From Gemmatimonadaceae bacterium (GTDB lineage: Bacteria; Gemmatimonadota; Gemmatimonadetes; Gemmatimonadales; Gemmatimonadaceae): DNA of 64,000 nucleotides. Shown here in pieces: positions 1 to 64,000 of the stretch. The position numbers were made by a program, and so were the translations under genes. The notes beneath the pieces were generated by a model. It worked only from the letters and a program-made list of their open reading frames with translations. It ran no database searches and was not told the DNA's origin. The stretch lies in contig JAICLZ010000001.1 of assembly GCA_025929535.1 (NCBI GenBank), positions 62,001-126,000 of the forward strand. Direction: 5' to 3'. Positions within the stretch are counted from its first letter, which is position 1. Each line of letters starts with the position of its first letter.

Positions 1-1739
1 GCGCCGATGAGAAGGCCGCCATTCGAGCCACCGCGAATTGCGAGCTTCTTCGACGACGTGTATTTCTGCGAGATGAGGTACTCCGCGCTCGCGATGAAGT
101 CGTCGAAGACGTTCTGCTTCTTCGCGAGCATCCCCGCCTCGTGCCACGCCCGTCCATACTCGCCGCCTCCGCGAATCACCGCGACTGCGTACACGCCGCC
201 CATCGTCACCCACTGCAGCATTGCCGGCGAGAACGCAGGCGTCATGTTGATGTCGAATCCGCCGTAGGCGTAGAGGATCGTCGGATGCGATCCGTCGAGC
301 GTCAGCCCTTTCTTCGCAGTCACGAAGATCGGGAGCTTCGTGCCGTCCTTGCCGATCGCGAACAGCTGCTTCGTCTCGTACGCGGTGCTGTCCACCGGCG
401 GCGTCGCGACCAGGACCGGCGACTCCGTCCGCTTCTCGATGTCGTACCGGTAGATGGAGGCGGGCTCCAGGTACGACGCGTACGAATAGAACATCTCCCA
501 CTCGTTCGGCTTTCCGGAGACGGCCGTGATCGTCCCGATTCCCGGCAGGCTCACGCGCCCCACGCGATTCCCGCGCAGTCCGTAAATTTCCAGCACCGAG
601 TGCGCATCCTGGAGCGTGTGCACGACGAAGTGGCCGCCGATGAGCTCCACGTTCTCCATCTCGTTCCCGAGCTCGGGGATGAGCGTGCGCCAGTACTTCT
701 TCGCCGGCTTGTTGATGTCGACGGCGACCACGCGACCCAGCGGCGCATCCTGCGTGGTCTGCAGGAAGAAGACATCGCCCGCGTTGTCGATCACGCGGTT
801 CTGCGATTCCTCATCGTCGACCAGCGTCACCAGCGGATTGTTGATCTTGGGCTTTCCGGGATTGCTGACGTCGATGAAGAAGACGCGATTGTTGGGATTC
901 GTCCCATCGGAGACGTAGATGATGACGTACTCGCCATCATCGCTCACGGTCGCGGTGATCCCCCACTGTGGGTGATCCGGGCGCTCGTAGATGAGGCGGT
1001 CCTTCGCCTGCGGCTCACCCACATAATGGTAGTAGAGCTTCTGGCCCGTGTTCTTCGCGAGCAGCGCATTCTCGCTCTTCGGTTCCTCGAAGCGCGAGTA
1101 GAAGAAGCCCTTGTGATCCTTCGTCCACGCGATGTTGGAGAACTTCACCCACTTGAGGGTGTCGGAGAGATCGGCGCCCTTCTCGACATCGCGCACGCGA
1201 ATCTCTTCCCAATCCGATCCCGCCGTTGCCACGGCGTAGGCGAGATACTTCCCGTTCTCGGTGGCGTCCCAGACTCCGAGCGCGACGGTTCCGTCGGCCG
1301 AGAGCGTGTTCGGATCGAGCACCATCTTCCGGACACCCTTGAGACCGTGCTGCACGTAGAGCACGGCCTGGTTCTGCAGGCCGCTGTTCTCCGTGAAAAA
1401 ATAGTCCTTGCCCCGCTTCGTCGGCACGGTGTACTTCGGATAATTCCAGATGCGCGTGAGCTGGTCCTTGATGGTCGCGCGCTCGGGAATCGATGCGAGG
1501 TACTGAAAGGTCAGCGCGTTCTCCGCCTCGATCCACTGCTTCGTCTCGGGCGAATCCGTGTTCTCGAGCCATCGATACGGATCTGCGACCGTAGTGCCGA
1601 AGTACGTGTCCGACTGGTCGCTCTTGCGCGCAATCGGATAGTGCAGGGGCGACTGTGCGATGAGCTGCGTGGCGGCGAAGGCGGAGGACAACGCGAGGGC
1701 GCAGAGTGCCACCGCGCAAGCGGACGGAGAAACGCGCAT
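1..1739 (-). CDS. Prolyl oligopeptidase (S9A), secreted; 3' end outside the window
   Basis: Serine peptidase that cleaves short peptides after proline. Reading leftward from the ATG at 1739 gives a signal peptide (MRVSPSACAVALCALALSS, cleavage near AFA/AA), then the POP N-terminal start (HYPIARKSDQSDTYFGTTVADPYRWLE without its middle is typical: D-PYRWLE). Propeller blades follow; a family-typical stretch LIYERPDHPQWG lies near 1015-960. The nucleophile motif GGSNGG is at 15-32, with Ser about residue 572. About 580 codons are present against a usual 690-720, so the catalytic Asp and His lie to the left of the window. The export signal suggests extracytoplasmic peptide use. The gene precedes nothing obviously related. 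Identification is firm; the stop codon is not visible. Confidence 0.93.
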   Translation of the reverse strand, partial: MRVSPSACAVALCALALSSAFAATQLIAQSPLHYPIARKSDQSDTYFGTTVADPYRWLENTDSPETKQWIEAENALTFQYLASIPERATIKDQLTRIWNYPKYTVPTKRGKDYFFTENSGLQNQAVLYVQHGLKGVRKMVLDPNTLSADGTVALGVWDATENGKYLAYAVATAGSDWEEIRVRDVEKGADLSDTLKWVKFSNIAWTKDHKGFFYSRFEEPKSENALLAKNTGQKLYYHYVGEPQAKDRLIYERPDHPQWGITATVSDDGEYVIIYVSDGTNPNNRVFFIDVSNPGKPKINNPLVTLVDDEESQNRVIDNAGDVFFLQTTQDAPLGRVVAVDINKPAKKYWRTLIPELGNEMENVELIGGHFVVHTLQDAHSVLEIYGLRGNRVGRVSLPGIGTITAVSGKPNEWEMFYSYASYLEPASIYRYDIEKRTESPVLVATPPVDSTAYETKQLFAIGKDGTKLPIFVTAKKGLTLDGSHPTILYAYGGFDINMTPAFSPAMLQWVTMGGVYAVAVIRGGGEYGRAWHEAGMLAKKQNVFDDFIASAEYLISQKYTSSKKLAIRGGSNGGLLIG

Positions 1740-1830
1740 TGGAGTATGGAAAGGGAAACGCGACAATGCACGCCTGGCGCTCGGCGTGCGCTCGACCACG
1801 TCAATGTAACCCCAGTGCCCGCGCCGAGGT

Positions 1831-3060
1831 TCAGCGCGGAGGGCTCGCCCGTGATCCGTCGCGGCCGATCAGCACTCCGATGCACGCGCCGAGGGCGAGC
1901 GCGAGCCACTCCCACCACACCGTCCCGTGGACGCCAGTCGCAACTGGGATCAACAGTAGCGACGCTGCCAGTGCCGCTCCCACCGCCAGAAGTATCTTCG
2001 GCCCCGCGCGAGTAGCCCAATACGCCGCGGGTGCCGACAAGCCGGCCAGCCAGAGCACCGTCAACCATTTCGCCTCCGTTCCATACTCGTAATCGAAGGG
2101 CAAGAGATAGCTCCAGCCGAGTCCAGCGCCGACCGGCTGCGTTCGCTCGCGCGCCACTCCATCCTGGCGAGCGCTGATCCACAGCCGTTGATGAATCAAC
2201 CCGCCCGCCACGAACATGGTGTCCGGCTTAGCAGGACGATGGGAAGGAAAGACGCTATCCAGCCTGATGCTCGGAGTCGCGACCCTCGCGTCTGCCGTGC
2301 GCATGCGAATGGAGAAAATCAGATTGCCCTCTCGCTCGCCGAGCATGAAGATCTGCGAGCGCTCGTAGTCGTAGACGGTCGCGATCGCGGCAACGGGACT
2401 GGAGCGTATCCCGCCGACGATCGTCGCCTCGACCACCACCGAATCCGACGAGAGTCGGCGGCGCACATCAGCGCTCACGCCGGAAATGGCGTAGGGTGTG
2501 GGAAGTCCGCCGGCCATTGCAGAGAGCACCTTTCCCGCGAAGTAGTCGTGATGCAGGAGCTCCGGACTCCAGGTGCCCCACGCGGTCGTGGTCGGAAGCG
2601 AGATGTGTGCGAGCCACGCGCTCGATCCGAGAACGAGCACCCACAGCGTCGTCCATCCCCACGCGAATCGCGTTGCCGCGCGACGAGAGGGGAAGACCAC
2701 GATGCGCCAGATATCCGCGCACAGGATTCCGATGAAGCCGCCAAACGAGTTCGTGAAAATGTCGCCCAGGCTGGTATCACGTCCCGGAATCCCGATCTGA
2801 AGCAGCTCCACCGTGATCGTGGTCACCAATCCAATCGCGAACGCGCGACGTCGCGATATTCCAGCGAGGCGCAACCCCATTCCGAACGGAATGAATAAAA
2901 ACACGTTGAGAATTGCATCGAGCACGGACCTCTCGCCGCACAACAGACACAGACTCGGAGGTTGCTTCGTTGCGGTGTATTGTGGAGAAAGCGTGAGGAC
3001 AGCGATGCACAATGCGCCCGCGATCCACAGCGCACGCCCGAAAGTTCTTTGTGGTATCAA
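1831..3060 (-). CDS. VanZ-family membrane protein with a periplasmic beta-sandwich-like insert
   Basis: 409 aa, read from a TTG at 3060. The N-terminal 140 residues carry the VanZ-like set of hydrophobic helices, including FLFIPFGMGLRLAG and the acidic helix TITVELLQIGIPGRDTSLGD, where the ELLQ...R..D pattern is characteristic of VanZ. Residues about 150-330 form a soluble segment rich in beta-strand patterns that resembles concanavalin/LamG-type lectin folds. Two or three further helices end the protein. VanZ proteins are linked to teicoplanin tolerance and are common beside EPS genes, but their biochemical role is unknown. The gene is divergent from the EPS operon starting at 3244. VanZ assignment is good; the lectin-like middle is inferred from pattern only. 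Confidence 0.8.
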   Translation of the reverse strand: MIPQRTFGRALWIAGALCIAVLTLSPQYTATKQPPSLCLLCGERSVLDAILNVFLFIPFGMGLRLAGISRRRAFAIGLVTTITVELLQIGIPGRDTSLGDIFTNSFGGFIGILCADIWRIVVFPSRRAATRFAWGWTTLWVLVLGSSAWLAHISLPTTTAWGTWSPELLHHDYFAGKVLSAMAGGLPTPYAISGVSADVRRRLSSDSVVVEATIVGGIRSSPVAAIATVYDYERSQIFMLGEREGNLIFSIRMRTADARVATPSIRLDSVFPSHRPAKPDTMFVAGGLIHQRLWISARQDGVARERTQPVGAGLGWSYLLPFDYEYGTEAKWLTVLWLAGLSAPAAYWATRAGPKILLAVGAALAASLLLIPVATGVHGTVWWEWLALALGACIGVLIGRDGSRASPPR

Positions 3061-3132
3061 CGCAACAGTCCGTGGCGCACAGTGAGAACTCCGGAGAGGG
3101 AAACAAGCGCGTAAAGCAGCCTGCGCGAACGG

Positions 3133-3146
3133 GATGTTACAACATC
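3133..3146. promoter_or_regulatory. Short inverted repeat upstream of the EPS sigma-54 promoter
   Basis: GATGTT-AC-AACATC is a perfect 6-2-6 inverted repeat. Its right edge is 27 bases upstream of the -24 element at 3174. The position would suit a repressor or accessory factor more than a distant enhancer. No family can be assigned. Confidence 0.3.
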
Positions 3147-3173
3147 GAACCGTTGCGCGCCGCGTTCCGTAGG

Positions 3174-3189
3174 TGGCACCCTAACTGCA
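3174..3189 (+). promoter_or_regulatory. Sigma-54 -24/-12 promoter for the first EPS operon
   Basis: TGGCACCCTAACTGCA matches the sigma-54 consensus TGGCACG-N4-TTGCW with one mismatch in each box region (C for G after the -24 hexamer, C for T in the -12 box). The diagnostic GG (3175-3176) and GC (3187-3188) are separated by exactly 10 bases. Transcription would start near 3200, about 45 bases before the deacetylase ATG. An NtrC-type activator is encoded in the same locus at 29715. Similar TGGCACC-type elements occur at 8074 and 15916. Confidence 0.7.
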
Positions 3190-3243
3190 AGACTTTGACG
3201 CACACATGAAGGCTTCGACTTTTCGCGCAGCGTGGCGCTCCGT

Positions 3244-4137
3244 ATGAGCTTGCCGGTGCACTGCGCCACTGAGCACATCTTCACCGTCGACGTGGAAGAA
3301 TATTTCCAGGTCGGTGCATTCGACCGTGTGGTGCGGCGAGAGGACTGGGACTCGCATCCAAGCCGCCTGGAGCATTCTGTCGGCATCCTGCTCGAGCTAC
3401 TTGCGCGCCATCACGCCAACGCCACGTTTTTCACGCTCGGATGGGTTGCCGAGCGCCATCCGTTCTTGATGCGCCGGATCGCGGAAGCCGGGCACGAGAT
3501 CGCGTCGCACGGCCACTGGCATCGTCGCGTCAACACGCTCACGCCCGACGAATTCCGCGACGACGTGCGCGTCTCCAAGGCGATTCTCGAGGAGCATTGC
3601 GGCGCGCCGGTGTGGGGCTTTCGCGCCCCCAACTTCTCCATCACTCCGGGCACGGAGTGGGCATTCGACATTCTCATCGAGGAGGGCTTTCGATACGACT
3701 CGAGCCTCTTCCCGATCAATCGTCCCGGTTACGGAAATCCGAAAGCGCCGCCGGTTCCGCATGTCATCCACCGGCCCGCCGGAACGCTCACGGAGCTGCC
3801 GCTCGCAACGACGCAGTGGCGCGGAATGCGACTCCCCGCAGCGGGCGGCGCGTACCTCCGCCATCTTCCGTTCCGCCTCATCCAGCGCGCCCTGCGCGAG
3901 CATGATGCCGCCGGAATCCCGGCGATGTTCTACATTCATCCGTGGGAGCTCGATCCCGATCAGCCGCGCATCGATGTGCCGTGGCACACGCACGTGCGGC
4001 ACTACGGTGGCCTGCGCAAAACACAGCCGCTCCTCGAGCGGCTCCTTGGTGAGTTCCGGTTCCGGAGCGTGGCGCAGTGTCTCAAGCTACCGATCTCCAA
4101 CACGAAGAGCTCCCGGGCGGTCAGCGCAGTCGAGTGA
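3244..4137 (+). CDS. Polysaccharide deacetylase, XrtA/PEP-CTERM-locus type (NodB fold)
   Basis: 297 aa. A metal-dependent carbohydrate esterase family 4 (NodB) enzyme that would remove N-acetyl groups from the EPS or its precursor. Visible motifs: FTVDVEEYFQV (catalytic and metal Asp, in the DVEEYF form typical of the DUF3473-containing subgroup), SHGHWH (metal His pair), WGFRAPNFSI (motif 3), and a late FYIHPWELDPDQPR, which is the C-terminal signature of this subgroup. The ATG at 3244 was chosen; a GTG at 3232 is in frame. It is the first gene of an operon: the FemAB start overlaps its stop (GTGA). The sigma-54 element at 3174 lies just upstream. Identification is strong; the substrate is not known. 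Confidence 0.92.
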   Translation: MSLPVHCATEHIFTVDVEEYFQVGAFDRVVRREDWDSHPSRLEHSVGILLELLARHHANATFFTLGWVAERHPFLMRRIAEAGHEIASHGHWHRRVNTLTPDEFRDDVRVSKAILEEHCGAPVWGFRAPNFSITPGTEWAFDILIEEGFRYDSSLFPINRPGYGNPKAPPVPHVIHRPAGTLTELPLATTQWRGMRLPAAGGAYLRHLPFRLIQRALREHDAAGIPAMFYIHPWELDPDQPRIDVPWHTHVRHYGGLRKTQPLLERLLGEFRFRSVAQCLKLPISNTKSSRAVSAVE

Positions 4138-5159
4138 CCGCACGCGTCGATCGCTTTTCCGGAACGGCCGCGGAGTGGGACAGCGTCGCACGCGGCTCGC
4201 CCGGGTTCACCCACTTTCATCTGTACGGCTGGCGCGCCGTGATGGAGCGCGTCTTCGGACACGAGTGCATCTATCTCGCCGCGCGCGACGAGGCGGGTGC
4301 GCTCGCAGGCGTGCTGCCGCTCGTGCGCGTGAAGAGCCTTCTGTTCGGGCACTTTCTCGTGTCCATGCCGTTCCTCAACTACGGCGGTCCGCTCGGCACC
4401 ACGGATGCGATCGTCGCGCTCGTGGCGCACGCCTCCGATATCGCACGCGACTCGGGCGCGAAGCTCCTCGAGCTGCGCAGCCGCATCCCGCTGCCGATCG
4501 ATCTTCCCGTGTCGCACCGCAAGATCACGGTGCTTCTGGATCTGCCGGGATCCGAGCCCGCACTGATGAAGCAGCTCGATGCAAAGCTGCGCAGCCAGGT
4601 GCGTCGGCCGCAAAAAGAGGGAGTGACGGTGAAGTTCGGTGCCGATCAGGTCGCGCCCTTCTTCGATGTTTTCGCGCAGCACATGCGCGATCTCGGTACT
4701 CCCACGCAGCCGCGCCTCCTCTTCGACACGATCGCCGATGTCTTTCCCGACGACGCCTGGTTCGGCTGCGCGTGGCACGGAGGCCGACCCGTCGCGTGCG
4801 GCTGCGCCTTTGCCTGGGAAAACGAGGTGGAGATGACGTGGGCCTCTTCGCTCAACGCGTACAAGCGCATCGCGCCGAACATGCTGCTGTACTATCGCTT
4901 CATGGAGCGCGCGATCGATGCGGGCCTCGGGACGTTCAACTTCGGCCGCACCTCGCCCAACAGCGGCACGCACAAGTTCAAGCTGCAGTGGGGCGCACGC
5001 GACGAGCAGCTCTGGTGGTACGATCGCGCCGCGAGCGCGGAGGTGAAAACGCCGTCGCCAACGGACTCGGGCTACTCGTGGGGGCCGCGCATCTGGAAAC
5101 GGCTTCCCACCTCGGTCGCGACGATGCTCGGACCCCGGATCGTGCGCTACATCCCTTGA
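4134..5159 (+). CDS. FemAB-family GNAT-fold acyltransferase (XrtA/PEP-CTERM locus type)
   Basis: 341 aa. FemAB proteins transfer amino acids or acyl groups from carrier molecules onto cell-wall or polysaccharide amines. Typical features are the mid-protein SMPFLNYGGPLG, the helical RSQVRRPQKEGV segment, and FGRTSPNSGTHKFKLQWGA near the C-terminus, which closely matches FemAB proteins found next to XrtA-type deacetylases. The GTG at 4134 was chosen because it overlaps the deacetylase stop as GTGA and gives a normal N-terminus (TARVDRFSGTAAEWD); an in-frame GTG at 4077 would overlap by 61 bases. Working after a deacetylase, it could acylate freed amino groups; that is inference. Confidence 0.88.
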   Translation: MTARVDRFSGTAAEWDSVARGSPGFTHFHLYGWRAVMERVFGHECIYLAARDEAGALAGVLPLVRVKSLLFGHFLVSMPFLNYGGPLGTTDAIVALVAHASDIARDSGAKLLELRSRIPLPIDLPVSHRKITVLLDLPGSEPALMKQLDAKLRSQVRRPQKEGVTVKFGADQVAPFFDVFAQHMRDLGTPTQPRLLFDTIADVFPDDAWFGCAWHGGRPVACGCAFAWENEVEMTWASSLNAYKRIAPNMLLYYRFMERAIDAGLGTFNFGRTSPNSGTHKFKLQWGARDEQLWWYDRAASAEVKTPSPTDSGYSWGPRIWKRLPTSVATMLGPRIVRYIP

Positions 5160-6310
5160 TCGGCCGGCACCAGCTTCCAGTCAGCTCGACGATCACGGCG
5201 CGCTCGCTCGTGCGCGCCATCGGCGCCGGCGCGCACGAGCGCGTGGGGCTCGGCGCCGAGCTGCGCCAGGCCTTCGGCGCGAGCGACGTGGTGCTCGTGG
5301 ACAGCGGCACCTCGGCGCTCGCGATGGCGCTGCGCGTGACCACGCCGGTGGGTGGCGTCGTCGCGCTTCCCGCGTATGCGTGCGTCGACATCGGCGCCGC
5401 TGCCATCCACGCCCGGGTGCGCGTGCGTCTCTACGACGTGGATCCCGCCACGCTCTCCGGCGATCTCGATTCGGTAAGGCGCGTGCTCGAGGCGGGCGCC
5501 GACACGATCGTCGTCTCGCATCTCTTCGGCTATCCCGCAGACGTTCCCGCCGTCGCGGCGCTCGCCGCGGGGCATGGCGCCACCGTGGTCGAGGACGCGG
5601 CACAGGGCGCGTGGGGCTCGTTGCGCGGCACACGGCTCGGCGCGTTCGGCCCGCTCGCGGTGCTCAGCTTCGGGCGAGGCAAGGGGATGACCGGCGGTGG
5701 CGGCGGTGCGCTGCTCGCGGTCGGCGAGCGAGCTCCGGACGCGTTGACCGGTGCCAGCGAGCGCGTCGGTGCAGCCGCGAGATCACTGCGCACGCTCGTC
5801 GTGACCACGGCGCAGTGGGTGCTCGGCCGCCCGGCGCTGTACGCGCTCCCGTCCGCGATTCCATTATTGCATCTGGGCGAGACGATCTACCATCCGGCGC
5901 ACGAGCCGCGCTCGATCACCGCCGCGAGCGCGTCTCTCGTGCGCGCGGCGCTCCTGCGAGCACACGCGGATCTCGCGGTGCGGCGCCGGAACGCCGAGGT
6001 ACTCGGGCTCGCGGCACGGAGCTCTGGCGACCTTCGCGTGATTCTTCCAATCGAGGGCGCGGAGCCGGGCTATCTGCGCTTCCCCGTGCGACTGGCGGAA
6101 TACCGTGCGAAGAATCGCGAGCAACCTGCTCTCGGGATCGTACACGGTTACCCCGACACGCTCGCCGATCTGCGCGAGCTGCGATCATCTATTCTCGGTG
6201 ACGAGCGGCTGTCGGGTGCGCGCGAGCTTCAGCGCTCGATTGTGACGCTGCCCACACACTCGCTGCTGACCGAAAAAGATTTGGCGAAACTGTGTAGCTG
6301 GATGGGTTGA
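5156..6310 (+). CDS. DegT/DnrJ/EryC1-family PLP-dependent sugar aminotransferase
   Basis: 384 aa, read from a TTG at 5156 that overlaps the FemAB stop (TTGA). Fold-type I aminotransferase, presumably converting a nucleotide-linked keto-sugar to an amino sugar for the EPS repeat unit. Motifs: DSGTSALAMAL (PLP phosphate-binding loop), LPAYACVD, VVEDAAQGAWGS (the family's ED.AQ signature) and SFGRGKGMTGG with the Schiff-base Lys near residue 176. The segment after the Lys is very Gly-rich (TGGGGGALL). No in-frame ATG or GTG gives a complete N-terminus. The supply of amino sugars fits with the deacetylase and FemAB genes in the same operon. Confidence 0.85.
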   Translation: MIGRHQLPVSSTITARSLVRAIGAGAHERVGLGAELRQAFGASDVVLVDSGTSALAMALRVTTPVGGVVALPAYACVDIGAAAIHARVRVRLYDVDPATLSGDLDSVRRVLEAGADTIVVSHLFGYPADVPAVAALAAGHGATVVEDAAQGAWGSLRGTRLGAFGPLAVLSFGRGKGMTGGGGGALLAVGERAPDALTGASERVGAAARSLRTLVVTTAQWVLGRPALYALPSAIPLLHLGETIYHPAHEPRSITAASASLVRAALLRAHADLAVRRRNAEVLGLAARSSGDLRVILPIEGAEPGYLRFPVRLAEYRAKNREQPALGIVHGYPDTLADLRELRSSILGDERLSGARELQRSIVTLPTHSLLTEKDLAKLCSWMG

Positions 6311-6474
6311 CGAGCCGGAACGACCACTGTAAATATGCGCCACAGATCGACGCGCCAGTGTCGATTGCGAAGGGCGTCTCCCAAAACGCGCTTCGATTTT
6401 CATGAGACGGAATCGCCCTCTGCTGGCGATCTCCCACCGCAGGATTACCTCGCGGCATGATCGTTGGGCCTTGT

Positions 6475-6564
6475 GCCCGCGACAAAGGCAAACCCGTCAA
6501 AAGACGGGGACGCAAAGCCAACGAGGCTAAAGCGCTCAGTGTGCGCCATGCCGGTCGGGTTGCC
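6475..6564 (+). promoter_or_regulatory. Cyclic-di-GMP-I (GEMM-I) riboswitch, copy 1
   Basis: The leader holds the conserved GEMM-I core: GGCAAACCC (6487-6495), a hairpin closed by CCGTC/GACGG with an AAAA loop, GGGACGCAAAGCC (6507-6519), then GAGGCTAAA, a second stem (GCGC...GCGC) and the terminal GCCGGTCGGGTTGCC (6550-6564). These are the elements that bind c-di-GMP and dock the tetraloop in the Vc2-type aptamer. The element ends 7 bases before the Shine-Dalgarno GGAG (6572-6575) of the lipoprotein gene at 6583, so control of translation start is plausible. Whether it turns the gene on or off cannot be told from sequence. Confidence 0.93.
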
Positions 6565-6582
6565 GTGGACTGGAGACTCGAC

Positions 6583-7983
6583 TTGCGCAAATCCCTCCTC
6601 GCCCTGGCCGCGATGATCGCGGCCGCCGCCTGCACGGACGCCACCGCGCCCGAGGCAGCTCCGCCCGTCAACGCCTACCTCAAATCAGACGCCACATCGA
6701 CGATCACCGCTTCGCTCGCAGCACCGGCGTCGCTCTGGTCGGGGTACTCGACGCAATCGCATCACTGGTCGCACATCACGACGTTCATGACCGACTTCTA
6801 CTACTCGTGGACCAGCACCGAGCGCACGTGGGCGGGCCAACACTACGATGTCGCAATGTCGGGCAGTGGCGCGGCGTGGCGCGCCGTCAATCCGACGGTC
6901 AATCATCTCACGTACGCACTGCTCTGGAGCATGCTGGTAGGCTCGACGACCAGCCTCGGGACCGGCTACTACTCCGACATGCGGAGTTGGTTCGCCTCGC
7001 ACACGCAGTACTCGCTCGAGAAGGCGTTCGTGCACAGGCGAGGGGCATCCTTCAACCAGGCCGGCCGTGTCTACTACTATCGGCTGGGCACCTATCGCTG
7101 GGCCATAAACCCGAAGGACCCGGGCGCGATCGCGTACACGGTGAGCCGCGCCAAGCGGATCGCCGCGAATGACGGAGGGATTTTCTTCGACGAGGCCTCC
7201 TCCGGCGACATGACCTCGACTTTGGGCGACATGCAGGAGTTCGCGTCGCGCACCGACTACGTCGCCGCGATCGCCAACGTGCTCGCGCAGGCCAAGGCAG
7301 CCGTCGGGTCGAAGATGATCATGCTCAACACCGCCGGGTACACGACGTCGCTCGATTCCATCAACGCCCGCCGTGCCGGCGCCGTGCACCTCGAGCAGTT
7401 CAACAACTTCAAGTGGTCCGGGATGTACGGCCATTGGCGGTGGGTCACGAATCTCGCATCGCTCGGCGTGTTCGTGGACGTGGTGAGCGCCTATAGCACG
7501 AGAGACATGCCAGGGATGGCTTCGTATTACCCGCCGGGGAACTCGCCATCCAACATTCAGCGCGCCAAGCTTTGGGAGCTCGCGAGCTACTATCTGTCGC
7601 TACCCGCGACTGGCGCCAAGAACGTCGCCGTTCAGCTGGAGAACTACTGGTCGGTGCCGTATTCCACGATCTGGACGAAGGCACAGGAAGCCAACATCGG
7701 TCTTCCGGTCACCCCCATGTGGGAGTCGTCCAGAGGCACCGATCCACTCGGCCAGAGGTATGTGATCTACGCACGCGATTTCCAGCGCGCCCGCGTCATC
7801 CTGCGGATGCAGCAGGGCTGGGGCTCGCAGAACTACATGGATGCCAGCGCGATCACGATCAATCTCCCGTACGGCGAGCGCTGGATCCCGCTCAATGCCA
7901 ACGGCACGGTGCAGAGCGCGATAACCACCCTGCACTTGCGCAACAGTGAGGCAGTGATCCTGCTGCGGGGTAGCAAAATGTAG
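6583..7983 (+). CDS. Putative glycoside-hydrolase-like lipoprotein, paralog 1 (riboswitch-controlled)
   Basis: 466 aa, read from the TTG at 6583 with GGAG 7 bases upstream; an in-frame GTG at 6565 abuts the riboswitch. Signal peptide and lipobox are LRKSLLALAAMIAAAAC-TD, so it should be lipid-anchored outside the inner membrane. The mature part resembles TIM-barrel hypothetical glycosyl hydrolases (GHL-type): YYSWTSTERTW, YRWAINPKDPG, NDGGIFFDEAS (likely acid pair D-E), KLWELASYYLSL, then a C-terminal beta domain ending LHLRNSEAVILL. It shares these blocks with the proteins at 18307 and 21757. A role in trimming or releasing EPS is inference from context. Enzyme activity is not proven by motif alone. 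Confidence 0.72.
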   Translation: MRKSLLALAAMIAAAACTDATAPEAAPPVNAYLKSDATSTITASLAAPASLWSGYSTQSHHWSHITTFMTDFYYSWTSTERTWAGQHYDVAMSGSGAAWRAVNPTVNHLTYALLWSMLVGSTTSLGTGYYSDMRSWFASHTQYSLEKAFVHRRGASFNQAGRVYYYRLGTYRWAINPKDPGAIAYTVSRAKRIAANDGGIFFDEASSGDMTSTLGDMQEFASRTDYVAAIANVLAQAKAAVGSKMIMLNTAGYTTSLDSINARRAGAVHLEQFNNFKWSGMYGHWRWVTNLASLGVFVDVVSAYSTRDMPGMASYYPPGNSPSNIQRAKLWELASYYLSLPATGAKNVAVQLENYWSVPYSTIWTKAQEANIGLPVTPMWESSRGTDPLGQRYVIYARDFQRARVILRMQQGWGSQNYMDASAITINLPYGERWIPLNANGTVQSAITTLHLRNSEAVILLRGSKM

Positions 7984-7998
7984 CCCCGGATGCTGGCC

Positions 7999-8034
7999 TG
8001 GCGGTGGTCGCGATGTCATGTTGCGCCACCGCCA
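7999..8034 (+). other. Long-stem inverted repeat after the lipoprotein gene
   Basis: TGGCGGTGG (7999-8007) and CCACCGCCA (8026-8034) pair perfectly with an 18-base loop. There is no T-run after it, so a classic intrinsic terminator is doubtful. It lies 40 bases upstream of the sigma-54 element at 8074 and could instead be a protein-binding site. Confidence 0.35.
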
Positions 8035-8073
8035 CAGTGAGTGGCTGGCCTCCGGCTGGGGGCCCGCCACGGG

Positions 8074-8089
8074 TGGCACCCAATTCGCT
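8074..8089 (+). promoter_or_regulatory. Sigma-54 -24/-12 promoter for the polymerase/ligase gene
   Basis: TGGCACCCAATTCGCT has a perfect TGGCAC -24 box, GG-N10-GC spacing (8075-8076 and 8087-8088) and a -12 box TCGCT with one mismatch to TTGCT. Transcription would start about 8100, only a few bases before ATGs at 8103 and 8109, so the message may be nearly leaderless. Confidence 0.6.
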
Positions 8090-8102
8090 AGCTTCAGCAC
8101 CG

Positions 8103-9542
8103 ATGTCCATGCCCGCCACCGCGTTCCCGCGTCCTTACACCGGACGACACACCGCCACGGTCCCCATTCAGGCCGCTGCCGAGCCGAAGCCAGACCGCCT
8201 CATGCGCGCGGTGGCGCTCGTGTTGTTCACGTACGTCTGGCGACTCCAGGACGCCTTCCCGTTCCTCGGCAAGCTGCAGCTTCCGGCGCTCGCCGTACTA
8301 ACGTCGCTGATCTACTACAGGTCCAGCAAGTGGCCGATCCGGCGCGCTCGCCTCGTCAAGGGGCCGACCACGAAGCTGGTGGTCGCGCTGATGGTGATCA
8401 TGGCCATCGGTGTGCCGTTCAGCCTGTGGGTGGGACACAGCGCGACGTTCGTCATCAAGGGCATGCTTCCGAACGTGCTCTTCCTGCTTCTCGTCGCCAC
8501 GAGCGTGCGGACGGTACGCGACATCGAATGGTTCGCGCTCGTGAATCTGTACGGCGCGCTGGTCTACACCACCGTCGTCAGCCTCTTCTTTCACGTCGGC
8601 TACGACGGCCGACTCGGCGGGTTGATCTATTACGACGCGAACGACTTCGCGCTCGTGATGGTCTGCACGATTCCATTCGCGATCTACTTTCTCGGCAAGG
8701 GACACAAGAGCTCGCACCGCCTTGCGGCGCTCATCACCATGGCCATGATCCTCACGGCGATGGTGAAGAGCGGCTCGCGCGGCGGATTCATCGGGCTGAT
8801 CGGTGTCATGCTCTACGTTCTGCTGCGCTATCGTGCGATTCCGAGCCGCGTGCGTCTCGCCGTCACGATCGCCGGCCTCGCGCTCTTCCTCGGCTTCGCG
8901 AGCGACAAGTACTGGACCTCGATGGGGAGCATTCTGCATCCGGAGAGCGACTACAATTACAACGACAATGTCGGCCGCGTCGAAGTCTGGAAACGGGGAC
9001 TGGGATACATGATTCACAACCCAGTCGTGGGCGTTGGCGTGGGAGCCTATCCGATGGCGGAGGGTGGATCGGAGATCGCGCAATCGCTCGCCTCGCAGGG
9101 CAAGGGATTCAAGTGGTCGGTGGCACACAACTCGTTTCTCGAGACTGGCGCGGAGCTCGGCATTCCCGGTGCCCTCGTATTCATCGCGATGCTGGCGGTC
9201 ACCGGGTTCAGTCTCACGCGCATTTCGCCTCGCGGAAAATGGGCGCCGTGGATCACTCGCCGCGAGATGGCGCTCGCGCAGATGCTCATCGGTGCGATCG
9301 TGGGATTCTGCGTGGCAGGGTTCTTCGTGTCCGCTGAATATTTCGCGTATCTCTACTTCATTCTCGGGCTCGCAGTCGGGTTGATGAAGCTGATACGCTT
9401 GCGCGCGGGCGCGATGCCGGCGACTCGACCGCCGATCAACGTTCGACTTGCGAGTCGCACGCCCATGCCGCCCGACGCCGATCTCGGCTGGGTTCGCAGC
9501 TCGGTGGAATCATCGCTGCGTGGCGCGGCTCCGAAGCGCTGA
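8103..9542 (+). CDS. O-antigen ligase/polymerase-fold membrane protein (Wzy/WaaL-like)
   Basis: 479 aa with about ten hydrophobic helices. The family signature is in the large outer loop between the later helices: NDNVGRVEVWKRGLGYM, HNPVVGVGVGAYP and VAHNSFLETGAELGIPG, where the R...W and H-N-x-[FY]-L-E residues are typical of the Wzy_C/O-antigen ligase domain. It would polymerise undecaprenyl-linked repeat units or ligate the finished chain at the periplasmic face. The ATG at 8103 was taken because the longer frame has a low-complexity N-terminus and begins before the promoter at 8074. The GG-rich loop KSGSRGGFIGLIG is also typical. Confidence 0.87.
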   Translation: MSMPATAFPRPYTGRHTATVPIQAAAEPKPDRLMRAVALVLFTYVWRLQDAFPFLGKLQLPALAVLTSLIYYRSSKWPIRRARLVKGPTTKLVVALMVIMAIGVPFSLWVGHSATFVIKGMLPNVLFLLLVATSVRTVRDIEWFALVNLYGALVYTTVVSLFFHVGYDGRLGGLIYYDANDFALVMVCTIPFAIYFLGKGHKSSHRLAALITMAMILTAMVKSGSRGGFIGLIGVMLYVLLRYRAIPSRVRLAVTIAGLALFLGFASDKYWTSMGSILHPESDYNYNDNVGRVEVWKRGLGYMIHNPVVGVGVGAYPMAEGGSEIAQSLASQGKGFKWSVAHNSFLETGAELGIPGALVFIAMLAVTGFSLTRISPRGKWAPWITRREMALAQMLIGAIVGFCVAGFFVSAEYFAYLYFILGLAVGLMKLIRLRAGAMPATRPPINVRLASRTPMPPDADLGWVRSSVESSLRGAAPKR

Positions 9543-9567
9543 CGTTCGCCTCTCGTTCGCGCGCGTC

Positions 9568-10488
9568 ATGGACTTTCGGCGGCACATCAAGAGCACGATC
9601 GAGCAGGGCGCACTGTGGAGCGGCATTCCGGGCGCGATGCGACGGCAGCGCCGCGGGCACGTGCTCATTCTCGCCTACCACAACATCGTTCCCGCCAACG
9701 CGCAGCCGGCAGGCGATCGCTCGCTCCATCTGCCGCAGCGAAAATTCGCCGCGCAGCTCGATTCGCTCATGCGCACGCACGACATCATCCCGCTCACCAC
9801 GGCGCTCGCGGGCTATTCGGGTCAGCGGCCTGCAGTCGCGCTGACGTTCGATGATGCGTACGAGGGCGCGGTGACGGTGGGCATCTCCGAGCTCGAGCAG
9901 CGTGGCCTCCCGGCAACGATCTTCGTCGCGCCGTCGTTTCTGAACGGTCACGACTTCTGGTGGGACGCGCTTGCCGAGCGGGGAAGGGGCGCGCTGTCAC
10001 CGGAGCTGCGCGCGTGGGCGCTCACCGAGTGCGCCGGACGCGACGCCGAAGTTCGCGCGCGCGCGCCGCGCGAGCGCCAGGCGCAGCTCGTGCGCGCTCC
10101 GTCTCATGCGCGCTGCGCGCAGGAGCACGATCTGGTCGCGGCGGCGGGGCGGCGGGGCATCACGCTGGGCTCGCACAGCTGGAATCATCCGAATCTCGCG
10201 CGTCTCGACGAGGCCGCGCTCGCGACCGAGCTCACGCTTCCTCTCCACTGGCTGCGCGAGCGATTCTCGAACGTGCTTCCGGTGGTCTCGTATCCCTATG
10301 GGCTTTCCTCCACGCGGGTGGAAAGCGCCGCGCGGGCTGCGGGATACAGCGCGGGGTTGCGGATCGACGGTGGCTGGCTCTCCGGAAACGCGTCGCAGGA
10401 TGCGTTCGCGCTACCGCGGCTCGATGTGCCATCCGGGCTTTCGCCGGCGGGCTTCGAGCTTCGCACCTCCGGCGTGCGCCCGCGATGA
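9568..10488 (+). CDS. Polysaccharide deacetylase (NodB fold), second copy
   Basis: 306 aa, ATG at 9568. Carbohydrate esterase family 4 protein distinct from the one at 3244. Visible motifs: ILAYHNIVP, VALTFDDAYEGAV (Asp pair), LPATIFVAPSFL, ITLGSHSWNHPNL (S-H-x3-H metal site) and VVSYPYGLSS (motif with the catalytic-site Pro-Tyr). There is no signal peptide. The segment between residues about 130 and 185 is Arg/Ala-rich and poorly conserved in appearance. It follows the polymerase gene by 25 bases and precedes the ATP-grasp gene by 24, so the four plus-strand genes 8103-12839 probably form one operon. Confidence 0.88.
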   Translation: MDFRRHIKSTIEQGALWSGIPGAMRRQRRGHVLILAYHNIVPANAQPAGDRSLHLPQRKFAAQLDSLMRTHDIIPLTTALAGYSGQRPAVALTFDDAYEGAVTVGISELEQRGLPATIFVAPSFLNGHDFWWDALAERGRGALSPELRAWALTECAGRDAEVRARAPRERQAQLVRAPSHARCAQEHDLVAAAGRRGITLGSHSWNHPNLARLDEAALATELTLPLHWLRERFSNVLPVVSYPYGLSSTRVESAARAAGYSAGLRIDGGWLSGNASQDAFALPRLDVPSGLSPAGFELRTSGVRPR

Positions 10489-10512
10489 CGCGCTCCCGAT
10501 GATCCCGCGGCG

Positions 10513-11703
10513 ATGACCCGCAAGCGAGTTCTCGTCACCGATGGAACGCAGCGAAGCGCGCTCGCCGTCGTCCGCTCGCTCGGCCTCGCCGGCCACACGG
10601 TATTCGTGTGCGCGCCACGCGTGCCGTCGCTGGCCGGATCCTCCAGATATTCGTTCGCCGAGTCTGCGGTGGCGAACGCGCTCGATGCGCCGGAGCAGTT
10701 CGTGAGCGACGTGTCGCATCTGGTGGAGCGATGGCGCATCGAGACGCTGATCCCGATCACGGAGGCATCGCTGCTCGCGCTGCTCCCGGAGCGCGAATCG
10801 CTCGGTGTGCTCATCCCGTGGCCCGATGCGGACACCTTTCGGGCGATCTCCGACAAGAAGGCGCTGCTCGCGACTGCGGCGAGCCTCGGGATGGCGGTTC
10901 CGCGACAGCTCGTGTTGAGCTCCCAGGCCGAGGCGCGCGCGCTCGACGCTGCGCTCCTCGACTATCCGCTCGTGATCAAGCCCTCGCGCTCCGTGGGCGA
11001 GCACGATGGACAGCGCGTTTCGCTGGGCGTGCGACACGTCGCCGGCGCCGACGCGCTACGTGCGGAGCTTGCGGAGCTGGGCGAGGCAGCGTATCCGCTG
11101 CTGCTGCAGCAGCGCATTGTCGGACCGGGGATCGGCATTTTTCTGCTGATGTGGAACGGGAACGTGCTCGCAACCTTCGCACACACGCGCCTTCGGGAGA
11201 AGCCGCCGTCGGGCGGCGTCAGCGTCTACTCCGAGAGCGTTCCGGCGGACGCGGAGCTCGTGGAGCGCTCGCGCACGCTGCTCGAGCACATGCACTGGTG
11301 TGGTGTCGCCATGGTGGAGTTCAAGCGCGACGCGGGCACCGGAACGCCATACCTCATGGAAGTGAATGGCCGCTTCTGGGGATCGCTGCAGCTCGCCATC
11401 GATGCCGGCGTGGACTTTCCGGCGCTACTCGTTGCGGCGGCATCCGGGGAATCCGTGGCAGCCAACGCCGGGTATCATGTAGGCTCCCGCATGCGCTGGT
11501 GGTGGGGCGACGTGGATCACCTGCTGCTGCGGTGGCGCAAGGATGTGGCGGCGTTGGCGCTTCCGGAGGGAGCGCCGTCGCGTTGGCGCGCGACGCTCGA
11601 TTTTCTCACCTTCTGGCATCCGCACGACCGCAACGAGGTCTTTCGCCTGAAAGACCCGCGCCCATTTTTCCGCGAGACGATCGAATGGCTGCACCGGCGA
11701 TGA
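10513..11703 (+). CDS. ATP-grasp ligase of the carboxylate-amine type
   Basis: 396 aa. ATP-grasp enzymes join a carboxylate to an amine or thiol by way of an acyl-phosphate. Seen: an N-terminal pre-ATP fold (RVLVTDGTQRSALAVVRSLG), the central DKKALLATAASLGMAVP typical of biotin-carboxylase-like and carB-like ATP-grasps, YPLVIKPSRSVG (ATP-binding Lys), and the metal-binding VEFKRDAG...YLMEVNGRFWGS (E...E-x-N-x-R). Homologs are found in polysaccharide and wall clusters, where they may add amino acids or peptides to sugars. The substrate here is unknown. The following glycosyltransferase start overlaps its stop (ATGA). Confidence 0.85.
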   Translation: MTRKRVLVTDGTQRSALAVVRSLGLAGHTVFVCAPRVPSLAGSSRYSFAESAVANALDAPEQFVSDVSHLVERWRIETLIPITEASLLALLPERESLGVLIPWPDADTFRAISDKKALLATAASLGMAVPRQLVLSSQAEARALDAALLDYPLVIKPSRSVGEHDGQRVSLGVRHVAGADALRAELAELGEAAYPLLLQQRIVGPGIGIFLLMWNGNVLATFAHTRLREKPPSGGVSVYSESVPADAELVERSRTLLEHMHWCGVAMVEFKRDAGTGTPYLMEVNGRFWGSLQLAIDAGVDFPALLVAAASGESVAANAGYHVGSRMRWWWGDVDHLLLRWRKDVAALALPEGAPSRWRATLDFLTFWHPHDRNEVFRLKDPRPFFRETIEWLHRR

Positions 11704-12839
11704 GCGCGCGCGGAAACGCACCACTCCGCATCGCGCTCATGATCGAATGCGACGGTCCTGGCGGCGCCGAGCTGATGATTCTCGAGCTCGCGAAGGAGCT
11801 GCGCGCGCGCGGGCACAGCGTGCTCCCGGTGGGTCTTTCGAATGGCACGGGCTGGCTGGGCGCGCGCTTCGTTGCTGCGGGATTCGAGCCCGCGAGCTTC
11901 GAGCTGAACCGACCGCTCGATCTCGCGGCCGTTCGCGCGCTCTCGGCCATCCTGCGCGACTTTCGAGCGGATGTGGTGCACAGCCACGAGTTCACGATGG
12001 CGATCTACGGCGCCGCGGCTGCGAAGCGCGCCTCCGCGCGTCACGTGATCACGATGCACGGCGGCCTGTACTACGCGACTGCCTGGCGCCGCCGCGCCGC
12101 GCTGCGCTGGGCCATGCGCCGGAGCGCGGCGCTGGTGGGCGTGTCGAACGCCACCGCGAGCGCCCTCGAGCGCAATCTCGGCGTCGAGCGGTCGAAGCTC
12201 CACGTCGTGCCGAACGGAATTCCGCTGCGCACGGGAGCGCGTGCGCGGCTCCGCAGCGAGCTCGCGCTCGCGCCGGGCGAGCTCCTCATCGTCTCGGTGG
12301 GGAATCTCTACGCCGTGAAGGGACACGCGGTGCTCATCGACGCGCTGGCCACGTTGCGCGACCGCACCGGCTGGCGCGTCGCGATAGCCGGGCGCGGCGA
12401 AGAGGAGCCTCGGCTACGGGCGCAGGCCGCGACGGCGGGTATCGGCGATCGCGTGCATCTTCTGGGCTTTCGCGACGATGTCGCCGATATCCTGGCGGCG
12501 GGCGACGTGTTCACGATGCCGTCGCTCTCGGAGGGGCTCCCCTTGGCGCTCGTGGAAGGAATGTCGTTCGGGTTGCCGGTGGTGGTCACCGGCGTTGGCG
12601 GCGTTCCGGAGGTGGTGACCAGCGGAGTGGAAGGCTTGATAGTCCCTCCCTCGGATCCCGGCGCGCTCGCGGCGGCCCTGGGAGAGCTGCTCGAGAATGC
12701 GCCGCTTCGTCAGCAGATGGGCGCCGCCGCGCGCACGCGGGCGGTTCGCGACTATGCGCTTTCGACGATGGCGGACCGGTACGAGCTGCTCTATCGCGGC
12801 GAGTCGCCCGAGTCGCCCGAGTCGCCCGAGTCGCGCTAG
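11700..12839 (+). CDS. Glycosyltransferase family 4 (GT-B)
   Basis: 379 aa. GT-B transferase with DGPGGAELMILELAKEL (acceptor-side Gly loop), DVVHSHEFTMAIYG, HVVPNGIP, IVSVGNLYAVKGHAVLIDAL (start of the donor domain) and FTMPSLSEGLPLALVEGMSFGLPVV, the E-x7-E nucleotide-sugar motif typical of GT4. The ATG at 11700 overlaps the upstream stop as ATGA; an in-frame ATG at 11685 is also possible. The C-terminus ends in repeated ESP triplets from a 9-base tandem repeat. Its stop shares the palindrome CTAG with the stop of the opposing gene. It would add one sugar to the EPS unit at the cytoplasmic face. Confidence 0.9.
   Translation: MSARGNAPLRIALMIECDGPGGAELMILELAKELRARGHSVLPVGLSNGTGWLGARFVAAGFEPASFELNRPLDLAAVRALSAILRDFRADVVHSHEFTMAIYGAAAAKRASARHVITMHGGLYYATAWRRRAALRWAMRRSAALVGVSNATASALERNLGVERSKLHVVPNGIPLRTGARARLRSELALAPGELLIVSVGNLYAVKGHAVLIDALATLRDRTGWRVAIAGRGEEEPRLRAQAATAGIGDRVHLLGFRDDVADILAAGDVFTMPSLSEGLPLALVEGMSFGLPVVVTGVGGVPEVVTSGVEGLIVPPSDPGALAAALGELLENAPLRQQMGAAARTRAVRDYALSTMADRYELLYRGESPESPESPESR
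12801..12836. repeat. 9-base tandem repeat at the 3' end of a glycosyltransferase gene
   Basis: GAGTCGCCC is repeated three times (12801-12827) followed by the variant GAGTCGCGC. It encodes ESPESPESPESR just before the stop. In-frame unit gain or loss would only lengthen or shorten the protein tail. Confidence 0.85.
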
Positions 12840-14272
12840 ACTCGCGCGGGAGTCAGCGCCGCAATCGCGTCGAGGAGAATGCGCGCCTGTGCCGCGCGGC
12901 TGAAGCGATCGTCCCGCGCCACACGCTGCGGCCGGATGCCCTCGCGGTGATCGCGATACCGTCGCGCGATGGCGGCGGCCATCTCGTCGACCTGCGGCAC
13001 GATGACATCCGCGGTCGTGCCCTCGAGCACCTGCGCGATCGCACTTCCGGGCTCCGCGAGCGCGAGCAGCCACGAGTCGAAGCGCACGTACTCGAAGACC
13101 TTGGCCGGAAGCGCGAGCATGTTGCTGCCGAGGAAGATGACCAGCATCGTTGCGCCCGCCAGAAAATCCAGCGCCTCGCGATGCGGCCGCGGCGGCTCGA
13201 CGCTCACGAAGTCCGCGATCCCCTCCTGCGCGGCCATGCCGAGCAGCGGGACGCGGTGCTCGTCGGCGAAGCGGCCCAAAATGTCGATCCCGAACTGCGA
13301 CGGCTCGAGCTTCTCGCTCGCAATCACCCTGGCTGCAGCGCGGAAGAGCGTCTGCGGATCGCGATCGAGATAGATGGTACCGGCGTAGCGGATCACGAAT
13401 CGCTCGCTGTCGCGATGCGGCGGCAGTGGATCGTCATCGGATCCGTTCATCACCGTGATCGTCTTCGCGCTCGCGTCCGGGTGCAACGCCACGAGCGCGG
13501 CGTGCGCCGGCGCGGTGTTCGCCACTACGAGCGATGCGCGCTCGATGCACGCGCGCTCGAAGCGCTCGGCGTGGCGATACCAGATTGGACTGGCAACGCT
13601 CTCGCGCAGCCATGGTTGGAGACTCCACGGATCGCGCATGTCCATCACGAAGGGCAGCCCCGTCTCCATCGACACGAGGCGGCCCGCTTCGTGACTCGTG
13701 TGCGGCGGTGCGGACGTGATCACGGCCTCGTGCACGCCCGGCACGATGATCCGTGTTCCGAGCGTTGCGGCGCGACGGGCCCATCGTTCACCATGCGTGA
13801 GCTCGACCCACGCCCAATACGTGCGGAGCACCTCGCGGGGCGTGCGGATGGACTGCGGGATCTCGCTGCGGTCGAGCGACTCGGGGCGCCCCGCGTTCGC
13901 GCGCGCCTCCGCACCGTTGCTCGCGCCCGCGGTCTTCGGATCGAGGCGCCTGTTCGGCCAGACGGTGCGATAGGCGCGCCAGAGCACGTGCTCCACGTGC
14001 TCGAACGGAAGCATGGGGTCGGGCACGCCGAACACGCGCACGCCTGCAGGGAGTGAATCGAGGGCCGTTCCCACTGCCTTCGATGGCGCGCACGTGATCA
14101 CGTCCAGTCCCCAGCCGCGCTCCGATACCGCTCGTGCCAGCTTCTCCCATCGCCGCGCGCCGATGGTGGTGTCGGGCGGAAAGTGAAAGCTGATGAGAAG
14201 CAGCCGGCGCGCATCGTGCGCGGCCGAGCCACGCTTTTCCCAGAAAGGCGTCGGCCCGGCTGCCGAGCTCAC
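12836..14272 (-). CDS. Glycosyltransferase (GT-B, family 4-like)
   Basis: 478 aa. Seen: LLLISFHFPPDTTIGARRWEKL at the N-terminus (split motif F-P-P-D....G..R), VITSAPPHTSHEAG, FVMDMRDPWSLQPW, IRYAGTIYLDRDPQTLF (start of the donor domain) and a C-terminal FEYVRFDSWLLAL region. This pattern is typical of GT4 proteins with an N-terminal Glyco_transf_4-like domain. The GTG at 14272 overlaps the flippase stop as GTGA, so the flippase and this gene form a minus-strand operon. The gene is convergent with the transferase at 11700, and their stop codons overlap within CTAG at 12836-12839. The sugar donor is not deducible. Confidence 0.85.
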   Translation of the reverse strand: MSSAAGPTPFWEKRGSAAHDARRLLLISFHFPPDTTIGARRWEKLARAVSERGWGLDVITCAPSKAVGTALDSLPAGVRVFGVPDPMLPFEHVEHVLWRAYRTVWPNRRLDPKTAGASNGAEARANAGRPESLDRSEIPQSIRTPREVLRTYWAWVELTHGERWARRAATLGTRIIVPGVHEAVITSAPPHTSHEAGRLVSMETGLPFVMDMRDPWSLQPWLRESVASPIWYRHAERFERACIERASLVVANTAPAHAALVALHPDASAKTITVMNGSDDDPLPPHRDSERFVIRYAGTIYLDRDPQTLFRAAARVIASEKLEPSQFGIDILGRFADEHRVPLLGMAAQEGIADFVSVEPPRPHREALDFLAGATMLVIFLGSNMLALPAKVFEYVRFDSWLLALAEPGSAIAQVLEGTTADVIVPQVDEMAAAIARRYRDHREGIRPQRVARDDRFSRAAQARILLDAIAALTPARV

Positions 14273-15780
14273 AGCGCGTGCTCGCGCACGATGGACACGA
14301 ACGCGCGCGCGCGGGCGCGATGGCGCCACGCGATCATTCCGCCGTACACCAGTACTCCTGTGAGAACCTCGATCGCCAATCGCGCCACCGGAGCCATCGT
14401 TCGTGGAAGCGCCACCATCACGGCGCCGACTGCCATTGCCATGATCGCCGTCGAGCTCAATGCTGGCCAGAGCGTGGCCAAATATCCACGAGGGGACATC
14501 TGGAGTACACGAAACGCCAATCGGTACTGCGGCGCAACCACGACCGGATACGCGATGATCCACATCGTCGCGACGCCGCCTACGCCCCAGCGGGTGCCGA
14601 GCACGAACAACGCAGGCATGACACACGCCGCGATCACGGAGTACCACATGCTCTGCCGCGAGTACCCGGTGTACATGAGCACCTGCGGTGTGACGGTGTC
14701 GATCGACCGGATGCCGCCATACACCGCCAGGAGCCTGAGCGGCACGATCGCGCCCAGCCACTGCGCCCCGAGCACCACGGGCACGAATTCGCCGGCAATG
14801 AGCGCCAGCCCCGCCGCAGCCGGCAGTGTGATGAATGCGAGTCCCTCGACCACTCCCAGGAAATATCGGCGAAGCGCGGGAATGTCGTTCTGCACCGCCG
14901 AGAACACGCCAGGCGTGACGCTCGAGACGAGTGAGCTGATGCGCTCCACCGGAAGTGTCGCGATCTCCCAGCCCAGTGTGTAGGCCCCGAGCGACTGCTT
15001 GCCGAGCACGCGGCCCACGACCGCAAAGTCAGCGGTGTTGTAGGTGTACCACGCGATGCGCCCGACCACGCTGTGCCATCCGACGTGCAGTGCGCTGGCG
15101 ATCGTTGCGAACGAGGAGGGCCATGCCAGGCGGTGCGACCGCAGCCGGAGCGCCAGCAGTGCGCCACAGCCGCTGGCGACGATGCTTCCGAACACCAGCG
15201 CCATGTAGCGGAAGCCGAGCACCGCCAGCACCAGCATGGTGACCATCTGCGCCAGATTGGTCATCCCGTCGATCAGTGCCAGCCTCGGATAGGCGAGATC
15301 GCGCGCCAGCAGCGCCCGGGGCAGCACGCCGAGCGAGCCGAAGATGAAGTTGATGCTCAGGAGCGCGATGATCTTCGCCACGGGCGGCTCGCCATAGAAC
15401 CGCGCAATCAAAGGGGAGATCGCGACGGAAATCCCGGCGATCATGAGCCCCATCACGACGCTGAACCCGCCGATTCGCGCGATCTGCTCCTCGGACAGCT
15501 GCCGGTGGCGCAGTATGGATGCAGTGAGGCCGAACTCACTGATCATGGTGACCAGGCCGAGATAGACCATGGCCATCCCCATGAGCCCATAATCGGCCGG
15601 GGAGAGGATGCGCGCGACGATGAGCGTGGCCGCCCAGCTCAGAATCTGGGTGGCCCACTTCGTTCCTCCCGTCCACGCGATGCCCGAGACCAGCGATCGA
15701 TCGAGGTGCTGGCTATCCAGCTTCGGCGGCGGCAGGGCTACTGTATCGTCGGCGATCGTCAGCTCGGCTCTATTCGTCAA
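14269..15780 (-). CDS. Wzx-type lipopolysaccharide/EPS flippase (MOP superfamily)
   Basis: 503 aa with about 12-14 hydrophobic helices. It resembles the WzxC/TuaB-like branch: GIAWTGGTKWATQILSWAAT and ARILSPADYGLMGMAM at the N-terminus, the usual LSP-x-D-[YF]-G-L motif, then FGLTASILRH. It would move undecaprenyl-linked EPS units across the inner membrane. The only fitting start is a TTG at 15780. The intergenic region to the divergent glycosyltransferase holds a sigma-54-like element facing this gene (15859-15874). Confidence 0.9.
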   Translation of the reverse strand: MTNRAELTIADDTVALPPPKLDSQHLDRSLVSGIAWTGGTKWATQILSWAATLIVARILSPADYGLMGMAMVYLGLVTMISEFGLTASILRHRQLSEEQIARIGGFSVVMGLMIAGISVAISPLIARFYGEPPVAKIIALLSINFIFGSLGVLPRALLARDLAYPRLALIDGMTNLAQMVTMLVLAVLGFRYMALVFGSIVASGCGALLALRLRSHRLAWPSSFATIASALHVGWHSVVGRIAWYTYNTADFAVVGRVLGKQSLGAYTLGWEIATLPVERISSLVSSVTPGVFSAVQNDIPALRRYFLGVVEGLAFITLPAAAGLALIAGEFVPVVLGAQWLGAIVPLRLLAVYGGIRSIDTVTPQVLMYTGYSRQSMWYSVIAACVMPALFVLGTRWGVGGVATMWIIAYPVVVAPQYRLAFRVLQMSPRGYLATLWPALSSTAIMAMAVGAVMVALPRTMAPVARLAIEVLTGVLVYGGMIAWRHRARARAFVSIVREHAL

Positions 15781-15858
15781 TAGAAAGACAGCACCAGGGC
15801 ACGTACGAACGCACGTACCGCCCGGCGCACGGTGACATCATTATGTGACTCGCCTTCG

Positions 15859-15874
15859 AGCAGGAGCCATGCCG
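15859..15874 (-). promoter_or_regulatory. Sigma-54-like element facing the flippase gene
   Basis: On the minus strand CGGCATGGCTCCTGCT shows GG-N10-GC spacing, a -24 box CGGCAT (two mismatches) and a -12 box CTGCT (one mismatch). The predicted start would be about 65 bases upstream of the TTG at 15780. This is a weaker match than the others. Confidence 0.42.
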
Positions 15875-15915
15875 AGGGGCGGGCGACATTGCGTGTGAGG
15901 TTGCGCCTCCGCACG

Positions 15916-15931
15916 CGGCACCCACATTGCT
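15916..15931 (+). promoter_or_regulatory. Sigma-54 -24/-12 element at the glycosyltransferase start
   Basis: CGGCACCCACATTGCT has a perfect -12 box (TTGCT), GG-N10-GC spacing (15917-15918, 15929-15930) and one mismatch in the -24 box. It overlaps the TTG at 15927 used as the gene start. If functional, the transcript would begin near 15942 and translation must start further downstream. Confidence 0.6.
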
Positions 15932-17099
15932 CAACCAGCGACGCCACCTCCGCACCCCTATCGCACTGACTTCCCCGCTCACCATTCTGCACCTGCTCGC
16001 CCCCGCACCCGTGGGTGGTCTGGAGACCGTCGTGTCGACTCTGGCGGTCGCACAACGGCGCGCGGGCCACTCCGTGGTCGTGGCGCCGACACTTTCAACG
16101 CCCCGCGATGGCTGGAACTTCGCCGCTTCGCTCGAGCACACGGATGTGGAGCTGACGCCACTCCTCGTGCGGCGGCGTGGCTATCTTCGCGAGCGGTCGC
16201 TCATTCGAAAACTCTGCGGCACGCGCGGCGTAAACATAGTGCATACACACGGTTACAGATCGGATATCGTGGGTGGACATGTGGGCCGGGAATCGGGGCT
16301 GCCAATAGTAACCACCGTACACGGTTTTACCGGTGGCGGTTGGAAGAACCGCGCTTACGAACGACTCCAGCGCTTCGTGTTCCGACGATTCGACGCGGTG
16401 GTCGCCGTTTCGCAACTCCAGGCCGACCAGCTCCGCTCCACCGGCGTCCCGTCTCAGCGCCTCCACGTCGTTCCGAACGCCCTCGCCGCCGTTGCCGCCC
16501 CCCTCTCCCGCGCCGAGGCACGCCGCGCGCTCGGCTTGCCGGACGAGGGATTGATCGCAGGGTGGGTAGGGCGCATCAGTCGCGAGAAGGGGATCGACAT
16601 CTTCATAGACGCCCTCGCCTCCATCAGCGACTTCCCCCTCCACGCCGCCATACTCGGCGACGGCCCCGAACGCACCACCGAATCGGCTCGAGCGGAATCG
16701 ATCGCGCCCTCGCGGTTCGTCTGGCTGGGCGCCGTGGCGGAGGCGGCAAAGTATTTCGCGGCGTTCGATCTCTTCGTCTTGAGCTCGCGAACGGAGGGGT
16801 TGCCCATGGTCATGCTGGAAGCCATGGCCGCGGGCATCCCGATTGTCGCCACAGCTGTGGGCGGAATCCCCGACCTGTTGTCACCCGGGGAGGGATTGCT
16901 CGTGGCGCCCGAGGACCCAGAAGCGCTCGCCGCGGCAGTGCGCGCCACACTCCACGATCGCGATGCGGCCGAGCAGCGCGCGCGAGCAGCCCGGCGGCGA
17001 CAGCAGGCGGAGTTCGATGTGGGAGCATGGAGCGCGCGCTACGAATCGATCTATCGCGACCTGATCGAGCAACGCGCCTCACTGGCTCGGCGCTCGTGA
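15927..17099 (+). CDS. Glycosyltransferase family 4 (GT-B)
   Basis: 390 aa from TTG 15927. Core motifs: TILHLLAPAPVGGLETVV (Gly-rich acceptor loop), VNIVHTHGYRSDIVG, IVTTVHGFTGGGWKN, LHVVPNALA, AGWVGRISREKGIDIFIDAL and FVLSSRTEGLPMVMLEAMAAG (E-x7-E type donor motif). The first 18 residues (LNQRRHLRTPIALTSPL) look non-conserved, since GT4 proteins normally begin right at the ILHLL strand. Together with the overlapping sigma-54 element this suggests a later, non-ATG start such as CTG 15966. The next gene overlaps its stop by GTGA. Confidence 0.9.
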   Translation: MLNQRRHLRTPIALTSPLTILHLLAPAPVGGLETVVSTLAVAQRRAGHSVVVAPTLSTPRDGWNFAASLEHTDVELTPLLVRRRGYLRERSLIRKLCGTRGVNIVHTHGYRSDIVGGHVGRESGLPIVTTVHGFTGGGWKNRAYERLQRFVFRRFDAVVAVSQLQADQLRSTGVPSQRLHVVPNALAAVAAPLSRAEARRALGLPDEGLIAGWVGRISREKGIDIFIDALASISDFPLHAAILGDGPERTTESARAESIAPSRFVWLGAVAEAAKYFAAFDLFVLSSRTEGLPMVMLEAMAAGIPIVATAVGGIPDLLSPGEGLLVAPEDPEALAAAVRATLHDRDAAEQRARAARRRQQAEFDVGAWSARYESIYRDLIEQRASLARRS

Positions 17100-18268
17100 A
17101 CATCGCGCCATGGGTGCTGATCGCGATCCCCGTCGCGATTTTCGGCTGGGCGTACGCGGGCTATCCGGCCGTGCTCTGGGTCGCGTCGCGATTCAAGGCA
17201 CCGCTCGCGACGCCGCCGGAACCATCGAGCTGGCCGATGATCTCGATCACCGTGCCCGCGTACAACGAGGCCGCGCGAATTCGCTCCACGATCGAGAGCC
17301 TGCTCGCAATCGACTATCCGGCTGATCGCAGGCAGATTCTCATCATCTCGGATTCCTCCACCGACGACACCGATCGCATCGTCGCCGAGTATGCGGATCG
17401 CGGCGTCGAGCTGTATCGGGTGTCGAAGCGGGGAGGAAAGACAGCAGCGGAGAACGCCGCCGCAACAGCGCTCCGCGGCGAGATCATCGTCAACACCGAT
17501 GCGTCCATTCGCATTCAGCCGCACTCGGTGAAGGCGCTCGTCCGCGCGTTCCAGGATCCGACGATTGGTGTCGCGTCGGGCCGGGACATCAGCGTGGGCG
17601 CGGAGTCAGAGAGTAATCGCGGGGAGTCGGGGTACGTGGGCTACGAAATGTGGGTGCGAGACCTCGAGACCCGCCTCGGCGGCATCGTCGGTGCGAGCGG
17701 CTGCTGCTACGCCGCTCGCGCGCAGATCCAGCGCACGGTGCTGCGCGATGATCTCGCGCGGGATTTTGCGAGTGCGCTCATCGCGCGCCGGCTGGGCCTC
17801 CGCGCCGTCTCCGTGAGCGATGCGACCGCCGTCGTGCCGCGAACCCCATCGCTGCGCGCCGAGACGAAGCGCAAGGCACGCACGATGGCACAGGGGCTGG
17901 AAACGCTGCGCTACGGGGCGTCGCTCATGAATCCGTTCCGGCACGGCGCGTTCGCCGTTGCACTCGCGAGCCACAAGCTCGCGCGATGGCTCGTGTACCT
18001 CGGCGTTCCGTTCGCGCTGATCGGCATCGCGTGGCTCGCGCTCGCATCGCGCGCAGCGCAAGTGCTGCTGCTCGCGATCGTGCTTGGTGTCGTCATGGGA
18101 ATCGCAGCGATGCGCTGGCCGGCCGGGCGGCGCGTGCCTCTGCCGTTCGCCCTCGCCGGCTTCGCGCTCGCATCCACGCTCGGGGGCCTGCGCGCGTGGA
18201 TGCTCGCGATGCGCCGCAAGCGCCTGCCGATGTGGGAGCCAACCCGCCGGGCCACCATTCCGGAGTAG
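17096..18268 (+). CDS. Membrane-bound glycosyltransferase family 2 (GT-A)
   Basis: 390 aa. An N-terminal membrane helix (VLIAIPVAIFGWAYAGYPAVL) leads into a GT-A domain: ISITVPAYNEAARIRSTIESL, ILIISDSSTDDTDRIV, KRGGKTAAENAA, EIIVNTDASIRI (DxD-like, here D-A-S) and GIVGASGCCYAAR. Three or four helices follow from residue about 285. The layout matches processive or polyprenyl-linked GT2 enzymes of the IcaA/WcaA class. GTG 17096 overlaps the upstream stop. The Q-x-x-R-W motif of true processive synthases is not seen; instead there is RKARTMAQGLETL at the corresponding place. Confidence 0.87.
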   Translation: MNIAPWVLIAIPVAIFGWAYAGYPAVLWVASRFKAPLATPPEPSSWPMISITVPAYNEAARIRSTIESLLAIDYPADRRQILIISDSSTDDTDRIVAEYADRGVELYRVSKRGGKTAAENAAATALRGEIIVNTDASIRIQPHSVKALVRAFQDPTIGVASGRDISVGAESESNRGESGYVGYEMWVRDLETRLGGIVGASGCCYAARAQIQRTVLRDDLARDFASALIARRLGLRAVSVSDATAVVPRTPSLRAETKRKARTMAQGLETLRYGASLMNPFRHGAFAVALASHKLARWLVYLGVPFALIGIAWLALASRAAQVLLLAIVLGVVMGIAAMRWPAGRRVPLPFALAGFALASTLGGLRAWMLAMRRKRLPMWEPTRRATIPE

Positions 18269-18306
18269 CCGGCGGTGGCTGGTTGGCGACCACTCGTTCG
18301 ATCCGC

Positions 18307-20313
18307 TCAGATGGTGCGTTGCTTGATCAATATCGCGGCCTCTGCGTTCCTCAATTTCACCGTTGTAACGGGCGCCCCGAGGGTGCCGTCCGCGTGCAGG
18401 GGAAGCCACGTTTCGCCCGTTGGCAGCGGCACGTTGACGGCGGAGGCGTCGTCGTAGCGCTGAGTACTCCATCCTGTCTGTGGCCGAATGATGACGAGCG
18501 CCCGATCGAAATCGCGCTCGTATACCGCCACGTGTTGTCCCACGGGATCAGTGCTCGCGATTCCATCGGAGACCTGCCGGCGCACCGCGATCGGATGTCC
18601 GATGTTCGCCTCCTGCGCGGTAATCCACACCGTCGAGAAGGGACGACTCCACTCGTTGACCAGCTGCAGTTGCAGCTTCTCCGGAGACCGCGGCACCACC
18701 ATATAGTAGCTCGCGAGCTCGGCCATCTTGATTCGGCGGTATGCGCTGTCCGGCCCGGCGCCCAATCGCGGCGACACCCCGCTCATGTCCGAATAGTCGA
18801 TCGCATCCACGAAGTTCACCGACGCCGATGCGCCGAGCAGTCTGTCGATCCAGCTCCACGTAGCGGGCAGGCTGCTGTTGAGCGGATTGTTCGACTTCTC
18901 CATGTGCGTGGCTCCTGCCGCTGACACGTTCGCGAAATCCGGATCGAAGGCATACATGGCGGTGTTCGGCTGCAGCGCCTTCGAGCCTACGGCGCTCTTG
19001 AGAGTGCGAAGCAGCGCGACGTAGTCCGTGTAGTACTGCCCCGTGGGCGGCCAGGTGGTGCCGCTATTCGTGTATTCGCTCGACCTGCCTGTCGCGTCCA
19101 CCAGGTATCTCGAAAGATCGCCCGATCCCTGCACATCGATGAACAAGCCGTCCTCATTCGCCGCGAGCCTGCGAAAGCGATCCGTTTGATATGCGATGAG
19201 ACCGGGATCTCCGGGATTGATGATCCAGATGTACGTGTCCCATCCGAACGGTCTGAGTCGATTCGCGAAAACAGCCGGTTGTCCGGCCCGGTGCAGGAAC
19301 GCCGTCTCGATGTTGTACTGGGTATGGGTCGCGTACCATCGCACCGCGTCGTCGTACCACTGGGTGAACGGCGCGCCGCTCGAAGGCGTCGATGCTGGCA
19401 ACAGCGTGCCCTGAAGAAGCACGTACGCGTAGTGCTGCACGCCCGGATTTATGGCCTTCCACGCTGGCCCACTTCCCGACATGGCCAGGTCGTAATGCTG
19501 CGCAGCCCACTGCCGCTCAGTGCTGTTCCATGAGTAGTAGAAATCAGTGACCGCGGTGCGGATGTGTGGCCAATGCGGAGAGACAGTACTGTAGCCTCCG
19601 TACAGCGATCCCGCGGACGTGGGCGGAACGGGCGGAGGCGGAGGTGGAGGGGCGGGCTGATTCGGCGTCTGTGGCGGAGGCGGGTGCGTGGCGCTCGCGC
19701 CCACGACCGTCAACTGCGCCGTCGCCTGGTTCGAGGCCGTGTGTGCAAGAATGTTCACCGAGCCGGTCGCGACTCCGGTGACCATGCCTGTGGAGTCGAC
19801 CTGCGCCACTGATGGATCTGCGCTCGTCCAGGTGACGTGAACACCCGAGAGCGCCTTGCCGTTTACGTCTGTCACGGCGGAAAGAAACTTCAAGTTGCTG
19901 CGTACGGAGACTTGCGCCGTGCCCGGGCTCACTGCAACCCAGTTCGGCGCAGGTGGCGTATTGGATACGATCACGAATGCCGATGCACGCTGTCTGCCCG
20001 AGGCGATCGTGATCTGGGCACTGCCGATGGAACGAGCGCTCACGGTGCCATCGCTCGATACCGCAGCGATGGTGGAATCGCTCGAGTTCCACTGCTGGGG
20101 CTGACCGTTCACGTCCCGGCCGGTCGAGTCCAGCATACGGACGGAGAGATGAAGTGTCTGGCCAGGCGGTATGGTCGGCGAGGCCGGCGACACGAGTATC
20201 CATCTCGCGAGTGACGTGGGCGTGTTCGAGGACGACGAGGGGTCGGTCATCGCCGAACACGCGAGTAACGTGGCGCAGCTCGCCAACGAGAGCGCAAGGC
20301 GTGTGATCAACAT
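18307..20313 (-). CDS. Putative glycoside-hydrolase-like lipoprotein with two Ig-like domains, paralog 2
   Basis: 668 aa, ATG 20313 with AAGGA 9 bases upstream. Signal and lipobox: MLITRLALSLASCATLLAC-S. Residues about 45-125 and 130-215 are two BIG2-type Ig-like domains (SIGSAQITIASGRQRASAFV; VDSTGMVTGVATGSVNI). A Pro-rich linker follows (PPPPQTPNQPAPPPPPPP), then the same catalytic-like domain as at 6583: YYSWNSTERQWAAQHYDLAM, IWIINPGDPG, EDGLFIDVQGSG, MAELASYYMVV, VKLRNAEAAILI. The paralogs have DE where this one has DV, so a presumed acidic residue is missing. The gene follows the second GEMM-I riboswitch. Confidence 0.75.
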   Translation of the reverse strand: MLITRLALSLASCATLLACSAMTDPSSSSNTPTSLARWILVSPASPTIPPGQTLHLSVRMLDSTGRDVNGQPQQWNSSDSTIAAVSSDGTVSARSIGSAQITIASGRQRASAFVIVSNTPPAPNWVAVSPGTAQVSVRSNLKFLSAVTDVNGKALSGVHVTWTSADPSVAQVDSTGMVTGVATGSVNILAHTASNQATAQLTVVGASATHPPPPQTPNQPAPPPPPPPVPPTSAGSLYGGYSTVSPHWPHIRTAVTDFYYSWNSTERQWAAQHYDLAMSGSGPAWKAINPGVQHYAYVLLQGTLLPASTPSSGAPFTQWYDDAVRWYATHTQYNIETAFLHRAGQPAVFANRLRPFGWDTYIWIINPGDPGLIAYQTDRFRRLAANEDGLFIDVQGSGDLSRYLVDATGRSSEYTNSGTTWPPTGQYYTDYVALLRTLKSAVGSKALQPNTAMYAFDPDFANVSAAGATHMEKSNNPLNSSLPATWSWIDRLLGASASVNFVDAIDYSDMSGVSPRLGAGPDSAYRRIKMAELASYYMVVPRSPEKLQLQLVNEWSRPFSTVWITAQEANIGHPIAVRRQVSDGIASTDPVGQHVAVYERDFDRALVIIRPQTGWSTQRYDDASAVNVPLPTGETWLPLHADGTLGAPVTTVKLRNAEAAILIKQRTI

Positions 20314-20337
20314 ATCCAAAGTCCTTGTAGGCTCTTC

Positions 20338-20432
20338 GGGCAACCCGACCGACATCGTGTGCCGCGCGGCACACCTTAGTCTCGTTGGCTTTGCGTCCCC
20401 GTCTTTCGGCGGGTTTGCCGTTGTCGCCGGGC
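20338..20432 (-). promoter_or_regulatory. Cyclic-di-GMP-I (GEMM-I) riboswitch, copy 2
   Basis: Reading the minus strand: GGCAAACCC, a stem with a GAAA loop, GGGGACGCAAAGCC, GAGACTAAGG, a strong stem GTGTGCC/GGCACAC, and the terminal GTCGGTCGGGTTGCC (20338-20354). The last block is nearly identical to that of copy 1. The element ends 24 bases before the ATG of the lipoprotein gene, with the Shine-Dalgarno AAGGA between. The rest of the gap, 20433-20647, holds the promoter region and no gene that I can support. Confidence 0.93.
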
Positions 20433-20647
20433 GCGAGCCCGCGCGATCATGCCGTACTATGTGGTAGTCGGAGGATCGTGTTTGTAGACGGCCACACGCA
20501 ATCCAAAGTCACGCCGAATTTTCGCGCTGACTCGATGGTAAATCGCGGCTGCACGGCGGCTGCTGATTCGAATGATTCCACTCGCCTCACTCGCAGAGTC
20601 ACACAGTCGCGCGAGTGTAACGCAACGATTCACGTCCGGACGGAGAA

Positions 20648-21760
20648 CTACAAGCCGGACATCGCGGCGCGTTCTGGTGTGCTCGACGGCGGTGAAAAAA
20701 GCCAGTCCTTGATGGCGAGAAATGGCCGCTCGACGATTCGGTAGGAGCCAAACGCAAAGCACAGCGTTGCTGCATACCCAGCGGCGAATATCAGAAGCTG
20801 CGGTGCGTGTGGCAGGAGTCGCGTGCCGACGGACAGCCCCCACTGATGATACAAATAGCTGGGGTACGAGATGCGTCCAAGCCAGCGGGCAATTGGATGA
20901 TCGAGCCAGGACCAGAGCGGCCGCACGGACAGCCCGAGCATCTGCACCATGAACACTGCGAGCAACGCCGCATCGAGCGTCATGCCGACGGTGTAGTGAT
21001 ACGCCGGTGTCCCAAAGTGATGCGACAGCCAGATCACGGCGAGTGTCACGAGCGGCAACAGCGGCGACGATTGAATCCACTGTCGTACCACGTGATACCA
21101 GCGCGCATCCAGGCTGAGTGCGAGGAAGCAACCGATCGCGAGCGAGTCGCACCGCGTATCGAAGGCGTTGTACAGGTAGGACACGGGCGCGTGCAGGAAC
21201 AGGTAGAGAGTGGAACGCCACAGGAGCGTCACCACGATAACGATGGCGACGCTACGCGCGGCAGTAGTTCGCGAACGACGCAGCAGGGCCAGACACGCCA
21301 GGGGCCAGAGAAGATAGAACTGTTCCTCTACCGCCAGACTCCACGCGTGAGCGATCGACGTGGTGGGATGGCCGAGAAATGCGTTGTAGTAGTTGACGAG
21401 GTAGGTGAACGCGACCGCGATGAGTCCGCGTGGCCAGCGGTGTCCCAGCGCGGTATCGACCGCCAGCGAAAACAGAATGAATACGTAGTACGCAGGGAAA
21501 ATCCGGAGTGCACGCCGTGCGTAGAAGGATCGAATCGAAATGGATTCAGTCGCGGCGAACTCCTTCGCCAGCAGCCACGTGATGAGAAAACCGGACAGAA
21601 CGAAAAAAAGGGTGACGCCCAGATCTCCGGGCACTCCCTGCATCACGCCCGCGTGATAGGAGATGACCACGAAGACGGCCACCGCGCGCAGTCCATCGAG
21701 CGCCGGAAGGTGCTCGGCCCGCGACGGCTTCGCCGAAACGATCCTGCTGGCCGAGGTCAC
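20648..21760 (-). CDS. Acyltransferase family 3 (membrane O-acyltransferase)
   Basis: 370 aa. OafA/NolL-like protein of about ten membrane helices that would acylate sugars of the EPS. Signature features: LPALDGLRAVAVFVVISYH (catalytic His after R-A-[IV]-A), LGVTLFFVLSGFLIT, RRALRIFPAYY (R-x10-type motif with R-R-[AL].R), and SLAVEEQFYLLWPL. No SGNH domain is fused at the C-terminus. GTG 21760 overlaps the stop of the upstream lipoprotein gene as GTGA, so both are co-transcribed. The order P3-acyltransferase suggests the two act on the same polymer; that is inference. Confidence 0.92.
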   Translation of the reverse strand: MTSASRIVSAKPSRAEHLPALDGLRAVAVFVVISYHAGVMQGVPGDLGVTLFFVLSGFLITWLLAKEFAATESISIRSFYARRALRIFPAYYVFILFSLAVDTALGHRWPRGLIAVAFTYLVNYYNAFLGHPTTSIAHAWSLAVEEQFYLLWPLACLALLRRSRTTAARSVAIVIVVTLLWRSTLYLFLHAPVSYLYNAFDTRCDSLAIGCFLALSLDARWYHVVRQWIQSSPLLPLVTLAVIWLSHHFGTPAYHYTVGMTLDAALLAVFMVQMLGLSVRPLWSWLDHPIARWLGRISYPSYLYHQWGLSVGTRLLPHAPQLLIFAAGYAATLCFAFGSYRIVERPFLAIKDWLFSPPSSTPERAAMSGL

Positions 21761-23490
21761 TCGACGAAGATTGCAGCGTCGACGTTTCTCAATTTCACGC
21801 TCTGCACGGGCGGCCCGAGCGTTCCATCTCGATGTAGGAGACGCATCGGCTTCGGCAGGGGAATCTCGAGTGCGGTATCGTCGCCGTACACCGTGGGATG
21901 CCAATCGATTGCGGGGCGCATGAGGACGAGCGCGTGCTCGAATTCGCGCGCGTAGATCCGGTATTTCTGGCCCTTGGGGTCGGAGCCACTCGCGATCACA
22001 TGTCTCGCCCGAAGCGGATGGCCAACGTCGACTTCGACTGCGCGCGCCCATGCGGTATCGGGCCGGACGTTCCAGTAGTTCTGCTGATCGAACGAAAGCC
22101 GCTGCGGGTCCGGGCCAACCGCCATGTAATAGCTCGCGAGCTGCGCCATCTGACCTCGTTCCCTGGGCGAGCCGTACATCCCTCCGTTGAAGGTGGGGCG
22201 ATTCTTCGGGACGCCCGCCCATTCGGTGTACGAGATCGTGGCCACGAATTCGGTGTACACGCCAGCGGCCAGCAAATGGTCGATCTCCCTCCAGCGCTCC
22301 TCGGTTCGATCCGTGAACGGATAGTTGGTTCTCTCGAGTTGAGCTCCGCCGCCGGCCACGACGATCGCCGAGTCGGTTGGCGTCCAGTATTCCGCAATGT
22401 TGATCAGCAATATCCGCGGCGCCATCGCGGCGTGCGCCTGCGCGAGCAGCTCGGCCTCCGAGGCCAGATACGCTGCGCCCGTCGCGAATTCGTCCGTGGG
22501 TTTGATGGCCCCGTACATTGGGCCGCCAAATTCGTCGAGAAAGACGCCGTCATATCCCCGCGCGATGCGAGACAGCCGATCGGCCTGATAGGCGCGCGAG
22601 CCTGCATCGCCGGGGTTGATCAGCCAGCGCCAGGACTCGTTCTTGAATGCGACACGATGCGTCGAGTCGTGTCCGCCCCGATGCAGAAATGCCGACTCGT
22701 AGTCGTATTTCGGATGCGCCGCATACCACTTTTGCATGTCGGGGGTGAACGACGTGTTCAGATTCGATGGCCTGTTATTGGCTTCGGCCTGAACGACTTC
22801 GTACTGCAGTGCGTAGGGATACGTGTGAATCGTCGGATTCAGGCTTCGCCAGGCATCCATTGGCCCGGACATGATCGCGTCGACTCGCGGGGCGAGGAAC
22901 GCAAGCGTTGCCTCGCGATCCTTCGGCGAGGCGTACGCGGAATAAAAGTCGGTGTAGAAAACACTGATGTGTGAAAAGTGTGGTGACCGCGCGGAGCCGC
23001 CCTTGGCCGGTGCGCGCGGCCTCCCGCTGTCTTCATGAACTGGCGCGGCAACATCGGTTCGTGCGACCGGCGCAGGAACATCGGTTCGTGCGACCGGCGC
23101 AGCAACATCGTTGTGCGCGACGGGCGTCTCGCGAGCGGGCGGATAGACGCTCACCCGCATCGAGGCGAGACTCGATCCGACCCGAGCCGTGATGCCGGTA
23201 ACCCCGGGTTCCGCAGCGGTGATCTCTCCGTGCGCGTCTACCCGGGCAATCGAGGGATTGTCCGACATCCAGATGACGGAGTCCCGAACGGCGTTGCCGG
23301 CCCGATCGCGGACCACCGCTCGGGCGCTCGCTGTTTGTCCGACTTCGAGCGATCGACTGGCGGAGTCGAGCGTCACGACTACTTGTCGCTGGGCTGCGCC
23401 GCGGGCGCAGCTGCCAAGGAGAAAAAGGGCAAGCAGCAGCCAGAAAAACGTCGCCGGAACTGCAGAGCGCCTTTTGAAGAGATGTGGCAG
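21757..23490 (-). CDS. Putative glycoside-hydrolase-like lipoprotein with one Ig-like domain, paralog 3
   Basis: 577 aa if read from CTG 23490. The frame from GTG 23376 lacks an export signal and cuts into the first strand of a BIG2 domain. Upstream in the same frame lie FFWLLLALFLLGSC-ARG, a clear signal peptide and lipobox, but no ATG, GTG or TTG before the stop near 23590. CTG 23490 with GAGG 7 bases upstream is the best candidate. Domains: one BIG2 domain, a threefold VARTDVPAP-type repeat, then the shared catalytic-like domain (YTDFYSAY, RWLINPGDAG, YDGVFLDEFGG, LASYYMAVG, VKLRNVDAAIFV). No GEMM-I element was found upstream, unlike the other two paralogs. Confidence 0.7.
   Translation of the reverse strand: MPHLFKRRSAVPATFFWLLLALFLLGSCARGAAQRQVVVTLDSASRSLEVGQTASARAVVRDRAGNAVRDSVIWMSDNPSIARVDAHGEITAAEPGVTGITARVGSSLASMRVSVYPPARETPVAHNDVAAPVARTDVPAPVARTDVAAPVHEDSGRPRAPAKGGSARSPHFSHISVFYTDFYSAYASPKDREATLAFLAPRVDAIMSGPMDAWRSLNPTIHTYPYALQYEVVQAEANNRPSNLNTSFTPDMQKWYAAHPKYDYESAFLHRGGHDSTHRVAFKNESWRWLINPGDAGSRAYQADRLSRIARGYDGVFLDEFGGPMYGAIKPTDEFATGAAYLASEAELLAQAHAAMAPRILLINIAEYWTPTDSAIVVAGGGAQLERTNYPFTDRTEERWREIDHLLAAGVYTEFVATISYTEWAGVPKNRPTFNGGMYGSPRERGQMAQLASYYMAVGPDPQRLSFDQQNYWNVRPDTAWARAVEVDVGHPLRARHVIASGSDPKGQKYRIYAREFEHALVLMRPAIDWHPTVYGDDTALEIPLPKPMRLLHRDGTLGPPVQSVKLRNVDAAIFVE
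23050..23130. repeat. 27-base tandem repeat inside the paralog 3 gene
   Basis: Units begin at 23050, 23077 and 23104 with AACATCG and have period 27, so nine residues per unit (VARTDVPAP-like). The first two copies are almost identical and the third has diverged. It forms a Pro/Ala linker between the Ig-like domain and the catalytic-like domain. Confidence 0.85.
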
Positions 23491-23701
23491 GAGAGTGCCT
23501 CGCGGCGTAAATGGAATCCGCTGGATGGCGCCGCTTGCTGAGCTCGAGCGCGATGAGCTGGGCCGGATACCCGTTCTACACTCGAAGGCCCGCTAGCGAG
23601 CGCCTGTGAGACCGTCTCGCAAGATACAGGATGCTCACTCTACGCGAAGCTGAAAGTAATGCTGCGATTTGCGCGCCGCCGAATGTGAATGGCTGATTCC
23701 G

Positions 23702-24562
23702 CTACCAGCCGCTCCGCCGAAACAGCATCACCGGCACGGTCTTCACCATGATCTTGAGATCCTCGGCCAGGCACTGGCGCTCGAGGTATTCGAGATCGTA
23801 GCGGATCTTCGCGCGCACATCATCGATCGAGGTGTCGTACGAGTGATTGATCTGCGCCCAGCCGGTGATGCCGGGGCGTGCGCGCTGGCGGAACCGGTAG
23901 GTCGGCAGATCTTCGCGCAGGCGGACGAAGATGCTCGGACGCTCGGGGCGAGGGCCGACGATGTTCATGTCGCCTCGAATCACGTTCACGAGCTGCGGAA
24001 GCTCGTCGAGACGCGTGCGACGCAGGATGCGGCCGAGCTTCGTGACGCGCGGGTCGTTTCGCGTGGCCCAGACCGCACCCGAATTCCGCTCCGCGTCCGC
24101 GCGCATCGTGCGGAACTTGTAGATGGTGAAGATCACGCCGCCGCAATCCTGCTTGCGGCGATCGTACAGCGCATCGACGTGCGTCGACCGGCGGTCCAGC
24201 CCAACGCGCGTCTGCGAGTAGACGGCCGGACCCTTGGACGTCAGCTTCACCGCAATGGCGACCACCACGATGACCGGCGAGAGCGCGACCAGCGCGAGCG
24301 ATGCCAGCGCGACGTTGACGACCCTGTTCGCAATCTCGGACCTGTCGCGCGGTACTGCAGTGGGCATCGCCGGCGCAATGCGCCGATCGGCCCGTCGCAC
24401 GACTTCGATTCCCATCGGTGCGTCCACACCGGCGGGCGCGACGATCCGCGTTCCACCGTTGCTCCGTCTCCGATTCGGTCCGCGCTCAACCAGAGGTTGC
24501 TCGCCTGCCTGCGGGATGGTCCACACTTTCGCTGCTCCTCCTTCGTTTCGTCCGTTGCTCAT
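23702..24562 (-). CDS. Initiating sugar-phosphate transferase (short polyprenyl-phosphate type)
   Basis: 286 aa. Transfers a sugar-1-phosphate to undecaprenyl phosphate and so starts EPS unit assembly. One hydrophobic membrane hairpin (NVALASLALVALSPVIVVVAIAV) precedes the cytoplasmic catalytic domain: SKGPAVYSQTRVG, FTIYKFRTMRADAE, LGRILRRTRLDELPQLVNV, RGDMNIVGPRPERP and RPGITGWAQIN. All hallmarks of WcaJ/PglC-type transferases are there. The N-terminal 70 residues are polar and variable, and the four-helix N-terminal part of long WbaP-type enzymes is missing. ATG 24562 overlaps the stop of the export gene (ATGA). Confidence 0.94.
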   Translation of the reverse strand: MSNGRNEGGAAKVWTIPQAGEQPLVERGPNRRRSNGGTRIVAPAGVDAPMGIEVVRRADRRIAPAMPTAVPRDRSEIANRVVNVALASLALVALSPVIVVVAIAVKLTSKGPAVYSQTRVGLDRRSTHVDALYDRRKQDCGGVIFTIYKFRTMRADAERNSGAVWATRNDPRVTKLGRILRRTRLDELPQLVNVIRGDMNIVGPRPERPSIFVRLREDLPTYRFRQRARPGITGWAQINHSYDTSIDDVRAKIRYDLEYLERQCLAEDLKIMVKTVPVMLFRRSGW

Positions 24563-25398
24563 CGGTGTCGGGTCAAGACGACTGCCGTGCTTATCAAGCC
24601 GGCGGAAATTCCAACGATAGATGCAATCATGCCCCAGTTCGTGTGATGCCGCTCACCTATCAGGATTTGATCGCCCGGTCGGATGTTGAGCTGATCGAGC
24701 GTTGCTCCTTTCGCAACTTCCTGGCCGAGCAGTTGTGATGAATAGATTACGTCCTCGCCACGTTTCACCTGCGTTCTATCCACATCTGCAGTGGCGGTCG
24801 GACCACCCGCGATCATGATCGCATCGGCGAGCGCGATATCCGCAGGCAACTGGTAAAAGCCGGGTTTCGCAACCGAGCCCATCACCGCCACTCGCACGAG
24901 AGACGTCGTCTGCACATCCGGGCGCTTGATGTAGCGGGTGAGTTGCGTCGTCAGATAATCCTGCAGCTCCGAGCGCAGCACGCCCTGCAGCGATATGTCG
25001 GGCATGTTCTCCAGCCTGATCATTCGTCCCGCGCGCACCGTCACGGTATCGCTGATGGTGGAATCGCCGCGCACGGAGAGGAGGATGCGGTCGCCCACAT
25101 CGAAGTCCCCGTCGCGCAGCCGCGCGCGAATCGTGGCCGCCTGCATCTGCTTCTGCTGCCTGGTCGAGGCGTCTGTCGCCTTGGCCGCGTCTGCCTCCGT
25201 GGTGACCGCGAGCTCCTGTAACTGTGCTCGCGTGGCCTCGGTGTGCGCCTGATCGCGCGGTACCGGGGTCATGATCATGGATGGAGCAGGCGCCGAGTGA
25301 TGACACGCGCTGACACCAATGGCCAGAACCGCAACGCTGACGATCCCGCGTGCCGAGCTTTGCAGTAGTGCGAGGCTGCTACGATATGATGTGCTCAT
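24559..25398 (-). CDS. wza: Polysaccharide export lipoprotein (Wza/OPX family)
   Basis: 279 aa. Signal peptide and lipobox: GIVSVAVLAIGVSAC-HH. A Poly_export domain is seen at residues about 90-170 (FDVGDRILLSVRGDSTIS, DTVTVRAGRMIRLENMPDI, LQDYLTTQLTRYIKRP), then a SLBB-like segment (VRVAVMGSVAKPGFYQLPADIALADAIMIAGG), and a C-terminal hydrophobic helix (MIASIVGISAGLISTAVVL). The coiled, polar insert between residues 45 and 85 is rich in Ala, Thr and Gln. It would form the outer part of the export channel with Wzc. ATG 25398 was chosen; an in-frame ATG at 25413 is possible. A sigma-54 element lies about 108 bases upstream. Confidence 0.88.
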   Translation of the reverse strand: MSTSYRSSLALLQSSARGIVSVAVLAIGVSACHHSAPAPSMIMTPVPRDQAHTEATRAQLQELAVTTEADAAKATDASTRQQKQMQAATIRARLRDGDFDVGDRILLSVRGDSTISDTVTVRAGRMIRLENMPDISLQGVLRSELQDYLTTQLTRYIKRPDVQTTSLVRVAVMGSVAKPGFYQLPADIALADAIMIAGGPTATADVDRTQVKRGEDVIYSSQLLGQEVAKGATLDQLNIRPGDQILIGERHHTNWGMIASIVGISAGLISTAVVLTRHR

Positions 25399-25505
25399 GT
25401 GCGGGGGGATCATTGCACCAGCCGTGCTAGAGGTGAGAGGAATGCCATCTGGCGATAAATCTTTGCGCCACGGTGACTTGGCGCGCGAAGCCAGCTGAGC
25501 GAAAG

Positions 25506-25521
25506 AGCATGGAGAGTGCCA
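25506..25521 (-). promoter_or_regulatory. Sigma-54 -24/-12 promoter for the export/initiating transferase operon
   Basis: The minus strand reads TGGCACTCTCCATGCT: perfect -24 hexamer, GG-N10-GC spacing and a -12 box ATGCT with one mismatch. The predicted start near 25495 gives a leader of about 95 bases before ATG 25398. The rest of 25399-25864 holds an inverted repeat and no gene I can support. Confidence 0.62.
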
Positions 25522-25585
25522 TCTGTGGCACCCTCTCCACAATAGGGGGCGCCCCGGGCACACCTCGAGAGCGGCCGGTCGCGTT

Positions 25586-25640
25586 GGTGGAAAGAAATGA
25601 ATCACATAGAGTTGAACTCAGCTGTGATACTCATTCCACC
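25586..25640. promoter_or_regulatory. Imperfect 55-base inverted repeat, possible activator-binding site
   Basis: Outer arms GGTGGAA / TTCCACC, inner arms ATCACA / TGTGAT, and a perfect centre GAGTT-G-AACTC, all nested about one axis with small loop differences. It lies 65-120 bases upstream of the sigma-54 element at 25506, the usual place for an NtrC-type enhancer. It also sits upstream of the divergent regulator gene at 25865. The sequence GTGATGTG follows at 25647-25654. Confidence 0.4.
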
Positions 25641-25864
25641 TTGTTTGTGATGTGACGGCGGATCGTCTCGTTTCACAGGTACATCGCAGATGTAGCACTC
25701 ATGCCCCACGCCGCCGGGCTCGTCCATCCGTCCATATTGCGTAATGCACGCGATTCCAAGCGGTTACGTCAAAAGTCACCGCAGCGCATGTTACGTGCAG
25801 AGCTTTCGCACGCACCGCTGCGCGACGTAGGCCGCCGCGGTCTGTCGCTCGAATCCATGAAGGC

Positions 25865-26815
25865 ATGACGGAAGCAGGTCTCACCTCACGACCACCTCTC
25901 ATTCTGCTCGCCAACGAGCACGAGTGGGCCGCGCGTTCCCTGGAAACCATTCTCGGACCGCACGGCTACGCCGTGCTTCGCGCGTACACGGGCCGCCAGC
26001 TCCTGGGTCTCGTTCGCAGTGCGCAGCCGGATCTGATCATGGTCGATGTGCGGCTTCCCGACATGCGCGGCGTCGATCTCTGCCGCGCTCTTCGGGACGA
26101 TCCGCACTTTGCCGAGGAAACACCGGTCATCCTCACGAGCTCGGGCACGCCCGAGCGGAAGGAGCGGCTCGAGGCCTTCAAGGCAGGCGCCTGGGAAGTG
26201 GTGAGTCAGCCACTCGATGCCGAGCTGCTGCTGCTCAAGCTGGATGCGTACATGCGCGGCAAGCGCGCCGTCGACAGACTGCGCGATGAGAGTCTGCTCG
26301 ATCAGGCGACGGGACTCTACAACATGCAGGGCATGGTGCGCCGCGCGCGCGAAATGTCCGCGGATGCGCAGCGTCTGCGCGCGCCGATCTCGTGCGTCGC
26401 GTTCACTCCCGTCGCCACCACGGAAACCGAGCCGACACCGCCCGCGATCACCGAGATCATGATCGAGCGGCTCGGCGCGATAGTGCGCCGCACCGGACGC
26501 GCATCGGACGCGATCGGCCGGCTCGGACCCACGGAGTTCGCGATCATCGCGCCCGCCACGGAGGAGCCGGGCGCGATCCGCATGATGGAGCGCCTCGAGG
26601 CGCAGCTGTCGGACATGATGACGACGCAGAACGGGATCGCGCAGCGCGTCGAGCTGCGTGCGGGCTACTGCTCCGTCTCGGAGGGCGGACAGTCCGAGGT
26701 CGATGCAGTCGAGATGCTGCTTCGCGCGAATACGGCGCTGCGCCAGGTGCGCGACGCGGAGCGTGGCGATCAGCTCCGCGCGTTCGACAGCGCTCCGGTC
26801 AGGTTCGCCCTGTAA
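25865..26815 (+). CDS. Response regulator with degenerate GGDEF-like output domain
   Basis: 316 aa. Residues 10-130 form a REC domain (PDLIMVDVRLPDMRG with phospho-acceptor Asp61; VILTSSG; the late Lys position reads SQPLD rather than KP). A short helical linker follows (RDESLLDQATGLYNMQGM, where DxLTGL-like sequences usually open GGDEF domains). At the active site the GG[DE]EF motif is replaced by LGPTEF (IGRLGPTEFAIIAP). Known diguanylate cyclases need this motif, so catalysis is unlikely and a sensory or scaffold role is more probable. The gene is divergent from the wza operon and overlaps wzc 3' ends by 17 bases. Confidence 0.82.
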   Translation: MTEAGLTSRPPLILLANEHEWAARSLETILGPHGYAVLRAYTGRQLLGLVRSAQPDLIMVDVRLPDMRGVDLCRALRDDPHFAEETPVILTSSGTPERKERLEAFKAGAWEVVSQPLDAELLLLKLDAYMRGKRAVDRLRDESLLDQATGLYNMQGMVRRAREMSADAQRLRAPISCVAFTPVATTETEPTPPAITEIMIERLGAIVRRTGRASDAIGRLGPTEFAIIAPATEEPGAIRMMERLEAQLSDMMTTQNGIAQRVELRAGYCSVSEGGQSEVDAVEMLLRANTALRQVRDAERGDQLRAFDSAPVRFAL

Positions 26816-29240
26816 GCTCGCCCACCTGCGGCGTGGTACGCGGCAGATCGTCGTCCTCGCTCGTGGTGTAGCCGTAGAGATACGAGTAGTACTTGTACTC
26901 GCCCTGCGCGCGGATGTCGTTGAGCACCGCCCCGAGCATCCGCACCGGCAGACGATCGAGCAGCTTCAACTTGCTCTCCGCCATCTTGCGATCCGTTGCG
27001 CCCGTGCGAAGCACGATGAGCATGTTCTGCGTGGCGGCTGCGAGCACGAATGGATCCACACCAGCACCGAGCGGCGGACTGTCCACCACTACGACATCGT
27101 AGCGGCGGCGAAGCTCCGCGATGAACTGCGACATCGCCTGCGAATGCAGCAGCTCCGGTCCGCGATGGCGACGCGTGCCGCACGGAATCAGCGTGAGGCG
27201 CTCGTGCGTAGTCGAGCGGAGCACGGCCTCGAAGGGCGCATCACCTCCGAGCAGATCGAGCAGCCCCGGACGGCGATTCGCGCCGAACATGGCGTGCAGC
27301 TGCCCACGACGCGTGTCCCCATCCACGAGCACCGTGCGATACCCTGCCTCGGCGAACGAGAGTGCGAGATTCGAGCAGACGAGTGACTTGCCGTCGCCTG
27401 CGCCCGGACTCGAGACCGTGAGCATGGCGGAACCGCTGGCGTCGTACTGATTCGTGATCGCCATGCGAATGGTGCGGAACGACTCGATCACCTGCGCGGC
27501 TTCCTCGGGATCGGGATCGCCCGCGCGCGAACGCTTGATCGTGGGCACCGCGCCCAGGATGGAGAGACCGAGCTCCCGTGTGACCTGTTCCGGATAGCGC
27601 AGGCGCGGATCGGTATGATCGAGCAGCAGCGCCAGTCCGATCGATGCACCAAAGCTCACGACGAGGGCCAGAAGCAGAATCGTGGGCGCGGTGTTCTTGG
27701 TCGGCGCGACCGGCGCGACGGCCGTATCGAGAATGCTCACGTCGGGGGTGGCAGCTGCGGCCGCGAGCTGAATCTCCGCGTACCGCTGCTGCAGCATCGA
27801 GTAGAGCGACGAGCGCGACACGACGTCCCGCTGCAGGCGCATCGTTTCGATGGTGCGCGGCGGAATGTCCTTGAGCTCCGAGGATGCACTCGCCATCTGG
27901 CGATTGAGATCCGTGCCGCGTCCCTGCAGTTCCCCGATGAGGGTGTTGATGATCTGGGGCAGCGTCTGCGTGCGCATGGTCTGCACGGAGAGTCGAAGGT
28001 CCTGCACGATCTTGTGCTCGTCCGTGTAGCTCTCGCGCGCCGCGCGGAGCGCCGCTTCGCGCTTGCTGAGATCCTGCAACGCAGCCTGCAGCGCGAGTGA
28101 GCTCTGTGCGGACGGAATGCCGATGAAGGCATCCGTCGTGATGGTGTTCGGGTCGCGCACGATGGCCTGGAGCGCCGACACGTCGTGCTGGATCTGGAGA
28201 TACTGCGCCTTCTGCCCGAAGTAGTTGCCGATCGCCGGATCGCCACCACCCGCAGTGCCGCCCGCACCCATGCCCGTTGCCGGAGCAGCCATGATCGCTT
28301 CGGAAGGCAGTGTGATCGTGCTCTTGCGGAACGATTCGAGCGAGCCTTCGGCGGATTTCAGCGCTCGCGATGCGGTATCGAGCTGGTCGGCAAGCGCCTT
28401 CGACTCCTCTATGAGATTGCGGCGCTTGAGCTCACCCGCGGTGCTCACGAACTCGCGCATGATCCCGTTGAGGATCATGGCCGTTCGCTGCGGATTGGTG
28501 CCCGCGAGCGTCAGCTTGATGAACTGGCTGTTCTGCGGAAGTGTGACGTCCACCTTCGACAAGAGGCCGCTCGAGATGTCGCGCGGGCTCACCACCGTGA
28601 ATGCAACGGTGCGCGAGGGGCCGAGGGCGCTCGCCTCCGGCTTCCATGCGAACCCGGCTTTCCTCCCGACCGAGTCGCCCGTCACTCCCTTCTCCACCAC
28701 GTCCTTTCCCTCGTTGGTGGTGAGGGTGTAATGCGTGTTGGTCGCGTCCGTGGTGAGCACGTAGTTGCCCGGATGCAGCCCTGGCTGCGGCTGGAATCCG
28801 GCGAACAATGCGGCGTCCTTCTGGGACTTCGGCCACAGGTACAGCGAGTACTTGCGGACGACGTTGTCCATGATCGCCGAGCTCTTGATCAGATCGGCCC
28901 ACGCACCCGGAGTCACGAGGGGGTCGCCCTGAATCGGGCCCTGCGACGGCATCCCCTGCTGCCCGACGTTCCCCGAGATCCAGATCGTGCCCTGCGTCTG
29001 ATAGGCCGGCGTCATGAACTGCGTGACGCCGAAGCCGATGCCGGTTCCCGCGAGGGCGACGAACAGAATGAGCCACTTATACCGCTTGAGCGCCGAAAAG
29101 TAGCGAGTCCACGAGATCCCCGGATCCTCGAGCGGCGACTGCGTGGCCCAGGCGGGCAAGTAGTTCTGGCCGTACGCCATTGCGGTGGAATCGCGTGGCG
29201 GCTCGACTGGGAGATTCGACGGAAATTGCGAAGCAGTCAT
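26799..29240 (-). CDS. wzc: Wzc-like chain-length regulator and tyrosine autokinase
   Basis: 813 aa. The N-terminal Wzz region has a first membrane helix (KWLILFVALAGTGIGFGVTQF), a long periplasmic coiled part (residues about 280-450, LADQLDTASRALKSAEGSLESF), the second helix (TILLLALVVSFGASIGLALLL) and then a BY-kinase domain: SPGAGDGKSLVCSNLALSFA (Walker A), VLVDGDTRRG (Walker A'), VVVDSPPLG (Walker B). The C-terminal tail has the Tyr cluster YKYYSYLYGY for autophosphorylation. Such kinases control polymer length and export together with Wza. The gene stands alone on the minus strand between two regulators, with a candidate sigma-54 element upstream at 29345. Confidence 0.94.
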   Translation of the reverse strand: MTASQFPSNLPVEPPRDSTAMAYGQNYLPAWATQSPLEDPGISWTRYFSALKRYKWLILFVALAGTGIGFGVTQFMTPAYQTQGTIWISGNVGQQGMPSQGPIQGDPLVTPGAWADLIKSSAIMDNVVRKYSLYLWPKSQKDAALFAGFQPQPGLHPGNYVLTTDATNTHYTLTTNEGKDVVEKGVTGDSVGRKAGFAWKPEASALGPSRTVAFTVVSPRDISSGLLSKVDVTLPQNSQFIKLTLAGTNPQRTAMILNGIMREFVSTAGELKRRNLIEESKALADQLDTASRALKSAEGSLESFRKSTITLPSEAIMAAPATGMGAGGTAGGGDPAIGNYFGQKAQYLQIQHDVSALQAIVRDPNTITTDAFIGIPSAQSSLALQAALQDLSKREAALRAARESYTDEHKIVQDLRLSVQTMRTQTLPQIINTLIGELQGRGTDLNRQMASASSELKDIPPRTIETMRLQRDVVSRSSLYSMLQQRYAEIQLAAAAATPDVSILDTAVAPVAPTKNTAPTILLLALVVSFGASIGLALLLDHTDPRLRYPEQVTRELGLSILGAVPTIKRSRAGDPDPEEAAQVIESFRTIRMAITNQYDASGSAMLTVSSPGAGDGKSLVCSNLALSFAEAGYRTVLVDGDTRRGQLHAMFGANRRPGLLDLLGGDAPFEAVLRSTTHERLTLIPCGTRRHRGPELLHSQAMSQFIAELRRRYDVVVVDSPPLGAGVDPFVLAAATQNMLIVLRTGATDRKMAESKLKLLDRLPVRMLGAVLNDIRAQGEYKYYSYLYGYTTSEDDDLPRTTPQVGELTGRT

Positions 29241-29344
29241 CGAGGAGTGTGCTGGATGAGGTGACGCGCGGCCAATGTGTGTGTGCAGCCTTGAATCACG
29301 TCAAAAGGGCGCGCCTTCGGACGAGCAGCTAACGGTGCCGGGGA

Positions 29345-29360
29345 TGCAATATCAGGCCCA
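29345..29360 (-). promoter_or_regulatory. Candidate sigma-54 promoter for the wzc-like gene
   Basis: The minus strand reads TGGGCCTGATATTGCA: GG-N10-GC spacing and a perfect TTGCA -12 box, with two mismatches in the -24 box. The predicted start near 29335 leaves a 95-base leader to ATG 29240. The intergenic region 29241-29714 otherwise holds the palindrome at 29593 and no gene I can support. Confidence 0.45.
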
Positions 29361-29592
29361 ACAACTGTCGTCGCCGATCCGCGAAAACAGCGGTCCAACG
29401 ACTCCGAACGCGAGCTCATATGGACAATAGTAGCGAGCACGTCGCATTTCTGCGCACCGCAGTGGCATTAGTGCCGCAGATTCTGTAGTATGGGTGCCGA
29501 TCAGCATGTAGTCGCGTGACGACAGGATCGTGGCGCGTGTGGAACATTTTATGTCTTTGATTGGGGAAATCGAGGGCCGGAGGCCACAGAAC

Positions 29593-29617
29593 GCGTGATG
29601 TGTGGCACACATCACGC
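29593..29617. promoter_or_regulatory. Perfect 12-1-12 palindrome, probable operator or enhancer
   Basis: GCGTGATGTGTG (29593-29604) and CACACATCACGC (29606-29617) are exact reverse complements around a single G. It sits 98 bases upstream of the sigma-54 activator's ATG and 350 bases upstream of the wzc-like gene. No T-run follows, so it is not an intrinsic terminator. The arm core GTGATGTG also occurs at 25647-25654. Confidence 0.6.
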
Positions 29618-29618
29618 A
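29603..29618 (+). promoter_or_regulatory. Possible sigma-54 element overlapping the palindrome
   Basis: TGGCACACATCACGCA has a perfect -24 box and GG-N10-GC spacing, but two mismatches in the -12 box (ACGCA). It faces the activator gene at 29715. Because it lies inside the palindrome, the match could be a by-product of that repeat. Confidence 0.35.
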
Positions 29619-29714
29619 CACGATGTGACGCGCAGCCGCACAAAATCATCCTTCTCTCGGGTCCCTGTTCTTCCGTTCCGGTTCTTCCGTTGATTCGTGC
29701 TTCAGGAGCTCACC

Positions 29715-31244
29715 ATGACGGTTCCCGTTATACCCGATTCACAGACCGATGTGGCGGCGCCATCGTCACGGGTGGGCCGCGACCCGCTCGCGATCCCGGC
29801 CGCAGTCAAGGCCGACATCCGGATCCTGGTCGTCGACGATGATCGCACTCTTCGCGAGGGATGCGCCAGCGTCCTCGAGCTGGACGGCTACAACGTCACC
29901 TTCGTGGGGCGGGGGGATGAGGCGCTCGAGATCGTTCGGCGCCGGAAGTTCGACATCGTTCTTGTCGACCTGTATCTCCAGCCGATTTCGGGCATCGACG
30001 TTCTGAAGGCTACGCTCGAGGCGCATCGGGAAACGATCGTGGTCGTCATGACGGGGAATCCGAGCGTGTCGTCGAGCATCGAGGCGCTGCGCGCGGGCGC
30101 CTGGGATTATCTCCCCAAGCCCTTCTCCGCCACCCATTTGCAGGTGCTCATCGGACGTGCCTCGCACGCGGTGATGGTCACGCGCGAGACGAAGGCACTC
30201 CGCCAGCAGCTCGTGCAGCAGAACGGGAACAGCGACAAGATCACGCTCCTCGGAGTCGCGCCGGCGTTTCGCAAGGCGGTGGAGCTCGCGCGCAAGGTCG
30301 CGCCCACCGACGCCTCGGTGATGATCACCGGTGAGAGTGGCACGGGCAAGGAAGTCATTGCCCAGTTCATTCACCATCACAGCCGGCGGGCGAGTCGCAA
30401 GCTCGTGCCCATCAACTGCGCCGCGCTCCCCGAGCCGCTGCTCGAGAGCGAGATGTTCGGGCATCGCAAGGGCGCGTTCACGGGCGCGGATCGCGACAAG
30501 CCCGGGCTGCTCGAAACGGCGAATGGCGGCACTCTGTTTCTCGATGAGCTCACGGAGATGTCGCATCCGATTCAGGCGAAGCTCCTGCGCGTGCTCCAGG
30601 ATGGCGTCGTGCGGCGCGTGGGCAGCGAGCAGACGGATGCCACGGTCGATGTGCGCTTCGTCTCCGCCACCAATCGGGATCCGCAGGAAGCGGTGAACGC
30701 GGGGATCCTCCGCGAAGATCTGTTCTATCGCTTGCGCGTCGTGCCGATCAAGCTGCCGCCGCTTCGCCAGCGGCAGGAGGACATCGCGCTGCTCGCCAAC
30801 CACTTTCTCACGTATTATTGGGAGCGGCACCGGCGCGAGACCGGGGACACGCTTCCCAAGCTCACGGAGAACAGCATGGAGTTCCTGCGCTCGCGACAGT
30901 GGCGTGGAAATGTGCGGGAGCTGCAGAACGTGATCGAGCACGTGGCGGTGCTCGCGGAGCCGGGGCAGCCGATCCAGCCGCAGGACATCCCCGCGTACGA
31001 GGACGGGACCTCGTCGCCGGCACGCACCACGATGTCCGGCGCGATCATGGATGAGCCGTATCATGCAGCGAAGGACAGACTGATCGCCGAGTTCGAGCGC
31101 GAATATCTTTCCCGCCTCTCGGCGCGCGCCGGCGGCAACATGTCGCGGGCGGCGCGGTTGGCGAACATCGATCGCACGACACTCTATCGTCTGATGGAGA
31201 AGCACAACGTGCGTCGTGACGAGCTGTCGGGAAACAACGAGTGA
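29715..31244 (+). CDS. NtrC-family sigma-54-dependent response regulator
   Basis: 509 aa. REC domain at about 35-150 (ILVVDDD acid pocket, [10 protein letters not shown] with Asp85, [12 protein letters not shown] with the conserved Lys). The AAA+ sigma-54 activation domain follows: [11 protein letters not shown] (Walker A), [11 protein letters not shown] (GAFTGA sigma-54 contact loop), GGTLFLDEL (Walker B), [28 protein letters not shown] Fis-type HTH ends the protein ([23 protein letters not shown]). AGGAG lies 6 bases before ATG 29715, so this start is preferred over GTG 29697. It is the likely activator of the sigma-54 promoters in this locus and resembles PrsR-type EPS regulators in role. 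Confidence 0.95.
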
Positions 31245-31272
31245 TCGCTGCGGCACGCACCCGTACCGCGAG

Positions 31273-32409
31273 ATGACGTCCTCCATTTCATCTTCTTCGG
31301 CGCAGGCTCCCGAGGGCGGTGGGTCGCCCTCGGTAGCGGGCGAGCGGCACACTCCACCGGAGCTGCCGGCCGCGCTGGGCGATGCGCTCGCACACGCATC
31401 GGCCCGCACCATGCGCGAGCTCGTGACCGCGGCGCAGTCCGCGCACCACGACGCCGACCTTCGGGACAGCATTGCGTGGGTGGCGGACGCCGTGCGCGCC
31501 GCGGCGCTCGATCCGGACACCGAGCCGCGTACGCATCCGCCCGCGCCCGCGCCCCTCGCGCTCGACACCCTGCGCGAGTGCCTCCTCTCCGAGCTCGGCG
31601 CCCTCGGGCAGCAGGTGGATGGCGCAGGAATTCTCCGCGTGCTCGGTGCGATCGAGCGTGTGCATCAGATCATCGAGCACGACGATGCGCACCGCTTCAG
31701 TGCGCGGCTCGCGGGGCCGGGCGGTCTCGAGCTGCTCGTCGAGGTCGGGCACGATCTGCGCTCGCCGCTCGCCTCGATTCTCTTTCTCGCGGAGACGCTG
31801 CGCAAAGGGGGCAGCGGGGAAGTGAACGCCGTGCAGGAACGGCAGCTCGGACTGATCTACAGCGCGGCCTTCGGGCTGAGCACCGTCGCGAGCGACGTCA
31901 TCGCGTTCGCGCGCGGCGGCGACCGCCTGATCGATCCGAAGCCGGAGGCGTTCTCGGTGCTCGCGATCCTGCGCTCGGTGCAGGACATCGTGCTGCCCCT
32001 GGCCGAGGAGAAGAAGCTGTCGGTGAAGCTGACGCCGCCCGACGTGGACTTTCGCGTGGGTCATCCGGGCGCGCTCAATCGCGTGCTCCTCAACCTCACG
32101 ACGAACGCGCTCAAGTTCACGTCGAGCGGCTTCGTCGAGATCTCCGCCAAATCGCTCGCGCCCGCGCGCCTCGAGTTCTCGGTGCGTGACACCGGACGCG
32201 GCATCCCTCCGCAGGTGATGAGCTCTCTCTTCGACCCGTTCCGGCGTCGCGATCCCGGCGACTACGCCTTCTCGAGTGCGGGGCTCGGGCTCTCGATCTG
32301 TCGCAAGCTCGTGTCCGCGATGGGTGGAACGCTCGGTGTGGAGACGAGCGACACCAACGGCACGCGCTTCTTCTTCGAGCTGGAGCTGCCGGTCGTTACG
32401 CGGTTATAG
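31273..32409 (+). CDS. Soluble sensor histidine kinase
   Basis: 378 aa. The N-terminal 185 residues are Ala/Leu-rich, helical and without membrane segments or a recognisable PAS domain. The HisKA part holds VEVGHDLRSPLASILFLAE with the phospho-acceptor His. The HATPase domain has LNRVLLNLTTNALKFT (N box), FSVRDTGRGIP (G1), FDPFRR (F box) and SSAGLGLSICRKLV (G2). It begins 28 bases after the sigma-54 regulator and is its likely cognate kinase. Lack of a membrane sensor suggests it reads an internal signal or a partner protein. GTG 31216 is an alternative start overlapping the regulator gene. Confidence 0.9.
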   Translation: MTSSISSSSAQAPEGGGSPSVAGERHTPPELPAALGDALAHASARTMRELVTAAQSAHHDADLRDSIAWVADAVRAAALDPDTEPRTHPPAPAPLALDTLRECLLSELGALGQQVDGAGILRVLGAIERVHQIIEHDDAHRFSARLAGPGGLELLVEVGHDLRSPLASILFLAETLRKGGSGEVNAVQERQLGLIYSAAFGLSTVASDVIAFARGGDRLIDPKPEAFSVLAILRSVQDIVLPLAEEKKLSVKLTPPDVDFRVGHPGALNRVLLNLTTNALKFTSSGFVEISAKSLAPARLEFSVRDTGRGIPPQVMSSLFDPFRRRDPGDYAFSSAGLGLSICRKLVSAMGGTLGVETSDTNGTRFFFELELPVVTRL

Positions 32410-34300
32410 CGGCAACGCCGCGTCCCGTTTCCACGCCGTACGACTCGGCCATCGCGTAGGCCTCCTCGGCCGTGAGCACCTCGCGCTCGACCAGCGCCGT
32501 GGCCAGCGCCTCCACCGCAACGCGATGCCGTCGCACGATCGCCTCGGCGCGTGCGGCCTGCGCGGCCATGAGCGCGCGAATCGCAGTGTCGATTTCTCCC
32601 TGGAGCTGGCCGCTCGGCGCGCCGCCCTGTGCCTGCGGGTCCGCGCTCACGAGTCCGATGGTGTCGCTCATCCCGAACTCGGCGACCATGCGCCGCGCGA
32701 TGCCGGTGGCCTGCACGAGATCGCTGCCCGCGCCGGTGGTGACGGCGTCCGGCCCGAGGAACACGAGCTCCGCCGCGCGGCCGCCCAGCGCCTTCGCGAT
32801 GATGCCCTCGAGATAGCGGCGCGGATGCAGGTGGCGATCCGACTCCGGCGAGAAGTGCGCGGCGCCGAGTGAGCGGCCGCGCGGCTCGATCGTGATCTTG
32901 TGAAGCTGGTCTTCCGGGCATGCGACCATCCCGACCACCGCGTGTCCGGACTCGTGCAATGCGATGAGGCGGCGCTCCTGCTCGTTGATCACCATGCCGG
33001 AGCGCACTCGTCCCAGCAGAATGCGATCGCGCGCCTGCTCGACGTGCGCGTTGGTGATGACATCGCCCGTGTCCTGCACGGCGATGATCGCAGCCTCGTT
33101 GAGCAGATTCGCGAGCTCGGCGCCCGAGTGTCCGACGGTGAGCTGCGAGAGACGCTCGAGATTCACATCGGGCGCGAGCCTGCTGCGTGCCGCGTGGATC
33201 TTCAGGATCTCGAGACGATCCGCGGCCGTGGGCAGCGGCACTTCGACGACGCGGTCGAAGCGTCCCGGGCGGCGCACGGCGGGGTCGAGCATGTCTTCGC
33301 GATTGGTTGCCGCCATCCACACGACCCCGTTGTTGCCGGCCATGCCATCCATCTCGACGAGCAGCTGATTGAGCGTGACCTCTTCTTCACCCGAGCGATT
33401 GGGCCGGCCGCGACGACCGCCGAGCGAATCGAACTCGTCGATGAAGACGATGCACGGCGCAGCGTCGCGGGCCTGCTTCGCGAGTTGGCGCACGCGCCGC
33501 GAGCCGATGCCGACGTACATCTCGTTGAAGTCGGACCCTGCGGCAACGATGACGGGGCAGCCCGCTTCGCCGGCGACTGCGCGCGCGAGCAGCGTCTTGC
33601 CCGTGCCCGGAGGGCCCACGAGCAGGACGCCCTTGGGGCAGTGCGCACCCATGGCCAGGAAACGCTCGGGACTCCTGAGGTACGCGATGACATCGCGCAG
33701 ATCGGCCTGCGCTTCGCGCGCGCCGCCGACATCACGCAGGGTGAGATGCCGCGATGCGGGTGAGGGCGCGAAGCGATTGGTGCCGAGCGCACCGCGATGG
33801 TGGAGCGTGTACCCGATGAGCAGCATGGCGACGAGGAGCAGACTGCCGAACTGGATGATCCGCTCGGTCGTGCTGGCGTGCGGCTCGATCACGCGAACGA
33901 CGGTGCCGGCGGCGCCCCAGCGCTCGAGATCGGCGAGAGAGACCGCGCGCGCGGGGACGATCGTCTCGACACTCCGGACCTCGTTTCCGTTCACGATGCG
34001 CGGCTGACGCAGTGTGAGAACGAGGCGGGCACCATCGTTCGTCACCGTCAGCGTGGCGACCTGCCGCGTGCTCAGCGCCTGCGCGGCATCCGAGTACGCG
34101 ATGCTCGCGGCGCCCTGCGTGGACGATGGCGCATATCGCCAGACGAGAAAGGCCGCGAGCAGCGCCAGTACGAGCACGCCCGCGGTCCAGTTCTGGACGG
34201 GGCCGCGACGCAGCGTGATCGCGGAGAATGGACGGAGCTTCCAGTTTCGCCGCTCACGAGGACGGGCGGACTGGTCGTTTGCACGAAGAAGAGCAGTCAT
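32396..34300 (-). CDS. FtsH-like membrane-bound AAA+ zinc metalloprotease
   Basis: 634 aa. Two membrane helices (NWTAGVLVLALLAAFLVWRY; IIQFGSLLLVAMLLIGYTL) flank an N-terminal periplasmic domain of about 90 residues. AAA+ features: GVLLVGPPGTGKTLLARAVA (Walker A), CIVFIDEFDSLGGRRG (Walker B), AATNREDMLDPAVRRPGRFD (SRH). The protease site is ALHESGHAVVG (HExxH) with the downstream Asp in GAGSDLVQAT. The pore loop reads MYVGIGSRRVRQL where canonical FtsH has FVGVGASRVRDLF, so this is a divergent copy and maybe not the housekeeping one. It degrades membrane or unstable cytoplasmic proteins. Convergent with, and overlapping by 14 bases, the kinase gene. Confidence 0.92.
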   Translation of the reverse strand: MTALLRANDQSARPRERRNWKLRPFSAITLRRGPVQNWTAGVLVLALLAAFLVWRYAPSSTQGAASIAYSDAAQALSTRQVATLTVTNDGARLVLTLRQPRIVNGNEVRSVETIVPARAVSLADLERWGAAGTVVRVIEPHASTTERIIQFGSLLLVAMLLIGYTLHHRGALGTNRFAPSPASRHLTLRDVGGAREAQADLRDVIAYLRSPERFLAMGAHCPKGVLLVGPPGTGKTLLARAVAGEAGCPVIVAAGSDFNEMYVGIGSRRVRQLAKQARDAAPCIVFIDEFDSLGGRRGRPNRSGEEEVTLNQLLVEMDGMAGNNGVVWMAATNREDMLDPAVRRPGRFDRVVEVPLPTAADRLEILKIHAARSRLAPDVNLERLSQLTVGHSGAELANLLNEAAIIAVQDTGDVITNAHVEQARDRILLGRVRSGMVINEQERRLIALHESGHAVVGMVACPEDQLHKITIEPRGRSLGAAHFSPESDRHLHPRRYLEGIIAKALGGRAAELVFLGPDAVTTGAGSDLVQATGIARRMVAEFGMSDTIGLVSADPQAQGGAPSGQLQGEIDTAIRALMAAQAARAEAIVRRHRVAVEALATALVEREVLTAEEAYAMAESYGVETGRGVAAITA

Positions 34301-34492
34301 GAATTACCGGCGCAGTGCACTGTGGGGAAGCACCACCCGTGGAACGTCACGCGCGGTACACTGAAAGGACGGAAGACGAACGGTTGCCGTAACAGCGCCC
34401 CGGAGGCAAATCTAACTCCACTACACCGCACAGGGCATATGGATCTCCGATGCATGTGCCGCCCTGCACGGTCACTCCTTCCCGCGGATTCC

Positions 34493-35866
34493 ATGACTCG
34501 GTCCGGCATGAAGGTCGTCGCCACACTGCTGATCGCCGTCCTGGGTGGCGCCCTCACAATGGGTGCGCCCTCGCTCCACGCGCAAGCGACCGGCGCATCG
34601 CCTGTGCTCGCTACGCCACCGGCGGCGGCACAGGGCACGAACGGACATCTGGACCCGCAGGCCGCCACGCGGGCGTATCTCGCTACCCTCCCGGCCGACA
34701 AAAAAGCCAAATCCGATGCGTACTTCGAGGGGGGATACTGGTTGATCCTTTGGGATTTCGTCGTGGGCGCGGTGGTATACCTCATCCTGCTCGGCACGGG
34801 GCTGTCGGCGCGAATGCGCAATTCGGCCGAGCGCATGACGGCGAATGCGACGCTGCAGAGCGCGATCTACTGGGTGGAGTTCATCGTGCTGGTGAGTATC
34901 ATCGAGCTGCCCTGGAGCATCTACGAGGGCTTCGTTCGCGAGCACTCGTACGGGCTGTCGAATCTCACGTTCGGCTCGTGGCTCGGCGAACAGACAAAGG
35001 GACTCCTGATCGCGCTCGTGCTGGGAGCAATCGTCATTGCCGTGCTGTACGCGATCATACGGCGGCTGCAGCGCACGTGGTGGGTGTGGGGGGCAATCGT
35101 GGTGATCGCCTTCTCGTTTTTCGGGGCGGTCATCGCACCCGTCGTGCTCACGCCCATCTTCAACTCGCCGAAAAAGCTCACCGATCAGCGCGTGGTGGCG
35201 CCGATACTCCGCCTCGCCCGACAGAACGGGATCGACGCGAAGGACGTGTGGGAGATCGATGCCTCGAAGCAGAGCAAGCGGATCAGCGCGAACGTGAGCG
35301 GCGCGCTGGGCACGGAGCGCATCACGCTCAACGACAATCTCCTGAATCGTGCATCGCTGGAGGAGATCGAGGCGGTGATGGGGCACGAGATGGGGCACTA
35401 CGTGCTGAACCACGTCTACAAGGGATTGATCGAGGTCGGGATTCTGATCGTGATCGGCTTTGCGGTGGTGTCATGGCTGTTCGAGCGGCTGCGGGTGCGA
35501 TACGAGCGCTCGTGGAAGGTGCGCGGAATAGCGGATCCGGCCGGGCTCCCGCTGGTGGCGCTCCTCTTCTCCGCCTACTTCTTCGTGATCACGCCGGTGC
35601 TGAACACGATCGTGCGCACGCAGGAATACGAAGCGGATGTGTTCGGGCTGAACACGGCGCGGCAGCCGGATGGATTCGCGCAGATCGCGATCAAGCTGAG
35701 CGAGTACCGGAAGCTCGATCCGGGTCCGTGGGAAGAGAGAATCTTCTACGATCATCCCAGCGGGCGCACGCGCATCTTCACGGCGATGCGCTGGAAGGCG
35801 GAGAACCTTCCTGCCGCGAACGATGCTACGACACCGTCCGCGTCTTCCGCTTCAGGAAATCCATGA
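34493..35866 (+). CDS. M48 (Ste24/CAAX protease 1-like) membrane metallopeptidase
   Basis: 457 aa. A signal-like N-terminal helix (KVVATLLIAVLGGALTMG) is followed by a periplasmic stretch and four to six membrane helices. The zinc site is EAVMGHEMGHYVLNH (HExxH), with the third ligand in TQEYEADVFGL (E-x3-D). The C-terminal IFYDHPSGRTRI matches the family's HPS/HP-x3-R motif. The N-terminal Peptidase_M48_N-type helices with SIIELPWSIYEGFV are also typical of Ste24-like proteins. It would cleave misfolded membrane proteins or lipoprotein-like substrates. ATG 34493 was chosen; ATG 34439 and 34508 are in frame. The 3' end overlaps the VWA gene by 41 bases. Confidence 0.9.
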   Translation: MTRSGMKVVATLLIAVLGGALTMGAPSLHAQATGASPVLATPPAAAQGTNGHLDPQAATRAYLATLPADKKAKSDAYFEGGYWLILWDFVVGAVVYLILLGTGLSARMRNSAERMTANATLQSAIYWVEFIVLVSIIELPWSIYEGFVREHSYGLSNLTFGSWLGEQTKGLLIALVLGAIVIAVLYAIIRRLQRTWWVWGAIVVIAFSFFGAVIAPVVLTPIFNSPKKLTDQRVVAPILRLARQNGIDAKDVWEIDASKQSKRISANVSGALGTERITLNDNLLNRASLEEIEAVMGHEMGHYVLNHVYKGLIEVGILIVIGFAVVSWLFERLRVRYERSWKVRGIADPAGLPLVALLFSAYFFVITPVLNTIVRTQEYEADVFGLNTARQPDGFAQIAIKLSEYRKLDPGPWEERIFYDHPSGRTRIFTAMRWKAENLPAANDATTPSASSASGNP

Positions 35867-37076
35867 GAATGAACTGACCGAGCGTCATGGTGTTCGTGAA
35901 GTACGCCTTGCCGCGGCTGATGGCGGACATGCGCTTCACGAACTCGACGAGGGCTCGGTCGCGCGCGAGCATGAAGGTGTTGATCACGATGCCCGAGCGC
36001 CGGCAGTCCGCGACTTCGCGCAGGGTGGCGGAGGTGACCATCGCGTCGAGCCCCATCGAGTTCTTGTAGATCATCCCGTTGGGCATCGTGAGCGCGCTCG
36101 GCTTGCCATCGGTGATCATCACGATCTGGCGCATGTCCTTCTTCTGCGACATGAGGATGCGTCGCGAGAGCTTCAGCCCCTCGGCGGTGTTGGTGTGATA
36201 CGGCCCCACCTGCGCGTGAGCGAGGCGGTTGAGCGGGATCTCCTCGGCCGAGTCGTGAAAGAGGACGACGCGGATCGTGTCGCCGGGAAACTGGGTGCGG
36301 ATGAGGTGCGTGAGCGCGAGCGCGACCTTCTTGGCGGGTGTGAAGCGATCCTCGCCGTAGAGAATCATGGAGTGCGAGGTGTCGAGCATGAGCACCGTCG
36401 CGCACGACGAGCGGTACTCGGCCTGACGCACCATCAGGTCGCCGTAATCGAGATCGATCGGGACGTCGAGATTGCCGTTTCGGATGAGCGCGTTCTGCAG
36501 TGTCGCGTTGACATCGAGGTTGAGCGTGTCGCCGAATTCGTAGGGCTTGCTCGATCCATCGGCTTCGATGCCGGTGGCGAGATACGGCGTGTCGTGGCTG
36601 CCGAAGCTGGAGCGGCCGAGTGAACCAAGCAGGCTGCGAAGGGTCTTGAAGCCGAGGAAGTCGATGCCTTTCTCGGTGAGCGAGAACTGGACGTCCTTGG
36701 ACGCGGCGTGGGCGAGACCACCGGGGCCGGTGACCGGCTGGTGGCTGGCGGGCATCTGCGGCGGCGCGTCGACGTTGAGGTAGCCTTCCTCGACGAGCTT
36801 GGAGATGATGTCGTCGAGCAGCTTGGCGAGCTTCTCGGCGCTTTCGCCATCGTCCTTGCCATCGCCGCGGAGCGCGTCGAGCATCTCGGCGGTGAACTGG
36901 CCGCTCTCCATGAGCGCGTTCAGGATCGCTTCGCGGAGCGCATCCATCGAGCGATCCTGCGCCTGCCCCATGTCGTCCCAGTAGGGGCTCTGCATCTTGC
37001 TGCCGGCGAAGCCCGATTGCAGCAGAAAATCCGCCAGCTTGTCGAGCAGCGACTGGAGATCGATGGCGTCGGCCAT
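35826..37076 (-). CDS. VWA-domain protein (ChlD/CoxE-like)
   Basis: 416 aa from ATG 37076. The N-terminal half is helical ([37 protein letters not shown]). A von Willebrand A domain follows from about residue 220 with a complete [17 protein letters not shown] (DxSxS), NTAEGLKLS (Thr) and VMITDGKPS (Asp). In the same frame upstream of the ATG the sequence LRFHTYGKFSPE continues to look conserved, so the true start may be a rare codon (CTG 37112). VWA proteins of this type work with MoxR/ChlI-like ATPases, and one is encoded at 40669. The physiological substrate is unknown. Confidence 0.85.
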
Positions 37077-37223
37077 CTCGGGACTGAACTTGCCGTACGT
37101 GTGAAAGCGCAGCGGAGTGGACGGCAGTAGGTTGTGTTGGTCGCGCGCTCGCGCAGCGTGCGCGCGGCGGCGGGTGTCTGATCGCAGGATGACACTGATG
37201 CCCTGACCTTGCAACCCCTCGGG

Positions 37224-38507
37224 ATGATCGACTCCGCACCACCGACGACGCTCACGCCGCCGCGCGGGACGCCTTCGGGCGCGATCGCCGCGCCGCGCTA
37301 CCGGAACCCGTTCTCGGTGCTGATCAAGCACCGGAACTTCCGGATCTTCTGGTTCGGACAGACCGGGTCGCTGGTGGGCACCTGGATGCAGCAGGTGGCG
37401 CTCGGATGGGTGGTGCTGCAGATCTCGAACAGCGCGTTTCTGGTGGGCGTGGAGGCGGCGGCGGGTTCGCTGCCGGTGCTCTTCTTCACGCTCTACGCGG
37501 GGGTGCTGGCGGACCGGCGCGACAAGCTCACGCTCGTGCGGATCACGCAGTCGCTGCTCCTGTGCGAGGCGACGCTGCTCTGGTGGTTCAACTGGACGGG
37601 CCACGTGACGATCGCGGTGCTGATCGGGATCGCGCTGTTCGGCGGAACGGCGAGCGCGTTCGACATTCCCACACGGCAGTCGCTGATGGTGGAACTCGTG
37701 GGACGCGACGACGTGGTCGATGCAATTGCCTTGAATTCAAGCGGATTCAATCTCGCGCGCATCGCGGGGCCGAGTCTGGCCGCGGTGATCATCGACCGGT
37801 TCGGGCTGGCGTGGTGCTTCGCCGCGAATGCCCTGAGTTATCTGCTGGTGCTCATCAGCCTCTTTCGCATCAAGCTCGCTCCGAAGACCGTCGAGCCCAC
37901 GGCGCTCTCGCCCACGGAAGGGCTGATGGAGGGGGTGCGCTTCATGCGGAGCTCGCGCGAGGTGTCGCTGCTCATGAGCATGGTGACGGTCTACTCGATC
38001 TTCGGCATTCCCTATCTCGTGCTGATGCCGGTGATCGCGCGCGACACGCTCCACGGCACCGCGCGGACGTACGGGCTCTTGCTCGCGAGCGTGGGGCTCG
38101 GAGCGGTGACAGGCGCCTTCTCGCTCGCGATGGTCGGACGGCGGGTGCGGCGCGGGAAGATTCTCGCGGGGGCGGCGTTCTCGTTCAGCGCGCTGCTGAT
38201 CGCATTCTCGTTCTCCCGCAACATCTGGCTCTCGACCGCCATCCTGTTCTTCACGGGGATGACGATGATCCTCAACAACGCGCTGGCGAACGGCCTGCTG
38301 CAGACGATCACGCCGGACAACCTGCGCGGACGCGTGATGTCTGCGTACGCGTTCGTGTTCGTCGGCATGGCGCCGGTGGGATCGCTGCTGTCGGGGAGCG
38401 TGGCCTCGGCGCTGAGCGCGCCGGCGGCGATAGGGATCGGGGGCGGCGTGTTGCTGTGCTTTGCGTCGTGGGTGTTCGGGACGAGGGGGGAGCTGACGGG
38501 GTTGTAA
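37224..38507 (+). CDS. MFS transporter (EntS/MFS_3-like)
   Basis: 427 aa, about 12 membrane helices. Begins with KHRNFRIFWFGQTGSLVGTWMQQVALGWVVLQ, the usual opening of the EntS-like branch, followed by LYAGVLADRRDKLTLVRITQ (the A-like loop motif G-x-L-A-D-R-x-D-R/K-x). A central cytoplasmic loop and the second half (GLLLASVGLGAVTGAF; LRGRVMSAYAFVFVGMAP) also fit. Likely a proton-driven exporter of small molecules; specificity cannot be read. ATG 37224 was chosen over TTG 37209. The gene is divergent from the VWA gene. Confidence 0.9.
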   Translation: MIDSAPPTTLTPPRGTPSGAIAAPRYRNPFSVLIKHRNFRIFWFGQTGSLVGTWMQQVALGWVVLQISNSAFLVGVEAAAGSLPVLFFTLYAGVLADRRDKLTLVRITQSLLLCEATLLWWFNWTGHVTIAVLIGIALFGGTASAFDIPTRQSLMVELVGRDDVVDAIALNSSGFNLARIAGPSLAAVIIDRFGLAWCFAANALSYLLVLISLFRIKLAPKTVEPTALSPTEGLMEGVRFMRSSREVSLLMSMVTVYSIFGIPYLVLMPVIARDTLHGTARTYGLLLASVGLGAVTGAFSLAMVGRRVRRGKILAGAAFSFSALLIAFSFSRNIWLSTAILFFTGMTMILNNALANGLLQTITPDNLRGRVMSAYAFVFVGMAPVGSLLSGSVASALSAPAAIGIGGGVLLCFASWVFGTRGELTGL

Positions 38508-38594
38508 GTCGAGAGGTGACGTGATCAACAGCTGCGCACACGGATTTAAGAACGGAGCGAGCTCGAATACCGAGGGACACCGGGTCATCCCTGC

Positions 38595-38618
38595 ATATTC
38601 AACCAAAGGGTTGACAAT
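38595..38618. promoter_or_regulatory. ArsR-type operator, upstream copy
   Basis: ATATTCAACC-AAAG-GGTTGACAAT. Arms TCAACC/GGTTGA are perfect and the outer bases partly so. The same pattern recurs at 38634-38657, and the centres are 39 bases apart, close to four helical turns. This suits two dimers of the ArsR-family protein encoded just downstream. Confidence 0.7.
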
Positions 38619-38633
38619 CGCCGGGTCGCGACT

Positions 38634-38657
38634 ATATTCAGCCACATGGTTGAATAT
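38634..38657. promoter_or_regulatory. ArsR-type operator overlapping the start codon
   Basis: ATATTCAGCC-ACAT-GGTTGAATAT. Outer arms ATATTCA/TGAATAT are perfect, with one mismatch near the centre. The regulator's ATG (38646) lies in the middle, so binding would block transcription through the start and give autoregulation. Confidence 0.7.
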
Positions 38658-38987
38658 CCCAGGCTCGATCTCGTCTTCCGCGCGCTCGGGGACAGCACCC
38701 GCCGCGGCATGCTCAGGCAGCTCGCAGTGCGCGAGCGCACGGTAGGGGAGCTCGCCGAGCCGTACCGCATGTCGCTGGCCTCGGCGTCCAAGCACGTAAA
38801 GACGCTCGAGCGGGCGGGACTCGTGAAGCGAACCGTGCGAGGGCGGACGCATTTCTGTCGCCTCAACCCGCAGCCGCTCGCGAAAGCGGATGGGTGGCTG
38901 CGCGAGTACGAGCGGCTCTGGGACATTCGACTCGCGCGGCTCGAAGAGATGCTGCGGCATCCCGACAACGAAGACAGCGATCGCTGA
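38646..38987 (+). CDS. ArsR-family winged-helix repressor
   Basis: 113 aa. FRALGDSTRRGMLRQLAVRERTVGELAEPYRMSLASASKHVKTLERAGLVKRTVRGRTHFCRLNP is a complete ArsR HTH core (read here across its motifs ALGDSTRR, SLASASKHVKTLE and GLVKRTVRGR). No metal-binding Cys pair is present, so it belongs to the SdpR-like, non-metal branch. It is followed 50 bases on by an SRPBCC/AHSA1 gene, a very common pairing in which the two are co-expressed. Twin operators flank and overlap the start. Confidence 0.93.
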   Translation: MVEYPRLDLVFRALGDSTRRGMLRQLAVRERTVGELAEPYRMSLASASKHVKTLERAGLVKRTVRGRTHFCRLNPQPLAKADGWLREYERLWDIRLARLEEMLRHPDNEDSDR

Positions 38988-39037
38988 GCCGAGCGCAACT
39001 CTCCCGGCAACATTCCAGACACCAGACGAGTACGCAC

Positions 39038-39502
39038 ATGCCCGCCACATCCACCGACCGTATCGAAAAGCAGATCGTCCTCGACGCTCCCCGCTCGCGC
39101 GTCTGGCGCGCGCTCACCGATGTCCGGCAGTTCAATCAGTGGTTCGGCGTGAATCTCGAGCAACCCTTCAAAGCGGGGCAGAAGAGCAGCGGGCGGATCA
39201 CCATTCCGAAATACGAGCACATCCTGATGGAAGCCTGGGTCGAGAAGGTCGAGCCCGAGCACCATTTCTCCTTTCGCTGGCACCCGGGCTCGAGTGATCC
39301 GACTCTCGACACGTCGAAGGAGCCCACGACGCTCGTGGCCTTCACTCTCGAAGACGATGACGAAGGGACGAAGCTGACGGTCGTCGAGACCGGCTTCGAC
39401 GCGCTTCCCGAGTCGCGCCGCGTCTCGGCATTCTCCGGCAACGAGAAGGGGTGGGCGGGGCAGCTTCGCAACATCGCCAACTACCTGAAGTCGAATTCCT
39501 GA
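39038..39502 (+). CDS. SRPBCC (AHSA1/START-like) domain protein
   Basis: 154 aa. KQIVLDAPRSRVWRALTDVRQFNQWFGV at the N-terminus is the classical AHSA1 opening (motifs APRSRVWRAL, FNQWFG), with FSFRWHP in the middle and the amphipathic helix KGWAGQLRNIANYL at the end. The fold makes a cavity for hydrophobic ligands. Such proteins paired with ArsR regulators are of unknown specific ligand. It lies 3 bases from the convergent cytidylate-kinase-like gene. Confidence 0.9.
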   Translation: MPATSTDRIEKQIVLDAPRSRVWRALTDVRQFNQWFGVNLEQPFKAGQKSSGRITIPKYEHILMEAWVEKVEPEHHFSFRWHPGSSDPTLDTSKEPTTLVAFTLEDDDEGTKLTVVETGFDALPESRRVSAFSGNEKGWAGQLRNIANYLKSNS

Positions 39503-39505
39503 TCG

Positions 39506-40126
39506 CTAGCCGAAGTGCTCGCGCGCGACCTGCACGACGATCGCTGCCGCGCCGTCGACGCCGAGCCGTCCGGTGTTCAGGCAGAGATGATAGTTCTCCT
39601 GTGCGAGCCATGACCGGTTCCAGTGGGAGCGAACGTATTGCTCCCGCTGCTTGTTGCTCTCGATCACGTACTTCTCGGCATCCTTGAGCGAGAGCGACAG
39701 GCGCGTCGCGATGCGCGCCGCGAGCTCGGCGCGCGCGGCGTAGCAGAACACGTGGAGCGAGTCCTCGCGCTCGCCGAGCACCCACTGTGCGCCGCGGCCG
39801 ACGACGACCGTCGGTCCCGCGGCGACCGCCTCCTCGATGACGTTCGCCGTCACCTCGAGAATGCGCTCCTCACTCGGCGGCAGCGTGGTCGGCCTGCGCG
39901 TGAGCACCTCGGGGGCACCCAGGGTCAACGCATCCGCGAGTCGCTGGGTGAGCGTCGGCACCTTCTCCTCGCGCTCCACCACCTCGGCCACCGCAACGCC
40001 CAGCCGCTGCGCCACCGAGTCCACGAGCCCGTTGTCGACGAGCCGCCAGCCGAGCGTCGCGGCAACCCGCGCGGCCAGCTCGGCACCGCCCGCGCCGACC
40101 ATCCGCGAGACGGTGATCAGCGGCAC
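39506..40126 (-). CDS. Cytidylate-kinase-like family protein
   Basis: 206 aa, GTG start. ITVSRMVGAGGAELAARVAATLGW resembles the P-loop region of the cytidylate-kinase-like family, with the loop as GAGGAELA instead of a strict GxxxxGK[ST]. Further features are VVVGRGAQWVL, FCYAARAELAARIA and DAEKYVIESNKQREQYVRSH. The ending YHLCLNTGRLGVDGAA is also typical. True cytidylate kinase (Cmk) looks different, and the role of this branch is not well known. It starts 12 bases after the GNAT stop in what looks like one minus-strand operon. Confidence 0.8.
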   Translation of the reverse strand: MPLITVSRMVGAGGAELAARVAATLGWRLVDNGLVDSVAQRLGVAVAEVVEREEKVPTLTQRLADALTLGAPEVLTRRPTTLPPSEERILEVTANVIEEAVAAGPTVVVGRGAQWVLGEREDSLHVFCYAARAELAARIATRLSLSLKDAEKYVIESNKQREQYVRSHWNRSWLAQENYHLCLNTGRLGVDGAAAIVVQVAREHFG

Positions 40127-40138
40127 GTGTGCGCGCGG

Positions 40139-40672
40139 TCAGGTGAGATGACAGACCCGCAGATGCTCGACTACCCGAAAGCCGAGCGCATCCCACACGG
40201 CATTTGCGGTCTCGTTCTCGACCGCGTTGTGGAGGCGAGCCTCGCGCAGACCGCGCGCGCGGCACCAGCCGATTGCCGTAGTGAAGAGCGCGCGCAGCAC
40301 GCCATGTCGTCGCGCACCAGGGATGACATACACTGACGAGATGTAGCCGTAGCGCGCGGGGAAGAGCAGCGGGAGTCCGGCACTCGCGATGCATCGCAGG
40401 ATTCCTACGGCAACGCCCTCGCTCTCGGCGAGAAAGATCACCTCGTTCGCGCTGCGCAGCTGGGCCGCGAAGAGCCGGCTCGCGCGCGCGGGCGCATCGG
40501 GACGCAGCCGGCGATAGATCGGATTTTCCGAATGCTCGCGGAGGAGTGCGAGACGGAGCTCCACCACCACCGCGAGATCTTTCATCGTGGCTTGACGCAC
40601 GGTGAGCCCGGCATCGAGGCGAGCATCCGCCTCGAGCGACTGATCCTGGTCGCTTGCCGGATGCTCGATCAC
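40139..40672 (-). CDS. GNAT-family N-acetyltransferase
   Basis: 177 aa. LTVRQATMKDLAVVVELRLALL at the N-terminus, VIFLAESEGVAVGILRCIA in the centre, YISSVYVIPGARRHGVLRALF (acetyl-CoA pyrophosphate loop, R-R-x-G-V-x-R) and ARLHNAVENETANAVWDALGF (closing motif) make a full GNAT fold. GTG 40672 overlaps the stop of the AAA+ gene as GTGA. Substrate unknown. Confidence 0.88.
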   Translation of the reverse strand: MIEHPASDQDQSLEADARLDAGLTVRQATMKDLAVVVELRLALLREHSENPIYRRLRPDAPARASRLFAAQLRSANEVIFLAESEGVAVGILRCIASAGLPLLFPARYGYISSVYVIPGARRHGVLRALFTTAIGWCRARGLREARLHNAVENETANAVWDALGFRVVEHLRVCHLT

Positions 40673-42144
40673 GCCATCATGCCTCCGCCGAACAGATCCT
40701 GATTCGGCCGGCGTCGCTCGGGAGGCTGCGCACGACCGTAGAGTCCCGAGTCGGAGCGCGAGATCTTCTTCCGCGCCACGAGAGCCTCCAGGACGAGCTC
40801 CGACGCGGCGGCGACGACGGATGCATCGCCGCTCTCTCCGAGCCCGCTCTCGTATACGACCTCGAGTAGTCCGGGGATGCGCTGAAAGCCCTCGACCATC
40901 GCGCCCGAGGAGACGTCGCCGTCCACCTGCAGCGCATTCCCCTGGTCGAACCACATCACCATGTCATCCGTGTTCAGCGAGCCCGCGCGCTCGTGCATCG
41001 TAGCATCGGCCGCGCGCCGAATGAGCTCGTGCGCGATCGCGTGGCCGCCCACCAGCTCGCCCTCGTACTCGAGCTCGATCTTTCCCGTGATCGCCGGAAG
41101 CGCGGCGTAGATGTCGCTGATGCGCGGCACCACGTCGCACTCGCCCGTGAGCAGCGAGCGGCGCTCGGCGTTCGAGATCGCGTTCTCGAGCGCGGAGATC
41201 GGCATGCGCTGCGATACTCCGGAGCGCTTGTCGATGCGCTTGTCCATCCGCGCCTCGAATGCGATGCGCTCGATCACCTCGGAGATGAAATCCGGCACGC
41301 GCACCGGGAGCCCGCCGCGCGAGGCCCACGCCTCCTGCTGCGTGATCGCCATGCCGAGATCAACGGACTCCGGGTAGTGCGTCATGATCTCACTGCCGAT
41401 GCGGTCCTTGAGCGGCGTGATGATCTTGCCGCGGGCCGTGTAGTCCTCGGGATTCGCGGTGAAGCAGATCAGCACGTCGAGCGGGAGACGGATGGGATAG
41501 CCTTTGATCTGGACATCCCCTTCCTGCATGATGTTGAAGAGCCCGACCTGGATCTTTCCGGCGAGATCCGGCAGCTCGTTCAGCGCGAAGATGCCGCGGT
41601 TCGCGCGCGGGAGCATGCCGTAGTGAATCGTGAGCTCATCGGCGAGCACGTGGCCGCCCCGCGCCGCGCGAATCGGATCGACATCGCCGATGATGTCGGC
41701 GATCGTGACGTCCGGCGTGGCGAGCTTCTCGACGTAGCGCGAGTCGCGATCGAGCCACGCCACAGGGGTGTCGTCGCCCATCTCCGCGATGCGCATGCGC
41801 GCGAACTTCGAGATCGGCGCGAACGGATTGTCGTTGATCTCGCTCCCGGCGATCGCGGGAATCACCTCGTCGAGCAGCGTGGAGAGCGAGCGGAGGATGC
41901 GCGACTTGGCCTGGCCGCGAAGTCCGAGCAGGATGAAGTTGTGCCGGGAGAGCAGCGCGTTGACGATCTGCGGGACGACGGTCTCGTCGTAGCCCACGAC
42001 GCCGGAGAAGATGGGGCCGCCCTTGGCGAGGCGGGCGAGCAGGTTCGCGCGCACTTCATCCTTGACCGAACGAAACGCGAGCGATGGGTCAGCGAACGGC
42101 GAACGCTTGAGAGCGCCGAGGGTTTCTGGGTACGACGACGGCAC
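40669..42144 (-). CDS. AAA+ ATPase of the ChlI/MoxR type
   Basis: 491 aa, GTG 42144 with GGAG 6 bases upstream. Walker A region FILLGLRGQAKSRILRSL (the Q-A-K-S variant usual in this group), IGDVDPIRAARGGHVLADELTIHYGMLPRANRGIFALNELPDL (pre-sensor insert and Walker B-like N-E-L), and CFTANPEDYTARGKIITPLKDRIGSEI (sensor 1 and Arg finger). The C-terminal 90 residues are not ATPase-like. It likely remodels a target together with a VWA partner (candidate at 35826), as in chelatase and MoxR systems. No tetrapyrrole genes are near, so a chelatase function is not supported. Confidence 0.86.
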   Translation of the reverse strand: MPSSYPETLGALKRSPFADPSLAFRSVKDEVRANLLARLAKGGPIFSGVVGYDETVVPQIVNALLSRHNFILLGLRGQAKSRILRSLSTLLDEVIPAIAGSEINDNPFAPISKFARMRIAEMGDDTPVAWLDRDSRYVEKLATPDVTIADIIGDVDPIRAARGGHVLADELTIHYGMLPRANRGIFALNELPDLAGKIQVGLFNIMQEGDVQIKGYPIRLPLDVLICFTANPEDYTARGKIITPLKDRIGSEIMTHYPESVDLGMAITQQEAWASRGGLPVRVPDFISEVIERIAFEARMDKRIDKRSGVSQRMPISALENAISNAERRSLLTGECDVVPRISDIYAALPAITGKIELEYEGELVGGHAIAHELIRRAADATMHERAGSLNTDDMVMWFDQGNALQVDGDVSSGAMVEGFQRIPGLLEVVYESGLGESGDASVVAAASELVLEALVARKKISRSDSGLYGRAQPPERRRPNQDLFGGGMMA

Positions 42145-42212
42145 GGACAACTCCGATGCTACAGGGTGAAAACGGGACGAGTCCCAGCCTACAGTGTTGC
42201 AGCGGTCGTTCG

Positions 42213-44351
42213 CTAGTCCCGCGCCGAAACGGCCGTGACCTCCACCAGATTGTCGTAGAACACGGGTCCGTGGCCGAGGTCGGTCTCGCGCTGCGACGTG
42301 GTGTCGTTGGCGTTGCGCCCATCCTTCGCGAACTTCGTCCACCACACCGACGGAGCCCACACGGTTCCCTCGCTCACCGCATCCGATACGCGCGCAACCG
42401 CGCCGAAGCTCCCGCGATCGTTGTGCACCTCGACGCGTGTTCCGTTGAGCACCGCACGCTGCGTCGCGTCCTCCGGATGGATCACGAGCTCCGGCTCGTG
42501 CGCGCTGCGCCGCAGGGTCTCGATGTTCACAAACGACGAATTGAGGAACTGGTGCGCGGGCGACGAGATGAGCGCCAGCGGAAAGCGCGACGCCAGCTCG
42601 GGTGCGCTGTTCAGCGATTCGTAGGGCGGCGTGAACGTCGGAACCGGATCGACTCCCATCTCCGCGAGGCGCTGCGAATAGAATTCGCACTTGCCACTCG
42701 GCGTCGGGAAGATGCCTTCGGCGAACGGGAGATACGGGCGTGGAACGTTCAGTCGCGCGTACCCCTTCTCGAGCAGCGCCTCCAGCGTCACTCCCTGCAG
42801 CTTGTCGCTCTCCGAATCGAGCGCCTGCCGAATGAGCTCGAGATCGTCGTCGCGCACGACTGGATGATCGATGCCCATGCGCGCGGCGAGCAGGCGGAAG
42901 ATCTCGCTGTTCGGCTTGCACTCGCCAACGGGCTCGATCGACGGGCGGTTGAGCGTGACGTAGTGGTGCCCGTAGGAGTAGTGCACGTCCCAGTGCTCGA
43001 GCTGCGTGGTGGCCGGGAGCACGATGTCGGCCCAATCGGCGGTGTCGGTGAGGAAGTGCTCGAGCACGACGGTGAACAGATCCTCGCGCCCGAGCCCGCG
43101 CACGACGGCACTCCGATCCGGCGCCACCGCCGCGGGATTGGAGTTGTAGACCACCAGCGCGCGCACCGGCGGCCCTCCCACGCCCGCATCGGGCGTGGTG
43201 AGCGCCTCGCCGAGCCGGATCATGTTGATCGTGCGCACGGGCGGCGAGAGATCGGGGCGAAACAGCTTCGCGCGATTGAACTGGAAGTTCCCGCTCGAGG
43301 AGAGCTGCACTCCGCCGCCCACGCGACGCCAGTGCCCGGTGACCGCGGGGAGACAGGCGATGGTGCGCACGGCCATGCCGCCGCCGCCATGCCGTTGCAG
43401 CCCGTAGTTGATGCGCACGAACGCCGCCTTCGCGCGCCCGTACTCGCGTGCGAGTGCGACGATGCGCTCGGCGGGAATTCCCGTGATGGAGCACACGCGC
43501 GCCGGCGTGTACTCCGCCGCGCGCGCGCGCAGCTCCGCCTGTCCGAGCGTGTACCGATCGAGATAGTCGGCATCCTCGAGCCGCTCCGCGAAGAGCACGT
43601 GCATGATGCCGAGTGCGAGCGCCGCGTCGGTGCCCGGTGTGATCGGGATCCACTCGTCGCACTGGTCGGCGGTGCGCGTGCGCAGCGGGTCGATCGCGAT
43701 CACGCGCGCGCCGCGCTCGCGTGCCTCGCGCACGAACGGCCAGAGATGCGGATTCGACGTGAGCGTGTTCGTGCCCCACAACAGCACGAGATCGCTCTCG
43801 GGAAGTCCCTCCGGGTCCGCGCCGATGCTTGCTCCGAGCGTCATGCGCAACCCGACGGTACCGGCCATCGAGCAGATCGTGCGATCGAGCATCGAGGCGC
43901 CGAGCAGATGGAAGAAACGTTGATCCATCGTGCTGCCCTGGATGAGCCCGAGCGTGCCGGAATAGGAGTACGGTAGAATCGACTGCGGGCCGTCTGCGGA
44001 GCGGGCGATCGCGTTGAGCCGATGTGCAACTTCGTCGAGCGCCTCGTCCCAACTGATGCGCTCGAAGCGCCCCTCGCCCTTTTTGCCGACCCGGCGGAGC
44101 GGATGCATCAGGCGCTGATCGTGATACGTGCGCTCGATGTAGCGATTGACCTTGGCGCAGAGGAAGCCACGTGTGAACGGATGCTCGGGATCACCGGAAA
44201 CGCGAACGGCACGCCCGTCGCGAACGGTCACGAGCATGGCGCACGTGTCGGGGCAATCGTGAGGACAGGCGCCGCGGACGATCGTGTCGCCGGCGCTGTC
44301 GTTGCGAGAACGAGGGTTCGTATCGGTAGCGGCGAAGCGGGGCGTTTCCAT
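42213..44351 (-). CDS. Molybdopterin-dependent oxidoreductase (DMSO reductase family)
   Basis: 712 aa. An N-terminal [4Fe-4S] site is seen: [12 protein letters not shown]...GFLCAKV (C-x3-C-x3-C-x26-27-C). The molybdopterin domains follow ([61 protein letters not shown]) and the C-terminal MGD-binding domain ([23 protein letters not shown]). No Tat signal precedes it, so it should be cytoplasmic. It resembles formate dehydrogenase-like or assimilatory enzymes without partner subunits here. Substrate cannot be read. ATG 44351 was chosen. Confidence 0.92.
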
Positions 44352-44568
44352 ACTCTCACAATACGGCAAAGAGGGAGTGCCGCAAATGGCCGCAACATCG
44401 CTTCGCTGCGGCGCGTCCTTCGTACCAATGTAAAACATTGAGATGCAATGCGTTACGGTTGCCTCGCATCGTCGCTGCGCTCATCTGGTGCAACAAACGA
44501 ATGCGCCCTGCATCACATCGCCGGGCTGAACGAGCGCCAAGTGCGCTATCTCAATGGCGCAGCGTCTC

Positions 44569-44597
44569 TTGACAGCGTATCTTCCTGAGGCAAATTA
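44569..44597 (+). promoter_or_regulatory. Sigma-70-type promoter for the small lipoprotein gene
   Basis: TTGACA (44569-44574) and AAATTA (44592-44597) with a 17-base spacer. The -35 box is perfect; the -10 box is weak. A start near 44604 leaves a leader of about 80 bases before ATG 44683. The remainder of 44352-44682 shows no gene. Confidence 0.5.
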
Positions 44598-44682
44598 ACC
44601 GCCGCTCGCTCCTGGCATAGCACCAACGCTCGTGCTCGGACGAAGAGTCGACCACATATCGCCCTCCAAAAGGAGAGTTTCG

Positions 44683-44910
44683 ATGAAGCGCCTTGCCGTC
44701 GTTGCTGCTGTACTCGCCATTGCTGCCTGTAAAGCCAAGGACTCTGCTCCGGCTGATACCGCCGTTGTTGCAGCGCCTGCCATGAGCCCTGCGCCCGCCA
44801 TGATGGACACCACGAAGCATGACAGCGCGATGTCCACCACGACGACGACCACCAAGACCGACTCGACGATGAAGAAGGACACGTCGATGAAGATGGGAAA
44901 GAAGCCGTAA
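44683..44910 (+). CDS. Small lipoprotein, Ala/Thr/Met/Lys-rich
   Basis: 75 aa. MKRLAVVAAVLAIAAC-KAK is a clean lipoprotein signal with lipobox IAAC. The mature part is low complexity: DTAVVAAPAMSPAP, then TTTTTTKTDSTMKKDTSMKM. Strong Shine-Dalgarno AGGAG 7 bases upstream. A second protein of the same style follows at 45080, and both start MKR[LI]A. No function is recognisable; a surface-exposed, unstructured tether or periplasmic stress protein is possible. Confidence 0.8.
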   Translation: MKRLAVVAAVLAIAACKAKDSAPADTAVVAAPAMSPAPAMMDTTKHDSAMSTTTTTTKTDSTMKKDTSMKMGKKP

Positions 44911-44934
44911 CCGGCCTCTTCGCGTGAATTGCCG

Positions 44935-44961
44935 AGGGCGCAACCGCTGAGGTTGCGCCCT
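44935..44961 (+). terminator. Strong hairpin between the two small lipoprotein genes
   Basis: AGGGCGCAACC (44935-44945) pairs perfectly with GGTTGCGCCCT (44951-44961) around the 5-base loop GCTGA. No T-run follows, so it may end transcription only partly or protect the upstream message from 3' decay. Confidence 0.6.
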
Positions 44962-45079
44962 TCGCGCATCCGGGGTACCGGGGTCCGCTTATTGCCACCC
45001 CATCGCACGAGTAGACGAGTGCATTGACGCGCTGAACGTCGCGCAGCGCTCACGGATAATCAATACCCCGGAGGACTTC

Positions 45080-45550
45080 ATGAAGCGCATCGCGATTCTG
45101 GCAGCGGCCCTGGTGGCGGTTGCCGCATGTAACAAGAACAACAGAGCCAATACCACCGATACCGCCACGGCAGGAGGTGCCGTTGCGCCAACATCGGGAG
45201 AGAGCACCGGTGCGATGAGCAGCGGGTCCAGCTCGAGTACGACCACCAGTACCACCTCGTCGGGCGCCGCGACCACGACTGGCTCGATGGGCGATACGTC
45301 GCACATGAGTGGCTCGACCATGAGCGACAGCGCGCACATGCGCGACAGCTCGCACATGAGCGGCAGCAAGGGCATGCGCGATTCTTCGACGACGAAGAAT
45401 CAGACGCAGTCGGGCATGACGGATTCGAGCGGGCACTCGACACTCGGAAGCAAGGCAAACCGGCTCTCGCCGACCAGTGGCGCTCCGGTGACCGCGAAGG
45501 GCGATACGCTGCGAAAGGCACGGACGACGCCGCCGACGTCGACTCCGTGA
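45080..45550 (+). CDS. Ser/Thr/Met-rich lipoprotein
   Basis: 156 aa. Signal and lipobox: MKRIAILAAALVAVAAC-NKN. The mature part is almost wholly Ser, Thr, Gly, Asp, Met and His, with short repeats such as DTSHMSGSTMSD and RDSSHMSGSKGMRDS. The repeated HM and SHM pairs could bind metal (copper or silver), which is speculation. GGAGG lies upstream of ATG 45080. The C-terminal third (LSPTSGAPVTAKGDTLRKA) is less repetitive. A strong terminator follows. Confidence 0.75.
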   Translation: MKRIAILAAALVAVAACNKNNRANTTDTATAGGAVAPTSGESTGAMSSGSSSSTTTSTTSSGAATTTGSMGDTSHMSGSTMSDSAHMRDSSHMSGSKGMRDSSTTKNQTQSGMTDSSGHSTLGSKANRLSPTSGAPVTAKGDTLRKARTTPPTSTP

Positions 45551-45573
45551 CGGTGGGAGTCCTCCTCTGATCG

Positions 45574-45606
45574 AAGTGCCCGGCGCGCGAATGGCCGGGC
45601 ACTTTT
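45574..45606 (+). terminator. Intrinsic terminator
   Basis: AAGTGCCCGGC (45574-45584) and GCCGGGCACTT (45594-45604) form a perfect 11-base stem with a 9-base loop, followed by TTTTG (the last stem bases add to the T-run). It ends the lipoprotein transcript and shows that the following gene starts downstream of 45606. Confidence 0.9.
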
Positions 45607-45625
45607 GCGTTGGGTAGCGCCGCCC

Positions 45626-47686
45626 GTGCGAGCACGGGTTACGAGAGCGCAATTTCGCCAGTCTCTCTCGTGGCCACGCACCTCGCATTCTCTTCCGCCG
45701 GCTGCCTTGTTCGTTTCCGCTTCCCGCACGCACTCCGAAGCGCGCGCCGCGCGACCATCGGCGCTCGCGACTTTCCTCGTCGCGCTCGTCGCCGCCGCAC
45801 CGTACCTCGCCTCGCTCGGCTACGGATTCGTCTACGACGACGGGCCGATCATCGCGGACAATCCTGCGCTGCACGTGCCGGCGGGGATGCTCATCGCGTG
45901 GCGTGTCGCGTACTGGCCGCCGGAGTGGGGACGCGCGGGGCTGTTTCGACCGGTCGTGCAGTTCATCTACGCGCTGCTCTGGAATATGGGCGGCGGCTCG
46001 GCGCTGCTCTTTCATTCCTACGCGGTAGTGCTCTACGCGGTGTGCGCAGTGGCGGTGCTCTGGATGCTCGCGCGCGCGTTGCCCGTGCGCGCCGCCGTGA
46101 TCGGCGCATTGCTCTTCGCCGCGCATCCGCTGCACGTGGAATCCGTCGCCAACGTCGCGGGCTCCGCGGAGACCGTCGCCTCCCTCGCCAGCATCGGCTG
46201 CGTGATGGTGATCCTGCGAGCGTTCGATGAGCAGAACGGCGTCATCGGATGGAGTGCCGTGATCCGGAGTGCGCTGTTGCTCGCGATCGCGGTCGGAGCG
46301 AAGGAGTCGGCGGCGACGGTGCCCGCGCTCGTCGCGCTCTGCGCCTGGGGATGGCGCGCGCCGGGTGATTCGATGCGCGTGCGGGCGGCGGCCCTGCTCG
46401 CGCGCGGACGACGCGTGTGGATGGCGTACGTTCTCGTGCTGGCGCTCATGATCGCAGCGCGCCACGCGGTGCTGGGCGGATTCTCGCCGCCGGACAACGC
46501 GCTCGCCGTCGGGCTGGAGGGCGAGACGATCTTACAGCGATGGTGGACGATGACGGTGGCGTGGCCGCTGGTCGCGCATCTGCTGCTGTTGCCCACGCGC
46601 CTCTCGATGCACTACGGGCCCACGACGGTGCCTCCGCATCGCGGCCCCACCGCGATCGCAATCGCGGCGATCGTCACCTTCGCGGCCATGCTGGCCGCCG
46701 CCGGAATCATTGCGAGACGCGGCGACCGGCGGCCGCTGGTGGCGATCGTGTGGGTGGTGCTCGCGTATCTCGCGGCGTCGAACATTCTGATCCCGACGGG
46801 GCAGCTGCTCGCGGAGCGGACGCTCTTCTGCGCGTCGATCGGCGTGGCGATGCTCGGCGGCTGGGCGATCGCGCAGACGGCGCGCGCATCGATCGCGGAG
46901 CAGCGCGCAGGGATGGGGCTCGCCGCTGCGCTCGTGCTCCTCGGCGCATTCGGCACGATCGTTCGCGTGCCAGTCTGGTCGAGCGAAGAGCGATTGTTTC
47001 GCAGCGGAATCGAGTTCGATCCGGCGGCATTCTATCCATATCAAATGCTGGCGCGGGCTGCGGGACGGCACGGCGACAACGTGCGCGGCCTCGCTCTCCT
47101 CGGCGATGCGTACGACCGGTATCCGGCGGGAGAGAGTCTCGCGCTCGAATACGCGCAGCATCTGCGCACCTCGAAGCTCGGAGAAGATGCGCTCACCGTG
47201 CTGCGCGCGGCATCGAGCGCGCATCCCGCGTCGCAGGCGGTGCGCCTGGCCTATCTCGATGCGCTGCTCGATCGGCGCGGACCCGATTCGGTGATCGCCG
47301 AGATCGAAAATCATCAGGGGCGGGATGCGGCGGGATCGCTGCGCTACGTGCTGCTCGCGCATGCGTATGGTGCGCTCGAGCGTCCGGATTCGGTGACGGC
47401 AGTGTACGCGCGCGCAGTGGCGGAAGATGCGAACGATCCCGGACTGCGCTTCGCCTACGCGACGGCGCTCCACGCGTCGCATCGGGATCTCGAAGCGCAG
47501 CGCGAGCTCGATGGCGCGGCTGCGTCCGGGGCGATGCCGCCCGCGGTGCGCTACTCGCTACAGGCGCGGATCTCGCTCGCCCGAGGAGACAGTGTCGCGG
47601 CGCGCATCGCGCTCGCCCGCGCGCGAGCGGCCGCGCCGGGGGACACCAGTCTCGCTACGCTCGACTCGACCCTCGCGGTGCGCTAG
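45626..47686 (+). CDS. TMTC-like integral membrane glycosyltransferase with helical repeat domain
   Basis: 686 aa. About ten membrane helices in the first 430 residues. Near the N-terminus SLGYGFVYDDGPIIADNPAL carries the acidic pair (YDD) and AAHPLHVESVANVAGSAE is very close to the HP-x-H-x-E-x-V-x-x-x-x-G motif of the TMTC/DUF1736 protein-O-mannosyltransferase-like family. RLSMHYGPTTVP is a second family block. The last 250 residues are helical repeats of TPR style (LALEYAQHLRTSKLGEDALTVLRAA; LLAHAYGALERPDSVTAVYARAV). It probably uses a polyprenyl-linked sugar at the periplasmic face. The start is uncertain: GTG 45626 or TTG 45707, both after the terminator. Confidence 0.8.
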   Translation: MRARVTRAQFRQSLSWPRTSHSLPPAALFVSASRTHSEARAARPSALATFLVALVAAAPYLASLGYGFVYDDGPIIADNPALHVPAGMLIAWRVAYWPPEWGRAGLFRPVVQFIYALLWNMGGGSALLFHSYAVVLYAVCAVAVLWMLARALPVRAAVIGALLFAAHPLHVESVANVAGSAETVASLASIGCVMVILRAFDEQNGVIGWSAVIRSALLLAIAVGAKESAATVPALVALCAWGWRAPGDSMRVRAAALLARGRRVWMAYVLVLALMIAARHAVLGGFSPPDNALAVGLEGETILQRWWTMTVAWPLVAHLLLLPTRLSMHYGPTTVPPHRGPTAIAIAAIVTFAAMLAAAGIIARRGDRRPLVAIVWVVLAYLAASNILIPTGQLLAERTLFCASIGVAMLGGWAIAQTARASIAEQRAGMGLAAALVLLGAFGTIVRVPVWSSEERLFRSGIEFDPAAFYPYQMLARAAGRHGDNVRGLALLGDAYDRYPAGESLALEYAQHLRTSKLGEDALTVLRAASSAHPASQAVRLAYLDALLDRRGPDSVIAEIENHQGRDAAGSLRYVLLAHAYGALERPDSVTAVYARAVAEDANDPGLRFAYATALHASHRDLEAQRELDGAAASGAMPPAVRYSLQARISLARGDSVAARIALARARAAAPGDTSLATLDSTLAVR

Positions 47687-48282
47687 GCGCTGGCGCCGAG
47701 CGCGTGCTCGAGCGCGCGCATGCGCGTGGCGAAGATGTCATCGGAGATCACGTGGGTGGGGCCGCTCACGTCCAGATCCTGATCGAGCTTGACCCACGAG
47801 ACGCATCCGGTGTAGCGGCGCACCTCGGGCAGCGAGGCCACAGACCCGAGCTTCGCGAGGCGCACCGCGACCACGTGCACGCGCGGATCGCTCCGATAGT
47901 GGAAGCGGGATTCCACCGCTCCCCACGTGAGTCCATGCTCGGCATCGATGGCTCGCAGGCGCTCGAGCTCCGTCACCTGCCACACCGCGGCGACGTTCGC
48001 GATGTAACGCAGCTCGATGGTTCCCTGTGCAGGCGTGCTCGCGTGCACGGACTCGAGCGTCGGATGAAAGCGCACATCGAGCTCGTTCAGCTTCTCGTGA
48101 AAGAAGGTGGGGTACAGCAGAAATCGGTGGTGTCGCACGTCGAAGCCGGCGCGGCGCTCGCGGATCCCACCCTTCCGGATCATTGCAATCAACTCGCCTC
48201 GCCCCATTGCATCGATCAGCACCGCCCACTCCTTCAGCGCAACGCGCTCGACATCGAGTGTGCCTTCCCGGATGCTCGTCAC
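47683..48282 (-). CDS. DUF1802 family protein
   Basis: 199 aa. VALKEWAVLIDAMGRGELIAMIRKGGIRE is the typical DUF1802 opening (LKEWA, RKGGI), and FLLYPTFFHEKLNELD the second block. Function unknown; the family is widespread in bacteria. GTG 48282 with AGGAG 8 bases upstream overlaps the epimerase stop (GTGA) and is preferred to the GTG at 48300. It is the last gene of the long minus-strand run from 55829. Confidence 0.85.
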   Translation of the reverse strand: MTSIREGTLDVERVALKEWAVLIDAMGRGELIAMIRKGGIRERRAGFDVRHHRFLLYPTFFHEKLNELDVRFHPTLESVHASTPAQGTIELRYIANVAAVWQVTELERLRAIDAEHGLTWGAVESRFHYRSDPRVHVVAVRLAKLGSVASLPEVRRYTGCVSWVKLDQDLDVSGPTHVISDDIFATRMRALEHALGASA

Positions 48283-49280
48283 GTGCGATGCTCCTTCCAC
48301 CAGGCGAATGCGTCGGGTATGCCGACTTCGGGCCGCACGGTGGGAGACCAGCCGAGCTCACGCCTCGCGCGCTCGGACGTGAACGGGTTGTCGCGGCTGA
48401 AGGTGTTCACGGCATCGGGCAGCTGAACCGCCATCCCGTCGCGGCGCGCGAGCCTGGCCACGCCGGCGAGCGTTGCAAAGGCTGCGCGGGCCACCGGCAA
48501 CGGAACGGGGATGCCACGCACGCGTTTTCCCAAACCATTCGAGGCGAGCTGCACCATGTCGGCGACGGTCACGGGAAAATCGTTGGCGAGATTGTAGACG
48601 CGGCCGCCCGCGATCTCGCATCGCGCAGCGCGCACCGCGCCGTCCGCAACAGCCGACGCGTGAACGAGCGACATCGTCGAGCGCCCATGCGCGAAGAGCG
48701 GGAAGAAGCCCGTTCGGATCACGCGTGCGAAGTGGGGGACGAGCTGGCGGTCGCGCCGGCCGTAGATCATCGGTGGCCGTATGGCCGTGGCCCAGAGCTC
48801 GCCGGTCGCGTGCGCATCCAGCACGAGATGCTCCGACTCGCGTTTGGAACGCGCGTACCAGGCAAATTCATCGAGCGGGGCGAGCGGCGTGTCCTCGTCG
48901 GTTGGGGCGTCGCGGTACCGCGCGCCGCCGCCGTACACCGCGACGCTGCTCGTGTGCACGAGCCGCGCCCTCGATGCGGCCGCCGCGTCGATCACGGCGC
49001 GAGTGCCATCGATGTTGGCGCGCTGATATCGATCCCAGCTGCCACTGGCCGAGATGAGCGCGGCACAGTGAAAGACAGTGTCGCAATTCGCCATCGCCGC
49101 TCGCAGCGACTCGCCATCGAGGATGTCTCCGCGCGCGAGCTCCGCGCCACGGTCGCCGAGCCACGCAGCAGCCGACGCATCTCGCACGAGCGCACGCACG
49201 CTCCAGCCGTCGGCCAGCAGGCGCTCGACGATGTGCGAGCCGACGAGGCCCGTTGCACCGGTGACGAGGGCGCGGCTCAC
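48279..49280 (-). CDS. NAD(P)-dependent epimerase/dehydratase (extended SDR)
   Basis: 333 aa. Rossmann start RALVTGATGLVGSHIVERLL (GATGLVG), the NAD ribose Asp region ALVRDAS, the active-site Ser-Tyr-Lys triad in VHTSSVAVYGGG and WYARSKRESE (Y-x3-K), and RPPMIYG. It fits 3-beta-HSD or dihydroflavonol-reductase-like SDRs acting on a sugar or steroid-like hydroxyl. GTG 49280 overlaps the upstream stop. No clear link with the YgfZ-like neighbour. Confidence 0.88.
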   Translation of the reverse strand: MSRALVTGATGLVGSHIVERLLADGWSVRALVRDASAAAWLGDRGAELARGDILDGESLRAAMANCDTVFHCAALISASGSWDRYQRANIDGTRAVIDAAAASRARLVHTSSVAVYGGGARYRDAPTDEDTPLAPLDEFAWYARSKRESEHLVLDAHATGELWATAIRPPMIYGRRDRQLVPHFARVIRTGFFPLFAHGRSTMSLVHASAVADGAVRAARCEIAGGRVYNLANDFPVTVADMVQLASNGLGKRVRGIPVPLPVARAAFATLAGVARLARRDGMAVQLPDAVNTFSRDNPFTSERARRELGWSPTVRPEVGIPDAFAWWKEHRT

Positions 49281-50350
49281 TCCTGCGGAAAGGGCAGCGA
49301 AACGACCTGCCCCTGAATCACTCCGCTCTGGGCCTCGACGGCGACCGTGCTTCCCATCTCGACTTCGCGGCGCACCATGATCATCGCGATGGCGCCCATG
49401 CGCGGCGAGAGCGCGCTCGAGCGCACGTCGCCGATCTGCTTTCCCTCGCTCGAGAGGACGACCGAACGTTCCACGGGCGGCTCGCTGTGTCCGAGCACGA
49501 GACCGCGGAGGTGGCGATTCACGTGACCGCGGAAGTGGATGCGCGCCACTACCTCCTGCCCGGTGTAGCAGCCTTTCGTGTAGGAGATGGCATGCAGCTC
49601 GTCGAGATTCGCTTCCTGCGGAATCGTGGTCTCGTCGATGTCGATGCCCCACTCGGGGCGGCCGTTCTCGATGCGCGCGATCTCCCACGCGAGCAGCCCG
49701 CCCGGCGTTGCGCCTCCCGCCACGAGACGCTGCCAGATCGCGCCGAAGGCATCGGTGGGGACGAAGATCTCGTAGCCATCCGCTGCGAGATCAAGTGCGC
49801 GCACGATCATCGCGGGACGGCCCGCGATCTCCGCATCGATGTGCGCGTAGGGTGCGAGCGCGGCCAGCGCTTCGCGCGTGAGCCCCGCGGCACCGCCAAG
49901 AATTGCACGCGCGGCAGCGCCCGCAATCGCGAGCTGCCGCATGTCCGCGCCCACATCGACATACGGCACCACGCGCGGATTGATGTATTTGCGCACGAGC
50001 GCATCGAAGCCGGCGCGCGCACGCGGCGGAACATCGATGAGGAGGTGATCGGTGCGTGCGAAGATCCGCACGTCGGCGACGATGCGTCCCTTGGGGCTCA
50101 GGGCAGCCGCGTACTGGCCATGTCCCGGCGCGAGCGCGAGGACATCGTTCGTGACCAGCCCCGTCAGCATTTCCGCTGCCTTGGGTCCATCGACGCGCAT
50201 GCGTCCGCGCACGCTGCGATCGGTGAGCATGGCGCCTTCCTGGAGCGAGGCGTACTCCGCGGCAATGTTGCCGTAGTGCAGCGTCACCGAGTGGCCCGCA
50301 ACGACCCCGAGCGCGGGATACTCGCCCGATACGATCTGTCCCGCGGTCAT
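49277..50350 (-). CDS. ygfZ: YgfZ/GcvT-like folate-binding protein
   Basis: 357 aa. Three-part GcvT fold with LHYGNIAAEYASLQEGAMLTDRS at the N-terminus (GcvT-like opening) and the YgfZ hallmark KGCYTGQEVVAR (K-G-C-x-x-G-Q-E) near residue 260. YgfZ proteins help assemble or repair certain Fe-S enzymes with tetrahydrofolate. The Fe-S glycolate oxidase subunit GlcF is encoded just upstream, a possible client. ATG 50350 overlaps the HAD-like gene stop (ATGA). Confidence 0.88.
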   Translation of the reverse strand: MTAGQIVSGEYPALGVVAGHSVTLHYGNIAAEYASLQEGAMLTDRSVRGRMRVDGPKAAEMLTGLVTNDVLALAPGHGQYAAALSPKGRIVADVRIFARTDHLLIDVPPRARAGFDALVRKYINPRVVPYVDVGADMRQLAIAGAAARAILGGAAGLTREALAALAPYAHIDAEIAGRPAMIVRALDLAADGYEIFVPTDAFGAIWQRLVAGGATPGGLLAWEIARIENGRPEWGIDIDETTIPQEANLDELHAISYTKGCYTGQEVVARIHFRGHVNRHLRGLVLGHSEPPVERSVVLSSEGKQIGDVRSSALSPRMGAIAMIMVRREVEMGSTVAVEAQSGVIQGQVVSLPFPQE

Positions 50351-51030
50351 CCCGCAGCCTCGATCGGGAGCATGGCGTCGAGTGTAACGAGGGTCTCGCC
50401 GACGAGCGACTCGAGCATCGCATTCGCGTCGGCAACGCTCTCCGCGCGAAAAGGCGCGACGATGGCGCAGCGCAGGCCGGCGGCGCGCGCAGCCCGCGCG
50501 CCCGCGGCGCCGGGCTCGAGCGCGAGTGCCGTGCGAAGCTCGAGCAACCGGCGCCGATGCATCCGTTCGATCGCCTTGCGGTAGCCATCGGGCGAGGGCT
50601 TGACCGATGCGACGTCCTCCGCCGCGACGATCACCTCGAACGCGCCATCGAGCTCGGCGAGCGAGAGCAGCGCGTCGACGGTCGTGCGCGCGAGGCCGGT
50701 GACGATCGCCAGCCTGCAGGTGGAGATCGCGTGCGTCACGAGCTCGCGCGCGCCGGGCGCGAGCGAGATGCCGGCGTGCACGAGTGCCGAAAAGTGGCGA
50801 TCGGCACGCAGCGCGATCAGCGTCAGCGCCGTCTCGTCGCTCGCGATCGCGTGATGCCGCAGGGCGCGCCGCACGACGTCGCGCGTGCCGTAACCCGCCT
50901 CGTCATCGAGATCACTGAGCTCGGCGGACGCGAATCCCTCTTCGGCGAGTGCGCGGAGAAGCGCCGCACGCCGCAGCGCACCCGTTCCTGCCAATACGCC
51001 TTCGACTTCGAAGAACAGCGAGCCAATCAT
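50347..51030 (-). CDS. HAD-like protein with altered nucleophile motif
   Basis: 227 aa. The layout is that of HAD phosphatases: cap-type helices after motif I, LAIVTGLARTTVD (motif II Thr), VASVKPSPDGYRKAIE (motif III Lys) and AIVAPF near the end. Motif I reads FFEVEGVLAG where active enzymes have D-x-D-G-[TV]-L, so both Asp residues are Glu. Motif IV also lacks the usual GD.x3-4D and reads LEPGAAGARAARAAG. Its place beside glycolate oxidase suggests descent from a phosphoglycolate phosphatase. It is probably inactive or changed in chemistry. Confidence 0.75.
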   Translation of the reverse strand: MIGSLFFEVEGVLAGTGALRRAALLRALAEEGFASAELSDLDDEAGYGTRDVVRRALRHHAIASDETALTLIALRADRHFSALVHAGISLAPGARELVTHAISTCRLAIVTGLARTTVDALLSLAELDGAFEVIVAAEDVASVKPSPDGYRKAIERMHRRRLLELRTALALEPGAAGARAARAAGLRCAIVAPFRAESVADANAMLESLVGETLVTLDAMLPIEAAG

Positions 51031-51063
51031 GAGGCAAGCTTATCACGAAACATCCGGAGTGCG

Positions 51064-52365
51064 CTATGGCCGCGTGCGCTGCTGCGCCGCATACGATGCG
51101 TCGAGCAGCTCGACGGGATGAATCGTGCGCGCCGATTGGCCGGTGCGTAGAAGCCCGGCGCCGATCTGCATGAGACATCCCGGATTTCCCGTGGCGACGA
51201 GCGCCGCGCCAGTGCGCTCGATGTGCACGAGCTTGGGCGCGAGCACGGCTGCGGAGAGCGCGGGCTCCAGCAGGTTGTAGATTCCCGCGCTTCCGCAGCA
51301 CTGATCGGAGTCGACGAGCGCGACACGCTCGAGACCCGGAATCGCATCGAGTGCCGCGAGCGGCGCAGTGGCGACGCGCTGCGCATGCTGGAGATGACAC
51401 GGCGCGTCGTACGTGACCCGATACCCGAGTGGCGCGCCGGCGCGCGGCCCTGCCGCCGCAAGGAGCTCGCTCACATCGCGCACGCGCACGGACAAGTCGG
51501 CTGCACGTGCGGCCCACGCAGCGTCGTCGGCGAGAAGATGCGCGTACTCCTTGAGCAGCGCTCCGCATCCGGCCGCATTCGTGACCACGTACTCGGCCCC
51601 GGACTTCTCGAATGCGGCGATGTTGCGCCGGGCGAGCGCTCGCGCCGTGTCGAGATCGCCCGCGTGCGCGTGGAGCGCGCCGCAGCAGTGCTGGTCCGGC
51701 GCTAACACCAGTGTGTAGTCGTTGGCGATGAGCGTGCGCTCGGTGGCGCGGTTGGCGCGGGTAAAGAGCCCTTCCATCACGCATCCGCGGAGCAGCGCGA
51801 AGGTTCCGCGACTTCCATCACCACGCAGCTGATCAGCGCCGGACGCGCGCCCGCGCGAGAGCGGAGATTCGCTCGCGGCGAGCATCGCGAACGCGAAGCC
51901 GAGGTCGCCGGGGAGTCGCGAGAGCAGCTTCGGGAGTCCGGTCGCGCGCACCAGCCGCGCTGCGCCCACCACGCATCGCATCAGGCGGCGACGCGCGAAC
52001 AGCGCGAGAATGAGGCGTGCGCGCAGCGGCGGACGCTTCGCTTCGCCGAGCGTGGCACGCGTTGCCTCGAGGAGCGCACCATACGGGACGCCGGACGGAC
52101 ACGCGGTCTCGCAGGCGCGACACCCGAGGCATCGATCGATGTGCGTGTGCACGGAGGGATCCTCGAGCGTGAGCTCGCCCTCCACCAGTGCACGCATGAG
52201 ATAGATGCGCCCGCGCGGGGAGTCGTTCTCGTCGCCGAGGGCGATGTACGTCGGGCATGCCTGCAGGCAGAAGCCGCAGTGCACGCAGGCGTTGATGCCA
52301 GCGCTCGCGGCGGCGAGCCGAGTGCCCGGTATCGCGCAGGCGGGCGCGGTGCGCTCGTCGGTCAC
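51064..52365 (-). CDS. glcF: Glycolate oxidase iron-sulfur subunit
   Basis: 433 aa. Two N-terminal [4Fe-4S] sites: CVHCGFCLQACPTY and CLGCRACETACPSG. Two CCG domains follow (QHCCGALHAHAGD; QCCGSAGIYNLL) with nearby ligands CVMEGL and CHLQHAQR. It takes electrons from the flavoprotein subunits GlcD and GlcE during oxidation of glycolate to glyoxylate. GTG 52365 overlaps the glcE stop (GTGA). Confidence 0.94.
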   Translation of the reverse strand: MTDERTAPACAIPGTRLAAASAGINACVHCGFCLQACPTYIALGDENDSPRGRIYLMRALVEGELTLEDPSVHTHIDRCLGCRACETACPSGVPYGALLEATRATLGEAKRPPLRARLILALFARRRLMRCVVGAARLVRATGLPKLLSRLPGDLGFAFAMLAASESPLSRGRASGADQLRGDGSRGTFALLRGCVMEGLFTRANRATERTLIANDYTLVLAPDQHCCGALHAHAGDLDTARALARRNIAAFEKSGAEYVVTNAAGCGALLKEYAHLLADDAAWAARAADLSVRVRDVSELLAAAGPRAGAPLGYRVTYDAPCHLQHAQRVATAPLAALDAIPGLERVALVDSDQCCGSAGIYNLLEPALSAAVLAPKLVHIERTGAALVATGNPGCLMQIGAGLLRTGQSARTIHPVELLDASYAAQQRTRP

Positions 52366-53513
52366 GCGATCTCTCCGAGAATGCCGCGATTGAGAACGCG
52401 TTGCGGATCGAACGCAGCGCGCACGGCTCGCGAGAGCGGATCGTTCACGCGCGACGGGATCCTGCTCCATTCGATGGCGGGGAGCCGCTCGAAGATGTGC
52501 GTGCCCTCGGTCCGTGAGACATGCTCGATCCACGGTGCGAGCGGCGCGTCCGCAACAACGGGATGGATGCAACGCACGACTCCGCGTCCGGCAGCAGCGT
52601 GCACGAGTGATCCATCGTCGCTCGAGGAGAGCCGGGCCCACAGGACGTGCAGGCGCGACGGGGGTGCCGATACGCGCACGACGCTGGCGCCGGCCGGCTC
52701 GATCCGCGCAAGGGCGTTCCACGACTCCTTCGGCGCGGGACGCATTTGCCCGAGCGCTCCGAGCGCGCGCAGCTGCTCGCGCACCGAGTCATCGTTGCCG
52801 CCCAGCCGTCCCAGCAGGAGCGAGCACTCCCCCAGACCGAGCGCACGCGCGAGCGGCGCGTTGAGCAGCTCGCACGCGAGCGGCGAGAACGGAAGCGCGC
52901 GGAGCTTCGCCAGCCAGCGCTCGAGCGCGTCGTGCGGCGGAAGCGCCAGCGTGATCGTCTGCTCGCGCTCGGGAAGCGCGCGCAAACGCACCGTCGCCTC
53001 CGTGATCACCGCGAGCGTGCCCCACGCACCAGTGAACAACCGGGTGAGATCGAAGCCCGCGACATTCTTCACCACGCGTCCGCCCGCGCGCACGATGTCG
53101 CCCGTACCGGTGACCGCCTCGATGCCGAGCACATTGTCGCGCGGCGTGCCGAAGGCGTGTGCGAGCGGGCCAGCGGAGCCGGTTGCGATCGTGGCACCGA
53201 GCGTTCCCGTGGGCGAGCCGAACGGATCCAGCGCGAGCCACTGTCCCTCGGCCGCCGTCGCGCGCGCGATGTCCAGAAGCGTCGCGCCCGCGCGCGCAGT
53301 GAGCGTGAGGTCGCTCGCGACGTACTCGACTATGGCATGGTCCTCCGCGAGCGAGACCGGCTTGGCGTCGTTCACGGGGCGGCCCGCGTCGAGCCAGGTG
53401 CCGCCGCCGATTATTCGCAGCGACCCGGCCGCGGTGCCGCATTCGAATCCCGGAGGTCGCACGTGCTCCTGCACGCACGACCGGATATCCGTCGTGCTCA
53501 CGCGCGCATCCAT
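52362..53513 (-). CDS. glcE: Glycolate oxidase FAD-binding subunit
   Basis: 383 aa. A FAD_binding_4 domain with LRIIGGGTWLDAG (Gly-rich FAD loop), PTGTLGATIATGSAGPLAHAFGTPRDNVLG and VVKNVAGFDLTRLFTGAWGTLAVITEATVRL, all strongly typical of GlcE. The C-terminal end FDPQRVLNRG is the usual FAD-oxidase closing motif. ATG 53513 lies inside the end of glcD (16-base overlap), so the two are translationally linked. Confidence 0.93.
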   Translation of the reverse strand: MDARVSTTDIRSCVQEHVRPPGFECGTAAGSLRIIGGGTWLDAGRPVNDAKPVSLAEDHAIVEYVASDLTLTARAGATLLDIARATAAEGQWLALDPFGSPTGTLGATIATGSAGPLAHAFGTPRDNVLGIEAVTGTGDIVRAGGRVVKNVAGFDLTRLFTGAWGTLAVITEATVRLRALPEREQTITLALPPHDALERWLAKLRALPFSPLACELLNAPLARALGLGECSLLLGRLGGNDDSVREQLRALGALGQMRPAPKESWNALARIEPAGASVVRVSAPPSRLHVLWARLSSSDDGSLVHAAAGRGVVRCIHPVVADAPLAPWIEHVSRTEGTHIFERLPAIEWSRIPSRVNDPLSRAVRAAFDPQRVLNRGILGEIA

Positions 53514-54985
53514 TCCCGGCACGAGTGCAGCGGCACCACCTTGCCCGGATTCGCGCGTCGCTCGGGATCGAACGCATCGCGCAGCGCGCATTGCGCCGCG
53601 AGCGATTCCGGTGAAAAGATGAGCGGCATGTACTCGAGCTTGTCGAGTCCGATCCCGTGCTCACCGGTGATCGTGCCGCCGGCGGCGATGCACGCCTGCA
53701 TGATGTCGCGCATGGCCATGCCCACGCGCCGCGATTCGTCGGCGTTGCGCGAGTCGTACCCAATGTTCGGATGCAGGTTGCCATCGCCCGCATGGAACAC
53801 GTTGCACACCTGGATCTCCCATTTCGCCGCGATTGCCGCGATCACACGCAACACGTCGGGAAGCTTCGTTCGCGGAATCACGGCATCCTGCACCACGAGA
53901 TCGGGCGCGATCCGTCCCATTGCGCCGAACGCTTTTTTTCTTCCCTGCCAGAGTCGCGCGCGCTCCTCCTCGTTCGCCGCGATTCGCACCGTGCGTGCGC
54001 CGGCCGTGAGGCAGTGTTGCTGCACGAGCCGCACATCCGCATCGAGTCCCGCGCCGAGTCCGTCGAGCTCGATCAGGAGCACCGCGTCGGCATCGGCAGG
54101 ATAGCCCGCAGCGTAGATCGACGCCTCGACCGCGCGGATGGTCGGCCCATCCATCATCTCGAGTGCCGCCGGAAGGATTCCCGCCGCGATGATCGCGGAT
54201 GTCGCGCGCGCACCCGCGTCGATGGACATGAAATCCGCGAGCAGCGTGCGTACGCCCTGCGGATTCGGCGTGAGCTTCACGGTGACCTCGAGCGCAATGC
54301 CGAAGCATCCCTCGGAGCCGATGAAGGCGCCGAGCACATCGTAGCCCTCCACTTCGCCGTCCGCATTTCCGAGCGTCACGACGTCGCCGCTCGCGAGAAT
54401 CACCTCGAGCGCGATGACGTGATTCAGCGTCACTCCGTACTTGAGGCAGTGCGGACCGCCGCTGTTCTCGGCGACGTTGCCGCCGATCGTGCACGCGGTC
54501 TGGCTCGACGGGTCGGGCGCGTAGTGCAGGCCGTGCGCGCCGGCCGCGCGGGTGAGCGTCACGTTCACGGCGCCAGGCTCGACCACCGCGAGGCGGTTCA
54601 CCGGATCGATGCGCAGGATGTGATTGAAGCGATTGAGACCGATGACCACGGCGTCGCCGCTCGCGAGCGCACCCGCCGAGAGTCCGGTGCCCGCGCCGCG
54701 CGCGACGAAGGGGCAGTGCTCGCGCGCGAGGAGACGTACGATGTCTATGAGCTGCTGCTTGGTGGTGGGGAAAACGGCGAGGCGGGGGCGAAGGCGATAG
54801 CCCGGAAGACCATCCGAGCTATAGGTCGCGAGCTCGCTCGACCGGGCCAGCACACCCCGCTCACCCACGATCGCGGCCAGTTTGGCCGCGAGTGCTTCCG
54901 TGTCGATGAGCGCGACGCGCTCACCGACGGCTCGTTCAGGCGGCGGTCCAGAAGCTCGCGAGTGCGTTCCCGTGTGGAGACCCAC
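53498..54985 (-). CDS. glcD: Glycolate oxidase subunit, FAD-linked (GlcD)
   Basis: 495 aa. FAD_binding_4 domain: CPFVARGAGTGLSAGA, PDPSSQTACTIGGNVAENSGGPHCLKYGV, AFIGSEGCFGIALEVTVKL. C-terminal FAD-oxidase C domain: FHAGDGNLHPNIGYD and GTITGEHGIGLDKLEYM, the closing catalytic-site signature. It oxidises glycolate or D-lactate; the glcE and glcF partners downstream favour glycolate. The only usable start is GTG 54985, which lies 50 bases inside the sigma factor gene. Confidence 0.94.
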   Translation of the reverse strand: MGLHTGTHSRASGPPPERAVGERVALIDTEALAAKLAAIVGERGVLARSSELATYSSDGLPGYRLRPRLAVFPTTKQQLIDIVRLLAREHCPFVARGAGTGLSAGALASGDAVVIGLNRFNHILRIDPVNRLAVVEPGAVNVTLTRAAGAHGLHYAPDPSSQTACTIGGNVAENSGGPHCLKYGVTLNHVIALEVILASGDVVTLGNADGEVEGYDVLGAFIGSEGCFGIALEVTVKLTPNPQGVRTLLADFMSIDAGARATSAIIAAGILPAALEMMDGPTIRAVEASIYAAGYPADADAVLLIELDGLGAGLDADVRLVQQHCLTAGARTVRIAANEEERARLWQGRKKAFGAMGRIAPDLVVQDAVIPRTKLPDVLRVIAAIAAKWEIQVCNVFHAGDGNLHPNIGYDSRNADESRRVGMAMRDIMQACIAAGGTITGEHGIGLDKLEYMPLIFSPESLAAQCALRDAFDPERRANPGKVVPLHSCREWMRA

Positions 54986-55829
54986 GCAATTTCTCGAAAG
55001 CGCGCTCGCGGATCTGACGAATGCGTTCGCGCGTCACTCCCATGAGCGCGCCGATCTTCTCGAGCGTCATGGCCTCGGCCCCTTCGTCGAGACCGTAGTA
55101 GAGATAGAGGATCTTTCGCTCTCGCGGCGTAAGATACTGCCGGAAGACGCGATCGATGAACTCGCGCATCAACTTGAAGTCGCAGTTCTCCTCGATCTCG
55201 CCGCCCTCGACTCCCACGAAGCGCTCGCCGAGCGTGGACGCTTCGCGGTCGGAACGGTCGATGGGCGCGTCGAGCGACAGCTCGGTGGCCGACATCTGGC
55301 GCGATGCGCGCACCTGTTCGGGGGTCTCTTCGATCAGGCGGCCGATCTCGTGATCCGTGGGATCGCGCTTGAGCACCTGGGCCAGCACGGTTTCCGCACG
55401 CGCGAGCTTGATGAGCTGTGAGTTCTGATTGAGCGGAATGCGCACGGAGCGCGTCTGCTCGGCCAGTGCCTTCAGAACGGCTTGGCGAACCCACCATACG
55501 GCGTACGAGATGAACTTGACGCCCTGATCGGGATCGAACTTTTTCACGGCCTTGAGGAGACCCTCGTTGCCGATGGCGACGAGCTCACTCAGATCGAGGC
55601 CGTGACCCTGATATTTCTTCACGTACGAGATGACGAAGCGGAGATTGGCGGTGACGAGCCGCTCCGCCGCGACTTCATCGCCCTTCTGTGCAAGGCGTGC
55701 GAGCCGGCGCTCTTCGGCCGGGTCTCGTATGAGCGGTAATTTCTGTATGTCGTGGAGGTATTGATCGAAAGCGGTAGAGGGGGAAGAGCGGAAGAACCCT
55801 TTAGACCTGCTCTCGGTCACATGCTCCAT
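54936..55829 (-). CDS. RNA polymerase sigma-70 factor, RpoD/SigA-like without region 1.1
   Basis: 297 aa. Region 1.2 (FDQYLHDIQKLPLIRDPAEE), 2.2-2.4 (LRFVISYVKKYQGHGLDLSELVAIGNEGLLKAVKKFDP..., FISYAVWWVRQAVLKAL), 3.0-3.1 (TRSVRIPLNQNSQLIKL), and 4.2 (AMTLEKIGALMGVTRERIRQIRERAFEKLR) are all present. Length and lack of region 1.1 match the short primary-type sigma factors seen in several phyla. It may be the main vegetative sigma factor or a close group 2 factor; the window cannot decide. A good TTGACC-N17-TATCCT promoter lies upstream. Confidence 0.93.
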   Translation of the reverse strand: MEHVTESRSKGFFRSSPSTAFDQYLHDIQKLPLIRDPAEERRLARLAQKGDEVAAERLVTANLRFVISYVKKYQGHGLDLSELVAIGNEGLLKAVKKFDPDQGVKFISYAVWWVRQAVLKALAEQTRSVRIPLNQNSQLIKLARAETVLAQVLKRDPTDHEIGRLIEETPEQVRASRQMSATELSLDAPIDRSDREASTLGERFVGVEGGEIEENCDFKLMREFIDRVFRQYLTPRERKILYLYYGLDEGAEAMTLEKIGALMGVTRERIRQIRERAFEKLRGSPHGNALASFWTAA

Positions 55830-55934
55830 ACACGCCCCGTTCTATGCGGAAGGGTGGACGAGCGGCACATCAGCTCGGGGAGGAAAAGGAGCCGGCGTGC
55901 AGCGGCTCGATGACGCCGAGCCTCAACGTCGGGC

Positions 55935-55963
55935 AGGATAACTGCGACTGTCGGTTAGGTCAA
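55935..55963 (-). promoter_or_regulatory. Sigma-70-type promoter for the sigma factor gene
   Basis: On the minus strand TTGACC (55958-55963) and TATCCT (55935-55940) are 17 bases apart. Transcription would start about 55928, giving a leader of about 100 bases. Confidence 0.6.
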
Positions 55964-56025
55964 CAGCCACAAAGTGTGCCGAAGATCACGCGCGTTCGCG
56001 GGGCTGCGGCACGTGGAAGGAAGCG

Positions 56026-56202
56026 TCAGCGCGGCGGGTCGCGCGGCTTGGTGCTCTTCGCTGCGGTCAAAATGCCCAGCCCGATGAGAATGAGCGCGCC
56101 GACACCGATCCACTGTCCGGGCACGTGGAGCAGATACGCCGCGACCGCGAGGCCGATGATGAAGATGAAATACCCGATCAGATATGTCGAGAAGGAGGAC
56201 AT
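56026..56202 (-). CDS. Small membrane protein (58 aa)
   Basis: MSSFSTYLIGYFIFIIGLAV is the first half of a two-helix protein; the second helix is WIGVGALILIGLGILTAA and the tail is basic (KSTKPRDPPR). Hydrophobic, no Cys, no motif. The pattern is typical of small inner-membrane proteins of unknown function. It lies between the sigma factor and aroB, 66 bases upstream of neither in frame, and could have its own promoter. Translation support is the clear two-helix pattern and a clean stop. Confidence 0.65.
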   Translation of the reverse strand: MSSFSTYLIGYFIFIIGLAVAAYLLHVPGQWIGVGALILIGLGILTAAKSTKPRDPPR

Positions 56203-56268
56203 GCGGGTCCGGTGTTGGGGACGGCTGCGCGAAGCGCAAGGAAAGTGCCTTCGCTCGAAGCGGCTATC

Positions 56269-57372
56269 TCATTGCGCGTGGGCATCTTGCAGGAGCAGCT
56301 CCAGAACGGTTTCGTCGGGCGCACGAACGCCTGCGACCGCACGGCCGATCTCGGCGATCAGCGCGTATTCGACGATCCCTTCGCGCGCCTTCTTGTCGCC
56401 GCGCGTCGCGGAGACGATGCGATGGGGATCGAGCTGCTTCGGTACGGCGTGGGGAAGTCCCGCCCGCTCGACGGTGTCGCGCAGGCGCAAGGCGGTACCC
56501 GGCGCCGTGATGCCGAGCCGCTCGCCGAGCTGCGCCTCGAGCACCATGCCGACGGCGATCGCCTCGCCGTGCAGCAGCGAATAGCCGCTTTCGGACTCGA
56601 TCGCGTGCCCAAGTGTGTGCCCGAAGTTGAGGTTGCGCCGGATTCCGCCCTCGCGCTCGTCCTGCATGACGATGCTCGCCTTGATCTCGACGCTCCGCAG
56701 AATCAGCGCACGCATGGCCTCATCGCCGGGATCCGCCAACAGCGATGGCAGCGAGTCATCGATTTTCAGGAAGTACGCGGCATCCGCGATCGCGCCGTGC
56801 TTGATCGCCTCGGCGAGACCCGAGCGGAGGTGATTCACCGGGAGCGTCGCGAGCACGGCGGGGTCTGCGATCACGGCACGCGGCCTGTGGAAGGCGCCCA
56901 CGAGATTTTTCCCCGCGGGTGTATCGATGCCTGTCTTTCCGCCGATCGATGCGTCGATCATCGCGAGCAGCGTCGTCGGGAGCTGCACGAACGGAATGCC
57001 GCGCATGTACGTCGCGGCGACGAAGCCCGCGAGATCGCCAACGACGCCGCCGCCGAGGGCGAGGATGGTGGTGTCGCGCCCGAAAGCAGCGGCGAGGAGC
57101 GCGTCGGTGAGATGGGCCCACTGCTCGCGCGTCTTCCCGGATTCGCCCGCGGGAATCGTGAAGAGCTCCGTGTGCCCGGAGGGGAGCGCATCGCGCACGC
57201 GCGCGGCGTAGAGCGGAGCGACGTTCTCATCCGAGATGATCGCATACCGGTGCGCCGGCGCCGCCGTGCGGATGATCTCGGCGGCGCGGTCGAGCAGCCC
57301 GGTGCCGAGGTGTACTTCGTAGGAGCCCACGGGAACCGCGAACGAATCGTGCGCGGTGGTAGTGCTCACCAC
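56269..57372 (-). CDS. aroB: 3-dehydroquinate synthase
   Basis: 367 aa. Second step of the shikimate pathway: DAHP to 3-dehydroquinate, using NAD and Zn. Seen: AIISDENVAPLY, LALGGGVVGDLAGFVAATYMRGI (NAD site), PTTLLAMIDASIGGKTGID, LRSGLAEAIKHG, RRNLNFGHTLGHAIE (metal His pair) and LHGEAIAVGM (third metal His). Full length. ATG 57372 overlaps the end of the adenosyltransferase gene by 7 bases. Confidence 0.97.
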   Translation of the reverse strand: MVSTTTAHDSFAVPVGSYEVHLGTGLLDRAAEIIRTAAPAHRYAIISDENVAPLYAARVRDALPSGHTELFTIPAGESGKTREQWAHLTDALLAAAFGRDTTILALGGGVVGDLAGFVAATYMRGIPFVQLPTTLLAMIDASIGGKTGIDTPAGKNLVGAFHRPRAVIADPAVLATLPVNHLRSGLAEAIKHGAIADAAYFLKIDDSLPSLLADPGDEAMRALILRSVEIKASIVMQDEREGGIRRNLNFGHTLGHAIESESGYSLLHGEAIAVGMVLEAQLGERLGITAPGTALRLRDTVERAGLPHAVPKQLDPHRIVSATRGDKKAREGIVEYALIAEIGRAVAGVRAPDETVLELLLQDAHAQ

Positions 57373-57911
57373 GTGACCTCGGCAGCACCCGCGCGGCGTG
57401 TCGCCACGCGCGCGAGCACGAAGAGCAGATCGGAGAGGCGATTGAGATAGATGAGTACGACTGGCGGCAGCGGATCGGAGCGCGACATCGCGATCACGTC
57501 GCGCTCGGCGCGCCGGCAGATCGTGCGGGCGACGTGGAGGGTGGCGGCCTTCATCGTGCCGCCGGGCAGGATGAAGGCGCGCAGCGGCTCGAGCTCCGAT
57601 TCGCCGTCGTCGATCGCGCGCTCGAGATCCTCAATGCGTGCGTCGCCGATGCGCGCCTTCTCGAGATGCGCGCGCACCTTCTCGGGATCGGGGGTGGCGA
57701 GGAGCGCTCCCAGGCTGAAGAGATCGCGCTGGACGCCGACGAGCACCTCATCGATGCGAGGCATGGGATCGGCTGCGCGCGCCATGCCGAGCGATGCGTT
57801 CAGCTCGTCGACGGAGCCGTAGGCCTGAACGCGCGGATGATCCTTCGGAACGCGGCCGCCGCCGAACAATCCCGTGTCGCCTGCGTCGCCCGTCTTCGTG
57901 TAGATCTTCAT
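57366..57911 (-). CDS. Cob(I)alamin adenosyltransferase, PduO type
   Basis: 181 aa. MKIYTKTGDAGDTGLFGGGRVPKDHPRV is the family opening (KIYTKTGD.G.T.L..G.R), then YGSVDELNASLGMAR, and RTICRRAERDVIAM plus IYLNRLSDLLFVLAR, the closing signature with the ATP-site Arg residues. It makes adenosylcobalamin from cobalamin. No other B12 genes are near. ATG 57911 directly abuts a palindrome. Confidence 0.96.
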   Translation of the reverse strand: MKIYTKTGDAGDTGLFGGGRVPKDHPRVQAYGSVDELNASLGMARAADPMPRIDEVLVGVQRDLFSLGALLATPDPEKVRAHLEKARIGDARIEDLERAIDDGESELEPLRAFILPGGTMKAATLHVARTICRRAERDVIAMSRSDPLPPVVLIYLNRLSDLLFVLARVATRRAGAAEVTW

Positions 57912-57929
57912 GGGATAAGAATATATCCC
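57912..57929. promoter_or_regulatory. Palindrome abutting the adenosyltransferase start codon
   Basis: GGGATA-6-TATCCC, perfect 6-6-6 inverted repeat directly next to ATG 57911 on the minus strand. It contains TATATT, which could act as a -10 box for a near-leaderless transcript. No Shine-Dalgarno is visible. Confidence 0.35.
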
Positions 57930-57938
57930 GACAGGCGA

Positions 57939-59009
57939 TCACGCCCGCTTGAACATCCTGGACCACCAGCTGTGGCGCTGGCCGTCCGCGCGCTTGAGCC
58001 CGCGCCTGAAGTTGGAGAAGTGCGTGAGCTCCTCGCTGGCCGTGGGCGGCTGGTAGCTCTCGGTGAAGATCGTGGCGAGGTGCTCCTGGAGACGGTCGGG
58101 CGTCGCGACGACCGCCTGCGATTCGCACCATTTGTCCAGCGCGCGTCCCATGGCCGCAGCGGTCGGGCGCTTGTTCGGGTCGCGGTCGAGCGACGACGTG
58201 AGAATCTCCTCGATCGAGCGCGGGATGTCGGGAACGAGCTCGCGCACGCTTGGCAGCGGCCGCCAGGTGACCTCGTCGATCAGCAGCTCCGTCGCGTCTT
58301 CATAGAAGAGCGGCTCGAGCGCGAGCAGCTCGTAGAGCGTCACGCCCACCGCGAACACATCGCTGCGGCCGCTCACCTCGAGCGCGAGCAGCTGCTCCGG
58401 GCTCATGTAGTGCTTCTTGCCCATGAGCATCTGCGGCGACTTCTGCATTGGGTCGATCGATGTCGACGCCTTCGCGATACCGAAGTCCGTGAGCTTCACG
58501 TGTCCGTCCCACGTCGCCATGATGTTGTTCGGCGACACGTCGCGGTGGACGATGTCGAGGCGTTCGCCATCGGCGCTGACGAAGTTGTGTGCGAAGTCGA
58601 GCGCGCGGCACACGCGGCTCGCGATGTAGGCGGAGATCGCGAGGGGGACCGGGGTCTCGAGCACGCGATGGCGCTCGATGATCGCGCGCACCGTCGGGCC
58701 CTTGATGTACTCCATCGCCATGTAGTACTGCCCATCGACCTCGCCCAGCTGATAGATCTGCACGATGTTTCCGTGCACGAGGTTGGCGGAGAGCTTTGCC
58801 TCGTCGATGAACAGCTGCAGCCAGGTCTTCTCCTTCGCGTAATGCGGATGGATGACCTTGAGTGCCACGCGCTTCGCGAAGCCCGCGGGGCCGAGATGCT
58901 CGGCCTCGTACACGGTGGCCATTCCGCCCTGCGCGATCTTCCGCACCAGACGAAACGCGCCGCCGTATTCCAGAATGTGGTCTTCGGTGTGCAGATTTGC
59001 TGTGCTCAT
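57939..59009 (-). CDS. Serine/threonine protein kinase (Hanks type)
   Basis: 356 aa, soluble. All kinase motifs are there: IAQGGMATVYEAEH (Gly loop), RVALKVIHPHY (Lys), VHRDVSPNNIM (catalytic loop with HRD-VSPNN as in many bacterial kinases), KLTDFGIAKA (DFG), HYMSPEQLLALEVSGRSDVFAVGVTLYELL. The C-terminal 75 residues have no membrane helix or PASTA/TPR domain. Substrates are unknown. It ends 27 bases upstream of the adenosyltransferase start and is divergent from the flavoprotein gene. Confidence 0.94.
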   Translation of the reverse strand: MSTANLHTEDHILEYGGAFRLVRKIAQGGMATVYEAEHLGPAGFAKRVALKVIHPHYAKEKTWLQLFIDEAKLSANLVHGNIVQIYQLGEVDGQYYMAMEYIKGPTVRAIIERHRVLETPVPLAISAYIASRVCRALDFAHNFVSADGERLDIVHRDVSPNNIMATWDGHVKLTDFGIAKASTSIDPMQKSPQMLMGKKHYMSPEQLLALEVSGRSDVFAVGVTLYELLALEPLFYEDATELLIDEVTWRPLPSVRELVPDIPRSIEEILTSSLDRDPNKRPTAAAMGRALDKWCESQAVVATPDRLQEHLATIFTESYQPPTASEELTHFSNFRRGLKRADGQRHSWWSRMFKRA

Positions 59010-59057
59010 CGTTCTCTGCCTTTGCGGAGCTGTTGGTTCTCTCCTTTTGCGCACTTC

Positions 59058-60074
59058 ATGACGCTGGACATTCGGGACATTACGATCATCGGCGCGGGCC
59101 CCACCGGTCTCTTCGCCGCGTTTTACGCGGGGATGCGAGGCGTGTCGGCGCGCATCCTGGACGCACTCCCGGAGCTCGGCGGCCAGCTGACCGCACTGTA
59201 CCCGGAGAAATACATCTTCGACGTGGCAGGGCTGCCGAAGATTCTCGCCAAGGATCTGGTGACCGATCTGGTGACGCAGATGCGCCAGTTTCGCCCGGAC
59301 GAGCGGCTTGGCCAGCGCATCGTGGCTCTGGAAGAGGACGGCGGGGTGCTGACTCTGGTCACCGAAACCGACCGCTTCCCATCGCGTGCGGTGATCGTCG
59401 CAGCGGGGATCGGCGCTTTCTCGCCGCGGCGGCTGCCACATCCGAGCGCCGAGGCGTGGTACGGGAGGGGGATTCACGACCGTGTGACGGACCCGAAGGA
59501 GCTCAGCGGGCAGAAGGTGCTGATCGTGGGTGGTGGCGACTCGGCCTTCGATTGGACGCATCAACTGAAGGATCACGCGAAGTCAGTCACGCTGATCCAT
59601 CGAAGCGATCGCTTCAGGGCCCACGGAGCCACCGTTGCGGCCGTGAGCGAGGCGGCGAAGGCGGGGCAGGTGAAGGTGCTCACCTTTCACGAGATTGCGG
59701 AAGTGAAGGGAACGGATGGGCACGTCACCGGTGCTACGTTGAAGGATGTGAAGGCGAAGACGATGCACGACGTGGATGTCGACATCATTCTGCCGATGCT
59801 CGGCTTCGTGAGCGACATTGGGCCGCTGGCGGAATGGGGGCTCACGATCGAGAAGGACGAGATCGTGGTATCGAGCACGATGGAGGCTGGCCGCCCGGGG
59901 ATCTATGCCGCAGGGGACATCACGACGTATCCGGGCAAGCTCAAGCTGATCGCGACGGGCTTCGGTGAGGCCGCGACGGCGGTGAACCAGGCGGTACACT
60001 GGATCTACCCGGAAAAGAAGGTGAACCCCGGGCATTCGTCGAACATGGCGATATTTGGACAGAAGGATGATTGA
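59058..60074 (+). CDS. Ferredoxin--NADP reductase, thioredoxin-reductase-like type
   Basis: 338 aa. DITIIGAGPTGLFAAFYAGMRG (FAD Rossmann), LPELGGQLTALYPEKYIFDVAGLP (typical of the YumC-type FNR), VLIVGGGDSAFDWTHQL (NADP Rossmann), and GRPGIYAAGDITTYPGKLKLIATGFGEAATAVN (FAD closing). The redox-active C-x-x-C of thioredoxin reductase is missing at the NADP domain, which supports FNR over TrxR. It links NADPH with ferredoxin or flavodoxin. Confidence 0.94.
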   Translation: MTLDIRDITIIGAGPTGLFAAFYAGMRGVSARILDALPELGGQLTALYPEKYIFDVAGLPKILAKDLVTDLVTQMRQFRPDERLGQRIVALEEDGGVLTLVTETDRFPSRAVIVAAGIGAFSPRRLPHPSAEAWYGRGIHDRVTDPKELSGQKVLIVGGGDSAFDWTHQLKDHAKSVTLIHRSDRFRAHGATVAAVSEAAKAGQVKVLTFHEIAEVKGTDGHVTGATLKDVKAKTMHDVDVDIILPMLGFVSDIGPLAEWGLTIEKDEIVVSSTMEAGRPGIYAAGDITTYPGKLKLIATGFGEAATAVNQAVHWIYPEKKVNPGHSSNMAIFGQKDD

Positions 60075-60107
60075 GCCGGAAACGCGGAACATCGGCAGGA
60101 GCTGGAG

Positions 60108-60416
60108 ATGAGCGACGAAAAGGAGACGTGCCCCGCGTGCGGAAGCGACCGGGTCACGAAGGGACGCATTCTTGGCGGCATCTCGTCGATCTATTTTCGG
60201 CCGTCGGGACTGCGCTTCTGGACACTCAGCGCCGCGGTCCCGATGATCGGCGCGAACAAGACGGCGGATGAGTTCTTCCCGCCGGGCGCTCGCGCGTGCG
60301 TGTCGTGCGGATTGCTGTGGAGCCGCGTGAATCCGACGCTGCTCGCGCGCGTGCTGCGCGAGGGCGGTACGGAGGAGACGCGCAAGCGGTTCGGGGATGG
60401 GGGAGAGGAAGGGTAG
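60108..60416 (+). CDS. Small protein with zinc-ribbon-like Cys pairs
   Basis: 102 aa. CPACGSD near the N-terminus and CVSCGLLW near residue 65 make a split C-x2-C...C-x2-C site. The linker is FRPSGLRFWTL and MIGANKTADEFFPPGARA. No enzyme motif is seen. It lies 33 bases after the FNR gene and overlaps the next reading frame. Function unknown. Confidence 0.72.
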   Translation: MSDEKETCPACGSDRVTKGRILGGISSIYFRPSGLRFWTLSAAVPMIGANKTADEFFPPGARACVSCGLLWSRVNPTLLARVLREGGTEETRKRFGDGGEEG

Positions 60417-60922
60417 ATCGTATTCGCTGGTTCGACAGGCGTTTCGACTTCAGCTTCCCGGCGGAGCTTCACCCGGCGCTCCTCGAGCGGCTGCGCGGAA
60501 CGCCGCTCCGACTCGCGGAGCGCGTGATGCTCTTCGAGCCGGAGGCGCAGCGGCGACGTACGGATGGATGGTCGGTGCAGGAGCACGCGGGGCACATCGC
60601 CGATCTCGACCGCATACTTTTCCGGCCGCGCATCGTCGAGCTCGAGCGCGGCGAAGACTCGCTGCTGCCGGCGGATCTCACGAATGCGACCACTGAGGCG
60701 GCGCAGCACAATTCGCGTTCGATGGACGCGGTGCTGGCGGAGGTGCGCCGCGAGCGCGGTGCCATGATCGCGCAGCTCGAGCGGATGGACCCATCGGTTT
60801 TTTCGCGCTCGGCGCGGCATCCGCGGCTCGGTGCGCCCATGCGATTGGTGGATCTGATGTTGTTCATCGCCGAGCACGATGACCATCATCTCGCGGCGAT
60901 CACGGCACTCGAGGCCCGCTAG
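60296..60922 (+). CDS. DinB-superfamily protein (start uncertain)
   Basis: The recognisable protein starts around 60413 (RIRWFDRRFDFSFPAEL) and runs to 60922: GWSVQEHAGHIADLDRILF holds the first metal His, and LMLFIAEHDDHHLAAI the closing H-x2-x-HH pair (H-D-D-H-H) of DinB four-helix proteins. No ATG, GTG or TTG lies between the upstream stop and 60413 except GTGs far inside the zinc-ribbon gene (60296 and nearby). The coordinates give the longest frame; a rare start such as ATT 60422 with the upstream purine-rich GGGAGAGGAAGG is possible. DinB-like enzymes use metals for thiol-dependent reactions. Confidence 0.78.
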   Translation: MRVVRIAVEPRESDAARARAARGRYGGDAQAVRGWGRGRVDRIRWFDRRFDFSFPAELHPALLERLRGTPLRLAERVMLFEPEAQRRRTDGWSVQEHAGHIADLDRILFRPRIVELERGEDSLLPADLTNATTEAAQHNSRSMDAVLAEVRRERGAMIAQLERMDPSVFSRSARHPRLGAPMRLVDLMLFIAEHDDHHLAAITALEAR

Positions 60923-61425
60923 CGTTCGCCCGATGTGAGTCCGCGGACCTCGTTCCAGCGCGACTTTAGCTGCTGGATCCAGGACGGCGCTTCGGGATCC
61001 ACGACCCTGATCTCCACCGAGCCAAGACACGCCGTACCCGTGACGTGTACCGTGGGGGCGCCCTCGGCAGGCCTGCTCCACTTCTGTCCCTGGATCTCGA
61101 AGGAGCCCACAATGGCGTCGCCATCGCATTCTACGCGTACGTCGGGTGGCACCAGGATCTCGATGCTGCCCATGATCGCCACCACCTCGATGCGCGAAGT
61201 CCCCTGGCCGAAGCGAGCGCTCGTGAGGTCGATGGTCACACTGCCCCAGAACGACACTGCGCGAAAGAGACGCGCGAGTATCCAGTCGCCGGCGCGCGCT
61301 TGTGAAGACAGGAAGGCGGTGATGCCGCGCGCCGGAGGCACAAGCTCCGGAGGCACGAACATCCGTGGCGCGACTGGCGCCGGCGTAACGCCAGGCTGGA
61401 AAGGAGGATACTGAGGGGTCGTCAC
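60919..61425 (-). CDS. LiaF-like C-terminal domain protein
   Basis: 168 aa, GTG 61425. A Pro-rich start (TTPQYPPFQPGVTPAP) and a linker helix are followed by the beta-helical LiaF C-terminal pattern: GSVTIDLTSARFGQGTSRIEVVAIMGSIEILVPPDVRVECDGDAIVGSFEIQG (typical G-S-[VI]-x-[IL] rungs). No membrane helix is present. LiaF-type domains modulate cell-envelope stress sensors; here no two-component genes adjoin. The gene is convergent with the DinB-like gene (4-base overlap). Confidence 0.82.
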   Translation of the reverse strand: MTTPQYPPFQPGVTPAPVAPRMFVPPELVPPARGITAFLSSQARAGDWILARLFRAVSFWGSVTIDLTSARFGQGTSRIEVVAIMGSIEILVPPDVRVECDGDAIVGSFEIQGQKWSRPAEGAPTVHVTGTACLGSVEIRVVDPEAPSWIQQLKSRWNEVRGLTSGER

Positions 61426-61489
61426 GGTATCTATCCAACGAGACTGCGCACCCCCGGGTTTCGCCGGAAGCCCGCGGTAGGACGCGCCT

Positions 61490-62410
61490 TCAATCGTACG
61501 CGATTCGCGGGTCCGCCGCCGCGTACGCAAGATCGGTGAGCACGTTCACGACAACGAACACCACACTCAAAAACAACACGGTTCCCTGAATCGCTGGAAG
61601 GTCCCGGCGACCGATCGCATTGACCACGTAGCGCCCGATCCCCGGCCAGCTGAACACCGTCTCCGTGAGAATGCTCCCGGTGAGATACGATCCGAAGTCG
61701 AGTCCCAGCACGCTGATCACCGGAACGAGCGCATTTCGGAGCGCGTGATGCATGAGCACGATCTTCTCGCGGGCGCCCTTGGCGCGCGCCGTGCGCACGA
61801 AGTCGCTGGAGAGCACATCGAGCATGGACGAGCGCGTCATGCGTGCGAGAAAGGCGATCGAGCGCGAGCCGAGCGCGAGCGCCGGGAGAATCAGATAGAC
61901 GGGGCGTCCATATCCGGATGGCGGAAGCCAGTGCAGCAGGACCGCGAACAGCAGAATCAGCAGCAGCCCCACCCAGTACACCGGGAACGAGACGCCCGCG
62001 TACGCGAGCGCGAGCGCGCCGCGATCGATCCACCCGCCGGGATGCCGCGCGCTCAACACTCCGAGCGACACGCCGACCACGATGGCGAGCAGCATCGCCG
62101 TGCCCGCGAGCTCGAGCGTCTTCGGAAATCGCTCCGCTATGTCGCGCGCGATCGGGCGGCCGGTGATGAACGAGCGACCGAGATCGCCTCGCACGACGCC
62201 GCTCGCGTAGTGCGCGAATTGTCGAGGCAGCGACTCGTTCAGATGCAGCTCCGTGCGCAGCCGCGCGATCGTTGCGGAGTCCGCGCGCTCGCCCACCATC
62301 TCGAGCACGGGATCACCGGGCGCCACGTAGAGCAGCAGAAACGCGACCACTACCACGCCCGCCAGCGTCGGGATGGCGAGCAGCGCGCGGCGCGCGAGCA
62401 GCGCTCCCAT
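61490..62410 (-). CDS. ABC transporter permease, DppB/OppB type
   Basis: 306 aa with six helices. N-terminal LLARRALLAIPTLAGVVVVAFLLLYVAPGDP is the standard OppB opening, the signature loop is RTARAKGAREKIVLMHHALRNALVPVISVLG (EAA motif), and SILTETVFSWPGIGRYVVNAI ends it. It imports peptides, nickel or oligosaccharides with the binding protein encoded upstream. No OppC, D or F gene follows downstream in the window. Confidence 0.95.
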   Translation of the reverse strand: MGALLARRALLAIPTLAGVVVVAFLLLYVAPGDPVLEMVGERADSATIARLRTELHLNESLPRQFAHYASGVVRGDLGRSFITGRPIARDIAERFPKTLELAGTAMLLAIVVGVSLGVLSARHPGGWIDRGALALAYAGVSFPVYWVGLLLILLFAVLLHWLPPSGYGRPVYLILPALALGSRSIAFLARMTRSSMLDVLSSDFVRTARAKGAREKIVLMHHALRNALVPVISVLGLDFGSYLTGSILTETVFSWPGIGRYVVNAIGRRDLPAIQGTVLFLSVVFVVVNVLTDLAYAAADPRIAYD

Positions 62411-62420
62411 CAGCGCCGCA

Positions 62421-63992
62421 TCATCGATGCGGCGCGATCGTCACGTCCAGGAACTTCTGGCCGTTGAAGATCGTCGGGGCGACGAAGCCCTTCACCCACG
62501 GCTGTACGGCATAGAGCTCGTTGTAGAAGAACAGATAGATCATCGGTGCATCGGCGAACTCGAGCGAATCCGCCTGGCGGTAGAGCGCGACGCGCTTCGC
62601 GGAATCCTGCTCCGTGCGCGCGAGCGCCACGATGCGATCGTAGGCTGGATTCTCGTAGAAGGAGACATTTCCGCCAACGCCCCGGTTCGCACCGTACAGC
62701 AACGGATACAGAAAGTTCTCGGCGTCCGGATAGTCGGCGTACCAGTCCTTCACGAACATGTCCGTCTGGCCGTTGCGCGACGCCTCGCGGGCCGCGGCGC
62801 TCTCGCGCTGCACGATCTTCGCGCGCACGCCCACCGCCGCGAAATATGACTGGATCGACTCGGCCACGCGCGCGAAGGCGGGATCCTGCGGGAGCCAGAG
62901 CTCGATGTCGAAGCCCTTCGCGTAGCCGGCGGCAGCGAGGAGCTTCTTCGCGGCGGCGGGATCGTACGCGTAGGGAGCGCGCGTGGTGTCCGCGCCCTCG
63001 AGCGTGGGCGGGATGACGCCGGCCGCGAGACGCCCGCGCCCACCCAAAAGCTTGTCGAGAATCGTGCGCACGTCCACCGCGTGGTTGAGCGCCTGGCGCA
63101 CGCGCACATCCTTGAGCGGGCCGCGCGTCGTGTTCAGCGCCACGTACCAGAGCCGGAGCGCGGGTGCGGACGTGAGGAGCGCCTTCTTTTCGTCCGTTTG
63201 CTCCCAGCGGGGTGCATCCGCTTCGGGGACGTAGAGCAGGTCCACGTTTCCGCTCTCGAATTCCGCGACCGCCGTGCTTGGCTCTGGAATGATTCGTATC
63301 ATGAGCGAATCGAGCTTGGGCGCGCCGCCGAAATATTCCGGATTCCTTGCGAGCAGCACGAAATCGTCGTGCTGCCAGGAGACGAGCGTCCACGCTCCCG
63401 TGCCGATCGGGTGCTCGCCGAAATCGGCGGGTATTTTCGCCGGCACCACCGATGCGACCGGCATTGCGAGTAACTTTGGAAAGATCGCGAGGGCAGTGTC
63501 GAGCGAAATGCGGATGGTGCTGTCGTTCACGACGGCGAGCCCGGACACCGTGGTCGCTTTCCCTGCGGCGAATGCGCGGGCGCCGGCGATCGGATAGAGT
63601 GGCCAGGGGCGGCCGGATTTGTTGGCGGGATCGAGCACGCGGGTGAAGCTGTGCACCACGTCGCTCGCGTGGAGCAGGGTGCCGTCGTGAAAGCGGACTC
63701 CGGGACGGAGATGAAAGACATAGGTGCGTCCGTCCGGAGAGATCTCCCACCGGGTGGCCAGCGCTGGCCCGACCTTCGCGTCGGGACTGAAGCGAGTGAG
63801 ACCGTCGAAGAGATAGGACACCGCGCGACCGGTCGGAACATCGGTGGAGAGCGCAGGGTCGAGCGACTTTGGATCGTAGCGATCACGTGCGTCGACGAGC
63901 GTGCGACGATGCGCGACTTCACCGCCACGGCACGCGGCGAGCGCGAGCAGCGCGATGAAGGCGACGAACACGTGAGAAGAGCGTGAGCGCAA
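62421..63992 (-). CDS. ABC transporter substrate-binding lipoprotein, OppA/DppA family
   Basis: 523 aa. Lipoprotein signal VFVAFIALLALAAC-RGG. Family 5 solute-binding features: YDPKSLDPALSTDVPTGRAVSYLFDGLTRF (typical start, key piece LDPALSTD), GRTYVFHLRPGVRFHDGTLLHASDVVHSF, and VRQALNHAVDVRTIL. TTG 63992 or GTG 63971 can start it; the frame may also extend beyond the window. It is 10 bases from the permease gene. Confidence 0.94.
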   Translation of the reverse strand: MRSRSSHVFVAFIALLALAACRGGEVAHRRTLVDARDRYDPKSLDPALSTDVPTGRAVSYLFDGLTRFSPDAKVGPALATRWEISPDGRTYVFHLRPGVRFHDGTLLHASDVVHSFTRVLDPANKSGRPWPLYPIAGARAFAAGKATTVSGLAVVNDSTIRISLDTALAIFPKLLAMPVASVVPAKIPADFGEHPIGTGAWTLVSWQHDDFVLLARNPEYFGGAPKLDSLMIRIIPEPSTAVAEFESGNVDLLYVPEADAPRWEQTDEKKALLTSAPALRLWYVALNTTRGPLKDVRVRQALNHAVDVRTILDKLLGGRGRLAAGVIPPTLEGADTTRAPYAYDPAAAKKLLAAAGYAKGFDIELWLPQDPAFARVAESIQSYFAAVGVRAKIVQRESAAAREASRNGQTDMFVKDWYADYPDAENFLYPLLYGANRGVGGNVSFYENPAYDRIVALARTEQDSAKRVALYRQADSLEFADAPMIYLFFYNELYAVQPWVKGFVAPTIFNGQKFLDVTIAPHR

Positions 63993-64000
63993 CAGTGATG

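Follow-up and report, generated by a model that had tools for sequence, protein, structure and literature searches.

A c-di-GMP-I riboswitch ahead of a predicted glycosidase-like surface lipoprotein, one case of an arrangement seen across Gemmatimonadaceae

Two GEMM-I riboswitches, on opposite strands of one locus, each lead a lipoprotein gene of the same protein family in the window analysed here (the whole stretch of DNA, 64 kb). The original prediction took the two pairs as an argument that c-di-GMP control is essential to the family's role. The locus raises the question of what the second switch, RS2, controls, and whether such control belongs to the protein family or to a wider set of surface proteins. 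We propose that RS2 is a c-di-GMP sensor in the gene B 5' leader and that, through it, the signal controls translation of the encoded surface lipoprotein, with an ON switch slightly preferred. The hydrolase-like TIM barrel of this protein would probably trim or remodel, at the cell surface, the exopolysaccharide of the surrounding XrtA-type locus. The pair would be one instance of a Gemmatimonadaceae arrangement in which genes for surface lipoproteins of many kinds have a GEMM-I aptamer ~15-34 nt ahead of the start codon. For the account as a whole, in which c-di-GMP acts through GEMM-I on translation of a matrix-acting surface glycosidase within a lineage-wide arrangement, we estimate a probability of about 0.72. 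Against it stands gene C, a paralogue that presumably does a similar job without a riboswitch.

Two aptamers and three paralogous genes

An Rfam scan of the 64-kb window returned two aptamers, RS1 and RS2, and no other family above threshold. The aptamers and the three genes of the family are:

20336-20429, minus strand: RS2, c-di-GMP-I (GEMM-I) riboswitch aptamer, full-length match to Rfam RF01051
20318-20326 (approximate), minus strand: Shine-Dalgarno region (AAGGAC), read from the sequence, within the 22-nt linker from RS2 to the start codon
18307-20313, minus strand: gene B, predicted outer-membrane lipoprotein with two Big_2 domains, a Pro-rich linker and a C-terminal TIM-barrel glycosidase-like domain (ATG, lipobox, Big_2, AlphaFold2/Foldseek)
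6478-6568, plus strand: RS1, GEMM-I aptamer (RF03167, 65.1 bits; RF01051, 75.2 bits)
6583-7983, plus strand: gene A, lipoprotein with a TTG start, lipobox AAAAC and the same C-terminal domain without Big_2, led by RS1
21757 to ~23440 (the upper end depends on the choice of start codon and is approximate), minus strand: gene C, third paralogue with Big_2 and the same domain, without a riboswitch

RS2 was confirmed as a canonical c-di-GMP-I aptamer. It matched RF01051 at 67.7 bits (gathering score 35, model positions 1-87, E 4e-11), and the element predicted at 20338-20432 proved to be real, on the right strand and within 3 nt of the Rfam span (20429-20336). The predicted stem GTGTGCC/GGCACAC was found as the outer portion of the second long hairpin, where RS1 pairs with different letters. 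The stem lies within a covarying set: when 53 lipoprotein-leader aptamers of this lineage were aligned, double-sided changes that preserve pairing were present at 14 of 21 consensus pairs, which bears out the claim of a conserved structure. The near-identical terminal block that the two aptamers were said to share is also present, but it equals the universal consensus 3' part of the aptamer and is not specific to this pair. RS2 resembles the RF01051 class in its full-length match, its covarying helices, its equivalents of G20 and A47 and its position ahead of a surface-protein gene.

Gene B starts at the ATG at 20313, 22 nt past RS2, with AAGGAC in between. Its product begins as a bacterial lipoprotein does, with a hydrophobic signal and then the lipobox Cys (lipobox LLACSA, MLITRLALSLASCATLLACSA), and continues with the Big_2 region (5.5e-20) and a C-terminal domain of ~420 residues. 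This domain is 48% identical to that of the RS1-led gene A product, so a second riboswitch-gene pair of one family does lie on the other strand, as had been claimed. The third paralogue, gene C, lies ~1.4 kb upstream of gene B and was absent from the original prediction. Its domain shares 37% identity with gene B and 34% with gene A, and no GEMM-I was found upstream of it in 22900-24700.

Ligand of the aptamers

The equivalent of G20 (Vc2 numbering) was G in 52 of 53 lineage aptamers and that of A47 was A in all 52 readable ones, with both bases kept in RS1 and RS2; the C92 equivalent is placed less certainly than these two, owing to an offset of one in the numbering. Position G20 chooses between cyclic dinucleotides (PMC9262584, PMC6274999). 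Since the G20 and A47 equivalents are kept, c-di-GMP is the expected ligand of the lineage aptamers, and RS2 would be expected to bind it.

RS1 passes the threshold of the c-di-GMP-I-GGC family RF03167 (65.1 against 59 bits), and its cmscan E-value favours this variant family although the variant-defining base is missing. At CGCAAA the GGC consensus replaces the A by G; RS1 keeps the A and reads GACGCAAAG. With its higher bit score on RF01051, this led us to reject RS1 as a GGC variant. The ligand might still be 3',3'-cGAMP or another dinucleotide, given that GEMM-I variants of the cGAMP kind exist (PMC6274999) and that RF03167 is the best family for RS1 by E-value. The G and A at the two key positions of both aptamers, and the bit scores of RS1, argue against such a ligand, which we regard as highly improbable.

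Distribution of the switch within the protein family

Genes A, B and C are the only members of the family in this genome. In a sample of 395 genomes from the phylum, 10 contained the family, and all of these belong to the Gemmatimonadaceae, the bacterial family of the source. The order of A, B and C is kept within the genus; in one relative (G001, contig 153), for example, A lies at 36.1 kb on the plus strand, and B and C at 52.2 and 55.7 kb on the minus strand. Among genus members with readable upstream DNA, an aptamer precedes every A-type (5/5) and every B-type (4/4) gene. These nine cases are what would be expected if c-di-GMP control were a defining, essential property of the protein family. 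The C-type genes speak against it, as none of the five (gene C and four relatives) has an aptamer, and so do the ten members from other genera, all of which lack a correctly placed and oriented one.

In a tree of 25 members, all aptamer-bearing ones fell into one clade (99/99), and riboswitch-less members lay outside it, save for one pair from another genus (G025, G369) that sits inside the A/B clade without an aptamer. Aptamer presence requires two to three changes on this tree. Because of these changes and of the riboswitch-less C-type and other-genera members, the switch, as read from upstream regions and phylogeny, is tied to the A/B branch, has been lost or gained more than once and is not a family property. 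The prediction had itself named homologues elsewhere without any riboswitch as the finding that would speak against it, and the survey of other genomes found them. We therefore reject a family-wide dependence on c-di-GMP and consider essential control very unlikely. The earlier interpretation is partly supported: the paired riboswitch-genes and the compensatory changes stand, essentiality does not.

Fold and predicted activity of the C-terminal domain

The C-terminal domain had no match in Pfam or NCBIfam and no PDB sequence match below E 0.5. Its AlphaFold2 model (pLDDT 85.8, pTM 0.88) is an eight-stranded alpha/beta (TIM) barrel followed by a beta-sandwich. The top solved neighbours in Foldseek were a GH66 dextranase (9e-13) and a GH168 endo-1,3-fucanase (1e-12), with probability 1.00, TM ~0.5 and 10-16% identity. 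The domain is like these enzymes in having a TIM barrel and a C-terminal beta-sandwich, and probably also in its Asp on strand 4 and Glu on strand 6. It is unlike them in its low identity and TM score and in matching no PDB chain or Pfam family by sequence; with GH66 and GH168 it shares the fold (Foldseek), not sequence-level membership. Every family sequence that covers these residues has Asp157, where strand 4 ends, and Glu236, on strand 6. Matched by strand, they would correspond to the nucleophile and acid/base of GH66 and the clan-D barrels.

Fold similarity alone does not imply activity, and with identity to solved enzymes so low the domain could be a TIM barrel without catalytic function, one that binds polysaccharide and holds the exopolysaccharide in place instead of cutting it. 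An acidic pair at the ends of strands 4 and 6 that is invariant where covered is, however, presumably what a GH66- or clan-D-like hydrolase would have, and we hold a purely binding barrel to be unlikely. The gene B domain is thus described as glycoside hydrolase-like, with a hydrolase activity that the model suggests. A glycosidase-like family that lies outside the family libraries and inside an exopolysaccharide locus offers a concrete enzyme-substrate pair to test.

The exopolysaccharide locus and the supply of c-di-GMP

The surrounding locus is an XrtA-type exopolysaccharide cluster with genes for Wzx, a Wzy-type ligase, Wzc, an export protein, a sugar transferase, glycosyltransferases, an XrtA deacetylase and FemAB. 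The features used here are:

3232-4137, plus strand: XrtA-system polysaccharide deacetylase (TIGR03006, 322.7 bits, above cut-off)
23702-24562, minus strand: initiating sugar transferase (PF02397, 1.8e-59)
24559-25605, minus strand: polysaccharide export protein of the XrtA/PEP-CTERM type (TIGR03027, 8.5e-15, below its cut-off; PF02563)
25865-26815, plus strand: response regulator with a GGDEF domain (motif GPTEF), amid the exopolysaccharide genes

A hydrolase role within exopolysaccharide loci is discussed in PMC9894940. Gene B is comparable to PelA-type hydrolases in encoding a predicted hydrolase within an exopolysaccharide cluster, and unlike them in being a riboswitch-led surface lipoprotein with a Big_2 stalk and another barrel family. 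As nine GGDEF domains are encoded in the genome, five of them strong, c-di-GMP should be available to it. Judging from its GPTEF motif, the response regulator within the locus is probably inactive and unable to make c-di-GMP.

Association with surface lipoproteins across Gemmatimonadaceae

The source genome has seven GEMM-I elements. The five besides RS1 and RS2 lead unrelated secreted proteins: a protein with six Big_2 domains and a beta-helix, one with a ricin-lectin domain and a beta-helix, a subtilase with a PKD domain, an HYR protein and an M15-type peptidase. With these five, and with mostly varied lipoproteins behind the aptamers of Gemmatimonadaceae, the idea that the switch is particular to this protein family did not hold.

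GEMM-I was present in 40 of 60 related genomes. The start codon behind each aptamer was chosen from Shine-Dalgarno, ATG and length only, blind to any lipoprotein signal. A lipoprotein start followed the aptamer directly in 63 of 94 cases overall and in 51 of 70 in Gemmatimonadaceae. Lipoprotein signals occurred at 4 of 82 ordinary genes and at 22 of 475 random positions. The sampled genes are partly related and the events not independent, but the gap to the controls is far larger than kinship likely explains. The distance from aptamer to start codon was 15-34 nt in 48 of the 51 Gemmatimonadaceae lipoprotein cases.

On the evidence of these genomes, the pairing of GEMM-I with lipoproteins is a general cell-surface programme in Gemmatimonadaceae and not special to gene B. 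We give even odds to the broader proposal that GEMM-I is a near-standard leader for surface lipoproteins in Gemmatimonadaceae, with one aptamer set at a near-constant distance from lipoprotein genes of many unrelated kinds and in many cases preceded by a shared element, CGGCAKGATCGC. One c-di-GMP level would then govern translation across an entire surface proteome, and a hitherto unclassified family of exopolysaccharide-acting glycosidases would be part of it. No report of a c-di-GMP lipoprotein regulon in Gemmatimonadaceae was found among the open-access papers searched. The riboswitch itself is ordinary; its distribution outlines a c-di-GMP regulon, so far undescribed, in a soil group that is abundant and little cultured. 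The main interest lies in this lineage-wide regulon and in the unclassified glycosidase-like domain, more than in the riboswitch pair as such.

Mode of control

The well-studied GEMM-I switches Cd1 and pilM are transcriptional (PMC9262584), and RS2 and its relatives could likewise act on transcription, by termination or Rho access. RS2 differs from those two examples in lying 22 nt from its start codon without a terminator. The stretch from aptamer to ATG is too short for an intrinsic terminator, and a search in the sense direction at both RS1 and RS2 gave no terminator-like site, an observation that bears on intrinsic termination and not on Rho. With the gap as short as it is in most of the Gemmatimonadaceae cases, a transcriptional switch seems rather unlikely. 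The most natural view is that the switch acts on translation initiation, since the leaders have neither room for nor sign of a terminator before the start codon, and we infer a translational mechanism.

When 52 leaders were folded in two states, one with the aptamer formed and one with P1 blocked, exposure of the Shine-Dalgarno region did not change consistently (mean difference -0.04, like that of linker shuffles). By type, A-type leaders leaned ON in 4 of 5 cases and B-type leaders were neutral. In A-type leaders the 3' strand of the aptamer, GGGUUGCCG, is able to pair with the Shine-Dalgarno region (YGGAGACUC), and this pairing would make them ON switches. We slightly favour ON as the direction of the switch.

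A shared upstream element and further aptamer arrangements

Both aptamers of the window lie behind a 12-base element near CGGCAGGATCGC:

20443-20454, minus strand: RS2 upstream element, CGGCATGATCGC, matching CGGCAGGATCGC at 11 of 12 positions at the usual offset
6453-6464, plus strand: RS1 upstream element, near CGGCAGGATCGC

Of 95 GEMM-I leaders, 29 carry the element at a distance of 24-37 nt upstream of the aptamer, with a match of at least 10/12 (14 exact); among 1900 shuffled upstream stretches it occurred in 6. A short GC hairpin is frequent between the element and the aptamer, and the pattern CGGCAKGATCG occurs at ~34 further genome sites besides the aptamer leaders. As a sigma-54 promoter this pattern was rejected, its GG-to-GC spacing being 7 where 10 is required. 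No sigma-70-like promoter was found, and the element fits no sigma-70 spacing.

Some relatives carry GEMM-I in tandem, mostly ahead of lipoprotein-like genes: G036 has three at ~157-nt spacing (L112 and L114; contigs 3 and 36), while G053 (contigs 1, 176 and 246) and G051 (contig 17) have tandem pairs. Other aptamers in relatives (L076, L080, L115, L141) lead small proteins with a DIDASGLG-like motif that, by eye, resembles STAS anti-anti-sigma factors. On contig 78 of the source genome (L003), the gene behind GEMM-I encodes a surface subtilase that carries inhibitor and PKD domains. Comparable pairs recur in relatives (L091, L094, L099, L100, L104), where the aptamer has U for C close to its 3' end.
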